A DNA stretch of 39,869 nt. It comes from a bacterium BMS3Bbin09 (GTDB lineage Bacteria; Nitrospirota; Thermodesulfovibrionia; UBA6902). Shown piece after piece: positions 1 to 39,869 of this stretch. Each line of letters starts with the position of its first letter. Position 1 is the stretch's first letter. A model generated the notes under the pieces. That model worked only from the letters and a program-made list of their open reading frames with translations, did not search any database and was not told where the DNA came from. Position numbers and translations under genes: made by a program. The stretch is taken from assembly GCA_002897915.1 (NCBI GenBank), contig BDTS01000083.1:1-39869 (forward strand). Direction: 5' to 3'.

Positions 1-110
1 ATTTCTGGATGAATCTTCAGTTACGCTGTGATTTATATAATGCAAGACTAAATGAATCAAAAGAATTGAAGGAGATCAGACCGTTAAAGTTGAAACAGAC
101 AGCGGTTTAA
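1..110 (+). CDS. higA: HigA family antitoxin, 3' end only (second copy)
   Basis: The window opens inside a gene whose last 110 bases, including the TAA stop at 108-110, are identical to the 3' end of the complete higA at 2399-2508. It therefore encodes the C-terminal 36 residues of the same antitoxin. Its 5' part and presumably a higB lie left of the window. It is the last gene of a cassette whose attC starts with the GCCCA box at 121-125, exactly as in the complete copy. Perfect identity over this stretch, against roughly 95% in the intron that follows, suggests a recent duplication or gene conversion. The reading is secure; whether the missing part is intact cannot be seen. Confidence 0.85.
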   Translation, partial: FWMNLQLRCDLYNARLNESKELKEIRPLKLKQTAV

Positions 111-125
111 AAAAAGAAGTGCCCA

Positions 126-768
126 ATCGGATAAGCGGGGTTTTTTCTCCCCCGCTCTCCACACCACCCCCCGAAAAACAAGGGTCTTCGACCGGCAAGC
201 GGGTCCCTGTCTGCCGACAGGCAGGCGCACCGGGCGGTTCCCAGAGCATGACGGCCCGTAGGCGGTCAACAATACCAGAGACATCATAAGATGCCCCTTT
301 GGGGCGAGAAATTCAATAACGCGCTGTGTGGTCACTTATCCATTCGGATTCAATGTGCCACACGAGCTTCTTGTGACCCGTATTCCCCTACTCTGAGTTC
401 AGCCCTTCACCACCTGCCTGCCGGCAGGCAGGTGTGTCAGGCATTACCCCGACCGTTAGGCTACTATGGCCTCTGTGCCTAAAGCACCTACTGTTGGCTG
501 ACTTCTGCCTCATCACCTGCAAGGTTACCCTGACAGACGCTATGATTGACTGCCGTGGTCTGCTATCTCATTTGTGTATCCCGAAGGCTCATGTCATCTG
601 ATAGCTCAACGACATGCCTGGGCTTGTTAAACCAGTTGCCCTTCTGGTATTCCTACCACAACAGTTTCATCGCATGTGAAGCAGATCTCCCCGAATAAGG
701 ACCTGCCTACCGGACAGGCAGGTACAGGGGACTTTAACCCCATTAGTTCACGCCCATGCCGGGCGTAC
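126..768 (-). mobile_element. Group IIC-attC intron-like element, copy A, no reverse transcriptase
   Basis: On the minus strand the element starts with GTACGCCCGGCATGGGCG, which resembles domain I starts of bacterial group II introns (GTGCGCCCGGCATGGG-like, from memory), and ends with a GC-rich hairpin and CCGAT. The flank next to the end is TGGGC, and in copy B the other flank is TTGT; together they give TTGT/TGGGC, the known target of group IIC-attC introns on the bottom strand of attC. There is no reverse transcriptase ORF, so it could only move in trans. It contains several palindromes of the CCTGCCTGCCGGCAGGCAGG type. Compared with copy B it lacks about 172 bp. The 5' boundary is uncertain by two bases. 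No other gene is seen in 111-943. Confidence 0.6.
411..434. repeat. Perfect 24-bp GC-rich palindrome (REP-like)
   Basis: The stretch is a perfect inverted repeat around GCCGGC, with arms CACCTGCCTGCC. Relatives lie at 206-225 and 701-723 in this intron copy, and at matching sites plus 3272-3293 in copy B. A half element, CAGGCAGGCA, is near 32733. They look like a dispersed palindromic repeat family that entered the intron before it was duplicated. Confidence 0.75.
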
Positions 769-943
769 ACCAGGCAGTGCTCTGAATGCCTGCCAGCGAT
801 ATCGATTTGATTTTTATTAGTTTATGATATGCAAATCGTCTTTCGAGCTTGTTTCAGTTTTTCATGGCAGGCATCAGAGACTTCATCGTTATGTGTAAGG
901 AATTCAAAGTAAAACAATATGTTTCTAATTTACAGGGGGCTAA

Positions 944-1759
944 ATGAAAAGATTTTTATGTCATATTATTATCTTTGGGATAATTGTTATTCAAGGTTCG
1001 GTGTCATGGGCTAATACTCCTTGGGAAGAATTTAATAAACTGAAAGAGAATTATTATCTTTTTGATTATCAAGAGGTTGATAGTGTCACATGCCGTATTG
1101 TAGCCCCATCTCTTGACCCCAAGAAGATGAGTGAACCGCTAAAGCCTATAGAAAAGAATATAAAGATTGTGGAAAATATTGGCGATTTCAAAGTAACGTA
1201 TAGCCGTGACAATGGACTAACCTTTGTCGTTCCCCGCTTTAAAGCATTTATAGTGTCACCCGAGACTGCGGAGGATCTAAAGCAACTTGAGTATTCTGTC
1301 AACAGTTTTAATCAAAGCACTGAAGGAGCTATTCAGGGACTCGTCCAATCTATTGAAGGCATATTAGATGAGTTTATGCTGCCAAAGAAGGAGTCGGTAT
1401 CCGACCTACAAGTTTCCAACAACGGATCGGAAACAACAATAAAATACAATAGGCGCGGGGCATCCCACGTTGATGTCTATTCTGGAAATATGAGGAAGAC
1501 TAACGCCAACATGCCAGGTTTAGAATTGGAATCACATGATGTGTTCGAAAATATCAAAGGCAAGCTTTTTTTGTCAAAATCCTCAATAAACATAAAACAA
1601 GGGGAAACTACTATAGATAGCAAAGTAGTTATTCAACCTAAGGATTTGGGCAGGATCTTTTTCCCCATGTTTATTGAACAAAAAGTGCATATTTCTAATC
1701 CAAATTTTAATATGGATGCCGATCTGGCACTCACATTCGATCAATGTAAAGTAGACTGA
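944..1759 (+). CDS. Hypothetical secreted protein, integron cassette gene
   Basis: I do not recognise the family of this 271-residue protein. It starts with a clear signal peptide: basic MKRF, a hydrophobic stretch to about residue 20, then a probable cleavage site near SWA-NT. The rest is soluble and beta-rich looking, with two cysteines in the mature part (SVTCRIV and the C-terminal DQCKVD) that could form a disulfide in the periplasm. A Shine-Dalgarno-like CAGGGGG precedes ATG 944. The gene fills its cassette (889-1818): the start core lies about 55 bp upstream and the R'' box 9 bp past the stop. I see no promoter, so it may depend on read-through from the left. One-gene cassettes of unknown function are typical of large integron arrays. 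Confidence 0.8.
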   Translation: MKRFLCHIIIFGIIVIQGSVSWANTPWEEFNKLKENYYLFDYQEVDSVTCRIVAPSLDPKKMSEPLKPIEKNIKIVENIGDFKVTYSRDNGLTFVVPRFKAFIVSPETAEDLKQLEYSVNSFNQSTEGAIQGLVQSIEGILDEFMLPKKESVSDLQVSNNGSETTIKYNRRGASHVDVYSGNMRKTNANMPGLELESHDVFENIKGKLFLSKSSINIKQGETTIDSKVVIQPKDLGRIFFPMFIEQKVHISNPNFNMDADLALTFDQCKVD

Positions 1760-1767
1760 ACTAATAG

Positions 1768-1824
1768 CACATAGCAAGGCGTTGCACGGGAAGCGTATCC
1801 GCTCCCGTGATCTTGGCGTTGGGC
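1768..1824 (+). other. attC site 2 (57 bp)
   Basis: The R'' box CACATAGC at 1768-1775 is complementary, except for one base, to GTTATGTG at 888-895, where this cassette starts. It is followed by the stem CACGGGA...TCCCGTG and the R' core GTTGGGC at 1818-1824. The total of 57 bp is the classic attC size. The recombination point would be between G1818 and T1819. Confidence 0.72.
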
Positions 1825-1837
1825 ACATAAATAAACA

Positions 1838-1867
1838 TTGATAATAGCATGAGTACCGTGCTATCAT
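1838..1867 (+). promoter_or_regulatory. higBA promoter with an inverted repeat (leaderless start)
   Basis: TTGATA (1838-1843) and TATCAT (1862-1867) are 18 bp apart. An inverted repeat, ATAGCA...TGCTAT, lies between and over the -10 box, where a HigA dimer would be expected to bind. Transcription should begin about seven bases after the -10, at or next to the higB ATG (1874), and no Shine-Dalgarno is visible. The toxin message may therefore be leaderless. Confidence 0.5.
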
Positions 1868-1873
1868 GATAAC

Positions 1874-2167
1874 ATGATTCAGTCATTCCGAAATAAAGGG
1901 ACAGAAGATATATTTAATGGTATAAATTCAAAGGATGCACGAAAAAAATGCCCTCGGTCATTATGGGGTGTCGCTACCAGAAAACTGGATCAACTGGATT
2001 CAGCAATACAGCTTAATGAACTTCGCATACCGCCAAACAATAAGCTGGAGTCCTTAACAAGAGATAGAAAAGGACAACACAGCATAAGGATAAATGATCA
2101 GTATCGTATTTGCTTTATCTGGAGTGAATCGGGGCCAGATAAGGCAGAAATTACAGATTATCATTGA
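1874..2167 (+). CDS. higB: HigB-type RelE/ParE superfamily toxin
   Basis: The 97-residue protein matches the HigB branch of RelE/ParE toxins, which are mRNA interferases acting at the ribosome. Typical features are the N-terminal IQSFRNKGTEDIF, the middle KLDQLDSA and ELRIPPNNKLE, and the C-terminal HSIRINDQYRICFIW with conserved Arg and aromatic residues followed by ITDYH. The length fits the family. It is the first gene of a two-gene operon, 23 bp ahead of higA, in the toxin-first order normal for higBA. ATG 1874 has no visible Shine-Dalgarno, while higA has a strong one, which would favour antitoxin synthesis. The pair sits in its own integron cassette, where toxin-antitoxin pairs are common and are thought to stabilise arrays. 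Confidence 0.92.
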   Translation: MIQSFRNKGTEDIFNGINSKDARKKCPRSLWGVATRKLDQLDSAIQLNELRIPPNNKLESLTRDRKGQHSIRINDQYRICFIWSESGPDKAEITDYH

Positions 2168-2190
2168 GATAATTATTAAGGAGGCAAACA

Positions 2191-2508
2191 ATGGTTAGAA
2201 TACCAACACATAGAGAGCCAACACATCCGGGAGAAATGCTGCTTGAGGAGTTTCTTAATCCTATGGGCATTACTCAGAGAGAGCTATCTGAAAAGATTCA
2301 TGTCCCATATCAGCGAGTCAATGAAATTATCAATAAAAGGCGGGGCATTACGCCAAGCACAGCCTTAAGACTTGCTAAATTATTCAGAGTTTCTGAAGAT
2401 TTCTGGATGAATCTTCAGTTACGCTGTGATTTATATAATGCAAGACTAAATGAATCAAAAGAATTGAAGGAGATCAGACCGTTAAAGTTGAAACAGACAG
2501 CGGTTTAA
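2191..2508 (+). CDS. higA: HigA family addiction-module antitoxin (XRE-type HTH)
   Basis: This 105-residue protein neutralises HigB and should repress the higBA promoter. It has the HigA N-terminal signature HPGEMLLEEFL at about residues 12-22. An XRE-type helix-turn-helix follows: ITQRELSEKIHVPYQRVNEI, then GITPSTALRLAKLF and FWMNLQ. The start is set by a strong Shine-Dalgarno (AAGGAGG, 9 bp upstream of ATG 2191). The last 110 bases are identical to the partial copy at the left edge. Eleven bases past the stop comes the GCCCA R'' box of the cassette's attC, then the intron. Confidence 0.95.
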   Translation: MVRIPTHREPTHPGEMLLEEFLNPMGITQRELSEKIHVPYQRVNEIINKRRGITPSTALRLAKLFRVSEDFWMNLQLRCDLYNARLNESKELKEIRPLKLKQTAV

Positions 2509-2516
2509 AAAAAGAA

Positions 2517-3405
2517 GTGCCCAATTGGATAAGCGGGGGTTTTTCTCCCCCGCTCTCCACACCACCCCCCGAAAAACAAGGGTCTTCGACCGGCAAGCGG
2601 GTCCCTGTCTGCCGACAGGCAGGCGCACCGGGCGTTTCCCAGAGCATGACGGCCTGTAGGCGGTCAATAGTATCAGAGACATCATAAGATGCCCCTATGG
2701 GGCGAGCGATTCAACTTCACGCCGTGTGGTCACTTATCCGTTCGGATTCAATGTGCCACACGAGCTTCTTGAGACCCGTATTTCCCTACTCTGAGTTCGG
2801 CCCTTCACCACCTGCCTGCCGGCAGGCAGGTGTGTCAGGCATTACCCCGACCGTTAGGCTACTATGGCCTCTGTGCCTAAAGCACCTACTGTTGGCTGAC
2901 TTCTGCCTCATCACCTGACAGGTTACCCTGACAGACGCTATGATTGACTGCCGTGGTCTGCTATCTCATTTGTGTATCCCGAAGGCTCATGTCATCTGAT
3001 AGCTCAACGACATGCCTGGGCTTGTTAAACCAGTTGCCCTTCGGTATTCCTACCACAACAGTTTCATCGCATGTGAAGCAGATCTCCCCGAATAAGGACC
3101 TGCCTACCGGACAGGCAGGCGTGAACTGTCGCTACACAACCGCAGCATTTACTCCCGGCTCAACACAACACCGGGACAGGCTCCTCCACTGAACCCCGGG
3201 CTTCGTTGTGTTGTGCCAACTCGGAATCGAGTCTCGGTACGAGTCGCAACGACGTACCGACTTACCCGCAGACCTGCCTGACGGCAGACAGGTACAGGGG
3301 ACTTTAACCCCATTAGTTCACGCCCATGCCGGGCGTACACAATGCCATGCACTGGATTTGTATTCCGCTGCGCTCCACACAAACCAGTGATGGCCGTCGT
3401 TATAA
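2517..3405 (+). other. attC site 3, interrupted by a group II intron-like element
   Basis: The R'' box GTGCCCA at 2517-2523 is complementary to the cassette's own start, TTGGGCAC at 1819-1826. After the insert, ACAATGCC resumes at 3339. Rejoining the flanks restores the canonical R'' GCCCAAC followed by AATGCC. The arms GCCATgCACTGG (3344-3355) and CCAGTGATGGC (3384-3394) pair perfectly except for one extrahelical G, as expected in attC L''. An extra TTTGT/ACAAA pair lies inside. The R' core is GTTATAA at 3399-3405. Without the insert the site is about 74 bp. Confidence 0.72.
2524..3338 (-). mobile_element. Group IIC-attC intron-like element, copy B, no reverse transcriptase
   Basis: This is the longer of two copies. 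On the minus strand it runs from 3338 (GTACGCCCGG...) to 2524 (...TTATCCAAT). Its flanks are TTGT and TGGGC, the group IIC-attC target. The 3' end carries an 8-bp perfect hairpin, AGCGGGGG/CCCCCGCT, in the position of domain VI. No reverse transcriptase is encoded in 815 bp. Four GC-rich palindromes are embedded. Relative to copy A it keeps about 172 bp (roughly 3120-3293), bounded on both sides by related palindromes, so A probably lost this part. Assignment rests on insertion site and end sequences; the domain V fold was not verified. No other gene is seen in 2509-3427. Confidence 0.6.
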
Positions 3406-3427
3406 ACGATAAATTAAAACCTTCTTC

Positions 3428-3456
3428 TTGACATTAAAGCGTTTTGACGTTATAAT
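3428..3456 (+). promoter_or_regulatory. Perfect sigma-70 consensus promoter of the RHH/RelE cassette
   Basis: TTGACA at 3428-3433 and TATAAT at 3451-3456 are separated by exactly 17 bp. It lies inside the cassette, 28 bp after the start core, so this pair is transcribed independently of its array position. A strong Shine-Dalgarno, AAGGAGG, follows at 3462-3468. Confidence 0.85.
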
Positions 3457-3475
3457 GACTTAAGGAGGATGAAAC

Positions 3476-3709
3476 ATGAAAACTAAGACTAAACGCGCAA
3501 CAATTTATCTTGATCCTGACCTTCACAAAGCTTTACGTATTAAATCGGCGGAGACAGACCATTCTATATCGGAGATAGTGAATGATGCAATTAAATATTC
3601 CTTGGCGGAAGATTCAATTGATCTTGCAGCTTTTGAGAATCGCAAGGATGAACCATTAATAGCATTCGAGGATGTTCTGAAGGAACTGAAAAAGAATGGC
3701 AAAATATGA
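3476..3709 (+). CDS. Ribbon-helix-helix antitoxin (CopG/RelB-like)
   Basis: This 77-residue protein is the antitoxin of a type II pair. Its N-terminus has the ribbon-helix-helix pattern: a basic strand (RATIYLDPDLHKAL at about 8-21), a first helix and a second helix (SISEIVNDAIKYSL at about 30-43). The acidic, poorly ordered C-terminus (residues 44-77) is the likely toxin-wrapping part. The start has an excellent Shine-Dalgarno and lies just downstream of a consensus promoter, which it probably represses. Its last 14 bases overlap the start of the relE-like gene, implying translational coupling. Confidence 0.9.
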   Translation: MKTKTKRATIYLDPDLHKALRIKSAETDHSISEIVNDAIKYSLAEDSIDLAAFENRKDEPLIAFEDVLKELKKNGKI

Positions 3710-3956
3710 GATATCCGCAAAAAAGTCTGCTTTAAAAGAACTTAATGGCATACCAAAAAAAGAACTACAAAAAATATTAAAAAAGATAAGGGCTTTATCT
3801 TTAAACCCGAGGCCACAAGGGTCACAGAAGTTATCACATAGAGAACAGTATAGATTCCGACAAGGGGATTACAGAATAGTTTATTCCATCAGAGACGATG
3901 ATTTAGCAGTTCATATAATTAAAGTGGGACATAGAAAAGAAATTTATCGTTTATAA
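3696..3956 (+). CDS. RelE family mRNA interferase toxin
   Basis: The 86-residue protein is a typical RelE/ParE-fold toxin. It begins MAKYEISAKKSALKELNGIPK, with the usual basic first helix and KILKKIRALSLNPRPQGSQKL. It ends with the strand-rich core YRFRQGDYRIVYSIRD and HIIKVGHRKEIYRL, where conserved Arg, Tyr and His residues normally contact mRNA in the ribosomal A site. The upstream ribbon-helix-helix gene overlaps it by 14 bp. The stop codon lies inside the R'' box (3948-3957), which is very compact cassette architecture. Confidence 0.93.
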   Translation: MAKYEISAKKSALKELNGIPKKELQKILKKIRALSLNPRPQGSQKLSHREQYRFRQGDYRIVYSIRDDDLAVHIIKVGHRKEIYRL

Positions 3957-3972
3957 CCAGGCATTTGATCGA
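3948..3972 (+). other. Truncated attC (R'' box only)
   Basis: CGTTTATAAC at 3948-3957 is the perfect ten-base reverse complement of the cassette start GTTATAAACG at 3399-3408, so it is the R'' end of this cassette. A small hairpin (GCATT...AATGC) follows, but no R' core (GTTRRRY) is found downstream. The site is probably truncated and marks the right end of the array. Confidence 0.55.
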
Positions 3973-4320
3973 ATGCAGAGCAAATCATCAATAAAACAGA
4001 AATTATTATTAATTGTATTTGGACTGTTCATTGCTCTTCTTTTAACTGAGGGGTTTTTTAGAATTGCTGGATTAATCGTCCATGAAGAAAATATTCTTCC
4101 GTCTGAAAAAAAAGATAATACATATAGAATTCTTTGTATCGGAGATTCAAGTACATACGGTATAGGATCAACTGATTCAGAAAAATACAGCTACCCGGCT
4201 CAACTCCACACACTGTTCAATACCCGGTTGTCAAACGTCAATCACCGATTTTCAAGCAACGCTTCAAACTCATTCCTGAATTTCCTTATCATGGCCGCTA
4301 TCGGCAAGCTAACCGCATAA
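3973..4320 (+). pseudogene. SGNH/GDSL hydrolase family protein, truncated
   Basis: The first 90 or so residues look real: a basic N-terminus, a transmembrane or signal-anchor helix (KLLLIVFGLFIALLLTEGFF, about 11-30), then GDSSTYGIG near residue 57, which is block I of SGNH hydrolases with the nucleophilic serine. YSYPAQLHTLFNTRLSNVN then fits this family (often polysaccharide O-acetyl modification). After about base 4240 the sequence becomes the reverse complement of the nuoF-like 3' end, so the ORF runs through foreign sequence to a chance stop. Blocks with the catalytic Asp and His are missing. This is a 5' gene fragment at a rearrangement junction and unlikely to be functional. Confidence 0.75.
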
Positions 4321-5462
4321 CCAAAAGCGCATATCGTGGAGCCGTTTATATAACGGCACAATCTCATGACCTGGTCCAGATCGTCTTGTTCTCCCTGTCC
4401 GTTCACCATACGATCGAGCAATAATTTTATCATTGCCGTCCCCTCACGGCAGGGTGCGCACTGTCCGCATGATTCATGCGCGTAAAACCTTGCCGCCTTC
4501 TGCGCCACACGCGGGATCGATACTGTCTCATCCATTACAATAATCCCGCCGGAACCGAGCATCGTCTTTACAGCGGCAAGAGTATCAAAATCCATACTGA
4601 CGTCTATCTCGTCCGCTCTCAGTATCGGGGTCGAAAGCCCGCCCGGTATAACCGCCTTCAATTCTTTGCCGCCCTTTATACCCCCTGCCGCCTCATAGAT
4701 CAGCTCCCTTAGCGAAGTGCCCATAGGATATTCATAAAGTCCGGGCTTGTTTACATGACCGCTTATGCTGAAAAGCTTTGTGCCGCCTCTTCCGGTACTG
4801 CTGGCGGCCTTAAAGGCATCCGGCCCGTTCTGGATTATAAAAGGAATGCATGAAAAGGTCGTTACATTATGAACAAGCGTAGGCTTTCCATACAGGCCGT
4901 TTGTACCTGGAAACGGCGGTCTCAGCCTCGGTCGACCCGGCTTGCCTTCCAGAGACTCAATGAGCGCGGTCTCCTCACCGCAGACATACGAACCCGCCCC
5001 CCTGAACACATCGATATAAAAAGAAAAACCAGAACCGAGTATATTATCTCCCAGAAGGCCCTCTCTTACTGCTTCATCAATTGCCTTCGGAAGAAATTTG
5101 GCTATCCATCCGTACTCACCCCTGAGGTAGATAAAGCCCTGCTTCGCACCCACTGCATAAGCAGCGATCACCATTCCCTCGATCAGGAGATGGGGATCGA
5201 ATTCCATAATGTGACGGTCCTTGAACGTGCCAGGCTCGCCCTCATCAGCATTGCATATCAGGTATATCGTGCCTCTACTGTTTTGGGGGAGGAACTTCCA
5301 TTTCAGGCCAGCCGGAAAACCACCGCCTCCCCTGCCCCTCAGGCCGGACCTCTCAACCATAAATGCCACCTCTTCCGGTCTCATTGAGAGGGTCTTTTTG
5401 AGGGCCTCATATCCTGAGATCTTCGTGCCGCCTGATATATTCGCAGTCAGTATCTTCTTCAT
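4242..5462 (-). CDS. nuoF: NuoF-like NADH:acceptor oxidoreductase subunit of formate dehydrogenase
   Basis: The 406-residue flavoprotein binds NADH and FMN and passes electrons to or from Fe-S clusters. Visible motifs are the glycine-rich NADH/FMN loop GRGGGGFPAGLKW (about 43-55), NADEGEPGTFKDR (71-83), GAGSYVCGEETALIESLEG (155-173) and the 4Fe-4S ligands C332, C335, C338 and C378 (SCGQCAPCREGT...ICAF). It lacks the thioredoxin-like N-terminal domain found in longer homologues; that role falls to the neighbouring nuoE-like gene. It overlaps that gene by 4 bp and is last in an operon with fdhA. This context marks it as the diaphorase of a soluble NAD-linked, possibly electron-bifurcating, formate dehydrogenase rather than respiratory complex I. 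Its stop codon touches the accessory-region junction. Confidence 0.93.
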   Translation of the reverse strand: MKKILTANISGGTKISGYEALKKTLSMRPEEVAFMVERSGLRGRGGGGFPAGLKWKFLPQNSRGTIYLICNADEGEPGTFKDRHIMEFDPHLLIEGMVIAAYAVGAKQGFIYLRGEYGWIAKFLPKAIDEAVREGLLGDNILGSGFSFYIDVFRGAGSYVCGEETALIESLEGKPGRPRLRPPFPGTNGLYGKPTLVHNVTTFSCIPFIIQNGPDAFKAASSTGRGGTKLFSISGHVNKPGLYEYPMGTSLRELIYEAAGGIKGGKELKAVIPGGLSTPILRADEIDVSMDFDTLAAVKTMLGSGGIIVMDETVSIPRVAQKAARFYAHESCGQCAPCREGTAMIKLLLDRMVNGQGEQDDLDQVMRLCRYINGSTICAFGYAVSLPIAAMIRKFRNEFEALLENR

Positions 5463-5935
5463 ATTAATTCACTCTTCCTGATCGAGCCTATTATCTCATC
5501 AACACTTTCAAAGGTCAGATTCTCATAACGCTCCTCATTGATATGCATAGCTGGCGCGTAACCGCAAGCACCGAGGCATTCTACCTCTTTTATGCTGAAG
5601 AGTCCGTCAGGGGTGACCTCCCCTTCGCGTATGCCGAGAGAGTTAGAAATATATTCAAGCAGGGGATTCTCAGTCAGGAGAGTGCAGACAACATTAGTAC
5701 ATATCTGGATAATGTATTTTCCTTCGGGCTTGAGGTTCAGCATCGAATAAAAACTCGCTGTGCTGAAGACCCTTGCCTCGGGCAGATCAAGAATGACCGC
5801 GACCGACTTCATCCCTTCTTCAGACACATACCCGTCCCTGTTCTGGAGATAACAGAGTGCGGGCAGAAGCGCCGACTCCTTCTCCGGGAACCTCTCAGCT
5901 AACCTGTTGATAATATCTTTCAGTTCTTCTTTCAT
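5459..5935 (-). CDS. nuoE: NuoE-like thioredoxin-fold 2Fe-2S subunit
   Basis: This 158-residue subunit carries one 2Fe-2S cluster next to the NADH-oxidising NuoF partner. The four ligands are C79 and C84 (QICTNVVC) and C120 and C124 (ECLGACGYAPAM), the family pattern C-x4-C...C-x3-C. The N-terminal helical part (residues 1-70, with LPALCYLQNRDGYVSEEGM) is also typical. It lies 44 bp downstream of fdhA and overlaps the nuoF-like gene by 4 bp, so the three should form one complex in a fixed ratio. Confidence 0.93.
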   Translation of the reverse strand: MKEELKDIINRLAERFPEKESALLPALCYLQNRDGYVSEEGMKSVAVILDLPEARVFSTASFYSMLNLKPEGKYIIQICTNVVCTLLTENPLLEYISNSLGIREGEVTPDGLFSIKEVECLGACGYAPAMHINEERYENLTFESVDEIIGSIRKSELI

Positions 5936-5979
5936 GATTAGTTCAATATGTAGGGGTTTGATTAATCAAACCCTTACCC

Positions 5980-8697
5980 CTATCGCCCATCGCCTCTTGC
6001 CTCTTGCCCATCTTTTACTATTTTAATCGCACACGCCTTATATTCAGCCGTACCTGCAACCGGATCGAAGACGTCATTGGTCAATACATTGCTGCATGCC
6101 TCATGAAAATGAAAACTCATAAAGCATACCCCGGGAAGCACGCGATCGGTTACCCATACTTTCACCTTCACCTTCCCTCTTCGTGAGACAGCCATCACAT
6201 AATCCCCGTTATTTATATCAAGTCTATCCGCATCCTCATTGTTTATCTCTATCAGTTCCTCAGGAAATTTTTCCTCGAACCCCGCGGACCTCCTGGTCTG
6301 AGTACCTGTATGATAGTGCCAGAGCCTTCTGCCTGTCGTGAGTATGAACGGATACTCATCATCAGGCACCTCGGCAGGGGGCTTCCATTGGGCAGGGCAG
6401 AACTTCGCGCGGCCCATAGGGAACTTGCCGCCGCAGTAAAGATAGGCTGTCCCGGGGTCCTCATCGCCGCAACAGGGCCACTGCAGTCCATCATCTTTGA
6501 TCCTCTCATAAGTAATGCCCTTCATGCTCGGTGTCAGGCCCCGTATCTCATCCCATATATCAACTGGCGAACCATATTCCATCGAACGGCCCATACGCGC
6601 AGAAAGCTCTTTGATTATCCACCAGTCGTCCCTTGCCTCCCCGGGTGGTTCAACTGCCTTTCTTATTCTCTGGACCCGTCTTTCGGTATTCGTGAAGGTA
6701 CCGTCCTTTTCCGCAAAACAGGCGGCAGGCAGCACCACGTCCGCATATTCAGCAGTCTCATTCATGAATATGTCCTGAACTATCAGGAAGCCGAGTTCTT
6801 TCAGCGCCTCGATAGTATGCGTCTGATTAGGTTCGGACATGACAACGTTCTCGCCGATCAGGTAGAGGGCCTTCACGTCACCGTTGAGTATCCCGTCGAA
6901 CATGGCAGGTATCTTTGTGCCGTCCGTATCAGGCAGTCCCTCCATGCCCCATGCCTCTTCGAACTTCTTCCTGACCGCAGGGTCGGATGCCTTCTGATAT
7001 CCGGTATAGACATCAGGCAGGACACCCATGTCGCAGGCCCCCTGGACATTGTTCTGACCTCTTAAGGGGTTTACCCCGGCGCTCTCTACCCCGACGTTAC
7101 CAAGGAGCATCTGGAGGTTCGCGCATGTCTTTACATTGTCCGTGCCGGTTATATGCTCGGTTATCCCGAGTGTATAAAAAAGTCCCGCCTTTTCAGCGGT
7201 GCCAAGCATCAGGGCCAACTCCCTGATCTCGTCCGGTCTCAGGCCGCATATCTCCGCTGCCTTTTCAGGGGTGTATTCCTCTACGGTCCTTTTAAGTTCC
7301 TCAAAGCCCTCAGTGCAGTTCTCTATGAATTCAGTGTCATGATGGCCGTTCTTAATGATCTCGCGCATTACAGCATTCAACAGGGCTATATCAGAGCCGA
7401 CATTGTGCTGGAAATGCCTTGTAGCCCAACGGGTAAGTTCTATCTTCCTCGGGTCAACGACTATAAGCAGGGCACCTTTTTTCACGGCCCGCTTCATACT
7501 ATATGATATTACCGGATGCGCCTCGGTCGTGTTCGATCCTATAACGAATATAACAGGACACCCTTCTATCTCTGATATGGAATTGGTCATGGCCCCTGCG
7601 CCCAGTGTGGCAGCCAGACCGGCCACCGTAGGTGCGTGTCAGGTTCGCGCGCAATGGTCGACATTGTTAGTCCCGATCACGCCGCGCATAAGTTTCATCA
7701 TCAGATAATTATCTTCGTTCGTCGTCCTGGCGCAGCCTATTCCTACGATCGAGTCAGGGCCGTGATCATTTTTGATCTGCGAAAGCTTCTTTGCTGTATA
7801 GTCAAGGGCCTCGTCCCAGCTGACTTCAACGAGTTTTCCGTCCTTTCTGACAAGCGGCGACTTGAGGCGGTCATGAGAATTTACAAAGTCATAACCGAAC
7901 CTACCCTTTATGCACAAGCTGCCGTAGTTCGGCTTCGCAGCCTCGACACCCGTCACCTTCAGTATCTCATTGTCCCTGACATGAAGAAATATCTGGCAGC
8001 CGACACCGCAGTAGGGACAGGTAGTCCTGACTTTTACCGTATCGCGGTTACTCTCTTTCCCAGCCGCTTTCTTCTCAGTCAATGCGCCCGTCGGGCAGAG
8101 CTGCACGCATTCACCGCATATTACGCATGATGAATCGCCCATCGGACTGTCCAGGTCGCAGACAACAGTCATCCTGCTCCCGCGATATCCCATCTCGATC
8201 ACCTCATTTACAACGAGGTCATTACATCCAACTATACATCTATAGCAATGGATACACTTATTCATGTCCCTGATTATCATCGGGCTGGAAGAGTCGGTAA
8301 CGTATCCTTTATCGGACATAGGGAAGCCGGACTTTTCGATCCCGAGCACTTTCGCTACATCCTGCAGCTCGCATTCACCGTCAGCCTCGCAAGTGGGACA
8401 GTCGTGTTTACCGCTCGCGAGATAAAGCTCGACAATCATCTTTCTTGTCTCGATTATTTTCTTGGTGTATGTATGGACGATCATGCCGTCCGCTGCCGCA
8501 AGAGAGCATGAGACCTGGAGTCCGGGCAGTCCTTCTACTGCTACAACGCAGATCCTGCACTTTCCGGCTTTTTTTGTCCTGGGATGGTAACAGAGGGTGG
8601 GTATATAGATCCCGTTCTCACGGGCAACACTTAGCAAAGACTGACCGCTCTTTGCTTGCAGTTCCCTGCCGTCGATGTTTAAGGTTATCTTATTCAA
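5980..8697 (-). CDS. fdhA: Selenocysteine-containing formate dehydrogenase alpha subunit (in-frame UGA)
   Basis: Read as one gene, this encodes 905 residues with UGA codon 353 (bases 7639-7641) as selenocysteine. The context, HCART-Sec-HAPTVAGLA, matches the Sec site of FdhF-type enzymes. Fe-S ligands in order: 2Fe-2S C36, C47, C50, C64; a His-coordinated cluster H98, C100, C103, C109; 4Fe-4S C148/151/154/158 and C191/194/197/201; and the molybdopterin-domain cluster C227, C230, C234, C262. The rest is the molybdenum or tungsten bis-pterin catalytic domain. It interconverts formate and CO2 in the cytoplasm; NuoE/F partners downstream link it to NAD. The start is TTG 8697, 19 bp after the uxs stop, with no clear Shine-Dalgarno. 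Software that treats UGA as stop will split it in two. Confidence 0.93.
7600..7641 (-). promoter_or_regulatory. SECIS element for selenocysteine insertion in fdhA
   Basis: Directly after the UGA, the message can fold GUG-GCC-GGUCU-GGC-U-GCCAC (7626 down to 7607). The apical GGUCU loop on a GCC/GGC stem is the same loop that SelB reads in Escherichia coli fdhF, as I recall it. Position relative to the UGA also fits bacterial SECIS elements. Sec machinery genes are not in the window. Confidence 0.8.
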
Positions 8698-8716
8698 GAG
8701 GGTACAGAGAACAGCA

Positions 8717-9655
8717 TTAATCGAGTTTTAACTTCTTGAAATATTTTATAGTTTCCTTAAGGCCGTCCTCGAGCTCCACCTTCGGTTTCCATTTAAGCTT
8801 CTTTTTCGCCAGTGATATATCCGGCTGGCGCTGCATGGGATCATCCTCGGGCAGGGGCTTACGAATTATTCTGGATCTTGATTTAGTAAGCTTTATCACC
8901 TTTTCGGCAAGTTCAAGTATCGTAAATTCATTCGGGTTCCCGAGGTTCATCGGCCCCGTAACACTATCGGGTGTGTCCATCAGCCTGATAAAGCCTTCTA
9001 TCAAGTCGTCAACATAACAAAAACTCCTTGACTGTTTCCCGTCACCGTATACGGTTATCTGTTTGCCCTGCAGAGCCTGCACAATAAAGTTACTCACTAC
9101 CCTGCCGTCATTCGGGTGCATCTTCGGGCCATAAGTGTTGAATATTCTGGCAACCTTTATATTTAATTTGTGCTGGCGGCGGTAATCAAAGAAAAGTGTC
9201 TCCGCGCAGCGCTTCCCCTCATCGTAGCATGAACGAAACCCCGTTGGATTGACATGTCCCCAATAGGATTCAGGCTGCGGATGTATCTGCGGGTCACCGT
9301 AGACCTCAGAGGTCGATGCCTGAAAGACCTTTGCTTTCAGCCTCTTTGCAAGCCCGAGCACATTAATGGCTCCGTGAACTGACGTCTTGGTAGTCTGTAC
9401 AGGGTCATACTGATAATGGATCGGTGACGCGGGACACGCAAGGTTATATATCTCATCAACCTCTACATAAACAGGAAAACATATATCGTGCCGCATAATC
9501 TCGAAACGCGGGTTTTTGATCAGATCAAGGACGTTCGAACGCTGTCCCGTGTAGAAATTATCAAGACAGAGCACCTCGTTCCCATCGTTAAGCAGTTTCT
9601 CACAAAGATGAGAACCCAGAAAACCGGCACCGCCTGTAACAAGTATTCTCTTCAT
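8717..9655 (-). CDS. UDP-glucuronate decarboxylase (UDP-xylose synthase), extended SDR family
   Basis: The 312-residue protein has the Rossmann motif [10 protein letters not shown] (residues 8-17), the NAD-binding aspartate region LDNFYTG, a catalytic Ser/Thr region [10 protein letters not shown] and the YxxxK pair in [33 protein letters not shown] and [19 protein letters not shown] are characteristic of UDP-glucuronate decarboxylases, which make UDP-xylose for surface polysaccharides. Cytoplasmic, homodimeric. A strong Shine-Dalgarno (GGGAGGA) precedes ATG 9655. It is the first gene of the minus-strand run leading into fdhA, an odd functional pairing that may only reflect shared transcription. 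Confidence 0.93.
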
Positions 9656-9820
9656 ACATTATCCTCCCTCAAGTCCCTGTGCGAAGTCCCCGCGTTTTCG
9701 TTTTCCAAAGAGAAACGGCGGGGATCATTCTATAATTTAATATTCCGCAAGTCATATATTTTAACATACTTGTATTATTATGATATAACGGCCTGTTATC
9801 CAATCGATCCACGCTCGATA

Positions 9821-9849
9821 TTGACCTATTTTATGGATTGAGGTAAGAT
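9821..9849 (+). promoter_or_regulatory. Promoter of the tRNA pair
   Basis: TTGACC at 9821-9826 and TAAGAT at 9844-9849 are 17 bp apart. They lie 27 bp ahead of the first tRNA, suiting a short 5' leader. The remaining sequence between 9656 and 9820 holds only a GC-rich hairpin (TCCCCGC...GCGGGGA, near 9688-9726). Confidence 0.6.
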
Positions 9850-9875
9850 ATCAAGTTGCATAAATCGTTGGATTT

Positions 9876-9950
9876 AGGGGTGTAGCCAAGCGGTAAGGCA
9901 CCTGATTCTGGTTCAGGCATTCGGGGGTTCAAATCCTCCCACCCCTGCCA
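9876..9950 (+). tRNA. tRNA-Gln (anticodon CTG)
   Basis: The 75-base gene folds as a cloverleaf. The acceptor stem is AGGGGTG/CACCCCT, the D arm contains AGCCAAGCGGTAAGGCAC, the anticodon stem-loop is CCTGA-TTCTGGT-TCAGG with CTG at the anticodon, and the T arm contains GGTTCAAATCC. The 3' CCA is encoded. Confidence 0.95.
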
Positions 9951-9967
9951 ATTTTATTAGATATAAT

Positions 9968-10043
9968 GGTCCCATCGTCTAGTGGCCTAGGACGCTGGCC
10001 TCTCACGCCGGAAACACGGGTTCGAGTCCCGTTGGGATCACCA
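9968..10043 (+). tRNA. tRNA-Glu (anticodon CTC)
   Basis: The 76-base gene has acceptor stem GGTCCCA/TGGGATC, the CGTCTAGTGGCCTAGGAC D arm typical of tRNA-Glu, anticodon loop CTCTCAC (anticodon CTC), T arm GGGTTCGAGTCCC and an encoded CCA. It lies 17 bp after tRNA-Gln and is probably cotranscribed. A short hairpin (AACATTCC-GCA-GGAATGTT) follows at 10044-10062. Confidence 0.95.
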
Positions 10044-10166
10044 AACATTCCGCAGGAATGTTTGATAACACAGATTGAAAGAATTTGATTCCACAGATAA
10101 AAGATGCAGAAACATAGAAACTGAAGGAAGTATCTGTGTAATCGTCTTACTGAATCTGTGCAATCA

Positions 10167-10185
10167 AGTATAATGAAATTATACT
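10167..10185 (+). promoter_or_regulatory. Perfect inverted repeat over the leuB -10 box
   Basis: AGTATAAT-GAA-ATTATACT is a perfect 8-bp inverted repeat containing a consensus TATAAT (10169-10174). It ends directly against the AGGAG ribosome-binding site (10186-10190) of leuB. A weak -35 (TTACTG, 10147-10152) is 16 bp upstream. It could be an operator, or a hairpin next to the start if transcription begins further upstream. Confidence 0.45.
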
Positions 10186-10196
10186 AGGAGAATAAC

Positions 10197-11312
10197 ATGT
10201 CCAGGACATACAACATCGCAGTATTACCCGGAGACGGTACCGGGCCCGAGGTCGTTGCTGAAGGCATAAAGGTACTCCAGACCGCGGCTGACACGGCAGG
10301 GTTCAAGATAAAACTCACCACCTTTGACTTCGGCGGTGAACGCTATCTCAAGACAGGCGAGACACTCCCCGATGGTGCGGCAGATGAACTGAAGAAGTTC
10401 GACGCCATCTTTCTCGGAGCTATCGGACACCCTGATGTAAAACCAGGGATACTCGAAAAAGAGATACTTCTGGCGCTCCGGTTCGAGCTTGACCAGTATA
10501 TTAATTTCAGGCCGGTAAAGCTTTACCCGGGCATAGAGTGCCCTATTAAGGACAAAGGCCCTGGTGATATAGATTTCCTCGTTATAAGAGAGAACACCGA
10601 GGGCGTATACGCGGGATCTGGAGGGTTCCTTAAAAAAGGCACTCCTGATGAGATCGCTGTACAGGACTCGATCAATACAAGAAAAGGCGTGGAACGGTGC
10701 ATCCGCTTCGCTTTTGATGCATGCACGAAACGCAACAGCAAAGCGCCATGGAAGGGACTCACAGATGATGAGAAGGCCGCGGGCAAGATCGGAAAACTCA
10801 CACTGTGCGGTAAGACGAATGTGCTCACATTTGCCTTCGACCTCTGGGAAAGGGCCTTCCGTGAAGTCGCAACCGAGTACCCGAACATAGTTGCTGACTA
10901 CGCGCATGTTGACGCTATAACAATGTGGTTCGTTAAGAACCCCGAATGGTTCGATGTCATAGTAACTGACAATATGTTCGGCGATATAATCACAGACCTC
11001 GGGGCAATGATCCAGGGCGGTATGGGTATAGCCGCTGGCGGCAACTTAAACCCCGAAGGCGTCTCCATGTTCGAACCAATTGGCGGCTCAGCTCCCAAGT
11101 ACAAGGGTCTGAACAAGATCAATCCGCTCGCTGCGATCTGCGCGGCAGGTATCATGCTCGAGTACCTCGGAGAAGAGGAATCTGGAAAGAAAATAGAATC
11201 GGCCGTAATGAAAGTCACCGCCGATCATTTAAAGAGCCTTGCAGCCGGACGTATGGGAATGACCACGACAGAGGTCGGCGATCTGGTTGCAAAATACGTC
11301 AAAGAATCATAG
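10197..11312 (+). CDS. leuB: 3-isopropylmalate dehydrogenase
   Basis: The 371-residue protein belongs to the isocitrate/isopropylmalate dehydrogenase family. Motifs include the N-terminal [11 protein letters not shown], the substrate loop [10 protein letters not shown], the metal-binding [20 protein letters not shown] and [18 protein letters not shown] near the cofactor. It oxidatively decarboxylates 3-isopropylmalate in leucine synthesis, in the cytoplasm, with a divalent metal. The pairing with asd 8 bp downstream supports amino-acid biosynthesis. An isocitrate or homoisocitrate role cannot be excluded from sequence alone, since the family changes substrate easily. The start has AGGAG upstream. 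Confidence 0.85.
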
Positions 11313-11320
11313 GATAGACC

Positions 11321-12343
11321 ATGTTGAAGAAGAAAGATAAATATGTAGTTGCCGTAGTCGGCGCCACAGGCGCTGTCGGCAATGAGATGATAGCTGTGCT
11401 CGAAGAGAGGAACTTCCCTGTCGGGCAATTAAGACTCTTCGCTTCCGAGCGTTCGGAGGGAAAGACACTTGAATACAACGGCAAACCAGTTGTTGTTGAG
11501 TTGCTCACGGACAAAGTTTTTGACGGCATAGACATCGCACTCTTCTCCGCTGGCGGAGACAGGAGCAAAGAGTTCGCGCCCGCAGCCGCCAAGGCCGGCT
11601 GTATTGTAATCGATAACTCGAGCGCCTGGAGAATGGATCCAGAAGTGCCTCTCGTCGTACCCGAGGTAAACCCGGACGACGTTGAGTGGAACAAGGGCAT
11701 AATCGCGAACCCAAACTGCTCAACGATACAGATGGTAGTTGCCTTAAAACCGATCCACGACGCAGCGAAAATAAAGAGGGTCATTGTAACAACCTTCCAG
11801 TCAGTATCTGGCACAGGCAAAAAGGCGATGGACGAACTCCTTGATCAGACAAAAGACATTCTTAATTTCGCGGATATCAAGTCAACGGTCTACCCGCACC
11901 AGATCGCTTTCAACTGCATCCCGCAAATTGACGTCTTTCAGGAAGACGGCTACACAAAGGAAGAGGTAAAGATGGTCAATGAAACCAAAAAGATCATGGG
12001 CGATGATTCTATCAAGGTTACTGCTACGACTGTTCGGGTTCCGGTATTCAGAGGGCATTCGGAATCTATCAATATAGAGACAGAGAAGAAGCTCAGCGCG
12101 AACGATGCGAGGGCGGTCCTCTCAACAGCACCCGGGGTGCTCGTATATGACGCTCCCGAAAAGAACATCTATCCTATGCAGACGGTCTGTGCCAATAGGG
12201 ACGAGGTATATGTCGGCAGGATAAGGGAAGACAACACGGTCGAGAATGGTCTGAACATCTGGATAGCAGCTGACAATCTCAGAAAAGGCGCCGCGCTCAA
12301 TGCCGTACAGATAGCAGAAGTTTTAGTTAAGAAAGCTAAATAA
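11321..12343 (+). CDS. asd: Aspartate-semialdehyde dehydrogenase
   Basis: This 340-residue enzyme reduces aspartyl phosphate to aspartate semialdehyde, the branch point to lysine, threonine, methionine and diaminopimelate. It has the NADP-binding GATGAVG at 14-20, SAGGDRSKEFAP, the active site NPNCST with the catalytic Cys133, and the substrate region VPVFRGHSESINIET. Length and motif order fit bacterial Asd exactly. It begins 8 bp after leuB and is surely cotranscribed. Confidence 0.96.
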   Translation: MLKKKDKYVVAVVGATGAVGNEMIAVLEERNFPVGQLRLFASERSEGKTLEYNGKPVVVELLTDKVFDGIDIALFSAGGDRSKEFAPAAAKAGCIVIDNSSAWRMDPEVPLVVPEVNPDDVEWNKGIIANPNCSTIQMVVALKPIHDAAKIKRVIVTTFQSVSGTGKKAMDELLDQTKDILNFADIKSTVYPHQIAFNCIPQIDVFQEDGYTKEEVKMVNETKKIMGDDSIKVTATTVRVPVFRGHSESINIETEKKLSANDARAVLSTAPGVLVYDAPEKNIYPMQTVCANRDEVYVGRIREDNTVENGLNIWIAADNLRKGAALNAVQIAEVLVKKAK

Positions 12344-12351
12344 TATATATA

Positions 12352-12379
12352 GTAAGGGCACGGCATGCCGTGCCCCTAC
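12352..12379. repeat. 28-bp REP-like palindrome
   Basis: A near-perfect palindrome around CATG, with arms GTAAGGGCACGGC and GCCGTGCCCCTAC, lies between asd and mtaD. The same sequence, fully symmetric, recurs at 33573-33600, and a variant at 13719-13750. Confidence 0.8.
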
Positions 12380-12398
12380 GAAACGCACCGGAAGACAA

Positions 12399-13715
12399 AT
12401 GGAAACCGTCGATTGCATCATAAGGGCAGAATATCTTCTCACGATGGAGGGCGACCTCTCTGTTATCAACGATGGCGCGATAGCGATTAGCAGTGACACC
12501 ATACAGGACGTCGGGACTTTCGCTGAGATCACGAAAAAGTATTCTTCCGAAAAAGTTCTCTGCGGTAAAAATAAAGTCGTTTTCCCCGGTCTGATAAACA
12601 CACATTCACACGCCGCAATGGTATATTTCAGGGGACTCGCAGACGACATCCCCCTGCAGGAATGGTTAGAAAAGCATATCTGGCCCGCTGAGGGTAAATG
12701 GATGTCAGCCGAATTCGTTGACGACGCAGTCGGGCTCGCATGCCTCGAGATGCTCAAATCAGGCGTCACTACCTATACGGACCAATATTTCTTTCAGTCG
12801 ATCGCTGCCAAAAAGGTAACGAAGATCGGAATGAGGGGCGTGCTCGGCGCAGGAGTTATCGACTTTCCGTTCACTGGCTACGCCTCTTCTGTAGAAGATT
12901 ATTTCACGAATGCCGAGAACCTTATCAATGAGTACAAAGACGATGAACTGATCACGCCATGCATAGCACCGCACGCGACATATACATGCAGCCCCGAGAA
13001 CTACCGGAGGGCGAACGAAATATCCGCAAAATATAATGTACCGATCCATACGCACGTTGCCGAGACACAGTTCGAGATATCACAGATAAAGGACCGTTAC
13101 GGCAAAACACCGGTGGAGCATCTTGATGCAATAGGCTTATTGACAGAGCGCTTCATCGCTGTCCATTGTGTTTGGCTCACTGATAAGGATATTGAGATCC
13201 TTGCTGAAAGAAAGGTCGGTGTCTCGCACTGCATCGAAAGCAACTTGAAGCTCGCGTCAGGCATCGCGCCAGTCCCGAAGCTACTTAATGCCGGAGTCAA
13301 GGTCGCGTTCGGAACCGACGGGGCCGCGAGCAACAATGACTTGAGCATCCTTGGTGAGATGTCCACGGCTGCGAAGGTACACAAGGCGATCTCAGGTGAC
13401 CCAACCGTACTCGACAGCAAGACAGCACTCCTTATGGCGACAAAGAACGGCGCTGACATAATCGGGCTCGGCGACAAGGTCGGTTCGATCAAGGCAGGCA
13501 AGAAGGCAGACATCGTTATCGCGAACCTCAACAAGCCTCACCTTTCCCCCATCTACGACATCTACTCCCACATTACCTACAGCATGAGACCCTCTGATAT
13601 TGAAACCGTCCTCGTTAACGGCAAGGTAGTAGTCGATAACAGGACGTTAACTACGATGGATGAAGCGGAGATCCTGGGTAAGGCCAGGGAGTGGCAAGCT
13701 AAGATCAAAGAATAA
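12399..13715 (+). CDS. mtaD: 5-methylthioadenosine/S-adenosylhomocysteine deaminase (amidohydrolase)
   Basis: The 438-residue cytoplasmic protein is an amidohydrolase of the MtaD/TrzN group. It shows the metal-binding NTHSHAAM (H69 and H71), AGLADD-like GLADDIPLQEWL, PHATYTCS, HTHVAETQFE with its metal His, HCIESNLKLASG and GTDGAASNN. These enzymes deaminate S-adenosylhomocysteine and methylthioadenosine, salvaging by-products of methylation and polyamine synthesis. The usual HCPxSN reads HCIESN here, a small difference. It follows asd after a palindromic repeat and is probably in the same transcript. Confidence 0.88.
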   Translation: METVDCIIRAEYLLTMEGDLSVINDGAIAISSDTIQDVGTFAEITKKYSSEKVLCGKNKVVFPGLINTHSHAAMVYFRGLADDIPLQEWLEKHIWPAEGKWMSAEFVDDAVGLACLEMLKSGVTTYTDQYFFQSIAAKKVTKIGMRGVLGAGVIDFPFTGYASSVEDYFTNAENLINEYKDDELITPCIAPHATYTCSPENYRRANEISAKYNVPIHTHVAETQFEISQIKDRYGKTPVEHLDAIGLLTERFIAVHCVWLTDKDIEILAERKVGVSHCIESNLKLASGIAPVPKLLNAGVKVAFGTDGAASNNDLSILGEMSTAAKVHKAISGDPTVLDSKTALLMATKNGADIIGLGDKVGSIKAGKKADIVIANLNKPHLSPIYDIYSHITYSMRPSDIETVLVNGKVVVDNRTLTTMDEAEILGKAREWQAKIKE

Positions 13716-13718
13716 ATC

Positions 13719-13750
13719 GTAGGGGCGTTGCTTGGGTGCAACGCCTGTAC
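13719..13750. repeat. REP-like palindrome, variant
   Basis: Arms GGCGTTGC and GCAACGCC flank a short loop, with GTAGG and CTGTAC outside. It lies just past the mtaD stop and may act as a transcription end for it. The outer GTAGGGGC matches the other palindromes at 12352 and 33573. Confidence 0.6.
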
Positions 13751-13767
13751 ATGCGTCCTCATAATCC

Positions 13768-13854
13768 TTATTTTTTTTCCTTTTTCTTGTCTTTTTTTGT
13801 TTTTTTCTGTTTATCAGCTTTTGCCTTATCCTTCTTACCGCCTTTATCTCCCAT
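13768..13854 (-). CDS. Small Lys-rich protein, 28 residues
   Basis: A short ORF starts at ATG 13854 behind an excellent Shine-Dalgarno (AAAGGAGGAGAT) and encodes MGDKGGKKDKAKADKQKK followed by a Lys/Asp/Glu tail ending KKEKK. About half of the residues are lysine. I recall similar MGDKGGKK-starting peptides in other genomes of this type, but no function. It could bind nucleic acid or ribosomes by charge. The ribosome-binding site and the tidy start argue that it is translated. Confidence 0.65.
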   Translation of the reverse strand: MGDKGGKKDKAKADKQKKTKKDKKKEKK

Positions 13855-13943
13855 ATCTCCTCCTTTTCCTTTTCAAGGAAATTGAAATTATTGAATACAT
13901 TATAACCATCCCTGACATAAAGATAAAGAATATTGTTGGGGCG

Positions 13944-14627
13944 TTAACGAACCGGCCTTTTAATGTTCTGATAATGCCTCTGGGAATTATTGCAAATTTC
14001 ACACGGACCCTGCGGCGCCTCTAAAAGCGTGGAACCGCATACATCACAGACATGAAAATCCAGTTCCATTCCCTCGATCTCTTTTGCCACAAGGCTAAAA
14101 AAGTATCTTGAATATTTATGCATATCGTTGATCGCCACAATATGCTGCTGATGCGATCTCAAGGAGTACATACAGCTGATCACTGCCTGATCGTACGACT
14201 CAATCTTTAACCTCTTGATAAACTCGGGATAGATGTCATTTATCTTTCTTAGCTCATTTTTCGAAGCAATCTGTACATTCTTTTTTGTATCGAGGATGAC
14301 CGTTCTGATCTCAGAGTTTCCAGTCTCCGTGCCGAGACTCGCAAGTATTCTTTTATAGTTTTCAGCATGTACCTTTTCTGATATTTAAAATGCCCTGAAA
14401 AAATAGGCAAGATTGGGGTAATCTTCCTCGATAGCCTTCAGGCAATAGCCATTATAATGTTCGTGTGCAGTAAGCTCCGCAATATAGGCTTCTTTAAGTA
14501 TCTCAGCGGTAACAGGGTAACCACCCAAAATGGATTTTTGATCAGAGGCGAATATCTTTGACATAGGATACCCCGCTGCTATCAAGGTGCAGATGCCGAT
14601 AACTTCCCGCCTGGTAAAATGCCCCAT
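13944..14627 (-). pseudogene. Rubrerythrin-like protein with an in-frame ochre stop
   Basis: The reading frame from ATG 14627 to 13944 is continuous except for one TAA at 14385-14387. Upstream is an export-like start (MGHFTRREVIGICTLIAAGY) and the first di-iron helix (LKEAYIAELTAHEHYNGY). Directly after the stop the same frame continues ISEKVHAENYKRIL, the second iron-binding motif, and ends with a rubredoxin-like CDVCGSTLLEAPQGPCEIC. Rubrerythrins detoxify peroxide in anaerobes. TAA is not a recoded codon, and no good internal start exists before ATG 14183, so the gene looks inactivated by a single recent mutation, or there is a sequencing error. Confidence 0.75.
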
Positions 14628-14710
14628 AAAGGAATTATATACATTTTGGCTTTACATAAATAGTGCAAAACGCACTAGATCACATGAGGGGTAAAAAATT
14701 AAATCAGGTA

Positions 14711-14929
14711 TTAATCTTTTTGTTCCTGGGTGGTACTCTCGGATGATTCAGGTTGAGTGGTGCTCTCAGATGATTCCGTTTCGGGATCCACTGACTCTGC
14801 TTCTTCAGAACCTTCTAAAGGATTTTGAGTGCTCTTTAGACGTTTCTGTAATTTATCTTCCTGTTTTTTCTGTCGTTTCAGTTCTTTTTTCCGCTTATTA
14901 CTGCTGTACATACCGGCACGTTTTGCCAT
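14711..14929 (-). CDS. Small basic-acidic low-complexity protein
   Basis: The 72-residue protein begins MAKRAGMYSSNKRKKELKRQ and has a Lys/Arg/Gln-rich N-terminal half likely to form a charged helix. The C-terminal half is Ser/Glu/Thr-rich, with the segment TTQPESSES and its near-repeat. A clear GGAGGCAAC lies upstream of ATG 14929. I know similar short basic proteins from Desulfobacterota and Nitrospirota but no function. The acidic tail could be disordered. It is separated from the csp gene by that gene's terminator. Confidence 0.6.
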   Translation of the reverse strand: MAKRAGMYSSNKRKKELKRQKKQEDKLQKRLKSTQNPLEGSEEAESVDPETESSESTTQPESSESTTQEQKD

Positions 14930-14954
14930 AGTTGCCTCCTGGCTGACTTTTTAC

Positions 14955-14986
14955 AAAAAAGGGCCTCTTCATTAAAGAAGAGGCCC
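14955..14986 (-). terminator. Rho-independent terminator of csp
   Basis: The ten-base stem GGGCCTCTTC/GAAGAGGCCC (14961-14986, 6-base loop) is followed on the minus strand by six T residues. It lies 17 bp past the csp stop codon. Confidence 0.92.
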
Positions 14987-15002
14987 ACATTTTGTTAGCT
15001 AA

Positions 15003-15203
15003 TTAAAGCTTAACAACATTGATCGCTCTGGGGCCTTTTTCGCCAGCCTCAAGATCAAAGCTTACAGCATCACCTTCAGCGAGACTCTTAAAGCCGTCAC
15101 CCTGAATTGTGGTGTGATGAACAAATGCGTCTGTTCCATCTTCACATGAAATGAAGCCAAAGCCTTTGCTGTCATTAAACCATTTTACAGTTCCCTGATT
15201 CAT
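15003..15203 (-). CDS. Cold-shock domain protein (CspA family)
   Basis: The 66-residue protein is a single OB-fold cold-shock domain binding single-stranded RNA and DNA. The RNP1 motif KGFGFI (about 13-18) and RNP2 DAFVHHTTI (25-33) are intact, as is the start [15 protein letters not shown]. Such proteins melt RNA structure and can act as antiterminators. AAAAGGAGG precedes ATG 15203. Its likely promoter is at 15325-15353, giving a leader of roughly 115 bases that contains a terminator-like hairpin (15254-15288), so its own product or temperature may regulate it. A strong terminator closes the unit. Confidence 0.97.
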
Positions 15204-15253
15204 AGTTATATTCCTCCTTTTCTTAGTATTGAAATCTCAGAAGGTCGGGGATC

Positions 15254-15288
15254 AAAAAAAAATCCGCAAAGATCAAAAATCCTTGCGG
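15254..15288 (-). promoter_or_regulatory. Terminator-like hairpin in the csp 5' leader (possible attenuator)
   Basis: On the minus strand CCGCAAGGAT-TTTTG-ATCTTTGCGG forms a ten-base stem followed by A and nine T residues, a complete intrinsic terminator by sequence. It lies between a strong promoter (15325-15353) and the csp start, so transcripts must read through it to express csp. It may also end rhodanese transcripts from upstream. Confidence 0.7.
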
Positions 15289-15324
15289 TCTCGTCAACGA
15301 CAAAAACTTCTAAAATCTAAAAAG

Positions 15325-15353
15325 AGTTTACCAGTTCTTTTTGATATTGTCAA
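15325..15353 (-). promoter_or_regulatory. Promoter of csp
   Basis: On the minus strand TTGACA (15353-15348) and TAAACT (15330-15325) are 17 bp apart, close to consensus. It lies just after the rhodanese stop (15381) and about 120 bp ahead of the csp start. Confidence 0.75.
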
Positions 15354-15380
15354 GGATAATAAAGTGTAAAAGTCATTAAA

Positions 15381-15797
15381 CTAATAATACCTTACCGGCG
15401 CCCTTGTAACAGGGAACCCTGCCTTGTCCATCGCATTCAGACCGCCAACTACAATGTATATGTTTTTGTGCCCATGCTTGCCAAGCAGAAACGCCGCACG
15501 GACGCTTTTTTGGTCATTGGGTCATGTGCAGTAAAATGCGATCTTTGTATCCGGAGACAGAACTGCAAGCTTGGTATCGATCAGGTGAATCGGCACAGAT
15601 AATGCCCCTGTGATATGCATTTCCAAAAACTCGTCAGGTGACCTCACATCCACGATCAGGATCGTCTCGCCCTTATCAATAAGTGCCTTGAGCTCTTTGG
15701 CCTTGATGCGCTGACTGTTATCATCCGCAGCAAAGGCAGGTGTTAGAACTGATAAGAGCACGATTACAGCAATAAGAATTTTTAGTATCCTTAACAT
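15381..15797 (-). CDS. Exported rhodanese-like protein, probable selenoprotein (in-frame UGA)
   Basis: From ATG 15797 the frame encodes a signal peptide (MLRILKILIAVIVLLSVLTPAFA), then a rhodanese domain with IVDVRSPDEFLEMHITGA, and stops at UGA 15522-15524. Past it the same frame continues PNDQKSVRAAFLLGKHGHKN and a GGLNAMDKAGFPV end before TAG at 15381. In related proteins the active loop reads YCxCPN; here it is YCT-UGA-PN, so UGA stands where a Cys is expected. Reading UGA as selenocysteine gives a complete 138-residue domain. The window already contains one UGA-decoding gene. A hairpin 15-33 bases after UGA (15489-15507) could be the SECIS. An inactivating TGC-to-TGA mutation is the alternative. 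A TTG at 15815 is another possible start. Confidence 0.7.
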
Positions 15798-15922
15798 TGA
15801 TACTATTTTACACAAATGTTTAAAGAAAGTTAAGAAGAATAATTATTGACTTCATATTCCATATTGGTTAATTTAATATCTCAATCTTAATCAACACAAA
15901 AACGATCATTAGGAGATAATAA

Positions 15923-16669
15923 ATGAGAACAGCCAATCCAGCGCTTAATGCCAAGACATTCAAGAACCTGCCAGCTGTTATGGATGCCGACCAGGCAATG
16001 TCGATACAGGGAACGGTCAACAAGACATTTATGATGCTGGTACTGCTGGTCATTACCGCATCATGGACATGGAGCATGTTTTATACGACCAGAAACCCCG
16101 CCACTGTGTTCCCCTGGATGATTGGTGGAGCGATCGGCGGCTTCGCAGTCGCGATAGTCACTGTATTCAAAAAACACTGGTCAGGAATTACCGCTCCGAT
16201 TTATGCCATTTTAGAAGGCTTTTTTCTCGGCGGCATTTCAGCCGTCTTCGAGTCCAGGTATCCAGGCATTGTTATGCAGGCTGTTACGCTCACGTTCGGC
16301 ACCTTATTCGGTCTTCTGTTTGCTTATAAATCCGGATTAATAAAGGTAACTGAGAACTTTAGACTGGGCGTGGTTGCCGCGACCGGCGGAATAGCGCTTG
16401 TCTATATAGCATCGTTCGTGCTCGGCTTCTTCGGCATTAACATGCCCTTCATACATGAAAGCGGCATAATGGGGATAGGCTTCAGCCTCTTTGTCGTTGT
16501 CATCGCCGCGCTGAATCTGGTGCTCGACTTTGATTTTATAGAGAGCGGGGCAGAGGCCGGAGCGCCAAAGTTCATGGAGTGGTACGCGGCCTTCGGTCTT
16601 ATGGTTACATTAATATGGCTCTATCTGGAGATCCTGAGACTACTCTCCAAACTTAGAAGCAGGAATTAA
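15923..16669 (+). CDS. BAX inhibitor-1/YccA family membrane protein
   Basis: The 248-residue protein has a short soluble N-terminus (MRTANPALNAKTF) and about seven membrane helices, beginning near TFMMLVLLVITASWTWS and ending with the long helix before LSKLRSRN. The conserved region LVLDFDFIESGAEAGAPKFMEWYAAFGLMVTLIWLYLE is diagnostic, with the acidic residues proposed as a pH sensor of Ca2+ leak in this family. It acts in the inner membrane; the bacterial role is not settled. AGGAGA precedes the ATG. It converges on fabD. Confidence 0.93.
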   Translation: MRTANPALNAKTFKNLPAVMDADQAMSIQGTVNKTFMMLVLLVITASWTWSMFYTTRNPATVFPWMIGGAIGGFAVAIVTVFKKHWSGITAPIYAILEGFFLGGISAVFESRYPGIVMQAVTLTFGTLFGLLFAYKSGLIKVTENFRLGVVAATGGIALVYIASFVLGFFGINMPFIHESGIMGIGFSLFVVVIAALNLVLDFDFIESGAEAGAPKFMEWYAAFGLMVTLIWLYLEILRLLSKLRSRN

Positions 16670-16691
16670 TAGGGCCTATAAGTCCTATTAA
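16666..16691. terminator. Inverted repeat spanning both convergent stop codons
   Basis: TTAATAGG (16666-16673) and CCTATTAA (16684-16691) form a perfect 8-bp inverted repeat. It contains the TAA of the BAX inhibitor gene and the TAA of fabD on the other strand. A bidirectional terminator is plausible, although U tracts are short. Confidence 0.5.
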
Positions 16692-17614
16692 AGCACAGCT
16701 TCCAATGTATCCTCGAGTGTCTGTGAGTCCTCGACATTAAATATCTTCATATCAGGGACTATCCTCTTTATAAGACCGGAGAGAACCTTTTTGGGACCAA
16801 CCTCTATTATTGTATCAACACCGTTCTCCGCCATAAGCTTTATGGAATCCTCCCAGAGGAGCGGGCTGCTGAGCTGTCTCACAAGAGAGTCCTTAATAGC
16901 GGCTGCGTCCTTAATTATCTTTGCGTCAGCGTTGTTCACTATCGGTGTCGTGGCATCCTGTATATCAATGCCATCAAGTTCTTTAGAGAGACTTTTCGAG
17001 GCAGGCTCCATAAGCATGCAGTGTGACGGCACTGAAACAGCAAGTATCATTACCCTCTTTGCTCCTGCTTCAGAGGCAAGTTTTACGGCTTCCTCGACCG
17101 CCGTCTTTTCTCCGGCTATAACTATCTGGCCGGGGCAGTTATAATTGGCAGACGCGACATAACCTGAACCCACCCTTAAGCAGACTTCCTCGACAACTTC
17201 CCTTTCGAGACCGAGGACCGCTGCCATCAGGCCCTCGCCTTCGGGCACGGCAGACTGCATAAAACTGCCCCTTTTCTCTGTAAGCTTCACAGCATCACCA
17301 AACGACATGATACCGGCAGCCGCTACAGCAGAATACTCACCAAGGCTGTGCCCGGCCATGCAGTCGGGGCGCAAACCCTTCCAGATAAGCTCCTTGAATA
17401 CAGCGAAGCTCGCGGTCAGGAGCGCCGGCTGTGTCCTTATTGTCCTGTTCAGCTCTTCCTCCGGGCCGTTAAAACTTAATTCAGCAAGGTCATACCCGAG
17501 TGCCTCAGATGCCTCTTTATAAATTTCTTTTACACCTTCAAAATTATCGTAGAGGTCCTTCCCCATGCCGACATGCTGTGATCCCTGGCCGGGGAATACA
17601 AAGGCAATTCTCAT
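16688..17614 (-). CDS. fabD: Malonyl-CoA:acyl carrier protein transacylase
   Basis: The 308-residue enzyme loads malonyl groups onto acyl carrier protein for fatty acid synthesis, in the cytoplasm. It has FPGQGSQ (7-13), the nucleophile motif GHSLGEYSA (Ser90), the conserved QSAVPEGEGLMAAVLG, the catalytic-His region SVPSHC and the C-terminal EVGPKKVLSGLIKR. Length is standard. Its first codons overlap the etfA stop by 4 bp, so it is translated from the etfB-etfA message rather than from a fab operon. Confidence 0.96.
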   Translation of the reverse strand: MRIAFVFPGQGSQHVGMGKDLYDNFEGVKEIYKEASEALGYDLAELSFNGPEEELNRTIRTQPALLTASFAVFKELIWKGLRPDCMAGHSLGEYSAVAAAGIMSFGDAVKLTEKRGSFMQSAVPEGEGLMAAVLGLEREVVEEVCLRVGSGYVASANYNCPGQIVIAGEKTAVEEAVKLASEAGAKRVMILAVSVPSHCMLMEPASKSLSKELDGIDIQDATTPIVNNADAKIIKDAAAIKDSLVRQLSSPLLWEDSIKLMAENGVDTIIEVGPKKVLSGLIKRIVPDMKIFNVEDSQTLEDTLEAVL

Positions 17615-18798
17615 TTTGATTCCTTGATCTTCTTTATGAGCATCGGGACGATCTCAAAGAGGTCACCGACTATGCCGTAAGTTGCAACATTGAATATCGG
17701 AGCCTCAGGGTTCTTGTTAATAGCGATGATTACATCCGAAGACTGCATGCCGACCAGGTGCTGAACTGCACCAGATATTCCGCACGCAATATATAGCTTT
17801 GGGTTTACTGTCTTGCCGGTCTGTCCGACCTGATGGCTGTAAGAGATCCACTCCTCGTCAACCGACGCCCTTGACGCGCCCACTACCCCGCCGATTGCCT
17901 CGGCAAGCTCCTCGAGCAGCTTAAATCCCTTCTCACCCCCGCACCCTCTTCCGCCGGCAACAATGACATCGGCTTCATGAAGGTTGACGCTTAACGCTGA
18001 CTCTTCCTTTACGGACGCAGTAACCTTCGTCCTCGATGTTATCCCGTCAAGTCTGACATTTACGATCTCTCCTTTTCTCGACTCATCATACACATCCTTC
18101 TTCATAACACGCGGCCGAACAGTAGCCATCTGTGGTCTGTAATCAGGACAGAGTATCGTGGCCATAATGTTCCCACCAAACGCGGGCCTTACCTGAAGGA
18201 GATGCTTTGTCTCCTTGTCTATCTCGAGCAATGTACAATCAGCGGTCAGCCCTGTCTTTAGCTTCGCCGCCACCCTCGGGATAAAGGACCTTCCAACCGG
18301 TGTCGCTCCCGCGAGGACAATGGCGGGTTTATTATCTTTAATGACCTTCGTCAATACTTCGGAATAACTGTCATCATTGAACGGCAGTAAACTAGAGTCA
18401 CTGCAGAGAAATACCTTATCAGCGCCCCACTTAATGAGTTCCTTTGCCGCATTCTCGTCAGCGCCCAGGAGAAGCGCGTGCACGCTCGTTCCGAGCTCGC
18501 CTGCCAGTCTTCTGGCAGCTCCGATCAGTTCATAAGAGACAGCCGCAACCTCGCCATCTCTCTGTTCAGCAAATATCAATACATCCTTATAATCGGAAAA
18601 ATCCTTTGCAACCGCTTTTTGAGCATCTTTTATCTCAACTATCGCGCCTTCCTCACAAACCTCCAGACAGGACATGCAGGCGTTGCAATATTCATTTATA
18701 TGTGCTTTTTCGTCTTTCAGTTCAATTGCGTCAAAAGGACATGAGTCAATGCAGGTCCCGCATCCGGTACATTTATCTGTCTTAATAATTACAGGCAT
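17611..18798 (-). CDS. etfA: Electron transfer flavoprotein alpha subunit with N-terminal ferredoxin domain
   Basis: The 395-residue protein starts with a 2[4Fe-4S] ferredoxin domain, ligands C10/C13/C16/C20 and C38/C41/C44/C48, then an EtfA body. The C-terminal FAD domain shows GGRGCGGEKGFKLLEELA, GASRASVDEEW, HQVGQTGKTVNPKLYIACGISGAVQH and INKNPEAPIF. Ferredoxin-fused EtfA occurs in anaerobes, for example in caffeyl-CoA reductase Etf, and can serve flavin-based electron bifurcation. It overlaps etfB by 10 bp and forms the heterodimer with it. No acyl-CoA dehydrogenase partner is in the window. Confidence 0.95.
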   Translation of the reverse strand: MPVIIKTDKCTGCGTCIDSCPFDAIELKDEKAHINEYCNACMSCLEVCEEGAIVEIKDAQKAVAKDFSDYKDVLIFAEQRDGEVAAVSYELIGAARRLAGELGTSVHALLLGADENAAKELIKWGADKVFLCSDSSLLPFNDDSYSEVLTKVIKDNKPAIVLAGATPVGRSFIPRVAAKLKTGLTADCTLLEIDKETKHLLQVRPAFGGNIMATILCPDYRPQMATVRPRVMKKDVYDESRKGEIVNVRLDGITSRTKVTASVKEESALSVNLHEADVIVAGGRGCGGEKGFKLLEELAEAIGGVVGASRASVDEEWISYSHQVGQTGKTVNPKLYIACGISGAVQHLVGMQSSDVIIAINKNPEAPIFNVATYGIVGDLFEIVPMLIKKIKESK

Positions 18799-19571
18799 TT
18801 ATTCTTTTTCAACTCCTCTATCAGTTTATTTACCTGCTCTTCAGGCGAGCCTTCGATCATCATTCTTTCGGCATTCATTTCAGGGGCGAATATATTCTTC
18901 ACCTGCGTCGGTGAACCCTTCAGACCGAGACTATTTTCATCCGCTCCTATGTCCGCCGCATTCATAGTCCTTATCTCTGCCTTCTTCGCGGCCATCTTAC
19001 CTTTCAGGGAGGGTATCCGCGGATCGTTCAGCTCCCTTACAACTGTAAGCAGCACCGGAAGCGGTGATTCAACGACATCATATCCTTCGTCCATCATCCT
19101 CTGAACCGTGATAGAGCTCTCTGTTATCTCTTCTATCTTCTTCACATAGGAAATATGCGGGATATTCAGAAACTCCGCGGTCTCCGGGCCGACCTGAGCT
19201 GTGTCACCGTCTATCGCCTGTTTGCCGCAGAAGATTATACCGGCATCCAGCTTCTCTATCGCCTTTGCAAGTGTGTATGAGGTGGCCCATGTATCAGAGC
19301 CCGCGAACAACCTGTCCGAGAGAAGCACCGCCTCGTCAGCGCCGAGCGATATTGCCTCTCTGAGGGATGCCTCTGCCTGGGGCGGCCCCATGGTCAGGAC
19401 AATGACCCTCGCGCCGGTCTGTTCCTTGATCTGTACAGCAGCCTCAAGGGCATGCATATCAAAAGGATTGATTATACTCGGAACACCCTCTCTCATGAGG
19501 GTGTTCGTCTCCGGGTTTATCCTTATTTCTGCCGTGTCCGGCACCTGTTTAATACAAACAATAATATTCAA
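18789..19571 (-). CDS. etfB: Electron transfer flavoprotein beta subunit
   Basis: The 260-residue protein matches EtfB: NIIVCIKQVPDTAEIRINPETN at the start, NPFDMHALEAAVQIKE, VLTMGPPQAEASLREAISLGADEAVLLSD, CGKQAIDGDTAQVGPETAEFL and the PSLKGKMAAKKAEI region near the C-terminus. In bifurcating Etf this subunit holds the extra FAD and binds NADH. The start is TTG 19571, supported by GGAGGA 11 bp upstream. It is first in the etfB-etfA-fabD operon, behind a promoter flanked by a 58-bp tandem repeat array. Confidence 0.95.
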   Translation of the reverse strand: MNIIVCIKQVPDTAEIRINPETNTLMREGVPSIINPFDMHALEAAVQIKEQTGARVIVLTMGPPQAEASLREAISLGADEAVLLSDRLFAGSDTWATSYTLAKAIEKLDAGIIFCGKQAIDGDTAQVGPETAEFLNIPHISYVKKIEEITESSITVQRMMDEGYDVVESPLPVLLTVVRELNDPRIPSLKGKMAAKKAEIRTMNAADIGADENSLGLKGSPTQVKNIFAPEMNAERMMIEGSPEEQVNKLIEELKKNKCL

Positions 19572-19627
19572 TCTGCCTTATCCTCCGGAATTTAATAAAA
19601 TGGATTTGCGTGTTAAAAACGAAAAAT

Positions 19628-19656
19628 ATTATACGATATTTGTCCGGATAGGTAAA
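19628..19656 (-). promoter_or_regulatory. Promoter of etfB-etfA-fabD
   Basis: On the minus strand TTTACC (19656-19651) and TATAAT (19633-19628) are 17 bp apart, about 57 bp upstream of the TTG start. The -35 box coincides with the edge of the tandem repeat array. Confidence 0.6.
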
Positions 19657-19826
19657 GTCGAATTAAGCGATTCGTAGAATTCACTTCAATGAGACTTATG
19701 CCTGTTGGTATAAAGTCGAATTAAGCGATTCGTAGAATTCACTTCAATGAGACTTATGCCTGTTGGTATAAAGTCGAATTAAGCGATTCGTAGAATTCAC
19801 TTCAATGAGACTTATGCCAGTTGTAT
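19654..19826. repeat. Three 58-bp tandem repeats upstream of etfB
   Basis: Units start at 19654, 19712 and 19770. The first two are identical; the third differs by one substitution and one deletion near its end. Each has the inverted repeat CGAAT-TAAGCG-ATTCG (19659-19674 in unit 1). There are no spacers, so it is not CRISPR. The array runs upstream from the etfB -35 box. The rest of 19572-19954 holds this promoter and a hairpin. Confidence 0.92.
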
Positions 19827-19924
19827 AAAGAAAAGAAATAAAAAAAGGAAGGAGTACAACCCGCTAATTTCAGTCATGTCCCCTTAATGGACTTTTCAAT
19901 ATATCATAATGCCAGCAATAATCA

Positions 19925-19944
19925 ACCTGTAATTTCTTACAGGT
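19925..19944 (-). terminator. Hairpin after the glycerate kinase gene
   Basis: ACCTGTAA-TTTC-TTACAGGT is a perfect 8-bp stem, 11 bp past the glycerate kinase stop. The following minus-strand bases (TGATTATTG) are only moderately T-rich, so termination strength is uncertain. Confidence 0.45.
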
Positions 19945-19954
19945 AGGGTTTCCC

Positions 19955-21322
19955 CTAATCAATAATGACAATCTGTATATCCATTACATTAGTACCTGTC
20001 GGACCGGTAATTATCAGAGACCCCATTTTATTGAAAAAATTGTACGAATCATTTTCCTCAAGGTACTTTTCAGGGTCCAGCCCCAGACCCCTCGCACTTT
20101 CTATTGTTTCACCGTTGACCATTGCGCCGGCAGCATCTGTAGGGCCGTCCGTGCCATCGGTCCCGGCCGAGAGCATTGTTATACTCTCAATACCCTCGAC
20201 CTCCATTGCAAATACGAGCGCAAACTCAGTGTTCCGGCCGCCCTTGCCTTTCCCTTTTACAGTCACCGTAGTCTCCCCGCCGCATATCAGACACCTTGGC
20301 TTCAATTGGAGACGGTCTTTCTTTGCTTTAAATTCGAGTGATTTTCCCGCAAGCCACTTTGCCGCCTTATGAGCATCGCCGATCAATTTTGATGATAATA
20401 TCTCTGTCTCGTATCCCATTGAACGGGCAGAGATGACAGCGGCATCCAGCGCCTTACGGTTGCTGCCGATTATTAAATTGTTTACCTTATTGAACACAGC
20501 GGCGCTCTTCTTCGGCGTCTCGGGTATCAAACCTTCATCGCCCCTGGCGAGGACCTCCATCACGCTTCCAGGGGCCTTTTCGGCAAGCCCGTATTTATTG
20601 ATAACGTTTATCGCGTCCCTGAATGTTGAGGTGTCGGGCGCTGTCGGGCCTGACGCTATAACATCGAGCTTGTCCCCGACCACATCGGAGATCATGAATG
20701 TGACGATCTCGGCTGGAAACGCGATCTCCGCGAGCCTTCCCCCCTTTACCATTGAGATATGTTTTCTGACTGCATTGAGTTCCGTGATGTCCGCGCCAGC
20801 TCGCAGTAAAAGGTCCGTTACCACCTGTTTTTCAGCAAGGGTTATACCTTCGTACGGGCATACGAAGAGCGCTGAACCGCCTCCTGAAACCAGGCATAGA
20901 ACAAGGGTCTTTTCATCAGCGCCCTTTAACAGATCCACTATCTCAACAGCCGCCTTTACCCCGTTCTTATCAGGAATGGGGTGCCCCGCCTCATAAACCT
21001 TAATATTTTTCAATCCTTCTGACTTCCGACTTCCCGAAGCGGGTCTCCGCGCAGCAGGGTCGCTCCGACCGACTTCCGACTTTTGTGCGTGACCGTATTT
21101 GGTCACAATGACCCCTTCCATTACAAGGTCGGGCAGTTCCTCTTCAAAGGCCTTTGCCATCTGATAAGCGGCCTTGCCGAAACCGACCAGCATGATCCTG
21201 CTGTACTCCCTGACCGAGATGTACGAACGTATCTGTCCCGCATGCGCCTTCACAAGAAAAGAGGGGTCGGCCTTTTTAAGGGCATCCATAAATATCTTGC
21301 TGACTTTAACGTTTGTTTTCAT
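19955..21322 (-). CDS. Glycerate 2-kinase (GckA/MOFRL family) with a repeat-derived insertion
   Basis: The 455-residue protein matches glycerate 2-kinases, which make 2-phosphoglycerate from glycerate and ATP. Visible are VGFGKAAYQMA (46-56), YEAGHPIPDKNG (110-121), LVSGGGSALF, ELNAVRKHISMVKGGRLA, DVVGDKLDVIASGPTAPD and the C-terminal MOFRL block GGETTVTVKGKGKGGRNTEF with LSAGTDGTDGPTDAAGA. Between YGH (79) and IKVYEAGHP lies an unusual segment, about residues 81-104, encoded by GC-rich sequence flanked by GACTTCCGACTT at 21021-21032 and 21071-21082. It looks like a repeat element inserted in frame in a surface loop. Core motifs are intact, so it is probably active. Confidence 0.92.
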   Translation of the reverse strand: MKTNVKVSKIFMDALKKADPSFLVKAHAGQIRSYISVREYSRIMLVGFGKAAYQMAKAFEEELPDLVMEGVIVTKYGHAQKSEVGRSDPAARRPASGSRKSEGLKNIKVYEAGHPIPDKNGVKAAVEIVDLLKGADEKTLVLCLVSGGGSALFVCPYEGITLAEKQVVTDLLLRAGADITELNAVRKHISMVKGGRLAEIAFPAEIVTFMISDVVGDKLDVIASGPTAPDTSTFRDAINVINKYGLAEKAPGSVMEVLARGDEGLIPETPKKSAAVFNKVNNLIIGSNRKALDAAVISARSMGYETEILSSKLIGDAHKAAKWLAGKSLEFKAKKDRLQLKPRCLICGGETTVTVKGKGKGGRNTEFALVFAMEVEGIESITMLSAGTDGTDGPTDAAGAMVNGETIESARGLGLDPEKYLEENDSYNFFNKMGSLIITGPTGTNVMDIQIVIID

Positions 21323-21459
21323 ATTATTAATTATCTATCGGCTATCATGACGGGCCGGGGAACGCTCCTCTTTTCCTTGACGTATTGTCTCTAAGCATTT
21401 ATACTTATCTTACTTAATTTAAATACTTTTTTTAAGAACAATTCATTACAGGAGCAATA

Positions 21460-22668
21460 ATGGCTGATTTTCATCAAAGTGGTGCTATAGCAACATTTCA
21501 CAAGCTGGGCAAAACAGATCTGGAAAAGATCGAGGAAGAACTCTTCTGGTATTCAAAGGAAAGACCAATCGCACTTGTCCTGCCCTCTCTCTATTCCGAA
21601 CTTGAGGGCGAGGCACTTAAAGGTATAATCAAAAAACTCAAGGATATCACTTATTTAAAAGAGGTTATCGTAACCCTCGGCCAATGCACCAGGAAGGAGT
21701 TCGATAAAGCAAGGAAGTTCTTCTCGGTCCTGCCCCAGGAGACAAGACTCATCTGGAACAACGGGAAAAGGGTCAGTGATGTATACAAAAAGATCCATGC
21801 CGCCGGCCTTTCACTCGGGGACGCTGGAAAGGGGCAGTCAGCATGGATGGCCTACGGTTATATCCTGGCACAGAGAGACATCCGTGTGATCGCGCTCCAT
21901 GACTGTGACATATTTACATACAACCGCGAGCTGCTCGCGCGTCTCTGTTACCCGGTAACAAACCCAAACCTCGATTACGAGTTCTGCAAAGGTTATTACA
22001 GCCGGGTGACCGACAGGATGCACGGAAGGGCAACAAGGCTGCTGATAACACCTTTGCTGCGTTCACTGATAATAATTCTCGGAGACATACCCCTCCTTAA
22101 ATTCCTTGACAGCTTCAGGTACCCGCTTGCCGGGGAATTCGCAATGAATGTTGACCTCGCGAGGATCAACAAGATACCGGGTGACTGGGGACTCGAGGTC
22201 GGGGTACTTGCCGAGGTTTACAGAAACTGCGCGGTGCGGAGAGTCTGTCAGGTCGATATCGCGGAAAATTACGAACACAAACACCAGATCCTTTCAAGTG
22301 ACGACGTCTCAAAAGGCCTCCTTAAGATGTGCATAGACATAAGCAAATCTATATTCAGGACCCTTGGTTCGGAAGGCATGATCTTTTCTGACGGGCTTTT
22401 TAAGACACTGCTTGCAACCTACGTAAAGACGGCGCAGGACATGCTCAAACGGTATGAGGACGACGCGGCCGTGAACGGCCTTATTTTCGACAGGCACGAA
22501 GAGAGCCAGGCGGTCGAGACATTTACACAAGGGATCAGGATCGCTTCTGAAACTATCGCTGAGGACCCGCTTGGGGTCCCGTTGATATCGAGCTGGGACA
22601 GGGTCACGTCCGCACTGCCCAACATCCAGGATTTGGTAAAAAGTGCTGTAGATAAGGATAATAAATAG
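21460..22668 (+). CDS. gpgS: Glucosyl-3-phosphoglycerate synthase (GT81-like)
   Basis: The 402-residue glycosyltransferase has a GT-A layout: IALVLPSLYSELEG near residue 37, GDAGKGQSAWMAYGY (120-134) and a metal-binding DCD (D148-D150, in IALHDCDIFTY). Further features are FRYPLAGEFAMN and GDWGLEVGVLAEVY, typical of glucosyl-3-phosphoglycerate synthases. They transfer glucose from a nucleotide sugar to 3-phosphoglycerate, the first step to the compatible solute glucosylglycerate. The phosphatase for the second step is not obvious nearby. It heads a plus-strand run containing trehalose enzymes and osmotic channels. Mannosyl-phosphoglycerate specificity is the main alternative. Confidence 0.82.
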   Translation: MADFHQSGAIATFHKLGKTDLEKIEEELFWYSKERPIALVLPSLYSELEGEALKGIIKKLKDITYLKEVIVTLGQCTRKEFDKARKFFSVLPQETRLIWNNGKRVSDVYKKIHAAGLSLGDAGKGQSAWMAYGYILAQRDIRVIALHDCDIFTYNRELLARLCYPVTNPNLDYEFCKGYYSRVTDRMHGRATRLLITPLLRSLIIILGDIPLLKFLDSFRYPLAGEFAMNVDLARINKIPGDWGLEVGVLAEVYRNCAVRRVCQVDIAENYEHKHQILSSDDVSKGLLKMCIDISKSIFRTLGSEGMIFSDGLFKTLLATYVKTAQDMLKRYEDDAAVNGLIFDRHEESQAVETFTQGIRIASETIAEDPLGVPLISSWDRVTSALPNIQDLVKSAVDKDNK

Positions 22669-22737
22669 ACGGTCTTATATATAATATCAGAGCCTGCCCG
22701 GACATACCGGGAGGGACTATCATAAAGGAGGGATTCA

Positions 22738-23139
22738 ATGAGCTTCTGGGACAAAATTCAGGATGATCTGAAAAAGAACCTGCAGGAAGGCATAGAGATA
22801 TTCAAGGAAGGCAGTTCGGTATTCACTGAAAAGATCGAAGAGCTTACAGGTGAAGGGAAAAAGAAATATCATATCTTTAATCTCAACATGAAGGTACAGG
22901 AAGAGTTTGCAAAACTGGGCGGGGCCATATATGACCTTACCGTAAAGAAATCAAAGAACCCCATCAGTAATATGAAGATAAAATCCATCCTGGCAAAGAT
23001 CAATAAAATGGAGACCCAGATTAACAAGCTGGAAGGCAAAGAAAACAATAAGCCGGCCCAAAAGGCTGTAAAGAAGCGCACGACCAAAAAGAAGGCGGCA
23101 ACTAAAAAGAAAACTGCTGCAAAGACAAAAAAATCTTAA
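22738..23139 (+). CDS. Small helical protein with a histone H1-like Lys/Ala tail
   Basis: The 133-residue protein has two parts. Residues 1-100 are helical (FWDKIQDDLKKNLQEGIEIF, then a KIEELTGEGKKKYHIFNLNM segment) and resemble small proteins that I cannot name. Residues 103-133 are a Lys/Ala/Thr tail (KKRTTKKKAATKKKTAAKTK) like those of histone H1-like proteins and likely bind nucleic acid or a polyanion. A strong AAGGAGGG precedes ATG 22738. Its stop codon overlaps the start of the M23 peptidase gene. Confidence 0.75.
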   Translation: MSFWDKIQDDLKKNLQEGIEIFKEGSSVFTEKIEELTGEGKKKYHIFNLNMKVQEEFAKLGGAIYDLTVKKSKNPISNMKIKSILAKINKMETQINKLEGKENNKPAQKAVKKRTTKKKAATKKKTAAKTKKS

Positions 23140-24374
23140 TGAAACATTTCCTTTTCAGCATTGTCGCGATATTTTTTTTGATCTCCCTGCTGTTCTATAA
23201 CAACAGCAGGGAGATCACCGCAAAAGCCAAAGTAGCGGAGCCAATGGAAAAGTTTCTCAAAATATCCGGTATCGTGCGTCCAAAAGACACGCTTGATGCG
23301 ATCTTCACCAAACACAACCTCCAGAAAACGGACATGCCCATGATCCTGACCTCTGCAAAAAATGTATATAACCTCTCAAACCTTTCTATCGGAAACGTAT
23401 ACTCGTTCGAACTGGACAAGAACGATAACAGACTGATAAATATGCGTTATGGTATTGACGACCTCTCGTTCCTCGATGTCACCAGAAATAATGAGGGGTT
23501 CAGCGCCAAGAAAGTGGATATCGAGTTCACGAGGAAGATCGGCACTATATCCTTCAGTATAAAGGACAACCTTTTTTATTCGATGCCGGGTACCCACAAT
23601 GAATATCTCAAACTCGCCCTCAAACTCTCAGACATCTACGCGTGGGACATTGATTTCTCGTCCGACATCCGGAACGGTGATACACTGAAGATACTGGTTG
23701 AAGAGTTGTGGGCAGGCGAAGCATTCAACGGCTTCGGGGAAATACTCGCAGTCGAATTCGTTAATAACGGCAAGACATACAATGCGTACAGGTTTGAGGC
23801 AGACGGATACACGGCTTACTATGACGCACGCGGCAGGTCCCTCAGGAAGGCACTTCTCCGGTCGCCCCTCAAATTCAAATATATAAGTTCGTACTTTTCG
23901 AAAAGTCGTTATCACCCGATACTCAGGATCAAACGCCCTCACCTCGGCATCGACTATGCTGCACCGACCGGAACACCTGTCTCGACCGCAGGGAACGGGA
24001 CCGTTGTCTTCGCGGGTTACAAAGGACAGAACGGCAATACGGTCAGGATCAGGCACAACGGAAGTTATGAGACCTATTATGGTCATTTATCGAGGATACC
24101 GCGTAAGATCCGTAGAGGCGCCAGAGTATCACAAGGCGATATAATCGGTTATGTCGGCACGACAGGTCTCTCGACCGGCCCGCACCTTGATTACAGGATG
24201 AAACATAATGGTAAATTCATCAACCCATTGAAGATAACATTACCTCGGGGCACTTCCATTCCCGTAGAATTAATTGCCGGTTTCAAGGAGAGAGTACTGG
24301 CACTGGACGCCAGGCTTACAGCCCTGACAAAACCGGTTATCGCGTCCTCCGGAAAGATAAAGACATCCGGATAG
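23139..24374 (+). CDS. M23 family metallopeptidase, membrane-anchored
   Basis: The 411-residue protein has an N-terminal membrane anchor (residues 4-20), a LysM/OapA-like middle (KDTLDAIFTKHNL, about 49-61) and a C-terminal LytM domain. Zinc-site features are H268 and D272 (PHLGIDYAAP), H316 (YYGHLSR) and GPHLDYR at 347-353. The second histidine of the usual HxH is an aspartate (D351). I recall this HLD form in other proteobacterial M23 proteins; whether it is catalytic is unclear. It would act on peptidoglycan cross-links or regulate an amidase in the periplasm. The ATG overlaps the previous stop, and mscS begins 9 bp downstream. Confidence 0.92.
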   Translation: MKHFLFSIVAIFFLISLLFYNNSREITAKAKVAEPMEKFLKISGIVRPKDTLDAIFTKHNLQKTDMPMILTSAKNVYNLSNLSIGNVYSFELDKNDNRLINMRYGIDDLSFLDVTRNNEGFSAKKVDIEFTRKIGTISFSIKDNLFYSMPGTHNEYLKLALKLSDIYAWDIDFSSDIRNGDTLKILVEELWAGEAFNGFGEILAVEFVNNGKTYNAYRFEADGYTAYYDARGRSLRKALLRSPLKFKYISSYFSKSRYHPILRIKRPHLGIDYAAPTGTPVSTAGNGTVVFAGYKGQNGNTVRIRHNGSYETYYGHLSRIPRKIRRGARVSQGDIIGYVGTTGLSTGPHLDYRMKHNGKFINPLKITLPRGTSIPVELIAGFKERVLALDARLTALTKPVIASSGKIKTSG

Positions 24375-24383
24375 TTACTGAAA

Positions 24384-25439
24384 ATGAACCAAATACAGGA
24401 ATATCTAAACAGCTTTAACTCTCCCGCCATGACAGCAGCGGTCACATTCTGTATGTATATAATCGCGGCAAAGATTATAGACATCTTCACGAACAAAATC
24501 CTGAGAAGGCTGGCAGAGGGTACCAGTACCCACATTGACGACAAGGCAATTGATCTCCTCCACCGTCCAGTATTCTTCACTGTCCTGATATTCGGAGCAA
24601 TACATTCGATAGAGATACTGAACCTGCCCGAAAAGTTCATCTACTACTCGAACGGTATTTTATACACCGCCCTGGCCCTCATATGGGCAATCTGCATCAT
24701 AAAGGTCAGCAACCTCTTTATCGCTTCCATACACAGGGTCACGGACATGACCGGCATGAACAAAGAGCTGGCCCCGCTGATCGAGAATATGTGGACAGTG
24801 CTCATAATAATCGGCGGCATCATGTTTGTGCTTTCAATATGGAAAATAAATATAACCCCGCTCCTCGCCTCCGCCGGGATAGTCGGGGTCGCCGTTGCGC
24901 TCGCGGCAAAGGACACACTGGCCAACTTTTTCGGCGGGATAAGCATATTTATCGACAAGCCATACAAGATAGGCGACTATATCGTCCTTGACACCGAGGA
25001 ACGCGGCGAAGTGGTCAGCATCGGCGTAAGGAGCACCCGCATAAAGACAAGGGATGATATACTCATAACAATACCCAATGCGATCATCGCCAACACCAAG
25101 ATAATCAATGAGAGCGCCCCTGTCCCGAACTTCAGGATGAGGGTCCCGTTCACACTCGCTTACGGCACCGAGATCGACAGGACGGAAGAAATACTGCTCG
25201 CTATTTCAAAAGATAACGAGAACGTGCAGAACGACCCGGAGCCGAGGATAAGATTCAGGTCATTCGGTGACTCCTCGTTGAACTTCGAGCTTCTCTGCTG
25301 GGCAAAGGAGCCCTCGCTAAGGGGACGAACGATCCATGAACTTAACAAAGAGATATACAAAAGGTTCGGGGAAGCAGGCATAACATTCCCTTTCCCTCAC
25401 AGAACTGTCTATTTGAGAGAGGAAAAAAATTGGAAATAG
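24384..25439 (+). CDS. Small-conductance mechanosensitive channel (MscS family)
   Basis: The 351-residue inner-membrane protein has about four N-terminal helices, then the pore-lining TM3 and beta domain signature: ITPLLASAGIVGVAVALAAK, DTLANFFGGISIFIDKPY and IGDYIVL. VVSIGVRSTRIKTRDD and a C-terminal alpha/beta cap with FRSFGDSSLNFELLCWAKEP follow. MscS opens under membrane tension on hypo-osmotic shock and releases solutes. Its place in front of trehalose synthesis genes, overlapping the next ORF by 10 bp, gives a clear functional theme. Confidence 0.95.
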   Translation: MNQIQEYLNSFNSPAMTAAVTFCMYIIAAKIIDIFTNKILRRLAEGTSTHIDDKAIDLLHRPVFFTVLIFGAIHSIEILNLPEKFIYYSNGILYTALALIWAICIIKVSNLFIASIHRVTDMTGMNKELAPLIENMWTVLIIIGGIMFVLSIWKINITPLLASAGIVGVAVALAAKDTLANFFGGISIFIDKPYKIGDYIVLDTEERGEVVSIGVRSTRIKTRDDILITIPNAIIANTKIINESAPVPNFRMRVPFTLAYGTEIDRTEEILLAISKDNENVQNDPEPRIRFRSFGDSSLNFELLCWAKEPSLRGRTIHELNKEIYKRFGEAGITFPFPHRTVYLREEKNWK

Positions 25440-26104
25440 GGATAGAGCCATTTGAATTCATGCAGTGCGTCAGTATTTTAAAATCAACGGGCAAATTTGC
25501 AAAAAACCTCGGCGAACTAAGGACTTTGATCTCAGAGTCCGGGGACGAGTCGATATTTCATCACACACACCAGTATTTCATCAAAGGGCTCATCCTTGAA
25601 TACACCAACGACTTCGCTGAATGGGCGGGAGCAACCCTTGAAGAAAGGGCCCTTGCCGAACGTCTCTCCTGCATTGACCCATATATACTGAAATCAGTCA
25701 GCGAGGTCCGAAAGAAATTGATACGTGAGATCGATGGTTTCCTTGCTGATTTTCCGGAACCCCGCGATGTTCTCACCGGAAACGAGTTTTATCTGAATGA
25801 GACAGTCAGTCTTGTCTTCCCGGTCGGCGTAACCGCGGAAAACCTCGAGGAATTACTTATAATCGTCGAGCACATAGACAAAAGCAGCATCTATTATCAT
25901 TTCTTTGATTCACGCTTCCGTCTGGGTGAAGGGGTTGTAGATGACTTTTCGAGGTGGATCGAACATGGACTCGGCAAACAGTACCTTGCCGAAAAGATCA
26001 GGGCAATAGACCCTTTTGTACACAGCATAGAAAGCATAAGGACACATATCATCGAGGTCATTGAAGCGCATTTAAGGACCAAAAAAGATGGGACATCACA
26101 TTGA
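25430..26104 (+). CDS. DUF5752-like protein with an internal duplication
   Basis: The 224-residue protein contains two related halves. Residues about 43-105 (IFHHTHQYFIKGLI, NDFAEWAG, ERLSCIDPY, IREIDGFL) align with about 155-215 (IYYHFFDSRFRLGE, DDFSRWIE, EKIRAIDPF, IIEVIEAHL). His and aromatic residues (HHTHQYF) are conserved in what I recall as the DUF5752 family, found next to trehalose synthase genes. No catalytic motif or signal peptide is visible, so it is probably a cytoplasmic partner or sensor. It overlaps mscS by 10 bp and the next glycosyltransferase by 4 bp, so all three are translationally coupled. Confidence 0.72.
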   Translation: MEIGIEPFEFMQCVSILKSTGKFAKNLGELRTLISESGDESIFHHTHQYFIKGLILEYTNDFAEWAGATLEERALAERLSCIDPYILKSVSEVRKKLIREIDGFLADFPEPRDVLTGNEFYLNETVSLVFPVGVTAENLEELLIIVEHIDKSSIYYHFFDSRFRLGEGVVDDFSRWIEHGLGKQYLAEKIRAIDPFVHSIESIRTHIIEVIEAHLRTKKDGTSH

Positions 26105-27324
26105 TAAAACAATATTCCGGCATATCACCCAATGGAGACCTGCTGCTCATCCAGAAACTCTCCGAAAAATTACAGGGCAAATCATTCCTCCATATTAACT
26201 CAACACGCGAAGGCGGAGGTGTTGCCGAGATACTCAGCCGTATGATCCCGCTGCTTCTGGATATAGGCATCGACGCCCGATGGGAGGTTATCGAGGGCGA
26301 CTCAGATTTTTTTAATTTCACAAAAAAGACGCATAATGCACTTCAGGGCGACAAGGAGAAATTCACAAAAAAAATGTGGGACTATTATTATGAGGTCAAC
26401 AAAAGGAACAGCAAGAAGCTCGACCTATCGGCCGACGCCGTACTTATTCACGACCCCCAGCCTGCACCGCTGATCGGTTTCAGGCCGAGATCCAAAAAAA
26501 ACTTATGGATGTGGAGATGCCATATCGATGTTTCCAGACCCATGGAAAGCGTATGGACCAACCTAAAGAAGTATGTTAAACAATATGATACGGCCATATT
26601 CTCCGTATCAAAGTTCGCCAAATCAATGCCTAAGGTGGATGAGTTCATTGTGACCCCGTCCATTGATCCTCTCAGCGACAAGAATAGGGAACTGACAGAG
26701 GATGAGATCAATGAGGTCAGTGAGAGGTTCGGCATCCCCCGTGACAAGCCTATCATTCTCCAGGTCTCGAGGTTCGACAAATTCAAGGACCCGATCGGCG
26801 TGATCAATGCATACAAGATCGTAAAGAAATACAACGACTGTCAATTAATACTGGCCGGAAGCCCGGCATCGGACGATCCAGAGGGAGAAGCTATCCTTGA
26901 TGAAGTGAAGGAATACGCCGGCGCCGATGATGACATCCACATCCTTATGATGCCGCCGGATTACCACAAAGAGGTAAACGCCCTCCAGAGAATGTCAGAT
27001 ATTATCCTCCAAAAATCAATAAAGGAAGGCTTCGGCCTAACCGTCTCCGAGGCCATGTGGAAGGAAAAACCGGTCATAGGGGGCGCTGTCGGAGGCATAC
27101 CCCTGCAGATAGTCCACGGTGTTACCGGTTTTGTCGTTTATTCGTCCGAGGGAGCCGCCTTCAGAATAAGGCAGTACCTGAATAACCCTGAAATGGCCAG
27201 GCGAATGGGACAGCAGGGCAAAGAATATGTAAGAAATAATTTTCTGCTGACAAGACAGATAAGGGACTATCTCTCACTCTGGTACCTCAGCAAATTCAAA
27301 GGCAAGAACATGATCGAACTATGA
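26101..27324 (+). CDS. treT: Trehalose synthase, TreT-type GT4 glycosyltransferase
   Basis: The 407-residue GT-B enzyme shows the TreT N-terminal signature HINSTREGGGVAEILSRMIPLL (about 37-58) and WEVIEGDSDFFNFTKKTHNALQG (70-92). A GT4 C-terminal domain follows with QVSRFDKFKDPIGVI, LAGSPASDDPEG and the donor-binding SIKEGFGLTVSEAMWKEKPVIGG. TreT makes trehalose in one step from a nucleotide glucose and glucose. The start is TTG 26101, overlapping the previous stop (26102-26104), which favours coupling; no strong Shine-Dalgarno is seen. A trehalose-6-phosphate synthase/phosphatase follows directly with a 4-bp overlap. Confidence 0.88.
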   Translation: MIKQYSGISPNGDLLLIQKLSEKLQGKSFLHINSTREGGGVAEILSRMIPLLLDIGIDARWEVIEGDSDFFNFTKKTHNALQGDKEKFTKKMWDYYYEVNKRNSKKLDLSADAVLIHDPQPAPLIGFRPRSKKNLWMWRCHIDVSRPMESVWTNLKKYVKQYDTAIFSVSKFAKSMPKVDEFIVTPSIDPLSDKNRELTEDEINEVSERFGIPRDKPIILQVSRFDKFKDPIGVINAYKIVKKYNDCQLILAGSPASDDPEGEAILDEVKEYAGADDDIHILMMPPDYHKEVNALQRMSDIILQKSIKEGFGLTVSEAMWKEKPVIGGAVGGIPLQIVHGVTGFVVYSSEGAAFRIRQYLNNPEMARRMGQQGKEYVRNNFLLTRQIRDYLSLWYLSKFKGKNMIEL

Positions 27325-29540
27325 GCAGTCTGAAATTAAAGAGATTTATAAAAGATTCTTTTCCGGATAACAACCTGATAATAGTCTCAAACAGAGAACC
27401 CTACCTCCACAATAAATCAGGATCAAACATAAAGGTCGAAATGCCCGCGGGCGGACTCACTTCGGCAATGGACGAAGCACTGCGTTCAACAGGGGGAACC
27501 TGGGTCGCATGGGGAAGCGGGAGTGAAGATAAAAATAATGTTGATGATAATGACCGTGTGGCCGTCCCGCCGGGCAAACCCTCCTATACCCTTAAAAGGA
27601 TCTGGCTGACAGAGGAAGAGGTCGATAACTATTATCATGGTTATTCGAACAATGTCCTCTGGCCGCTCTGCCATATCGCGCTGGACCGTGTATATTTCAG
27701 GAAGAAATACTGGGACGATTATTTAAAGGTAAATTTCAGGTTCGCAAAAGCCATTTTGGAAGAGGTAACCGAAAGATCGCTTGTCTGGATACATGACTAT
27801 CACCTCTGCCTTGTCCCTGAACTGCTGAAAAAAAAGATCCCCAAGCTTCCTGTCGCGCATTTTTGGCACATACCGTGGCCCAACTTCAGCGTCTTCAGAA
27901 TATGCCCGCAATCAAAAGAACTTATAGAGGCGCTTTTACACAATGATCTCATTGGATTTCAGATACCGCATTTTGTCAATAATTTCATGGAATGTGTAAA
28001 AGAGTTCATCGATGAGGCGGAGATCGATTATAAACACGAAACGATAACGTACAAGAACCATAAAACAGTCCTGAAGGCGTTCCCGATCAGCGTGGACTAT
28101 GAAAAGTTCAATTCACTCGCTTCTTCCATAAAGACAACCAATACCCTGCAAAAGATCAAAAATAAATATTCGCTGGGACAGAAAAGCATAGGCATAGGTG
28201 TTGACAGACTTGAGTATACAAAAGGCCTGATCAAGAGGTTACAGGCCCTGGACCTGTTTTTTGAACGATATCCCGAATACAGAGAAAAATTCACTTTCAT
28301 CCAGATAGCCGTGCCGACAAGGCTGATGGAACCATATATCAGCTATAAGGCATCAGTGGAAGGCCTCGTAAAAAAGATCAATAAAAAATACTCGCTCGGA
28401 GGCTGGTACCCCATAATTTACAGAAACACTAAATCCGAACACGCTGACCTTGCCGCCTATTACAGGCTCGCTGATATCGCCATAATCAGTTCCATATATG
28501 ACGGTATGAACCTCGTAGCAAAAGAGTTTATCGCGTCACAGATCAACAAGAAAGGTGTACTGGTACTGAGTGAGCTCGCAGGCGCGGCAGAGGAGCTTGA
28601 GGGGGCCATCCTCGTAAACCCCTACGATGTCGAAGAGTTCTCAGACTCCATAAAAGCCGCCCTCGATATGTCCGAGGAAGCAAAAATGTGCAGTATGAAT
28701 ATGCTGCGAAGGCAGATAAATGAAAACGACATCTACACATGGATAGCCGATTTCCTCAGAGAATTTACAATGCCCAGGTCAACCCTTAAATCAAAATGTC
28801 TGTATCTCTTTGACCACCTGGATGATATACCACGGAAAAACATCTTTCTCTTTCTTGATTATGACGGGACACTGACACCAATAGCTGAATCCCCGGACAA
28901 GGCGATCATCTCGATGGCAATGCACAACATAATCATAAAATTAAATGAGCTCATGCCGGTTGCGGTCGTAACCGGCAGATCAATAGCTAATATTAACTAT
29001 GTCCTTAATATAGAAAATATCATATGCGCGGGCAATCACGGCGCTGAAATATGGGACGGGAAAAAGCTGGTAAGCGGCGAACGGTTCGCAAAAGCCAGAA
29101 AGGACCTCGCGTGGATAGTCGCTGAACTGAATGAGACACTCGCTCCTATCAAGGGAGTGATAGTCGAGGATAAGGGAATTACAGCAAGCGTTCATTACAG
29201 GATGGTTTCCCCACAGGACCTCTGCAAAATGATCAATAGATTCTGGTCAGTCGCGGACTCTTATAAAAAGAATTTTGTTATCACCTCCGGCAAAAAGGTG
29301 TTCGAGGTGAGACCCCATGACATATGGAACAAAGGCGATGCCGTTAAATGGATATGGGATCGTTTCGACAAAAACAGGTTACCTGTCTATATCGGCGATG
29401 ACCAGACTGACGAGGACGCTTTTAAGGCAATCAAGGGAAAAGGGATCGGGATCTCGATCGGGAAGAGCAATGCAGCGGATTATTATCTTGAAACACAAGA
29501 GGAAGTTAAAAGGCTGCTTCAATGGATCGTAAGACCTTGA
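27321..29540 (+). CDS. Bifunctional trehalose-6-phosphate synthase/phosphatase (GT20 + HAD)
   Basis: The 739-residue protein fuses two enzymes. Residues 1-485 are GT20: IIVSNREPY (20-28), AGGLTSAMD (43-51), WIHDYH (156-161), HIPWPNFSVFR (183-193), the phosphate-binding DRLEYTKG (295-302) and DGMNLVAKEF (394-403). Residues from about 505 are a HAD phosphatase with nucleophile DYDGTLTP (513-520), VVTGRS and GDDQTDEDAF. It should make trehalose-6-phosphate and then trehalose in the cytoplasm. A glucosylglycerol-phosphate synthase activity is less likely. It overlaps treT by 4 bp, giving a second trehalose route in the same transcript. Confidence 0.93.
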   Translation: MSSLKLKRFIKDSFPDNNLIIVSNREPYLHNKSGSNIKVEMPAGGLTSAMDEALRSTGGTWVAWGSGSEDKNNVDDNDRVAVPPGKPSYTLKRIWLTEEEVDNYYHGYSNNVLWPLCHIALDRVYFRKKYWDDYLKVNFRFAKAILEEVTERSLVWIHDYHLCLVPELLKKKIPKLPVAHFWHIPWPNFSVFRICPQSKELIEALLHNDLIGFQIPHFVNNFMECVKEFIDEAEIDYKHETITYKNHKTVLKAFPISVDYEKFNSLASSIKTTNTLQKIKNKYSLGQKSIGIGVDRLEYTKGLIKRLQALDLFFERYPEYREKFTFIQIAVPTRLMEPYISYKASVEGLVKKINKKYSLGGWYPIIYRNTKSEHADLAAYYRLADIAIISSIYDGMNLVAKEFIASQINKKGVLVLSELAGAAEELEGAILVNPYDVEEFSDSIKAALDMSEEAKMCSMNMLRRQINENDIYTWIADFLREFTMPRSTLKSKCLYLFDHLDDIPRKNIFLFLDYDGTLTPIAESPDKAIISMAMHNIIIKLNELMPVAVVTGRSIANINYVLNIENIICAGNHGAEIWDGKKLVSGERFAKARKDLAWIVAELNETLAPIKGVIVEDKGITASVHYRMVSPQDLCKMINRFWSVADSYKKNFVITSGKKVFEVRPHDIWNKGDAVKWIWDRFDKNRLPVYIGDDQTDEDAFKAIKGKGIGISIGKSNAADYYLETQEEVKRLLQWIVRP

Positions 29541-29582
29541 ACGGTCAAATAGCGTATGCTTATACGTCTTTGAAAATTTACC

Positions 29583-31337
29583 ATGAAAATTAAAATAAAC
29601 AAAATATTAGACAAGATCGGTCAGTTCAATGTAGGCGAGCATACAGTGGTCATTATATCAATGGCTGTTGTTGTCGGTATACTGAGCGGATTTGCCAACG
29701 TCCTCTTCCGTGCCGCGATACACTACGTGCATGAAGTGGTGTTCGTAAACGGTTCGGATCTTCTTAATATCAATAAAGGCGGTTTCTACAGGATTTTAAT
29801 ACCAATACTGCCTGTCTGCGGCGCCCTCCTCCTCATTCCAATCTCGATGATCTTTAAGGATGATGTGAACGGCTACGGATTTCCAAAGTTTCTCGAAAGG
29901 GTGAACATTAAAGGCGGAAGGTTAAAGAGAAGGACCATACCCCTCAGGATAATAAGCTCTGCCCTGACCATAGGAACAGGTGGTTCTGCGGGTGTTGAAG
30001 GTCCTATCGCCCAGATAGGCGGCGCCATAGGTTCGCTTGTGGGCCAGTTTTTCAAGGTCTCGGGCAACAGGATCAAGCTCCTGATCGCGGCAGGTGCGGC
30101 CGGAGGAATCGCAGCTACGTTCAACGCACCTATCGCGGGTGTCATGTTCGCGACCGAGATAGTGCTGCTCGGAAACTACGAGCTGACCTCATTTGCAGCG
30201 ATCGTCATATCCGCCGGCATGGCGACTGTCGTATCGAGGATATATTACGGCGGAAACCCCATATTTACGGTGCCCGCATATGAATTGAATGCATACGAGA
30301 TCCCGCTGTATATTATATTCGGGATATTCATGGGTGTTGTCGCGGTCCTCTATATAAAGACATTCTACAAGATAAAGGACAGGTTCGAAGACCTCAAGAT
30401 ACCCAAACAGTTAAAGCCGGTACTCGGCGCCTTCCTGGTGGGTTCCATAGGGATATTTTTTCCGCAAATAATGGGGGACGGTTATCAGATCATCGAGAAG
30501 GCGCTAGATGGCAACATCATATTCATTATCATGTTTGCCCTTATATTCTTAAAAATAATCGCAACATCCTTAACACTCGGTTCGGGCGGAGCCGGCGGTG
30601 TCTTCGCTCCATCGCTCTTTATAGGAGCAATGGCAGGAGGAGCGTTCGGATGGGTTGTCCATACGATGTTCCCGGCATACACCTCAAATCCAGGCGCATA
30701 TGCTACTGTCGGGGTCGGAGCCTTTCTGGCAGCTGCCACGCACGCTCCGCTTACCGCGATCTTCCTGCTCTTCGAGATGACCGGCAACTACAAGATCATC
30801 GTGCCGATAATGTTCGCGAGCATACTAGGGACACTTACCGCAAAACATCTGTACCACGACTCGATAGATACGGTCGAACTCACGAGGAAAGGCTACAACA
30901 TGCACGACGGACGCGAGGCAACAGTACTCAGCACGATCAAGGTCAAAGAGGTAATGAAGAAAGAATTCACGACCCTCCACGAGGACATGGACATACACGA
31001 ACTTCTCAGGAATGTCGTTGACGGAGAGAGCTTTTATTTCCCTGTTGTCGACAATGATAACCTCTTAACGGGCATCGTCTCTTTACAGGACATAAAGAGC
31101 GTGCTTTTCGAAGAGGACCTCAAGGGGTTCATCAAGGTAAAGTATGTTCTGTCACAGAATGTAATAGTACTGAAAGAGAACGACAATCTGAACACAGCGA
31201 TAGAGAGGTTCGCGGTCAAGGACATAGAAGAGCTGCCTGTCGTGGACATCTTCAACGAGCGGAAGATCGTCGGTATGTTAAAGAGAGGCGACGTGATCTC
31301 AGCTTATAACCGGGAACTGATCAAGAGAAGATTTTAA
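29583..31337 (+). CDS. ClC-type chloride channel/antiporter with CBS domains
   Basis: The 584-residue membrane protein has the ClC core (residues about 20-430). It shows GYGFP (97-101, in place of GSGIP), GTGGSAGVEGPIAQIGGAIG (131-150) with the gating glutamate, and GSGGAGGVFAPSLFIGAMAGG near 340. The gating Glu is kept, compatible with H+/Cl- exchange. The C-terminal 130 residues form a CBS pair (VKEVMKKEFTTLHEDMDI and VLSQNVIVLKENDNL), which often binds adenine nucleotides. It follows the trehalose fusion gene by 42 bp and precedes a second ClC by 16 bp. Confidence 0.95.
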   Translation: MKIKINKILDKIGQFNVGEHTVVIISMAVVVGILSGFANVLFRAAIHYVHEVVFVNGSDLLNINKGGFYRILIPILPVCGALLLIPISMIFKDDVNGYGFPKFLERVNIKGGRLKRRTIPLRIISSALTIGTGGSAGVEGPIAQIGGAIGSLVGQFFKVSGNRIKLLIAAGAAGGIAATFNAPIAGVMFATEIVLLGNYELTSFAAIVISAGMATVVSRIYYGGNPIFTVPAYELNAYEIPLYIIFGIFMGVVAVLYIKTFYKIKDRFEDLKIPKQLKPVLGAFLVGSIGIFFPQIMGDGYQIIEKALDGNIIFIIMFALIFLKIIATSLTLGSGGAGGVFAPSLFIGAMAGGAFGWVVHTMFPAYTSNPGAYATVGVGAFLAAATHAPLTAIFLLFEMTGNYKIIVPIMFASILGTLTAKHLYHDSIDTVELTRKGYNMHDGREATVLSTIKVKEVMKKEFTTLHEDMDIHELLRNVVDGESFYFPVVDNDNLLTGIVSLQDIKSVLFEEDLKGFIKVKYVLSQNVIVLKENDNLNTAIERFAVKDIEELPVVDIFNERKIVGMLKRGDVISAYNRELIKRRF

Positions 31338-31353
31338 GGGATCTCACGACACT

Positions 31354-32724
31354 ATGAATAGAAAAGATATGTTTCTGGAGGAATCGGTCCTCTTTATCAG
31401 CATTATCAAGTGGTTTTTCCTCGCCACCTGCATCGGTCTTGTCGTCGGCGTCTCAACATCCTGGTTCATCAGATTATTGAACTTCAGTACCCATTACACT
31501 GCCCAGTACAAATACTACTTCCTGATATTGCCAGTTGCCCTTTTCCTCTCCTCCCTTCTCATTAAATACCTCGCGCCGGAGGCCAAGGGACACGGTACCG
31601 AAAAGGTCATAGAGGCGATCCACCAACGTAAAAGCAGGATAAAAGCCATCACAGTCCCGGTAAAGCTGGCTACAACCATTATAACCATCGCAGCCGGTGG
31701 CTCGGCCGGGAAAGAAGGACCGGCCGCCCAGATCGGAGCAGGGCTCTCTTCTATATTCGCCTCCATCTTTCGCTTTAACAGCAAGGACCGCCAGAAGCTG
31801 GTCATATGCGGCATAAGCGCCGGATTCGCATCCGTCTTCGGCACACCTATTGCCGGCGCCATTTTCGGGGTCGAGGTACTGGCCGTTGGAAATATCTTCT
31901 ATGATGTCCTCTTTCCCTCATTTGTTGCCGGGATAGTCAGCTATCAGGTCTCTTCATCCATGGGGACCGAATATTTCAACACGCCGATCAATTTCGTCCC
32001 GCAATTCTCACAGCTCTTTTTTATCTATGTACTCATAGGCGCCCTCTTCTTCGGCTTCTGTGCCCTTTTACTCATCGAGTCGTTGAAGGCATCAGAAAAA
32101 TTAAGTAAAAAGATCGACATATGGGAACCGTATAAGGGGCTCATAGGCGGCTGTATACTTATAATCCTCGCCTTTATGACATCAACAAAATATCTCGGAC
32201 TCGGACTGGAAACCATACACCACGCATTATCTTCTACGGATATATATACATACGATTTTCTTCTAAAGATCGTATTCACCAGCATTACCCTCTCTTTTTG
32301 CGGCAGCGGGGGAATGGTCACCCCCATATTCTTCATAGGGGCCACTGCAGGGACTTTTTTCGCCTTCATGACGGGACAGAACTCCTCGATGTTCGCTGCG
32401 ATAGGCATGGTCAGCGTGCTCGCGGGCGCAGCCAATACACCCATATCCGCAAGTATAATGGCGATGGAGTTTTTCGGCCCTCAGGTCGCACCGTATGCCG
32501 CGCTCTCCTGCATAGTCAGCTACCTTATTACAGGCCACAGGAGCGTTTACCCGAGTCAGATGATCGCGACCACAAAGTCCCCGTCGATCATGATAGATAA
32601 AGACGCTGTAATGGAGAACATGGATTCACTCAGGATCATACCCAGACCGAAGAGTATCCTAACGATAATTTTATATTTTTATAATCTGCTAAAGGAAAAA
32701 ATCGAGAATTTTAAAGCGAAGTAA
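31354..32724 (+). CDS. ClC-type chloride channel/antiporter without CBS domains
   Basis: The 456-residue protein is a second ClC. It has KGHGTEKVIEAIH (the S/P filter motif altered to GHGTE), AAGGSAGKEGPAAQIGAGL with the gating glutamate, ISAGFASVFGTPIAGAIFG and GSGGMVTPIFFIGATAG. It ends soon after the last helix with a short basic tail and has no CBS pair. Two adjacent, diverged ClC genes may form different homodimers, one of them nucleotide-regulated, or possibly a heterodimer. It closes the osmotic-stress run. Confidence 0.93.
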   Translation: MNRKDMFLEESVLFISIIKWFFLATCIGLVVGVSTSWFIRLLNFSTHYTAQYKYYFLILPVALFLSSLLIKYLAPEAKGHGTEKVIEAIHQRKSRIKAITVPVKLATTIITIAAGGSAGKEGPAAQIGAGLSSIFASIFRFNSKDRQKLVICGISAGFASVFGTPIAGAIFGVEVLAVGNIFYDVLFPSFVAGIVSYQVSSSMGTEYFNTPINFVPQFSQLFFIYVLIGALFFGFCALLLIESLKASEKLSKKIDIWEPYKGLIGGCILIILAFMTSTKYLGLGLETIHHALSSTDIYTYDFLLKIVFTSITLSFCGSGGMVTPIFFIGATAGTFFAFMTGQNSSMFAAIGMVSVLAGAANTPISASIMAMEFFGPQVAPYAALSCIVSYLITGHRSVYPSQMIATTKSPSIMIDKDAVMENMDSLRIIPRPKSILTIILYFYNLLKEKIENFKAK

Positions 32725-32751
32725 ATCTCCCGCAGGCAGGCAAAAACGAAA

Positions 32752-32780
32752 TTGACTTATATGCGTTTTAGGTTTACTAT
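32752..32780 (+). promoter_or_regulatory. Promoter of thyX
   Basis: TTGACT at 32752-32757 and TACTAT at 32775-32780 are 17 bp apart, 40 bp ahead of the thyX start. AAAAGGAG follows near 32808-32815. Confidence 0.65.
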
Positions 32781-32820
32781 ATTTTTTTAATTATCCCCTT
32801 AATATTTAAAAGGAGTCCAG

Positions 32821-33555
32821 ATGCCAGAGGCAAAGCTCAAAGTAATACTTTTACGTAACACACCCGAACCCGAGGCAATAGTGGCAATGGCCGCAAAGCT
32901 TTGCTACAGCCCTTCTGACATAACATCGCTGAAGGGCAGGATAGATAAGAAGGACCAGAAGAAGTTCGTTGAGAAACTCGTTGCAATGGGTCACATGACC
33001 CCTATAGAGCACGCCTCCTTTACCTTTGCGATAGAGGGTATATCAAGGGCATGCTCACATCAGCTCGTCAGACACAGGGTCGCTTCATACAGCCAGCAGT
33101 CACAGCGTTACGTCAGCGAAGAGACCGGCTTTGATTATATTATCCCCCCTGTTATCAAAGAAGATAAAGAACTCAAAAAGGCCTTTCTCGCCTCTATGAA
33201 AGAGGCCCAGAAGTCCTATAACGAACTGGTCACTCAATTGAACAAAAAAGGCGTAAAGGGTGAAGCCGCCAACCAGGACGCCCGTTTCATCCTCCCGAAC
33301 GCATGCGAGACAAAGATAGTCGTCACCATGAACGCCAGGGAACTAATACACTTCTTCAGGCTCCGCTGCTGCAACCGCGCCCAGTGGGAAATAAGAGAAA
33401 TGGCCGATAGGATGCTGAAGCTCGCCAGAAAGGTCGCTCCGGTCATCTTTCACAAAGCCGGTCCCGGATGCCTGCATGCGCCCTGCCCCGAAGGTTCATA
33501 CACATGCGGCAAGGTAAAAGAAGTCAGGAAGAAATACGGCGTAAAGAAGAAATAA
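32821..33555 (+). CDS. thyX: Flavin-dependent thymidylate synthase
   Basis: The 244-residue enzyme makes dTMP from dUMP using methylene-tetrahydrofolate and NAD(P)H through FAD, in place of ThyA. The diagnostic RHR-x7-S motif is at 84-94 (RHRVASYSQQS). HMTPIEHASFTF (about 58-69), LPNACETKIVVTMNARELIHFF and the C-terminal RCCNRAQWEIREMA with its substrate-binding residues are also present. It carries an extra C-terminal stretch with three cysteines (AGPGCLHAPCPEGSYTCGK), seen in several bacterial homologues. It has its own promoter. Confidence 0.97.
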   Translation: MPEAKLKVILLRNTPEPEAIVAMAAKLCYSPSDITSLKGRIDKKDQKKFVEKLVAMGHMTPIEHASFTFAIEGISRACSHQLVRHRVASYSQQSQRYVSEETGFDYIIPPVIKEDKELKKAFLASMKEAQKSYNELVTQLNKKGVKGEAANQDARFILPNACETKIVVTMNARELIHFFRLRCCNRAQWEIREMADRMLKLARKVAPVIFHKAGPGCLHAPCPEGSYTCGKVKEVRKKYGVKKK

Positions 33556-33572
33556 GGCTTTTGACGTTTATC

Positions 33573-33600
33573 GTAGGGGCACGGCATGCCGTGCCCCTAC
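33573..33600. repeat. 28-bp perfect REP-like palindrome
   Basis: A perfect inverted repeat with arms GTAGGGGCACGGCA and TGCCGTGCCCCTAC, 17 bp past thyX. It matches 12352-12379 with one difference and is a dispersed repeat; it may also serve as a transcription end. Between it and vsr I see only AT-rich sequence. Confidence 0.85.
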
Positions 33601-33765
33601 AATATGTCCTTGCCGAACATCCCGGTTTTCCGTTAGAATGGAACATCTTAATACTTGGGCGAATTCAGCATGATATATTGAGGTTGGATCTCAATATGAT
33701 CGAAAGCAATGGGAAAAAAGCTAAAAAAATATTTATAAAATGGTAAATTTGATAATGTTTCTGAA

Positions 33766-34191
33766 GTGCGGTCAAAGACAATGTCTGCTATTCGTGGAAA
33801 AAATAACCGTACAACAGAAGTTAAGTTAAGAATGGCCATGATAAGAAATGGGGTTGCTGGATTTAAAATGCATGTTAATGAAGTCACTGGCACCCCAGAT
33901 TTTTATTTTAAAAAGGAAAGGCTGGCACTTTTTGTAGACGGATGTTATTGGCATGGTTGTCCAAAATGTGGACATATTCCAAAAAAAAGATTAGAATTTT
34001 GGGCAGCAAAAATAAAAAGGACTAAGCTCAGAGATAAAAAGAAACGGTCAGAATTAAGAAAACAAGGTATATCTGTACTGCATATTTGGGAGCATGAATT
34101 GAAAAACAAGCAATCAATAGCCACGGTATTAACGAAGATCAAAAAAAGGTGTGGGTTGACTATATGGATAAGAAGACCAATGATAAAATAG
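33766..34191 (+). CDS. vsr: Very short patch repair (Vsr) endonuclease
   Basis: The 141-residue protein matches Vsr: RSKTMSAIRGKNNRTTE at the N-terminus, GTPDFYF with the catalytic Asp (D45), the zinc-binding FVDGCYWHGCPKCGHIPKKR and WAAKIKRTKLRDKK. Vsr nicks beside T:G mismatches produced by deamination of 5-methylcytosine, protecting sites of the adjacent C5 methyltransferase. The start is uncertain: GTG 33766 keeps most of the domain, but upstream in-frame codons (NVSEV) also look family-like and have no ATG. ATG 33781 is another option. Its end overlaps the endonuclease gene by about 43 bp. Confidence 0.9.
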   Translation: MRSKTMSAIRGKNNRTTEVKLRMAMIRNGVAGFKMHVNEVTGTPDFYFKKERLALFVDGCYWHGCPKCGHIPKKRLEFWAAKIKRTKLRDKKKRSELRKQGISVLHIWEHELKNKQSIATVLTKIKKRCGLTIWIRRPMIK

Positions 34192-34910
34192 CAAATATAC
34201 TCCAAAAATGTATTGATGGGGTGTTGAAAAGAGTTGCAAAAGATAAAACGCACAAGCCATTTCACAAAGCTCTTTTAACTTCAGAATTGGTCTCTGCTTC
34301 AACATTTGAACGTTCATTTTCGACGTCTTTTGGTCAAGGCCCTATAGAAAAGATATCAAGTATTATTGCAGAGGCTACAGGGGCCGAATGTGTTAGGCAA
34401 AAGGAAACAAGGGTCGATATACCTAAGGGGGCCGTGGATGAGATAGAAAGAATCACGCATTCACTTAGGAGTGGTGATTCAAAGCCGAATTGGGAGAAAG
34501 AGTTAGATAGGGTATTGGCTTTTACAAAAGGAGATTATGTGCAAAGGCGTGTTTTGTCTGATCTATGGATAAAGAGAGATGAAATTGAAACTTTTATTTC
34601 TATCAAAACTGTAAAACCCAACATTGATCAAACGGAAATTGTAAAGAAGGACTTGCTCTTATTAAAAGCCCATGATAGTAATTGTGAAACCTATCTGGCT
34701 TTATATTACAATCCAGGTGGTTCTACTCGGAAGGATTACAATTGGTCAGTGCCTTCAAAAATCTTCAATATGAAAAGTGATAACTGTGTTTTGATAGGAA
34801 AAGAATATTGGGACTTTTTGGGTGGGGAAGGTACTTATGAAGAACTTCTTGATATATTTAAAGAGATTGGGGAAAAAACACGCCCACAATTAAAGAGGCT
34901 TGGTCACTAA
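34149..34910 (+). CDS. Type II restriction endonuclease, TdeIII-like
   Basis: The 253-residue protein resembles the TdeIII family, which as I recall cleaves GGNCC. Family-like stretches are KPFHKALLTSELVSASTFER, SFSTSFGQGPIEKI, a PD-(D/E)xK-compatible FISIKTVKPNIDQTEIVKKD and SNCETYLALYYNPGG, then NCVLIGKEYWDFLGGEGTYEEL. It starts inside the end of vsr (ATG 34149 or 34164) and ends with its stop overlapping the stop of the convergent methyltransferase gene. AT-rich codon use unlike thyX or mutS points to transfer. Recognition sequence is inferred from family only. Confidence 0.8.
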   Translation: MWVDYMDKKTNDKIANILQKCIDGVLKRVAKDKTHKPFHKALLTSELVSASTFERSFSTSFGQGPIEKISSIIAEATGAECVRQKETRVDIPKGAVDEIERITHSLRSGDSKPNWEKELDRVLAFTKGDYVQRRVLSDLWIKRDEIETFISIKTVKPNIDQTEIVKKDLLLLKAHDSNCETYLALYYNPGGSTRKDYNWSVPSKIFNMKSDNCVLIGKEYWDFLGGEGTYEELLDIFKEIGEKTRPQLKRLGH

Positions 34911-36337
34911 ACAGCGCATAAGATTTGTTGCGTATATTTTGAACATCTTTTCAAGTATGCTTGTTCCCACATTTTATCATTTGTATCCTTATATCTTGAA
35001 TAGGGGAAATTCGGATATATTGCTGGCTCTCGATTCATAATTGCTGACATGATTAGTGTTCCTATTGCTTTACCTAAACTTCTTGGCACTGCATTGCCCA
35101 CTTGCTTATATTGTTCAATAAGACTACCCTCAATTATCCAATTATCAGGGAACTCTTGAATCCTTTTATATTCTTCTATACTTAAAGGTCTGTTGTCTTC
35201 AGGATGTGCTAAGTCAGTAGCAGGCATAGCAGGATGTGTTACTAATGTAGGAGACGGCTTGTCCCATCCTAACCTTCTTAGGAATCCAGTTTTGCCTCCT
35301 CCAGCATAATATGAGGCCCCTAATGCTTCTTTTTGAATGTCTTCCGGTAAATTTCGCCAGTATTGCCCAGGTTTTAACAGCTTGTAATATTTCAACCTTT
35401 TTTCAGGAAAATTTAGATGATTATGTTTATCGGGGTGCAAGTTTTTTACGGCTTCCTTAAAAGTACGCCATTTAGGTAGATCATACATTCTATTTTCAGA
35501 ATTGGTAGGTGTTAAATAGGGCAACTGTTCACCGTCTATAGAACAAACAATTACTACTCTCTCACGTTTTTGTGGCGTGCCAAAATTTGCGGAATTATAC
35601 AAATTGAAACTTACACCATACCCTTCTTTTCTTAATACATTTAAAATGTGCATAAGGGCACCACCTTTTTCTTCGTCAGGAGTAAGTGGTGGATATCCAG
35701 GGCCTCTTTCATTATGAGGTCTGTGCTTCAAGGCTGCTGAGAGAATTCCTCTTACATTTTCAATGACTGCAAATTTGGGTTTTAACTCTATGATCCTATC
35801 TAAGAATGTTAGGAATACATTTCCGCGATCATCTTCAAATCCTTTACGTTTACCAGCGGTGCTAAATGCTTGACATGGTGGACCACCGACTATTAAATCT
35901 ATTTCTTGCTCTTCATCTAGTCCAGCAGCTTCTCGTATTCTTTCTGCACTATAATCCATTATGTCACCTAATAGAGCAATATTAGGTCGATTCTTTCGAA
36001 TTGTTTTCCTACATGCATTATCAGTTTCACAAGCTAACTTAACTTCAAATCCAGCTTCTTCTAGACCAAGATCAAGTCCCATTGCACCACTGAAAAAACT
36101 CAGTGCAATTGGCCTATCATATGATTCTCCCGATTCGGGAGTGTATGCAAGCTGGTCCTCAGCAACCCCACAGTTAGAACTATCGTAATAATTCATAACG
36201 TCTGTCTCATTTATTATCCATGAATTTCCAACCTTTTCAGCAGGTAACTTGCCATTACGACAGAGATTTCTGACTTGTTGGGGTGATAAATGTAGTTTCG
36301 AAGCGGCTTTTTTTATATCAATCAAGGTACCTTCCAT
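34907..36337 (-). CDS. DNA (cytosine-5) methyltransferase with N-terminal HTH domain
   Basis: The 476-residue enzyme is the modification partner of the adjacent endonuclease. Residues 1-55 form an excisionase/MerR-like helix-turn-helix (DIKKAASKLHLSPQQVRNLC...GNSWIINETDVMNYY). After a linker come motif I FFSGAMGLDLGLEEAG (81-96), motif IV GGPPCQAFS with catalytic Cys155, ENVRG, QKRERVVIV and the C-terminal motifs IX-X (QVGNAVPRSLGKAIG). The extra HTH suggests the enzyme also represses its own gene: its promoter carries two TTAGGTA repeats over the -10 box. The gene converges with the endonuclease gene, overlapping by 3 bp. Confidence 0.93.
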   Translation of the reverse strand: MEGTLIDIKKAASKLHLSPQQVRNLCRNGKLPAEKVGNSWIINETDVMNYYDSSNCGVAEDQLAYTPESGESYDRPIALSFFSGAMGLDLGLEEAGFEVKLACETDNACRKTIRKNRPNIALLGDIMDYSAERIREAAGLDEEQEIDLIVGGPPCQAFSTAGKRKGFEDDRGNVFLTFLDRIIELKPKFAVIENVRGILSAALKHRPHNERGPGYPPLTPDEEKGGALMHILNVLRKEGYGVSFNLYNSANFGTPQKRERVVIVCSIDGEQLPYLTPTNSENRMYDLPKWRTFKEAVKNLHPDKHNHLNFPEKRLKYYKLLKPGQYWRNLPEDIQKEALGASYYAGGGKTGFLRRLGWDKPSPTLVTHPAMPATDLAHPEDNRPLSIEEYKRIQEFPDNWIIEGSLIEQYKQVGNAVPRSLGKAIGTLIMSAIMNREPAIYPNFPYSRYKDTNDKMWEQAYLKRCSKYTQQILCAV

Positions 36338-36363
36338 AGTTTCATGTGCGAAAATTCAAGAAG

Positions 36364-36398
36364 TACCTAAGAATACCTAATTATTATTTGAAAGTCAA
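36364..36398 (-). promoter_or_regulatory. Methyltransferase promoter with direct-repeat operator
   Basis: On the minus strand TTGACT (36398-36393) and TATTCT (36375-36370) are 17 bp apart. Two copies of TTAGGTA (36380-36374 and 36370-36364, 10 bp apart) cover both ends of the -10 box. One helical turn between repeats fits binding of an HTH dimer, perhaps the methyltransferase itself. The rest of 36399-36609 shows no gene, only weak hairpins. Confidence 0.6.
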
Positions 36399-36609
36399 TG
36401 AAAATATACCTGTAAAATGTCACAGGTGTTTTATTCCTGACAGAGAAATAGACTATTGACAGCACACCCACCAAGCCTCTGTTTAGCATGCTCAATTTTG
36501 GCGGGTTTTTCTTGTTAAGGGGACAAATTGTGATATCCAAGAGTTCAATAATCAAGAGGTTATAGCTTTGAGATCACAATCTGTGACCTCAAAGAAATGA
36601 GGCCAACCC

Positions 36610-39216
36610 CTATTTCTTGCCGTTCTTTTTGTCGGACAGTTTCTTCTTCATCTCCGAAAGCGTATTTAGCGCCTGGATCGGCGTCATACTCACGATATCA
36701 AGTCCCAATAATTCCTTTAAGACAGGGTCCGCCTGCGTTGTAAATAGGTCGAGCTGGCCCGCCTTCTGGGTGACTGACTTCTCCGAATCGGGCGTATATG
36801 CCAGTTTGGGGGCGCCGAGTTCGTTCAGTTCGGACTTTTCCAGATTAGAGAGAATCTCTCTGGCCCTTGTCAGTGCCTCATCCGGAAGTCCGGCGAGCCT
36901 CGCGACCTGAATACCGAAGCTCTTGTCAGCGGCCCCTTCCTCGATCCTCCTGAGAAAGATTATCTCATCTCCCCATTCCTTCACAGCCACATTGAGGTTC
37001 CGGATGCCGTCCAGAACAAGAGAGAGCTCGGTGAGTTCATGATAATGCGTGGCAAAGAGCGTCCTTGCCTTCAGCCGCCTGGCAATGTACTCGACAACGG
37101 ACCAGGCAATGCTTATACCGTCGAACGTGCTCGTGCCCCTGCCGACCTCATCAAGGAGTATAAGGCTCTTCGGTGTCGCGTTGTTCAATATATTGGCGGT
37201 CTCGATCATTTCGACCATAAACGTGCTCTGTCCCTTTGTGATAACGTCGGACGCGCCTATCCTCGTGAATATCCTGTCCACAACTCCTATCGTGGCCTCA
37301 GCAGCAGGGATATAGCTCCCGATCTGGGCCATAAGTACGATCAGCGCGATCTGCCTCATATAGGTGGACTTGCCCGCCATGTTCGGCCCGGTAATGATCG
37401 AGATATTGTTCGAATTGGAATCGATCAGGCAGTCGTTCGGAATGAACTTCTCCCCTGAGAGCAAGCTCTCAATAACAGGGTGCCTGCCTCCGGAGATGCT
37501 GATCGTATCACCGCTGTTCACGACCGGACGCTCATAATTGTACCTGGCCGCTATATTGGACAGGCTTTGCAGAGCATCGGTTTCTGCTATGGCCGCGGCC
37601 GTATTCTGGAGCTTTACGGTCTCTTTCGCGGCATCATCCCTGATCCTGACGAAAAGCTCGTACTCAATATTTTTGAGCCTCTCTTCAGCGCCCAGCACCT
37701 TTGCCTCATATTCCTTCAGTTCCGGTGTTATGAACCTCTCCGCATTAACAAGGGTCTGCTTCCTGATATAGTCCTCGGGCACCTGGGAAAGGTTGGCCTT
37801 TGTGACCTCTATGTAATAGCCGAAGACCTTGTTGTATTTGACCTTGAGTGACGATATCCCTGTCCTCTTCTTCTCCTTTGACTGGAGATCGGCAATAAAA
37901 TCCTTTCCGCTGCTGCTCATCTCCCTCAGCTCGTCCACTACGGGATCAAAACCCTTTTTGATCATGCCGCCTTCCTTTATTGTCAATGGCGGCTCATCAG
38001 CTATGGCCCTCTCTATAAGCGATCTTACATCCGAAAGCTCCTCTATCCTTTTGGAGAGAGAGCCGATCGTTCTGTCGCTATATTCCTTGAGGAGTTCCTT
38101 TAACCCCGGCAGGATATCAAGGGAGTTCTTTAGTGACAGCAGGTCCCTTGCGTTCGCAGTGCCGCTGCTTATCTTCGAGGCGAGCCGTTCAATATCATAT
38201 ATGCTGTCCAGCATACCCTGTAATTGCCGAAGCCTGTCCGCATCGTTCATTAACATGCCGACAGCGTCCTGCCTGCGGTTGATCTCTTCGGGATCAATAA
38301 GGGGGTTGAGCAGCCATGTCCTCAAAAGCCTCCCGCCCATGGGGGTAAAGGTCTCGTCAATGACCTTGAGGAGGGTACCTTCCATATCATCGTTCCTCAT
38401 GTTCCCCGTAAGCTCAAGGTTCCTGATCGTAGTCGCATCCAGAAACATATACGATTCACGCCTCAGCACACTCATTTTCGTAAAGGCGAGATCGCTCTTC
38501 TGTGTCTCTTCGAGATAATTAAGCAGGGCGCCGCCTGCAGAGACAGCGACGATCATCCCTTCACAGCCGTAGCCCTCAAGAGAAGTAACCTTGAAATGCT
38601 TTATAAGCTTCCTGTAGGCCTCTATATAATCAAAATACCAGTCATCATAGCCCGTAAGATAATAATCGTCCAGACCTATCACAGCCGGGTTATCCTTGAG
38701 GCTCTGCGGATAGAGTACTTCCTTTGGCCGGAACCTGCTGATCTCATCCTCCAGATCATTATGCGTCTCATAAACAATGAACTCGCCGGTCGTAACATCC
38801 GCTACAGCAATCCCGTAGATATTTTCCTTCTGGAAAAATCCGAGGATATAGTTGTTCTCTTTGGGGTTGTCGGGAGTGAAGGTCCCCGGGGTTACAACCT
38901 TGACGACCTCACGCTTTACAATACCCTTGGTCGACTTGGGGTCACCCACCTGCTCACAGATCGCGACCTTGTGGCCCGCCTTAACAAGCTTTGAGATATA
39001 GGATTCGGAGGTGAAATGCGGGATACCGCACATGGGCATCGGATCGGCCTTGCCCTTGTCCCTTGAGGTCAATGTGATCTGAAGGATCTTTGAAGCGATC
39101 ACAGCGTCCTGCCCGAACATCTCATAAAAATCACCGAGCCTGAAAAAAACAATAGCATCCGGATGGCTGCGCTTTATCTCCTGATACTGCTTCATTAACG
39201 GGGTCAATTCAGACAT
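36610..39216 (-). CDS. mutS: DNA mismatch repair protein MutS
   Basis: The 868-residue protein is a full-length MutS1. The mismatch-reading F30-Y31-E32 lies in FFRLGDFYEMF, the connector and lever domains follow, and the C-terminal ATPase has Walker A GPNMAGKST (610-618), Walker B LILLDEVGRGTSTFDGISIAW and the FATHYHEL switch. It recognises mismatches in the cytoplasm and recruits MutL. A segment LAYTPDS near residue 800, between ATPase and C-terminal helices, is shared with the unrelated methyltransferase next door. It is transcribed toward the restriction-modification island. Confidence 0.98.
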   Translation of the reverse strand: MSELTPLMKQYQEIKRSHPDAIVFFRLGDFYEMFGQDAVIASKILQITLTSRDKGKADPMPMCGIPHFTSESYISKLVKAGHKVAICEQVGDPKSTKGIVKREVVKVVTPGTFTPDNPKENNYILGFFQKENIYGIAVADVTTGEFIVYETHNDLEDEISRFRPKEVLYPQSLKDNPAVIGLDDYYLTGYDDWYFDYIEAYRKLIKHFKVTSLEGYGCEGMIVAVSAGGALLNYLEETQKSDLAFTKMSVLRRESYMFLDATTIRNLELTGNMRNDDMEGTLLKVIDETFTPMGGRLLRTWLLNPLIDPEEINRRQDAVGMLMNDADRLRQLQGMLDSIYDIERLASKISSGTANARDLLSLKNSLDILPGLKELLKEYSDRTIGSLSKRIEELSDVRSLIERAIADEPPLTIKEGGMIKKGFDPVVDELREMSSSGKDFIADLQSKEKKRTGISSLKVKYNKVFGYYIEVTKANLSQVPEDYIRKQTLVNAERFITPELKEYEAKVLGAEERLKNIEYELFVRIRDDAAKETVKLQNTAAAIAETDALQSLSNIAARYNYERPVVNSGDTISISGGRHPVIESLLSGEKFIPNDCLIDSNSNNISIITGPNMAGKSTYMRQIALIVLMAQIGSYIPAAEATIGVVDRIFTRIGASDVITKGQSTFMVEMIETANILNNATPKSLILLDEVGRGTSTFDGISIAWSVVEYIARRLKARTLFATHYHELTELSLVLDGIRNLNVAVKEWGDEIIFLRRIEEGAADKSFGIQVARLAGLPDEALTRAREILSNLEKSELNELGAPKLAYTPDSEKSVTQKAGQLDLFTTQADPVLKELLGLDIVSMTPIQALNTLSEMKKKLSDKKNGKK

Positions 39217-39374
39217 AACGATTACAATTTAGCCTCTGAAAACTTTCTTTTTCAAGGATTGAATATTGATTTTGCCAGTATGCCGCCAGGAAACAACAAA
39301 TATAACATATAGAAGGAATTATAGGAAAGATTTAGGGGGTTTCACCGCCCTTTTTTTGTTAGAACCACCCCTTA

Positions 39375-39423
39375 CCCCTCCTTGCTAAGGAGGGGATTAT
39401 TATTCTCCCCTTAACAAGGGGAG
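39375..39423. repeat. Pair of GC-rich palindromes upstream of mutS
   Basis: CCCCTCCTT/AAGGAGGGG (39375-39395) and CTCCCCTT-AAC-AAGGGGAG (39405-39423) are two adjacent hairpins in the 441-bp gap between mutS and ilvE, bracketed by ACCCCTTA and GAGGGGTTA. This is a dispersed repeat style common in such genomes. I see no gene in 39217-39657. Confidence 0.65.
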
Positions 39424-39534
39424 ACACAGAGGGGTTACTGTTATTGTTTTATTTTACTGATAGTTATAGCTGGTTATTTAATGTATAATATTAAGAAGAA
39501 AAGAAGTGAGGTCAAAAAAACCGCTATATCCGAT

Positions 39535-39656
39535 GGCTAAGTAATAATTTTGATATGCAAGATGCAGTGTGTTTTTGTGAGTGAGGCGATACACTATGGT
39601 ATGCCGAATAAGCAAAAATGCGCTGCAACGCAGTAGATCGGAATTATTACGACGCC
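39535..39656. repeat. 122-bp element with near-perfect terminal inverted repeats
   Basis: The ends GGCTAAGTAATAATTTTGAT and ATCGGAATTATTACGACGCC pair over most of about 20 bases. Inside, TTTTTG and CAAAAA also pair, so the whole element could fold into one long hairpin. It ends 1 bp from the ilvE stop. It looks like a non-coding palindromic element or MITE; it may terminate ilvE transcripts. Confidence 0.6.
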
Positions 39657-39657
39657 A

Positions 39658-39869
39658 TCAAACATAGGTGAGCCAGGACTTGTAAGCGCTCGTCTCCCCT
39701 TTAACAATATTGAAGAACTGCTTCTGGAGCTTTTTAGTTATAGGACCCGGTGTTCCGTTCCCAATGGTCCTGCCGTCTACCTCTCTAATAGGGGTCACTT
39801 CTGCGGCGGTCCCTGTGAAGAAAGCCTCATCAGCGACATAGACTTCGTCTCGCGTAAAGTTAGTCTCGC
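39658..39869 (-). CDS. ilvE: Branched-chain amino acid aminotransferase, C-terminal part
   Basis: The gene enters from the right edge and ends at TGA 39658-39660, giving the last 70 residues. [20 protein letters not shown] is the highly conserved region of class IV aminotransferases (PLP phosphate-binding side), followed by [13 protein letters not shown] and the typical end YKSWLTYV. It transfers amino groups to the keto acids of leucine, isoleucine and valine. The rest of the gene lies outside the window. Confidence 0.93.

Follow-up and report, generated by a model that had tools for sequence, protein, structure and literature searches.

Genes and features at the contig end

The window, meaning the whole stretch of DNA analysed (39,869 nt), is contig C83, positions 1–39869, of the genome of bacterium BMS3Bbin09, which comprises 1.85 Mb on 115 contigs and is 92% complete. 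By sequence and ORF reading, positions 1–3957 hold parts of four cassettes, here called A to D, all on the same strand. They are accompanied by one intact attC site (1768–1824) and by two further attC sites, both of which are interrupted by a group II intron on the minus strand.

Cassette A is partial, as it is cut by the contig end. It consists of the 3' end of a HigA-like antitoxin gene (1–118, plus strand) and the outer part of an R'' box (GTGCCCA, 119–125, plus strand), the latter delimited by sequence and junctions. Intron 1, an ORF-less group IIC-type intron of 643 nt (126–768, minus strand), parts this box from the rest of the attC site (769–895, minus strand), which comprises L'', a long loop, L', and the R' core GTTATGTG (888–895). 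The body of cassette B extends from the TT of R' to the R'' box CACATAGC at 1768–1775 (889–1775, plus strand). Its ORF (944–1759, plus strand) encodes a 271-aa protein of exported type with a signal-peptide-like N-terminus, for which searches of Pfam, NCBIfam, and PDB returned no match. The intact attC follows (1768–1824, plus strand), in which the R'' box CACATAGC is linked to the R' box GTTGGGC (1818–1824) by the bulged stem CACGGGAAGCG/CGCTCCCGTG.

Cassette C carries a HigB-like toxin gene (1874–2167, plus strand; Pfam PF05015, 55 bits) and a HigA-family antitoxin gene (2191–2508, plus strand; TIGR02607, 103 bits against a cut-off of 47.7), followed by the outer part of its R'' box (GTGCCCA, 2517–2523, plus strand; sequence and junctions). 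Intron 2, likewise ORF-less and of group IIC type, is 815 nt long (2524–3338, minus strand) and precedes the rest of this attC, a short-loop site with the R' core GTTATAA at 3399–3405 (3339–3405, minus strand). The body of cassette D (3400–3957, plus strand) contains an ORF for a 77-aa antitoxin-like protein with nothing above a curated cut-off (3476–3709, plus strand), a RelE/ParE-like toxin gene (3696–3956, plus strand; Pfam PF05016, 48 bits), and the R'' box CGTTTATAAC at 3948–3957. On sequence reading, the distal end of the array is probably a truncated attC that retains the R''–L'' half (3948–3981, plus strand) and for which no R' was found. Beyond it lie chromosomal genes, namely a hydrolase-gene remnant (3973–4320) and a minus-strand gene (4242–5462). 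The HigBA-like and RelE/ParE-like profile matches bear out an earlier reading of the window from its sequence alone (the sequence-only reading), which described the cargo as toxin–antitoxin pairs together with an exported protein without a known family.

The left border of the array has to be read with care. Window positions 1–127 are identical to 2399–2525, and a stretch of exactly 127 nt is common to the end of contig C54 and intron 2. These lengths suggest assembly overlaps (k = 127). The partial cassette at the left edge is thus perhaps not a true second copy, and the HigA end at 1–118 is probably such an overlap rather than a second copy of the gene.

Core boxes and attC structure

According to the cassette rule, the start core of a cassette is complementary to its own R'' box. 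Three pairs satisfy this rule: GTTATGTG (888–895) with CACATAGC (1768–1775), GTTGGGCAC (1818–1826) with GTGCCCA (2517–2523), and GTTATAAACG (3399–3408) with CGTTTATAAC (3948–3957). The sequence-only reading had listed all three, and all are present where it placed them. The second pair improves when the intron is removed, as the box then reads GTTGGGCAC, which is longer than the 7-nt match originally noted. That reading had also postulated an intron-excised site at 2517–3405, now substantiated by an Rfam group II intron match and by the restoration of GTTGGGCAC upon excision. The chance level of such pairs is considerable, since 25% of random 8-mers of the window have a one-mismatch complement 300–1000 nt downstream. 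An exact 10-nt complement at this distance occurs at 0.03% of positions, and the third pair is such an event. Taken alone, the first pair means little. As single box pairs are weak evidence, the case was built on structure and homology.

For the structural comparison, 17 attC sites were aligned: the three of the window and fourteen that precede intron copies elsewhere in the host genome and in its relatives. RNAalifold derives from this alignment one stem with bulges and 15 pairs, 13 of which show compensatory double-sided changes in at least one sequence. Three covariance models were used. The training set of R1 takes in the window site 3341–3406, while R2 and R3 were made so as to avoid circularity: R2 consists of ten attC sites from relatives and four from the Nitrospirota contig L033, with no sequence of this genome, and R3 of intron-free attC sites only. 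The split site of cassette A (771–895) is matched by R2 with 91.5 bits (E about 1e-20) and by R3 with 91.9 bits. The intact site is matched by R2 at 1776–1825 on the minus strand with 32.7 bits (E about 1e-5), and with up to 35.6 bits across models. The split site of cassette C (3341–3406) reaches 36 bits with R1, which was trained on this very site, and is not matched by the independent models R2 and R3. It is regarded as an attC because of its fold (z = −2.8, better than 198 of 200 shuffles), its bulged stem, and the restored core box. The fold of the excised site 771–895 is better than all 200 shuffles, and that of the intact attC (1768–1824) better than 194 of 200.

Alignment, models, and folds agree that R''–L''–L'–R' inverted repeats with extrahelical bases bound the cassettes. 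The attC sites expected by the sequence-only reading are thus matched at 1776–1825, with strong scores at the split site 771–895, and more weakly at the split site 3341–3406. A further weak match to an attC model, at window positions 19765–19811, represents a tandem palindromic repeat and not an attC.

Introns seated in the R'' core

The introns are recognised by the Rfam model RF01998 (group II intron, domains D1–D4) on the minus strand at 402–539 and 2800–2937, with 49.6 and 46.0 bits (cut-off 35). Two further Rfam group II intron matches occur in the genome, on contigs C54 and C58. The intron 5' end GTGTACGCCCGGCATGGGCG is common to 22 copies in the loci examined, with up to five substitutions. 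This 5' end and domain V presumably resemble those of the Oceanobacillus iheyensis IIC intron.

At both split attC sites of the window, removal of the intron rebuilds the core box GT^TGGGCAC, that is, GTTGGGCAC. The empty junctions read GCATTGT^TGGGCAC for intron 2 and CCTGGT^TGGGCAC for intron 1. Junctions were compared for the seven intron copies that lie in attC sites and have both ends present. All give an R'' core at GT^T, in the forms GTTGGGC (both window copies), GTTATGT, GTTAGCC, GTTATGC, GTTAGGT, and GTTATCG. Group IIC-attC introns target TTGT/T in R'', on the bottom strand of attC and opposite to cassette transcription (PMC7923331), and intron 2 matches this target exactly. With such introns (e.g., S.ma.I2, PMC7923331), the window copies share the insertion into the attC bottom strand right after the hairpin at GT/T of R'', the orientation opposite to the cassettes, and an array with toxin–antitoxin cargo.

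Integrases and further arrays in the genome and its relatives

No intI is present on the window contig, which starts inside the array, so that the proximal side is out of view. That no integrase is visible at this array is probably an assembly effect and not a property of the organism, as the contig breaks in a repeat within the array. Full-length IntI proteins are encoded on contigs C43 and C93 (435 and 421 bits; cut-off 265), and the former aligns with the structure of the Vibrio integrase (2A3V) from one end to the other, the IntI-specific segment included. The integrases of the host belong to the TIGR02249 family and have an extra N-terminal SAM-like domain. Truncated intI copies are found on C55, C92, C97, and C102. 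Seven other contigs (C54, C55, C57, C58, C62, C92, and C114) carry attC sites, and C26 has an intron-fragment site. On C55, a truncated intI is followed by three same-strand cassettes with an attC after each, the third of which was read by eye; on C92, a truncated intI is linked to an attC. The recombinase next to the attC sites on C114 was considered as an integrase and rejected, for it scores below the IntI cut-off and lacks the IntI-specific stretch (profile gap 177–202); judged by eye, it is part of an IS91-like element.

The array that was described from the sequence alone as lacking a visible integrase therefore has none on its contig, but it resides in an organism with full IntI. Additional attC sites and intI genes exist on other contigs; as the window contig starts within the array, the 20 kb to its left are out of view.

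Relatives show the same association. The survey set comprised 61 genomes, namely that of the host and those of relatives in its class; R3 finds attC sites in 43 of them, and IntI above the cut-off occurs in 27. Contig L033 carries four attC sites adjoining a full intI. The intI and attC coordinates of the L033 record are identical to those of contig C34 of genome G002, which belongs to the same family as the host genome, and DnaE of this relative is 72% identical to that of the host, as opposed to 44–53% for thirteen other genomes tested. The host is therefore assigned to the Nitrospirota, an assignment that rests on the possibly loose label of L033. The attC models, the covariation at 13 of 15 pairs, and the presence of IntI and attC elsewhere in the genome speak for the cassette-array reading of the earlier note, and we are highly confident that the cassettes at 1–3957 lie at the distal end of an array belonging to a chromosomal integron of a Nitrospirota host.

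Whether the array is still served by an integrase of its own is a narrower matter. It might be a true CALIN, an orphan cluster that past integron activity left behind or that came from another cell, and that is mobilised only in trans. A contig with at least two attC sites and without intI, the truncation of several intI copies in the genome, the truncated attC at the array end, and the two attC sites split by introns all fit this view. On the other hand, the contig begins at a repeat within the array, which hides the proximal side, and C43 and C93 each start about 300 bp upstream of their full intI, as if their arrays had been lost to the same repeats; it is there that attI and cassettes are expected. 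We consider an orphan cluster a serious possibility that falls somewhat short of an even chance. It is a sub-case of the integron-array explanation and not its opposite.

With sedentary chromosomal integrons and CALINs, the array shares attC sites with extrahelical bases, cassettes that all lie on one strand and are rich in toxin–antitoxin pairs, and a TIGR02249 IntI in the genome. It differs from them in the occurrence of several small arrays with full and truncated integrases in one genome, in the mostly long attC loops (sites of about 125 nt), and in the SAM-like domain of the integrases.

State and activity of the introns

Neither window intron (643 and 815 nt) contains a reverse transcriptase ORF, and the 92% complete genome yields no maturase or class C intron-encoded protein, although one could lie in the missing part. 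The sole reverse transcriptase of the genome, on contig C8, adjoins cas1 and cas2. It was rejected as an in-trans maturase on account of this neighbourhood and because its match does not reach the maturase portion of the profile. The Rfam model for domains V–VI does not match the introns even at E values of up to 1, and the 3' half was assigned by alignment and by eye. In this way, the C54 copy and copies of relatives can be seen to have a domain V with a CGC-type triad. The alignment of copies reveals the same 24-nt insertion in the 3' strand of domain V in both window introns; in the copies of C54 and of the relative G018, this strand is uninterrupted. Palindromic repeats are inserted in several intron loops. 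The copies are also mosaic: the middle and 5' end of intron 2 are similar to the C54 copies, and intron 1 is similar to the C58 copy.

The lack of a reverse transcriptase and the shared domain V insertion indicate that the window introns are probably dead for splicing. As copies with this insertion are unlikely to splice, duplication by DNA recombination appears likelier for them than splicing and reverse transcription.

The introns could, however, still be active, with homing into attC sustained by a reverse transcriptase supplied from elsewhere in the cell. In favour of this, the relative G008 has a 1964-nt copy of the same intron family that carries its own reverse transcriptase, and the domain V strand is uninterrupted in the C54 and G018 copies. 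The missing maturase in a 92% complete genome, the 24-nt insertion in the window copies, and the palindromic repeats in several loops make continued homing rather unlikely. A review describes ORF-less group II introns of bacteria as rare and states that the genome almost always encodes a related protein as well (PMC4424553). The present introns share with these the intron RNA without a reverse transcriptase of its own and differ from them in that no related protein was found in the genome and that ORF-less copies recur across related genera.

Proposed history of the array

In the sequence of events that we favour, the array was built first. As in other integrons, IntI would fold attC bottom strands and exchange circular cassettes, and the toxin–antitoxin and exported-protein cassettes would have arrived via this exchange. 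Group IIC introns would then have entered two of the attC sites, on the bottom strand and at GT/T of the R'' core, an insertion point adjoining the hairpin that would stand in for their second exon-binding contact. Intron insertion parts R'' from its attC stem, and this separation should block the excision of cassettes with a split attC. With the reverse transcriptase lost, recombination between copies at the DNA level is now the probable means by which the introns spread and diversify, as their mosaic structure suggests.

Introns of this kind could also act as portable homology. For group IIC-attC introns, a role in cassette formation has been proposed in which recombination between introns swaps attC sites among genes, and this may reshuffle cassettes without an integrase. 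The idea arises here from one HigA end with its R'' box being joined to two different attC stems via near-identical, mosaic, and probably splicing-dead introns, as would be expected of such swapping. It is considered improbable because the HigA duplicate rests on an assembly branch point. The array makes two questions testable: whether an intron-split attC is dead for IntI, and whether intron recombination moves attC sites between genes.

Hairpins preceding the introns

In 14 of the 22 intron copies from this genome and its relatives, an R3 match ends at most 3 nt from the intron start. The G008 copy with the reverse transcriptase is among the other eight and is preceded by a terminator-like hairpin. 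Group IIC introns insert after terminators, too (PMC7923331), a relative's copy (L139) sits 3' of a terminator-like hairpin, and one box pair alone is no better than chance, but it is hardly credible that transcription terminators or chance repeats between ordinary toxin–antitoxin operons account for the boxes and hairpins, given that 43 of the 61 related genomes contain a 125-nt site whose R' and loop are conserved, whose bulges are fixed, and whose stems covary, that this site adjoins intI in several of them, and that the GTTRRRY-like box appearing on intron removal is not expected of terminators.

Known and unusual traits

The integron array is made of parts that are all of known kinds, namely integron cassettes and introns of the group IIC-attC type. 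Little literature on integrons in Nitrospirae was found beyond one paper that mentions attC homologues in Nitrospirota (PMC9668308). The present data place integrons firmly in one family of this phylum, with several arrays per genome, and supply an attC covariance model that finds sites in the 43 genomes mentioned above. Unusual are the number of arrays within one Nitrospirota genome and the ORF-less, degenerate, and mosaic introns, which make this a bacterial lineage with degenerate ORF-less group IIC introns seated in attC sites. They differ from known group IIC-attC introns in that the genome encodes no intron-encoded protein, in their length of 640–815 nt, in a degenerate domain V, in the palindromic repeats of their loops, and in the existence of a 174-nt miniature copy in a relative (L136).

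Integron integrase genes

The integron integrase (IntI) proteins encoded at L022:313-1662, L023:291-1556 and L025:1428-2138, three of the loci examined, are extended at the N-terminus by about 100-135 aa. The extension holds a second SAM-like domain, PF13495 being matched in two stretches. Genomes with matches to nearly the full length of the long-form IntI include those of Allochromatium, Thiocapsa and Desulfurivibrio, and no paper was found on an IntI with an extra N-terminal SAM-like domain.

Truncated intI copies are located at L026:100-1190, L028:8240-9095, L025:1428-2190 and L027:11600-12080. They fall into two sequence groups, yet the central part that is missing is almost identical in both and spans roughly profile positions 72-76 to 257-275. 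On contigs C97, C55 and C102 of the window's genome, the break in intI is the site of an ORF, or its remnant, resembling the 23S-rRNA-intervening-sequence protein, and this ORF or remnant is flanked by AGCTATCAGC-type repeats.

A further tyrosine recombinase gene, on contig C114 (L024:187-1243), adjoins a short attC-like site (24 bits, E 0.009). Its product scores below the IntI cut-off and probably belongs to an IS91-like element.

Intron variants and palindromic repeats

In a relative, an intron miniature of 174 nt (L136:3609-3784) consists of the 5' end and domain VI only, and it is still positioned exactly in an attC site. The only copy seen of the window's intron family with its own reverse transcriptase lies in a related genome (L139, G008:C26), where it follows a terminator-like hairpin; the same contig carries a full intI about 1.3 kb downstream of this copy. 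Another reverse transcriptase gene, at L031:929-3224, is CRISPR-associated, being placed directly upstream of cas1 and cas2.

Several loops of the introns, that of domain V among them, contain insertions of a dispersed palindrome of the CCTGCCTGCCGGCAGGCAGG type. It occupies window positions 207-228, 411-434 and 700-723 in intron 1 and the equivalent positions in intron 2, and many related genomes also have short sequences that match it. The palindromic repeat AATTAAGCGATTCGTAGAATTCACTTCAATGAGACTTATGCC is present in tandem copies at window positions 19655-19830; its relatives are found downstream of intI on contigs C43 and C55.

Follow-up and report, generated by a model that had tools for sequence, protein, structure and literature searches.

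A predicted exported selenocysteine-containing rhodanese of the Nitrospirota and its double-selenocysteine relatives

Introduction

The 39,869-nucleotide stretch of genome BMS3Bbin09 (Nitrospirota) analysed here, referred to as the window, carries a rhodanese-like reading frame that is crossed by a UGA codon in the active-site loop. Does this codon terminate the gene, or is it read as selenocysteine (Sec), as the original prediction proposed from the letters of the DNA? The question bears on gene annotation, as standard annotation would truncate such genes at the UGA. The reading frame, its relatives in the phylum, the downstream hairpin and the decoding machinery of the genome were considered together, and the features discussed are collected in Table 1.

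Table 1. Features of the rhodanese locus (positions are those of the window)
Feature	Position	Strand	Evidence or remark
Exported Sec-containing rhodanese-like protein (predicted), 138 aa	15381..15797	minus	ATG 15797-15795, TAG 15383-15381
In-frame UGA, codon 92, predicted Sec92 at the second position of CxU	15522..15524	minus	UGA at the equivalent codon in 6 orthologues
Codon TGC for Cys90, in the canonical catalytic Cys column of rhodaneses	15528..15530	minus	UGA (Sec) in 6/6 orthologues of the order
N-terminal signal peptide-like segment MLRILKILIAVIVLLSVLTPAFAA	15726..15797	minus	Sequence reading; model helix at P0001 residues 2-22
SECIS-like hairpin of the bacterial type; stem of 7 bp, 15507-15501 / 15495-15489; apical loop CGUGC 15500-15496	15489..15507	minus	Covariation, model limits
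Terminator-like hairpin CCGCAAGGATTTTTGATCTTTGCGG + T-run, downstream of the rhodanese gene	15264..15288	minus	Consensus scan only

The gene and its reading frame

The span 15381-15797 given for the gene by the original prediction is exact, and the strand, which had been left unstated, is the minus strand. Numbered from the ATG, the active-site motif FYCTUPNDQKSVRAA (U being the in-frame UGA) begins Phe88-Tyr89-Cys90-Thr91-Sec92-Pro93-Asn94; in the modelled reading (P0001), which starts six codons before the ATG, these are residues 94-100. The hydrophobic N-terminus, ending in AFA-A, resembles a signal peptide and is followed by a single rhodanese domain. In a profile search of the own genome with TGA read through, this domain was identified by PF00581 (E 3.5e-17, one TGA inside the match). 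The read-through protein scores 61.9 bits with PF00581, against a curated cut-off of 22.2, and NF041203 matches it with E 1.1e-18. Homologues with Cys have CxC (LYCTCPNEVSS), and the UGA of the window aligns with the second Cys of this motif, precisely where it had been placed at the outset; the count of 46 coding codons between the UGA (15524-15522) and the TAG stop likewise agrees.

A few features lie near this gene or elsewhere in the window. A promoter-like site is present at 15353-15325 on the minus strand, and the terminator-like hairpin of Table 1 sits between this site and a cold-shock protein gene (15003-15203); it may mark the end of the rhodanese transcript or play a role in the cold-shock leader. 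A ferritin/rubrerythrin-like frame (13944-14627, minus) reads NLAYFFRAF*ISEKVHAENYKRIL, with an in-frame TAA near 14385, and plausible coding continues past the TAA to a zinc-ribbon-like end, DVCGSTLLEAPQGPCEICNN. Since TAA encodes neither Sec nor pyrrolysine, this frame looks disrupted or base-miscalled. Furthermore, group II intron D1-D4 matches (RF01998) occur on the minus strand at 402-539 and 2800-2937, scoring 46.0 and 49.6 bits against 35.

Coding signal downstream of the UGA

Seven clear orthologues, the window gene included, emerged when 47 genomes of the order were searched with a profile (145-169 bits; next match 74 bits), and all seven have TGA at the Sec92 codon. The Cys/UGA pairs that had been suggested as a check are thus found among the homologues, with UGA in the six orthologues and Cys in the CxC genes. 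Downstream of the UGA, the protein alignment of the window with each orthologue is gap-free over the 39 residues compared, of which the window keeps 15-20 identical (z 8.6-10.3 against shuffles). Nucleotide differences in this part follow a coding pattern and concentrate at the third codon position (for example, 16/9/28 by codon position versus G402), which is the synonymous bias that the original prediction anticipated; a third-position excess is seen upstream of the UGA too, and coding sequence is accordingly conserved on both sides of it. The gap-free alignment, the z values and the coding-type substitution pattern exclude a decaying frame, and the six orthologues are free of indels downstream.

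Sec-decoding machinery of the genome

The own-genome search recovered SelA (E 6.2e-160) and SelB (E 1.6e-111), and both lie on the same contig (C41) as a tRNA-Sec with anticodon TCA (UCA) according to ARAGORN. SelD was matched with E 9.6e-99 across one in-frame TGA within GGUAAKVG, making SelD itself a predicted selenoprotein. With SelA, SelB, tRNA-Sec and SelD present, the Sec-decoding trait is complete, and a lack of such machinery, initially named as grounds for rejecting the Sec reading, does not apply.

The SECIS hairpin

The possible SECIS element put forward earlier, a stem AAGCGUC / GGCGUUU whose first base is the 15th after the UGA, proved to be real and correctly placed, with a distance of 21 nt from UGA to loop in the window. 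A hairpin occupies the matching place in all seven genes, among which the loop CGUGC is invariant, 98% of the hairpin cells are standard pairs and three of the seven pairs have changed on both sides. In 500 shuffles neither the fraction of paired cells nor the score for covariation was equalled, and pairing falls to 25-55% when the partner is slid by 1-3 columns. Conservation of the UGA in six orthologues, together with this covariation, lies far outside what chance would produce. Comparison of codons for the same residue gave a codon identity of 61% inside the hairpin versus 40% elsewhere.

More widely, GU in the loop is found in 34 of the 37 Sec-containing rhodaneses of the motif, with the host codon varying between Arg, Ser and Gly, but in 0 of 10 CxC homologues (Fisher p 5.5e-8, a value inflated by the ten CxC genes being near-relatives). 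The percentage of core pairing was dropped as a discriminator in favour of loop GU and covariation, because pairing is nearly as frequent in the CxC homologues (43 of 50 core cells), from which it follows that pairing alone is partly driven by the protein. Support from the single sequence of the window is modest, as the short hairpin core has a minimum free energy (MFE) of -6.0 and 3.8% of the window's synonymous shuffles are equally stable. The bacterial SECIS model sets a loop of 3-9 nt, a stem of 4-16 bp, a spacing of 16-37 nt, a G within the first two positions of the loop and an MFE <= -7.5 (PMC13188914). The window hairpin has a loop of 5, a stem of 7, a G at loop position 2 and a spacing of 21, and the MFE limit is reached by the fold over 48 nt (-9.5), while the short core stays at -6.0.

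These observations decide between the readings of the UGA. In the standard code the codon is a stop, which would leave a pseudogene or a truncated product of 91 residues, and the long end branch of the window in the tree (0.76) as well as a Met near the C-terminus where Trp is usual would suit such a gene; the reading is nevertheless highly improbable, given that the downstream half evolves as coding sequence, six orthologues share the UGA at this position, the SECIS hairpin covaries and the genome encodes the Sec machinery. A sequencing or assembly error turning TGC or TGT into TGA could be suspected of a genome that is a single draft assembly of 115 contigs, but six further genomes, as well as the catalogued CxU rhodaneses, carry TGA at this codon, and a miscall would not account for the conserved hairpin with GU in its loop at the correct spacing; the independence of the six orthologues renders this error very unlikely. 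Both readings were rejected, and we are highly confident that UGA 15522-15524 is read as Sec and that the gene encodes a rhodanese-like selenoprotein. The selenocysteine rhodanese originally predicted is thereby supported, though its description left out the orthologues with two Sec codons and the CxU class that had already been catalogued.

Relatives with two selenocysteines

In all six orthologues (G298, G402, G350, G368, G397, G412) UGA also occupies the Cys90 column, giving the motif FYU-T/N-UP (UxU). Four of these genes lie in the named genome records Nitrospirae bacterium Glo_13, Thermodesulfovibrionia bacterium FCS_M_Nitrospirota_07, Bacterium BMS3Bbin08 and Nitrospira sp. BS150m-G55, and hence add nothing to the count. 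Together with three further rhodanese groups, UxU amounts to 19 genes in 17 genomes. The additional groups are a short paralogue without signal segment (L105, L116, L117, L118; motif FYUGUHGEASAA), a class-wide group without signal segment (L144-L148) and genes inside NF041203 proper (L150-L153), the motifs of the last two, found elsewhere in the class and phylum, being AYUTUKEEHTSARV and LYUAUPSEKTSARV. All three have CxU sisters, which for the short paralogue are L072, L097 and L109. In the UxU genes the UGAs lie 6 nt apart and are followed by a single hairpin, with 21 and 27 nt to its loop, both within the published 16-37 nt (PMC13188914), and one hairpin may well serve both codons.

UxU is absent from the review table and review text covering Sec rhodaneses. 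A UxU rhodanese was also not found in searches of the open-licence PMC literature, where UxU turned up solely for the binding of metal by SELENOP and in one Salmonella paper that seems unrelated. Further rhodanese families of the phylum also have a UGA in the active-site loop, with motifs YUIF.RSPLA, YUKKG.RS.SAA, YUNG.KCWRS and CRG..UGLS (loci L035, L055, L057, L058, L070; L056, L063, L065, L120; L101, L108; L029, L160).

Structure and proposed mechanism

The AlphaFold2 model, with Sec modelled as Cys, has a rhodanese fold (pLDDT 92.5); the PDB entries that it matches best, 2kl3 at the top and then 3ilm and 3gk5, are rhodanese domains as well. In the model a strand ends at Tyr89 (P0001 residue 95), followed by a three-residue turn, Cys-Thr-Sec, and a helix from the next Pro. 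When aligned by profile with solved rhodaneses, Cys90 falls on the catalytic Cys, and the loop has two extra residues relative to the canonical loop, whereas a single-sequence alignment to 6mxv puts Sec92 there rather than Cys90. On the strength of the profile alignment and the strand end at Tyr89, Cys90 is favoured as the catalytic column, and the assignment of Cys90 as sulfur acceptor and Sec92 as resolving residue is the one favoured here.

In the proposed mechanism, SelB and tRNA-Sec would decode UGA 15522-15524 as Sec under the direction of the hairpin at 15489-15507, and the product would be an exported, single-domain rhodanese-like selenoprotein with Sec92 two residues past Cys90, in the enlarged (+2) active-site loop and adjoining the helix start. 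In the periplasm, Cys90 would take up sulfane sulfur or attack a disulfide or persulfide substrate, Sec92 would resolve the intermediate by forming a selenenylsulfide (Cys90-S-Se-Sec92), and the Cys90/Sec92 pair would then be regenerated by a thiol reductase; the six UxU orthologues would run an equivalent cycle through a diselenide. The export of the protein, its sulfur chemistry and the cycle through a selenenylsulfide are inferred, as is the proposed function in periplasmic persulfide/disulfide chemistry, and we give the catalytic cycle via Cys90/Sec92 roughly even chances. No conserved gene neighbourhood or partner gene was found around the six orthologues, and consequently no function can be drawn from context.

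Alternative views of function and origin

The protein could be a selenoprotein that does not transfer sulfur, its Cys/Sec pair serving instead to bind or detoxify a metal or metalloid, or working as a general thiol-disulfide oxidoreductase. Cadmium binding is described for the CxU and UxU motifs in SELENOP (PMC11818150), redox activity is assumed for most predicted selenoproteins (PMC9312934) and the loop of the window gene departs from the canonical rhodanese loop, yet the remaining domain keeps the rhodanese fold and the catalytic Cys column; such a role is credible, at somewhat less than even odds. As regards origin, with the two motif columns masked the window gene falls beside its UxU counterparts from G402 and G397 (support 98/94 in one tree and 96/96 in another). 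Since the window gene is nested among UxU genes, replacement of Sec by Cys at position 90 is the simplest reading; the lineage was probably UxU originally, with Cys90 of the window as a Sec-to-Cys reversion. It could instead be argued that CxU of the window is ancestral and that UxU arose repeatedly in its relatives, as CxU is the common state in the NF041203 group and the first motif position is labile, with at least 8 Cys/Sec changes on a 48-gene tree whose deeper nodes have weak support. Each of the six orthologues from the order is UxU, however, and the window gene branches inside them with the support given above, leaving an ancestral CxU rather unlikely. What we consider likely, though less so than the Sec reading itself, is a Nitrospirota lineage of UxU rhodaneses with one SECIS for two UGAs 6 nt apart, a presumed diselenide cycle and recurrent Sec/Cys switching at the first position, in which the window represents a reversion.

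In this lineage CxC, CxU and UxU form a natural series within a single loop of one fold. The series makes two questions testable, namely whether one bacterial SECIS decodes two UGAs 6 nt apart, and what is gained from a second Sec in an active site that already holds one.

Comparison with known families

To our knowledge, single-Sec rhodaneses are catalogued yet uncharacterised. The catalogued Sec rhodaneses comprise several forms, including form 3 with CxU, NF041203 (PMC13188914, PMC9312934). This family (rhodanese_LYCAU; "rhodanese-like domain-containing protein form 3, CxU" in PMC13188914) has the rhodanese domain in common with the window, as well as a YCxU motif whose second position holds Sec, in the column of Sec92, a SECIS hairpin at equal distance and, in many members, a signal-like N-terminal segment. 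The window nevertheless scores 67.1 bits (59.9 in the six-frame search) against a cut-off of 115 and falls outside the well-supported LYCAU clade (100/99), and its orthologues are UxU; given the score below the cut-off and the position outside the clade, we regard it as a sister lineage of like kind, not a member of NF041203.

Rhodanese domains with CxC in other Nitrospirota (LYCTCPNEVSSARTAFLL, L028, L030, L033 and others) carry the equivalent motif with Cys twice, at 37-39% identity, but have neither Sec nor GU at the loop position and are not short exported proteins. TsoB, a rhodanese/DsbD fusion-like selenoprotein (NF045694), shares the rhodanese domain and is listed with two Sec; its spacing is UxxxxU and it has a DsbD-like fusion part, both lacking in the window, which matches the model in the rhodanese domain only (31 bits against a cut-off of 805). 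Sec rhodanese forms 1, 2 and 4 (PMC13188914) likewise have PF00581 and Sec in the active-site loop, with motifs UxxS/UxxG in place of the CxU of the window. Sec rhodaneses are a known class, to which the present analysis adds the UxU lineage, its presumably shared SECIS and the recurrent Cys/Sec switching at the first position.
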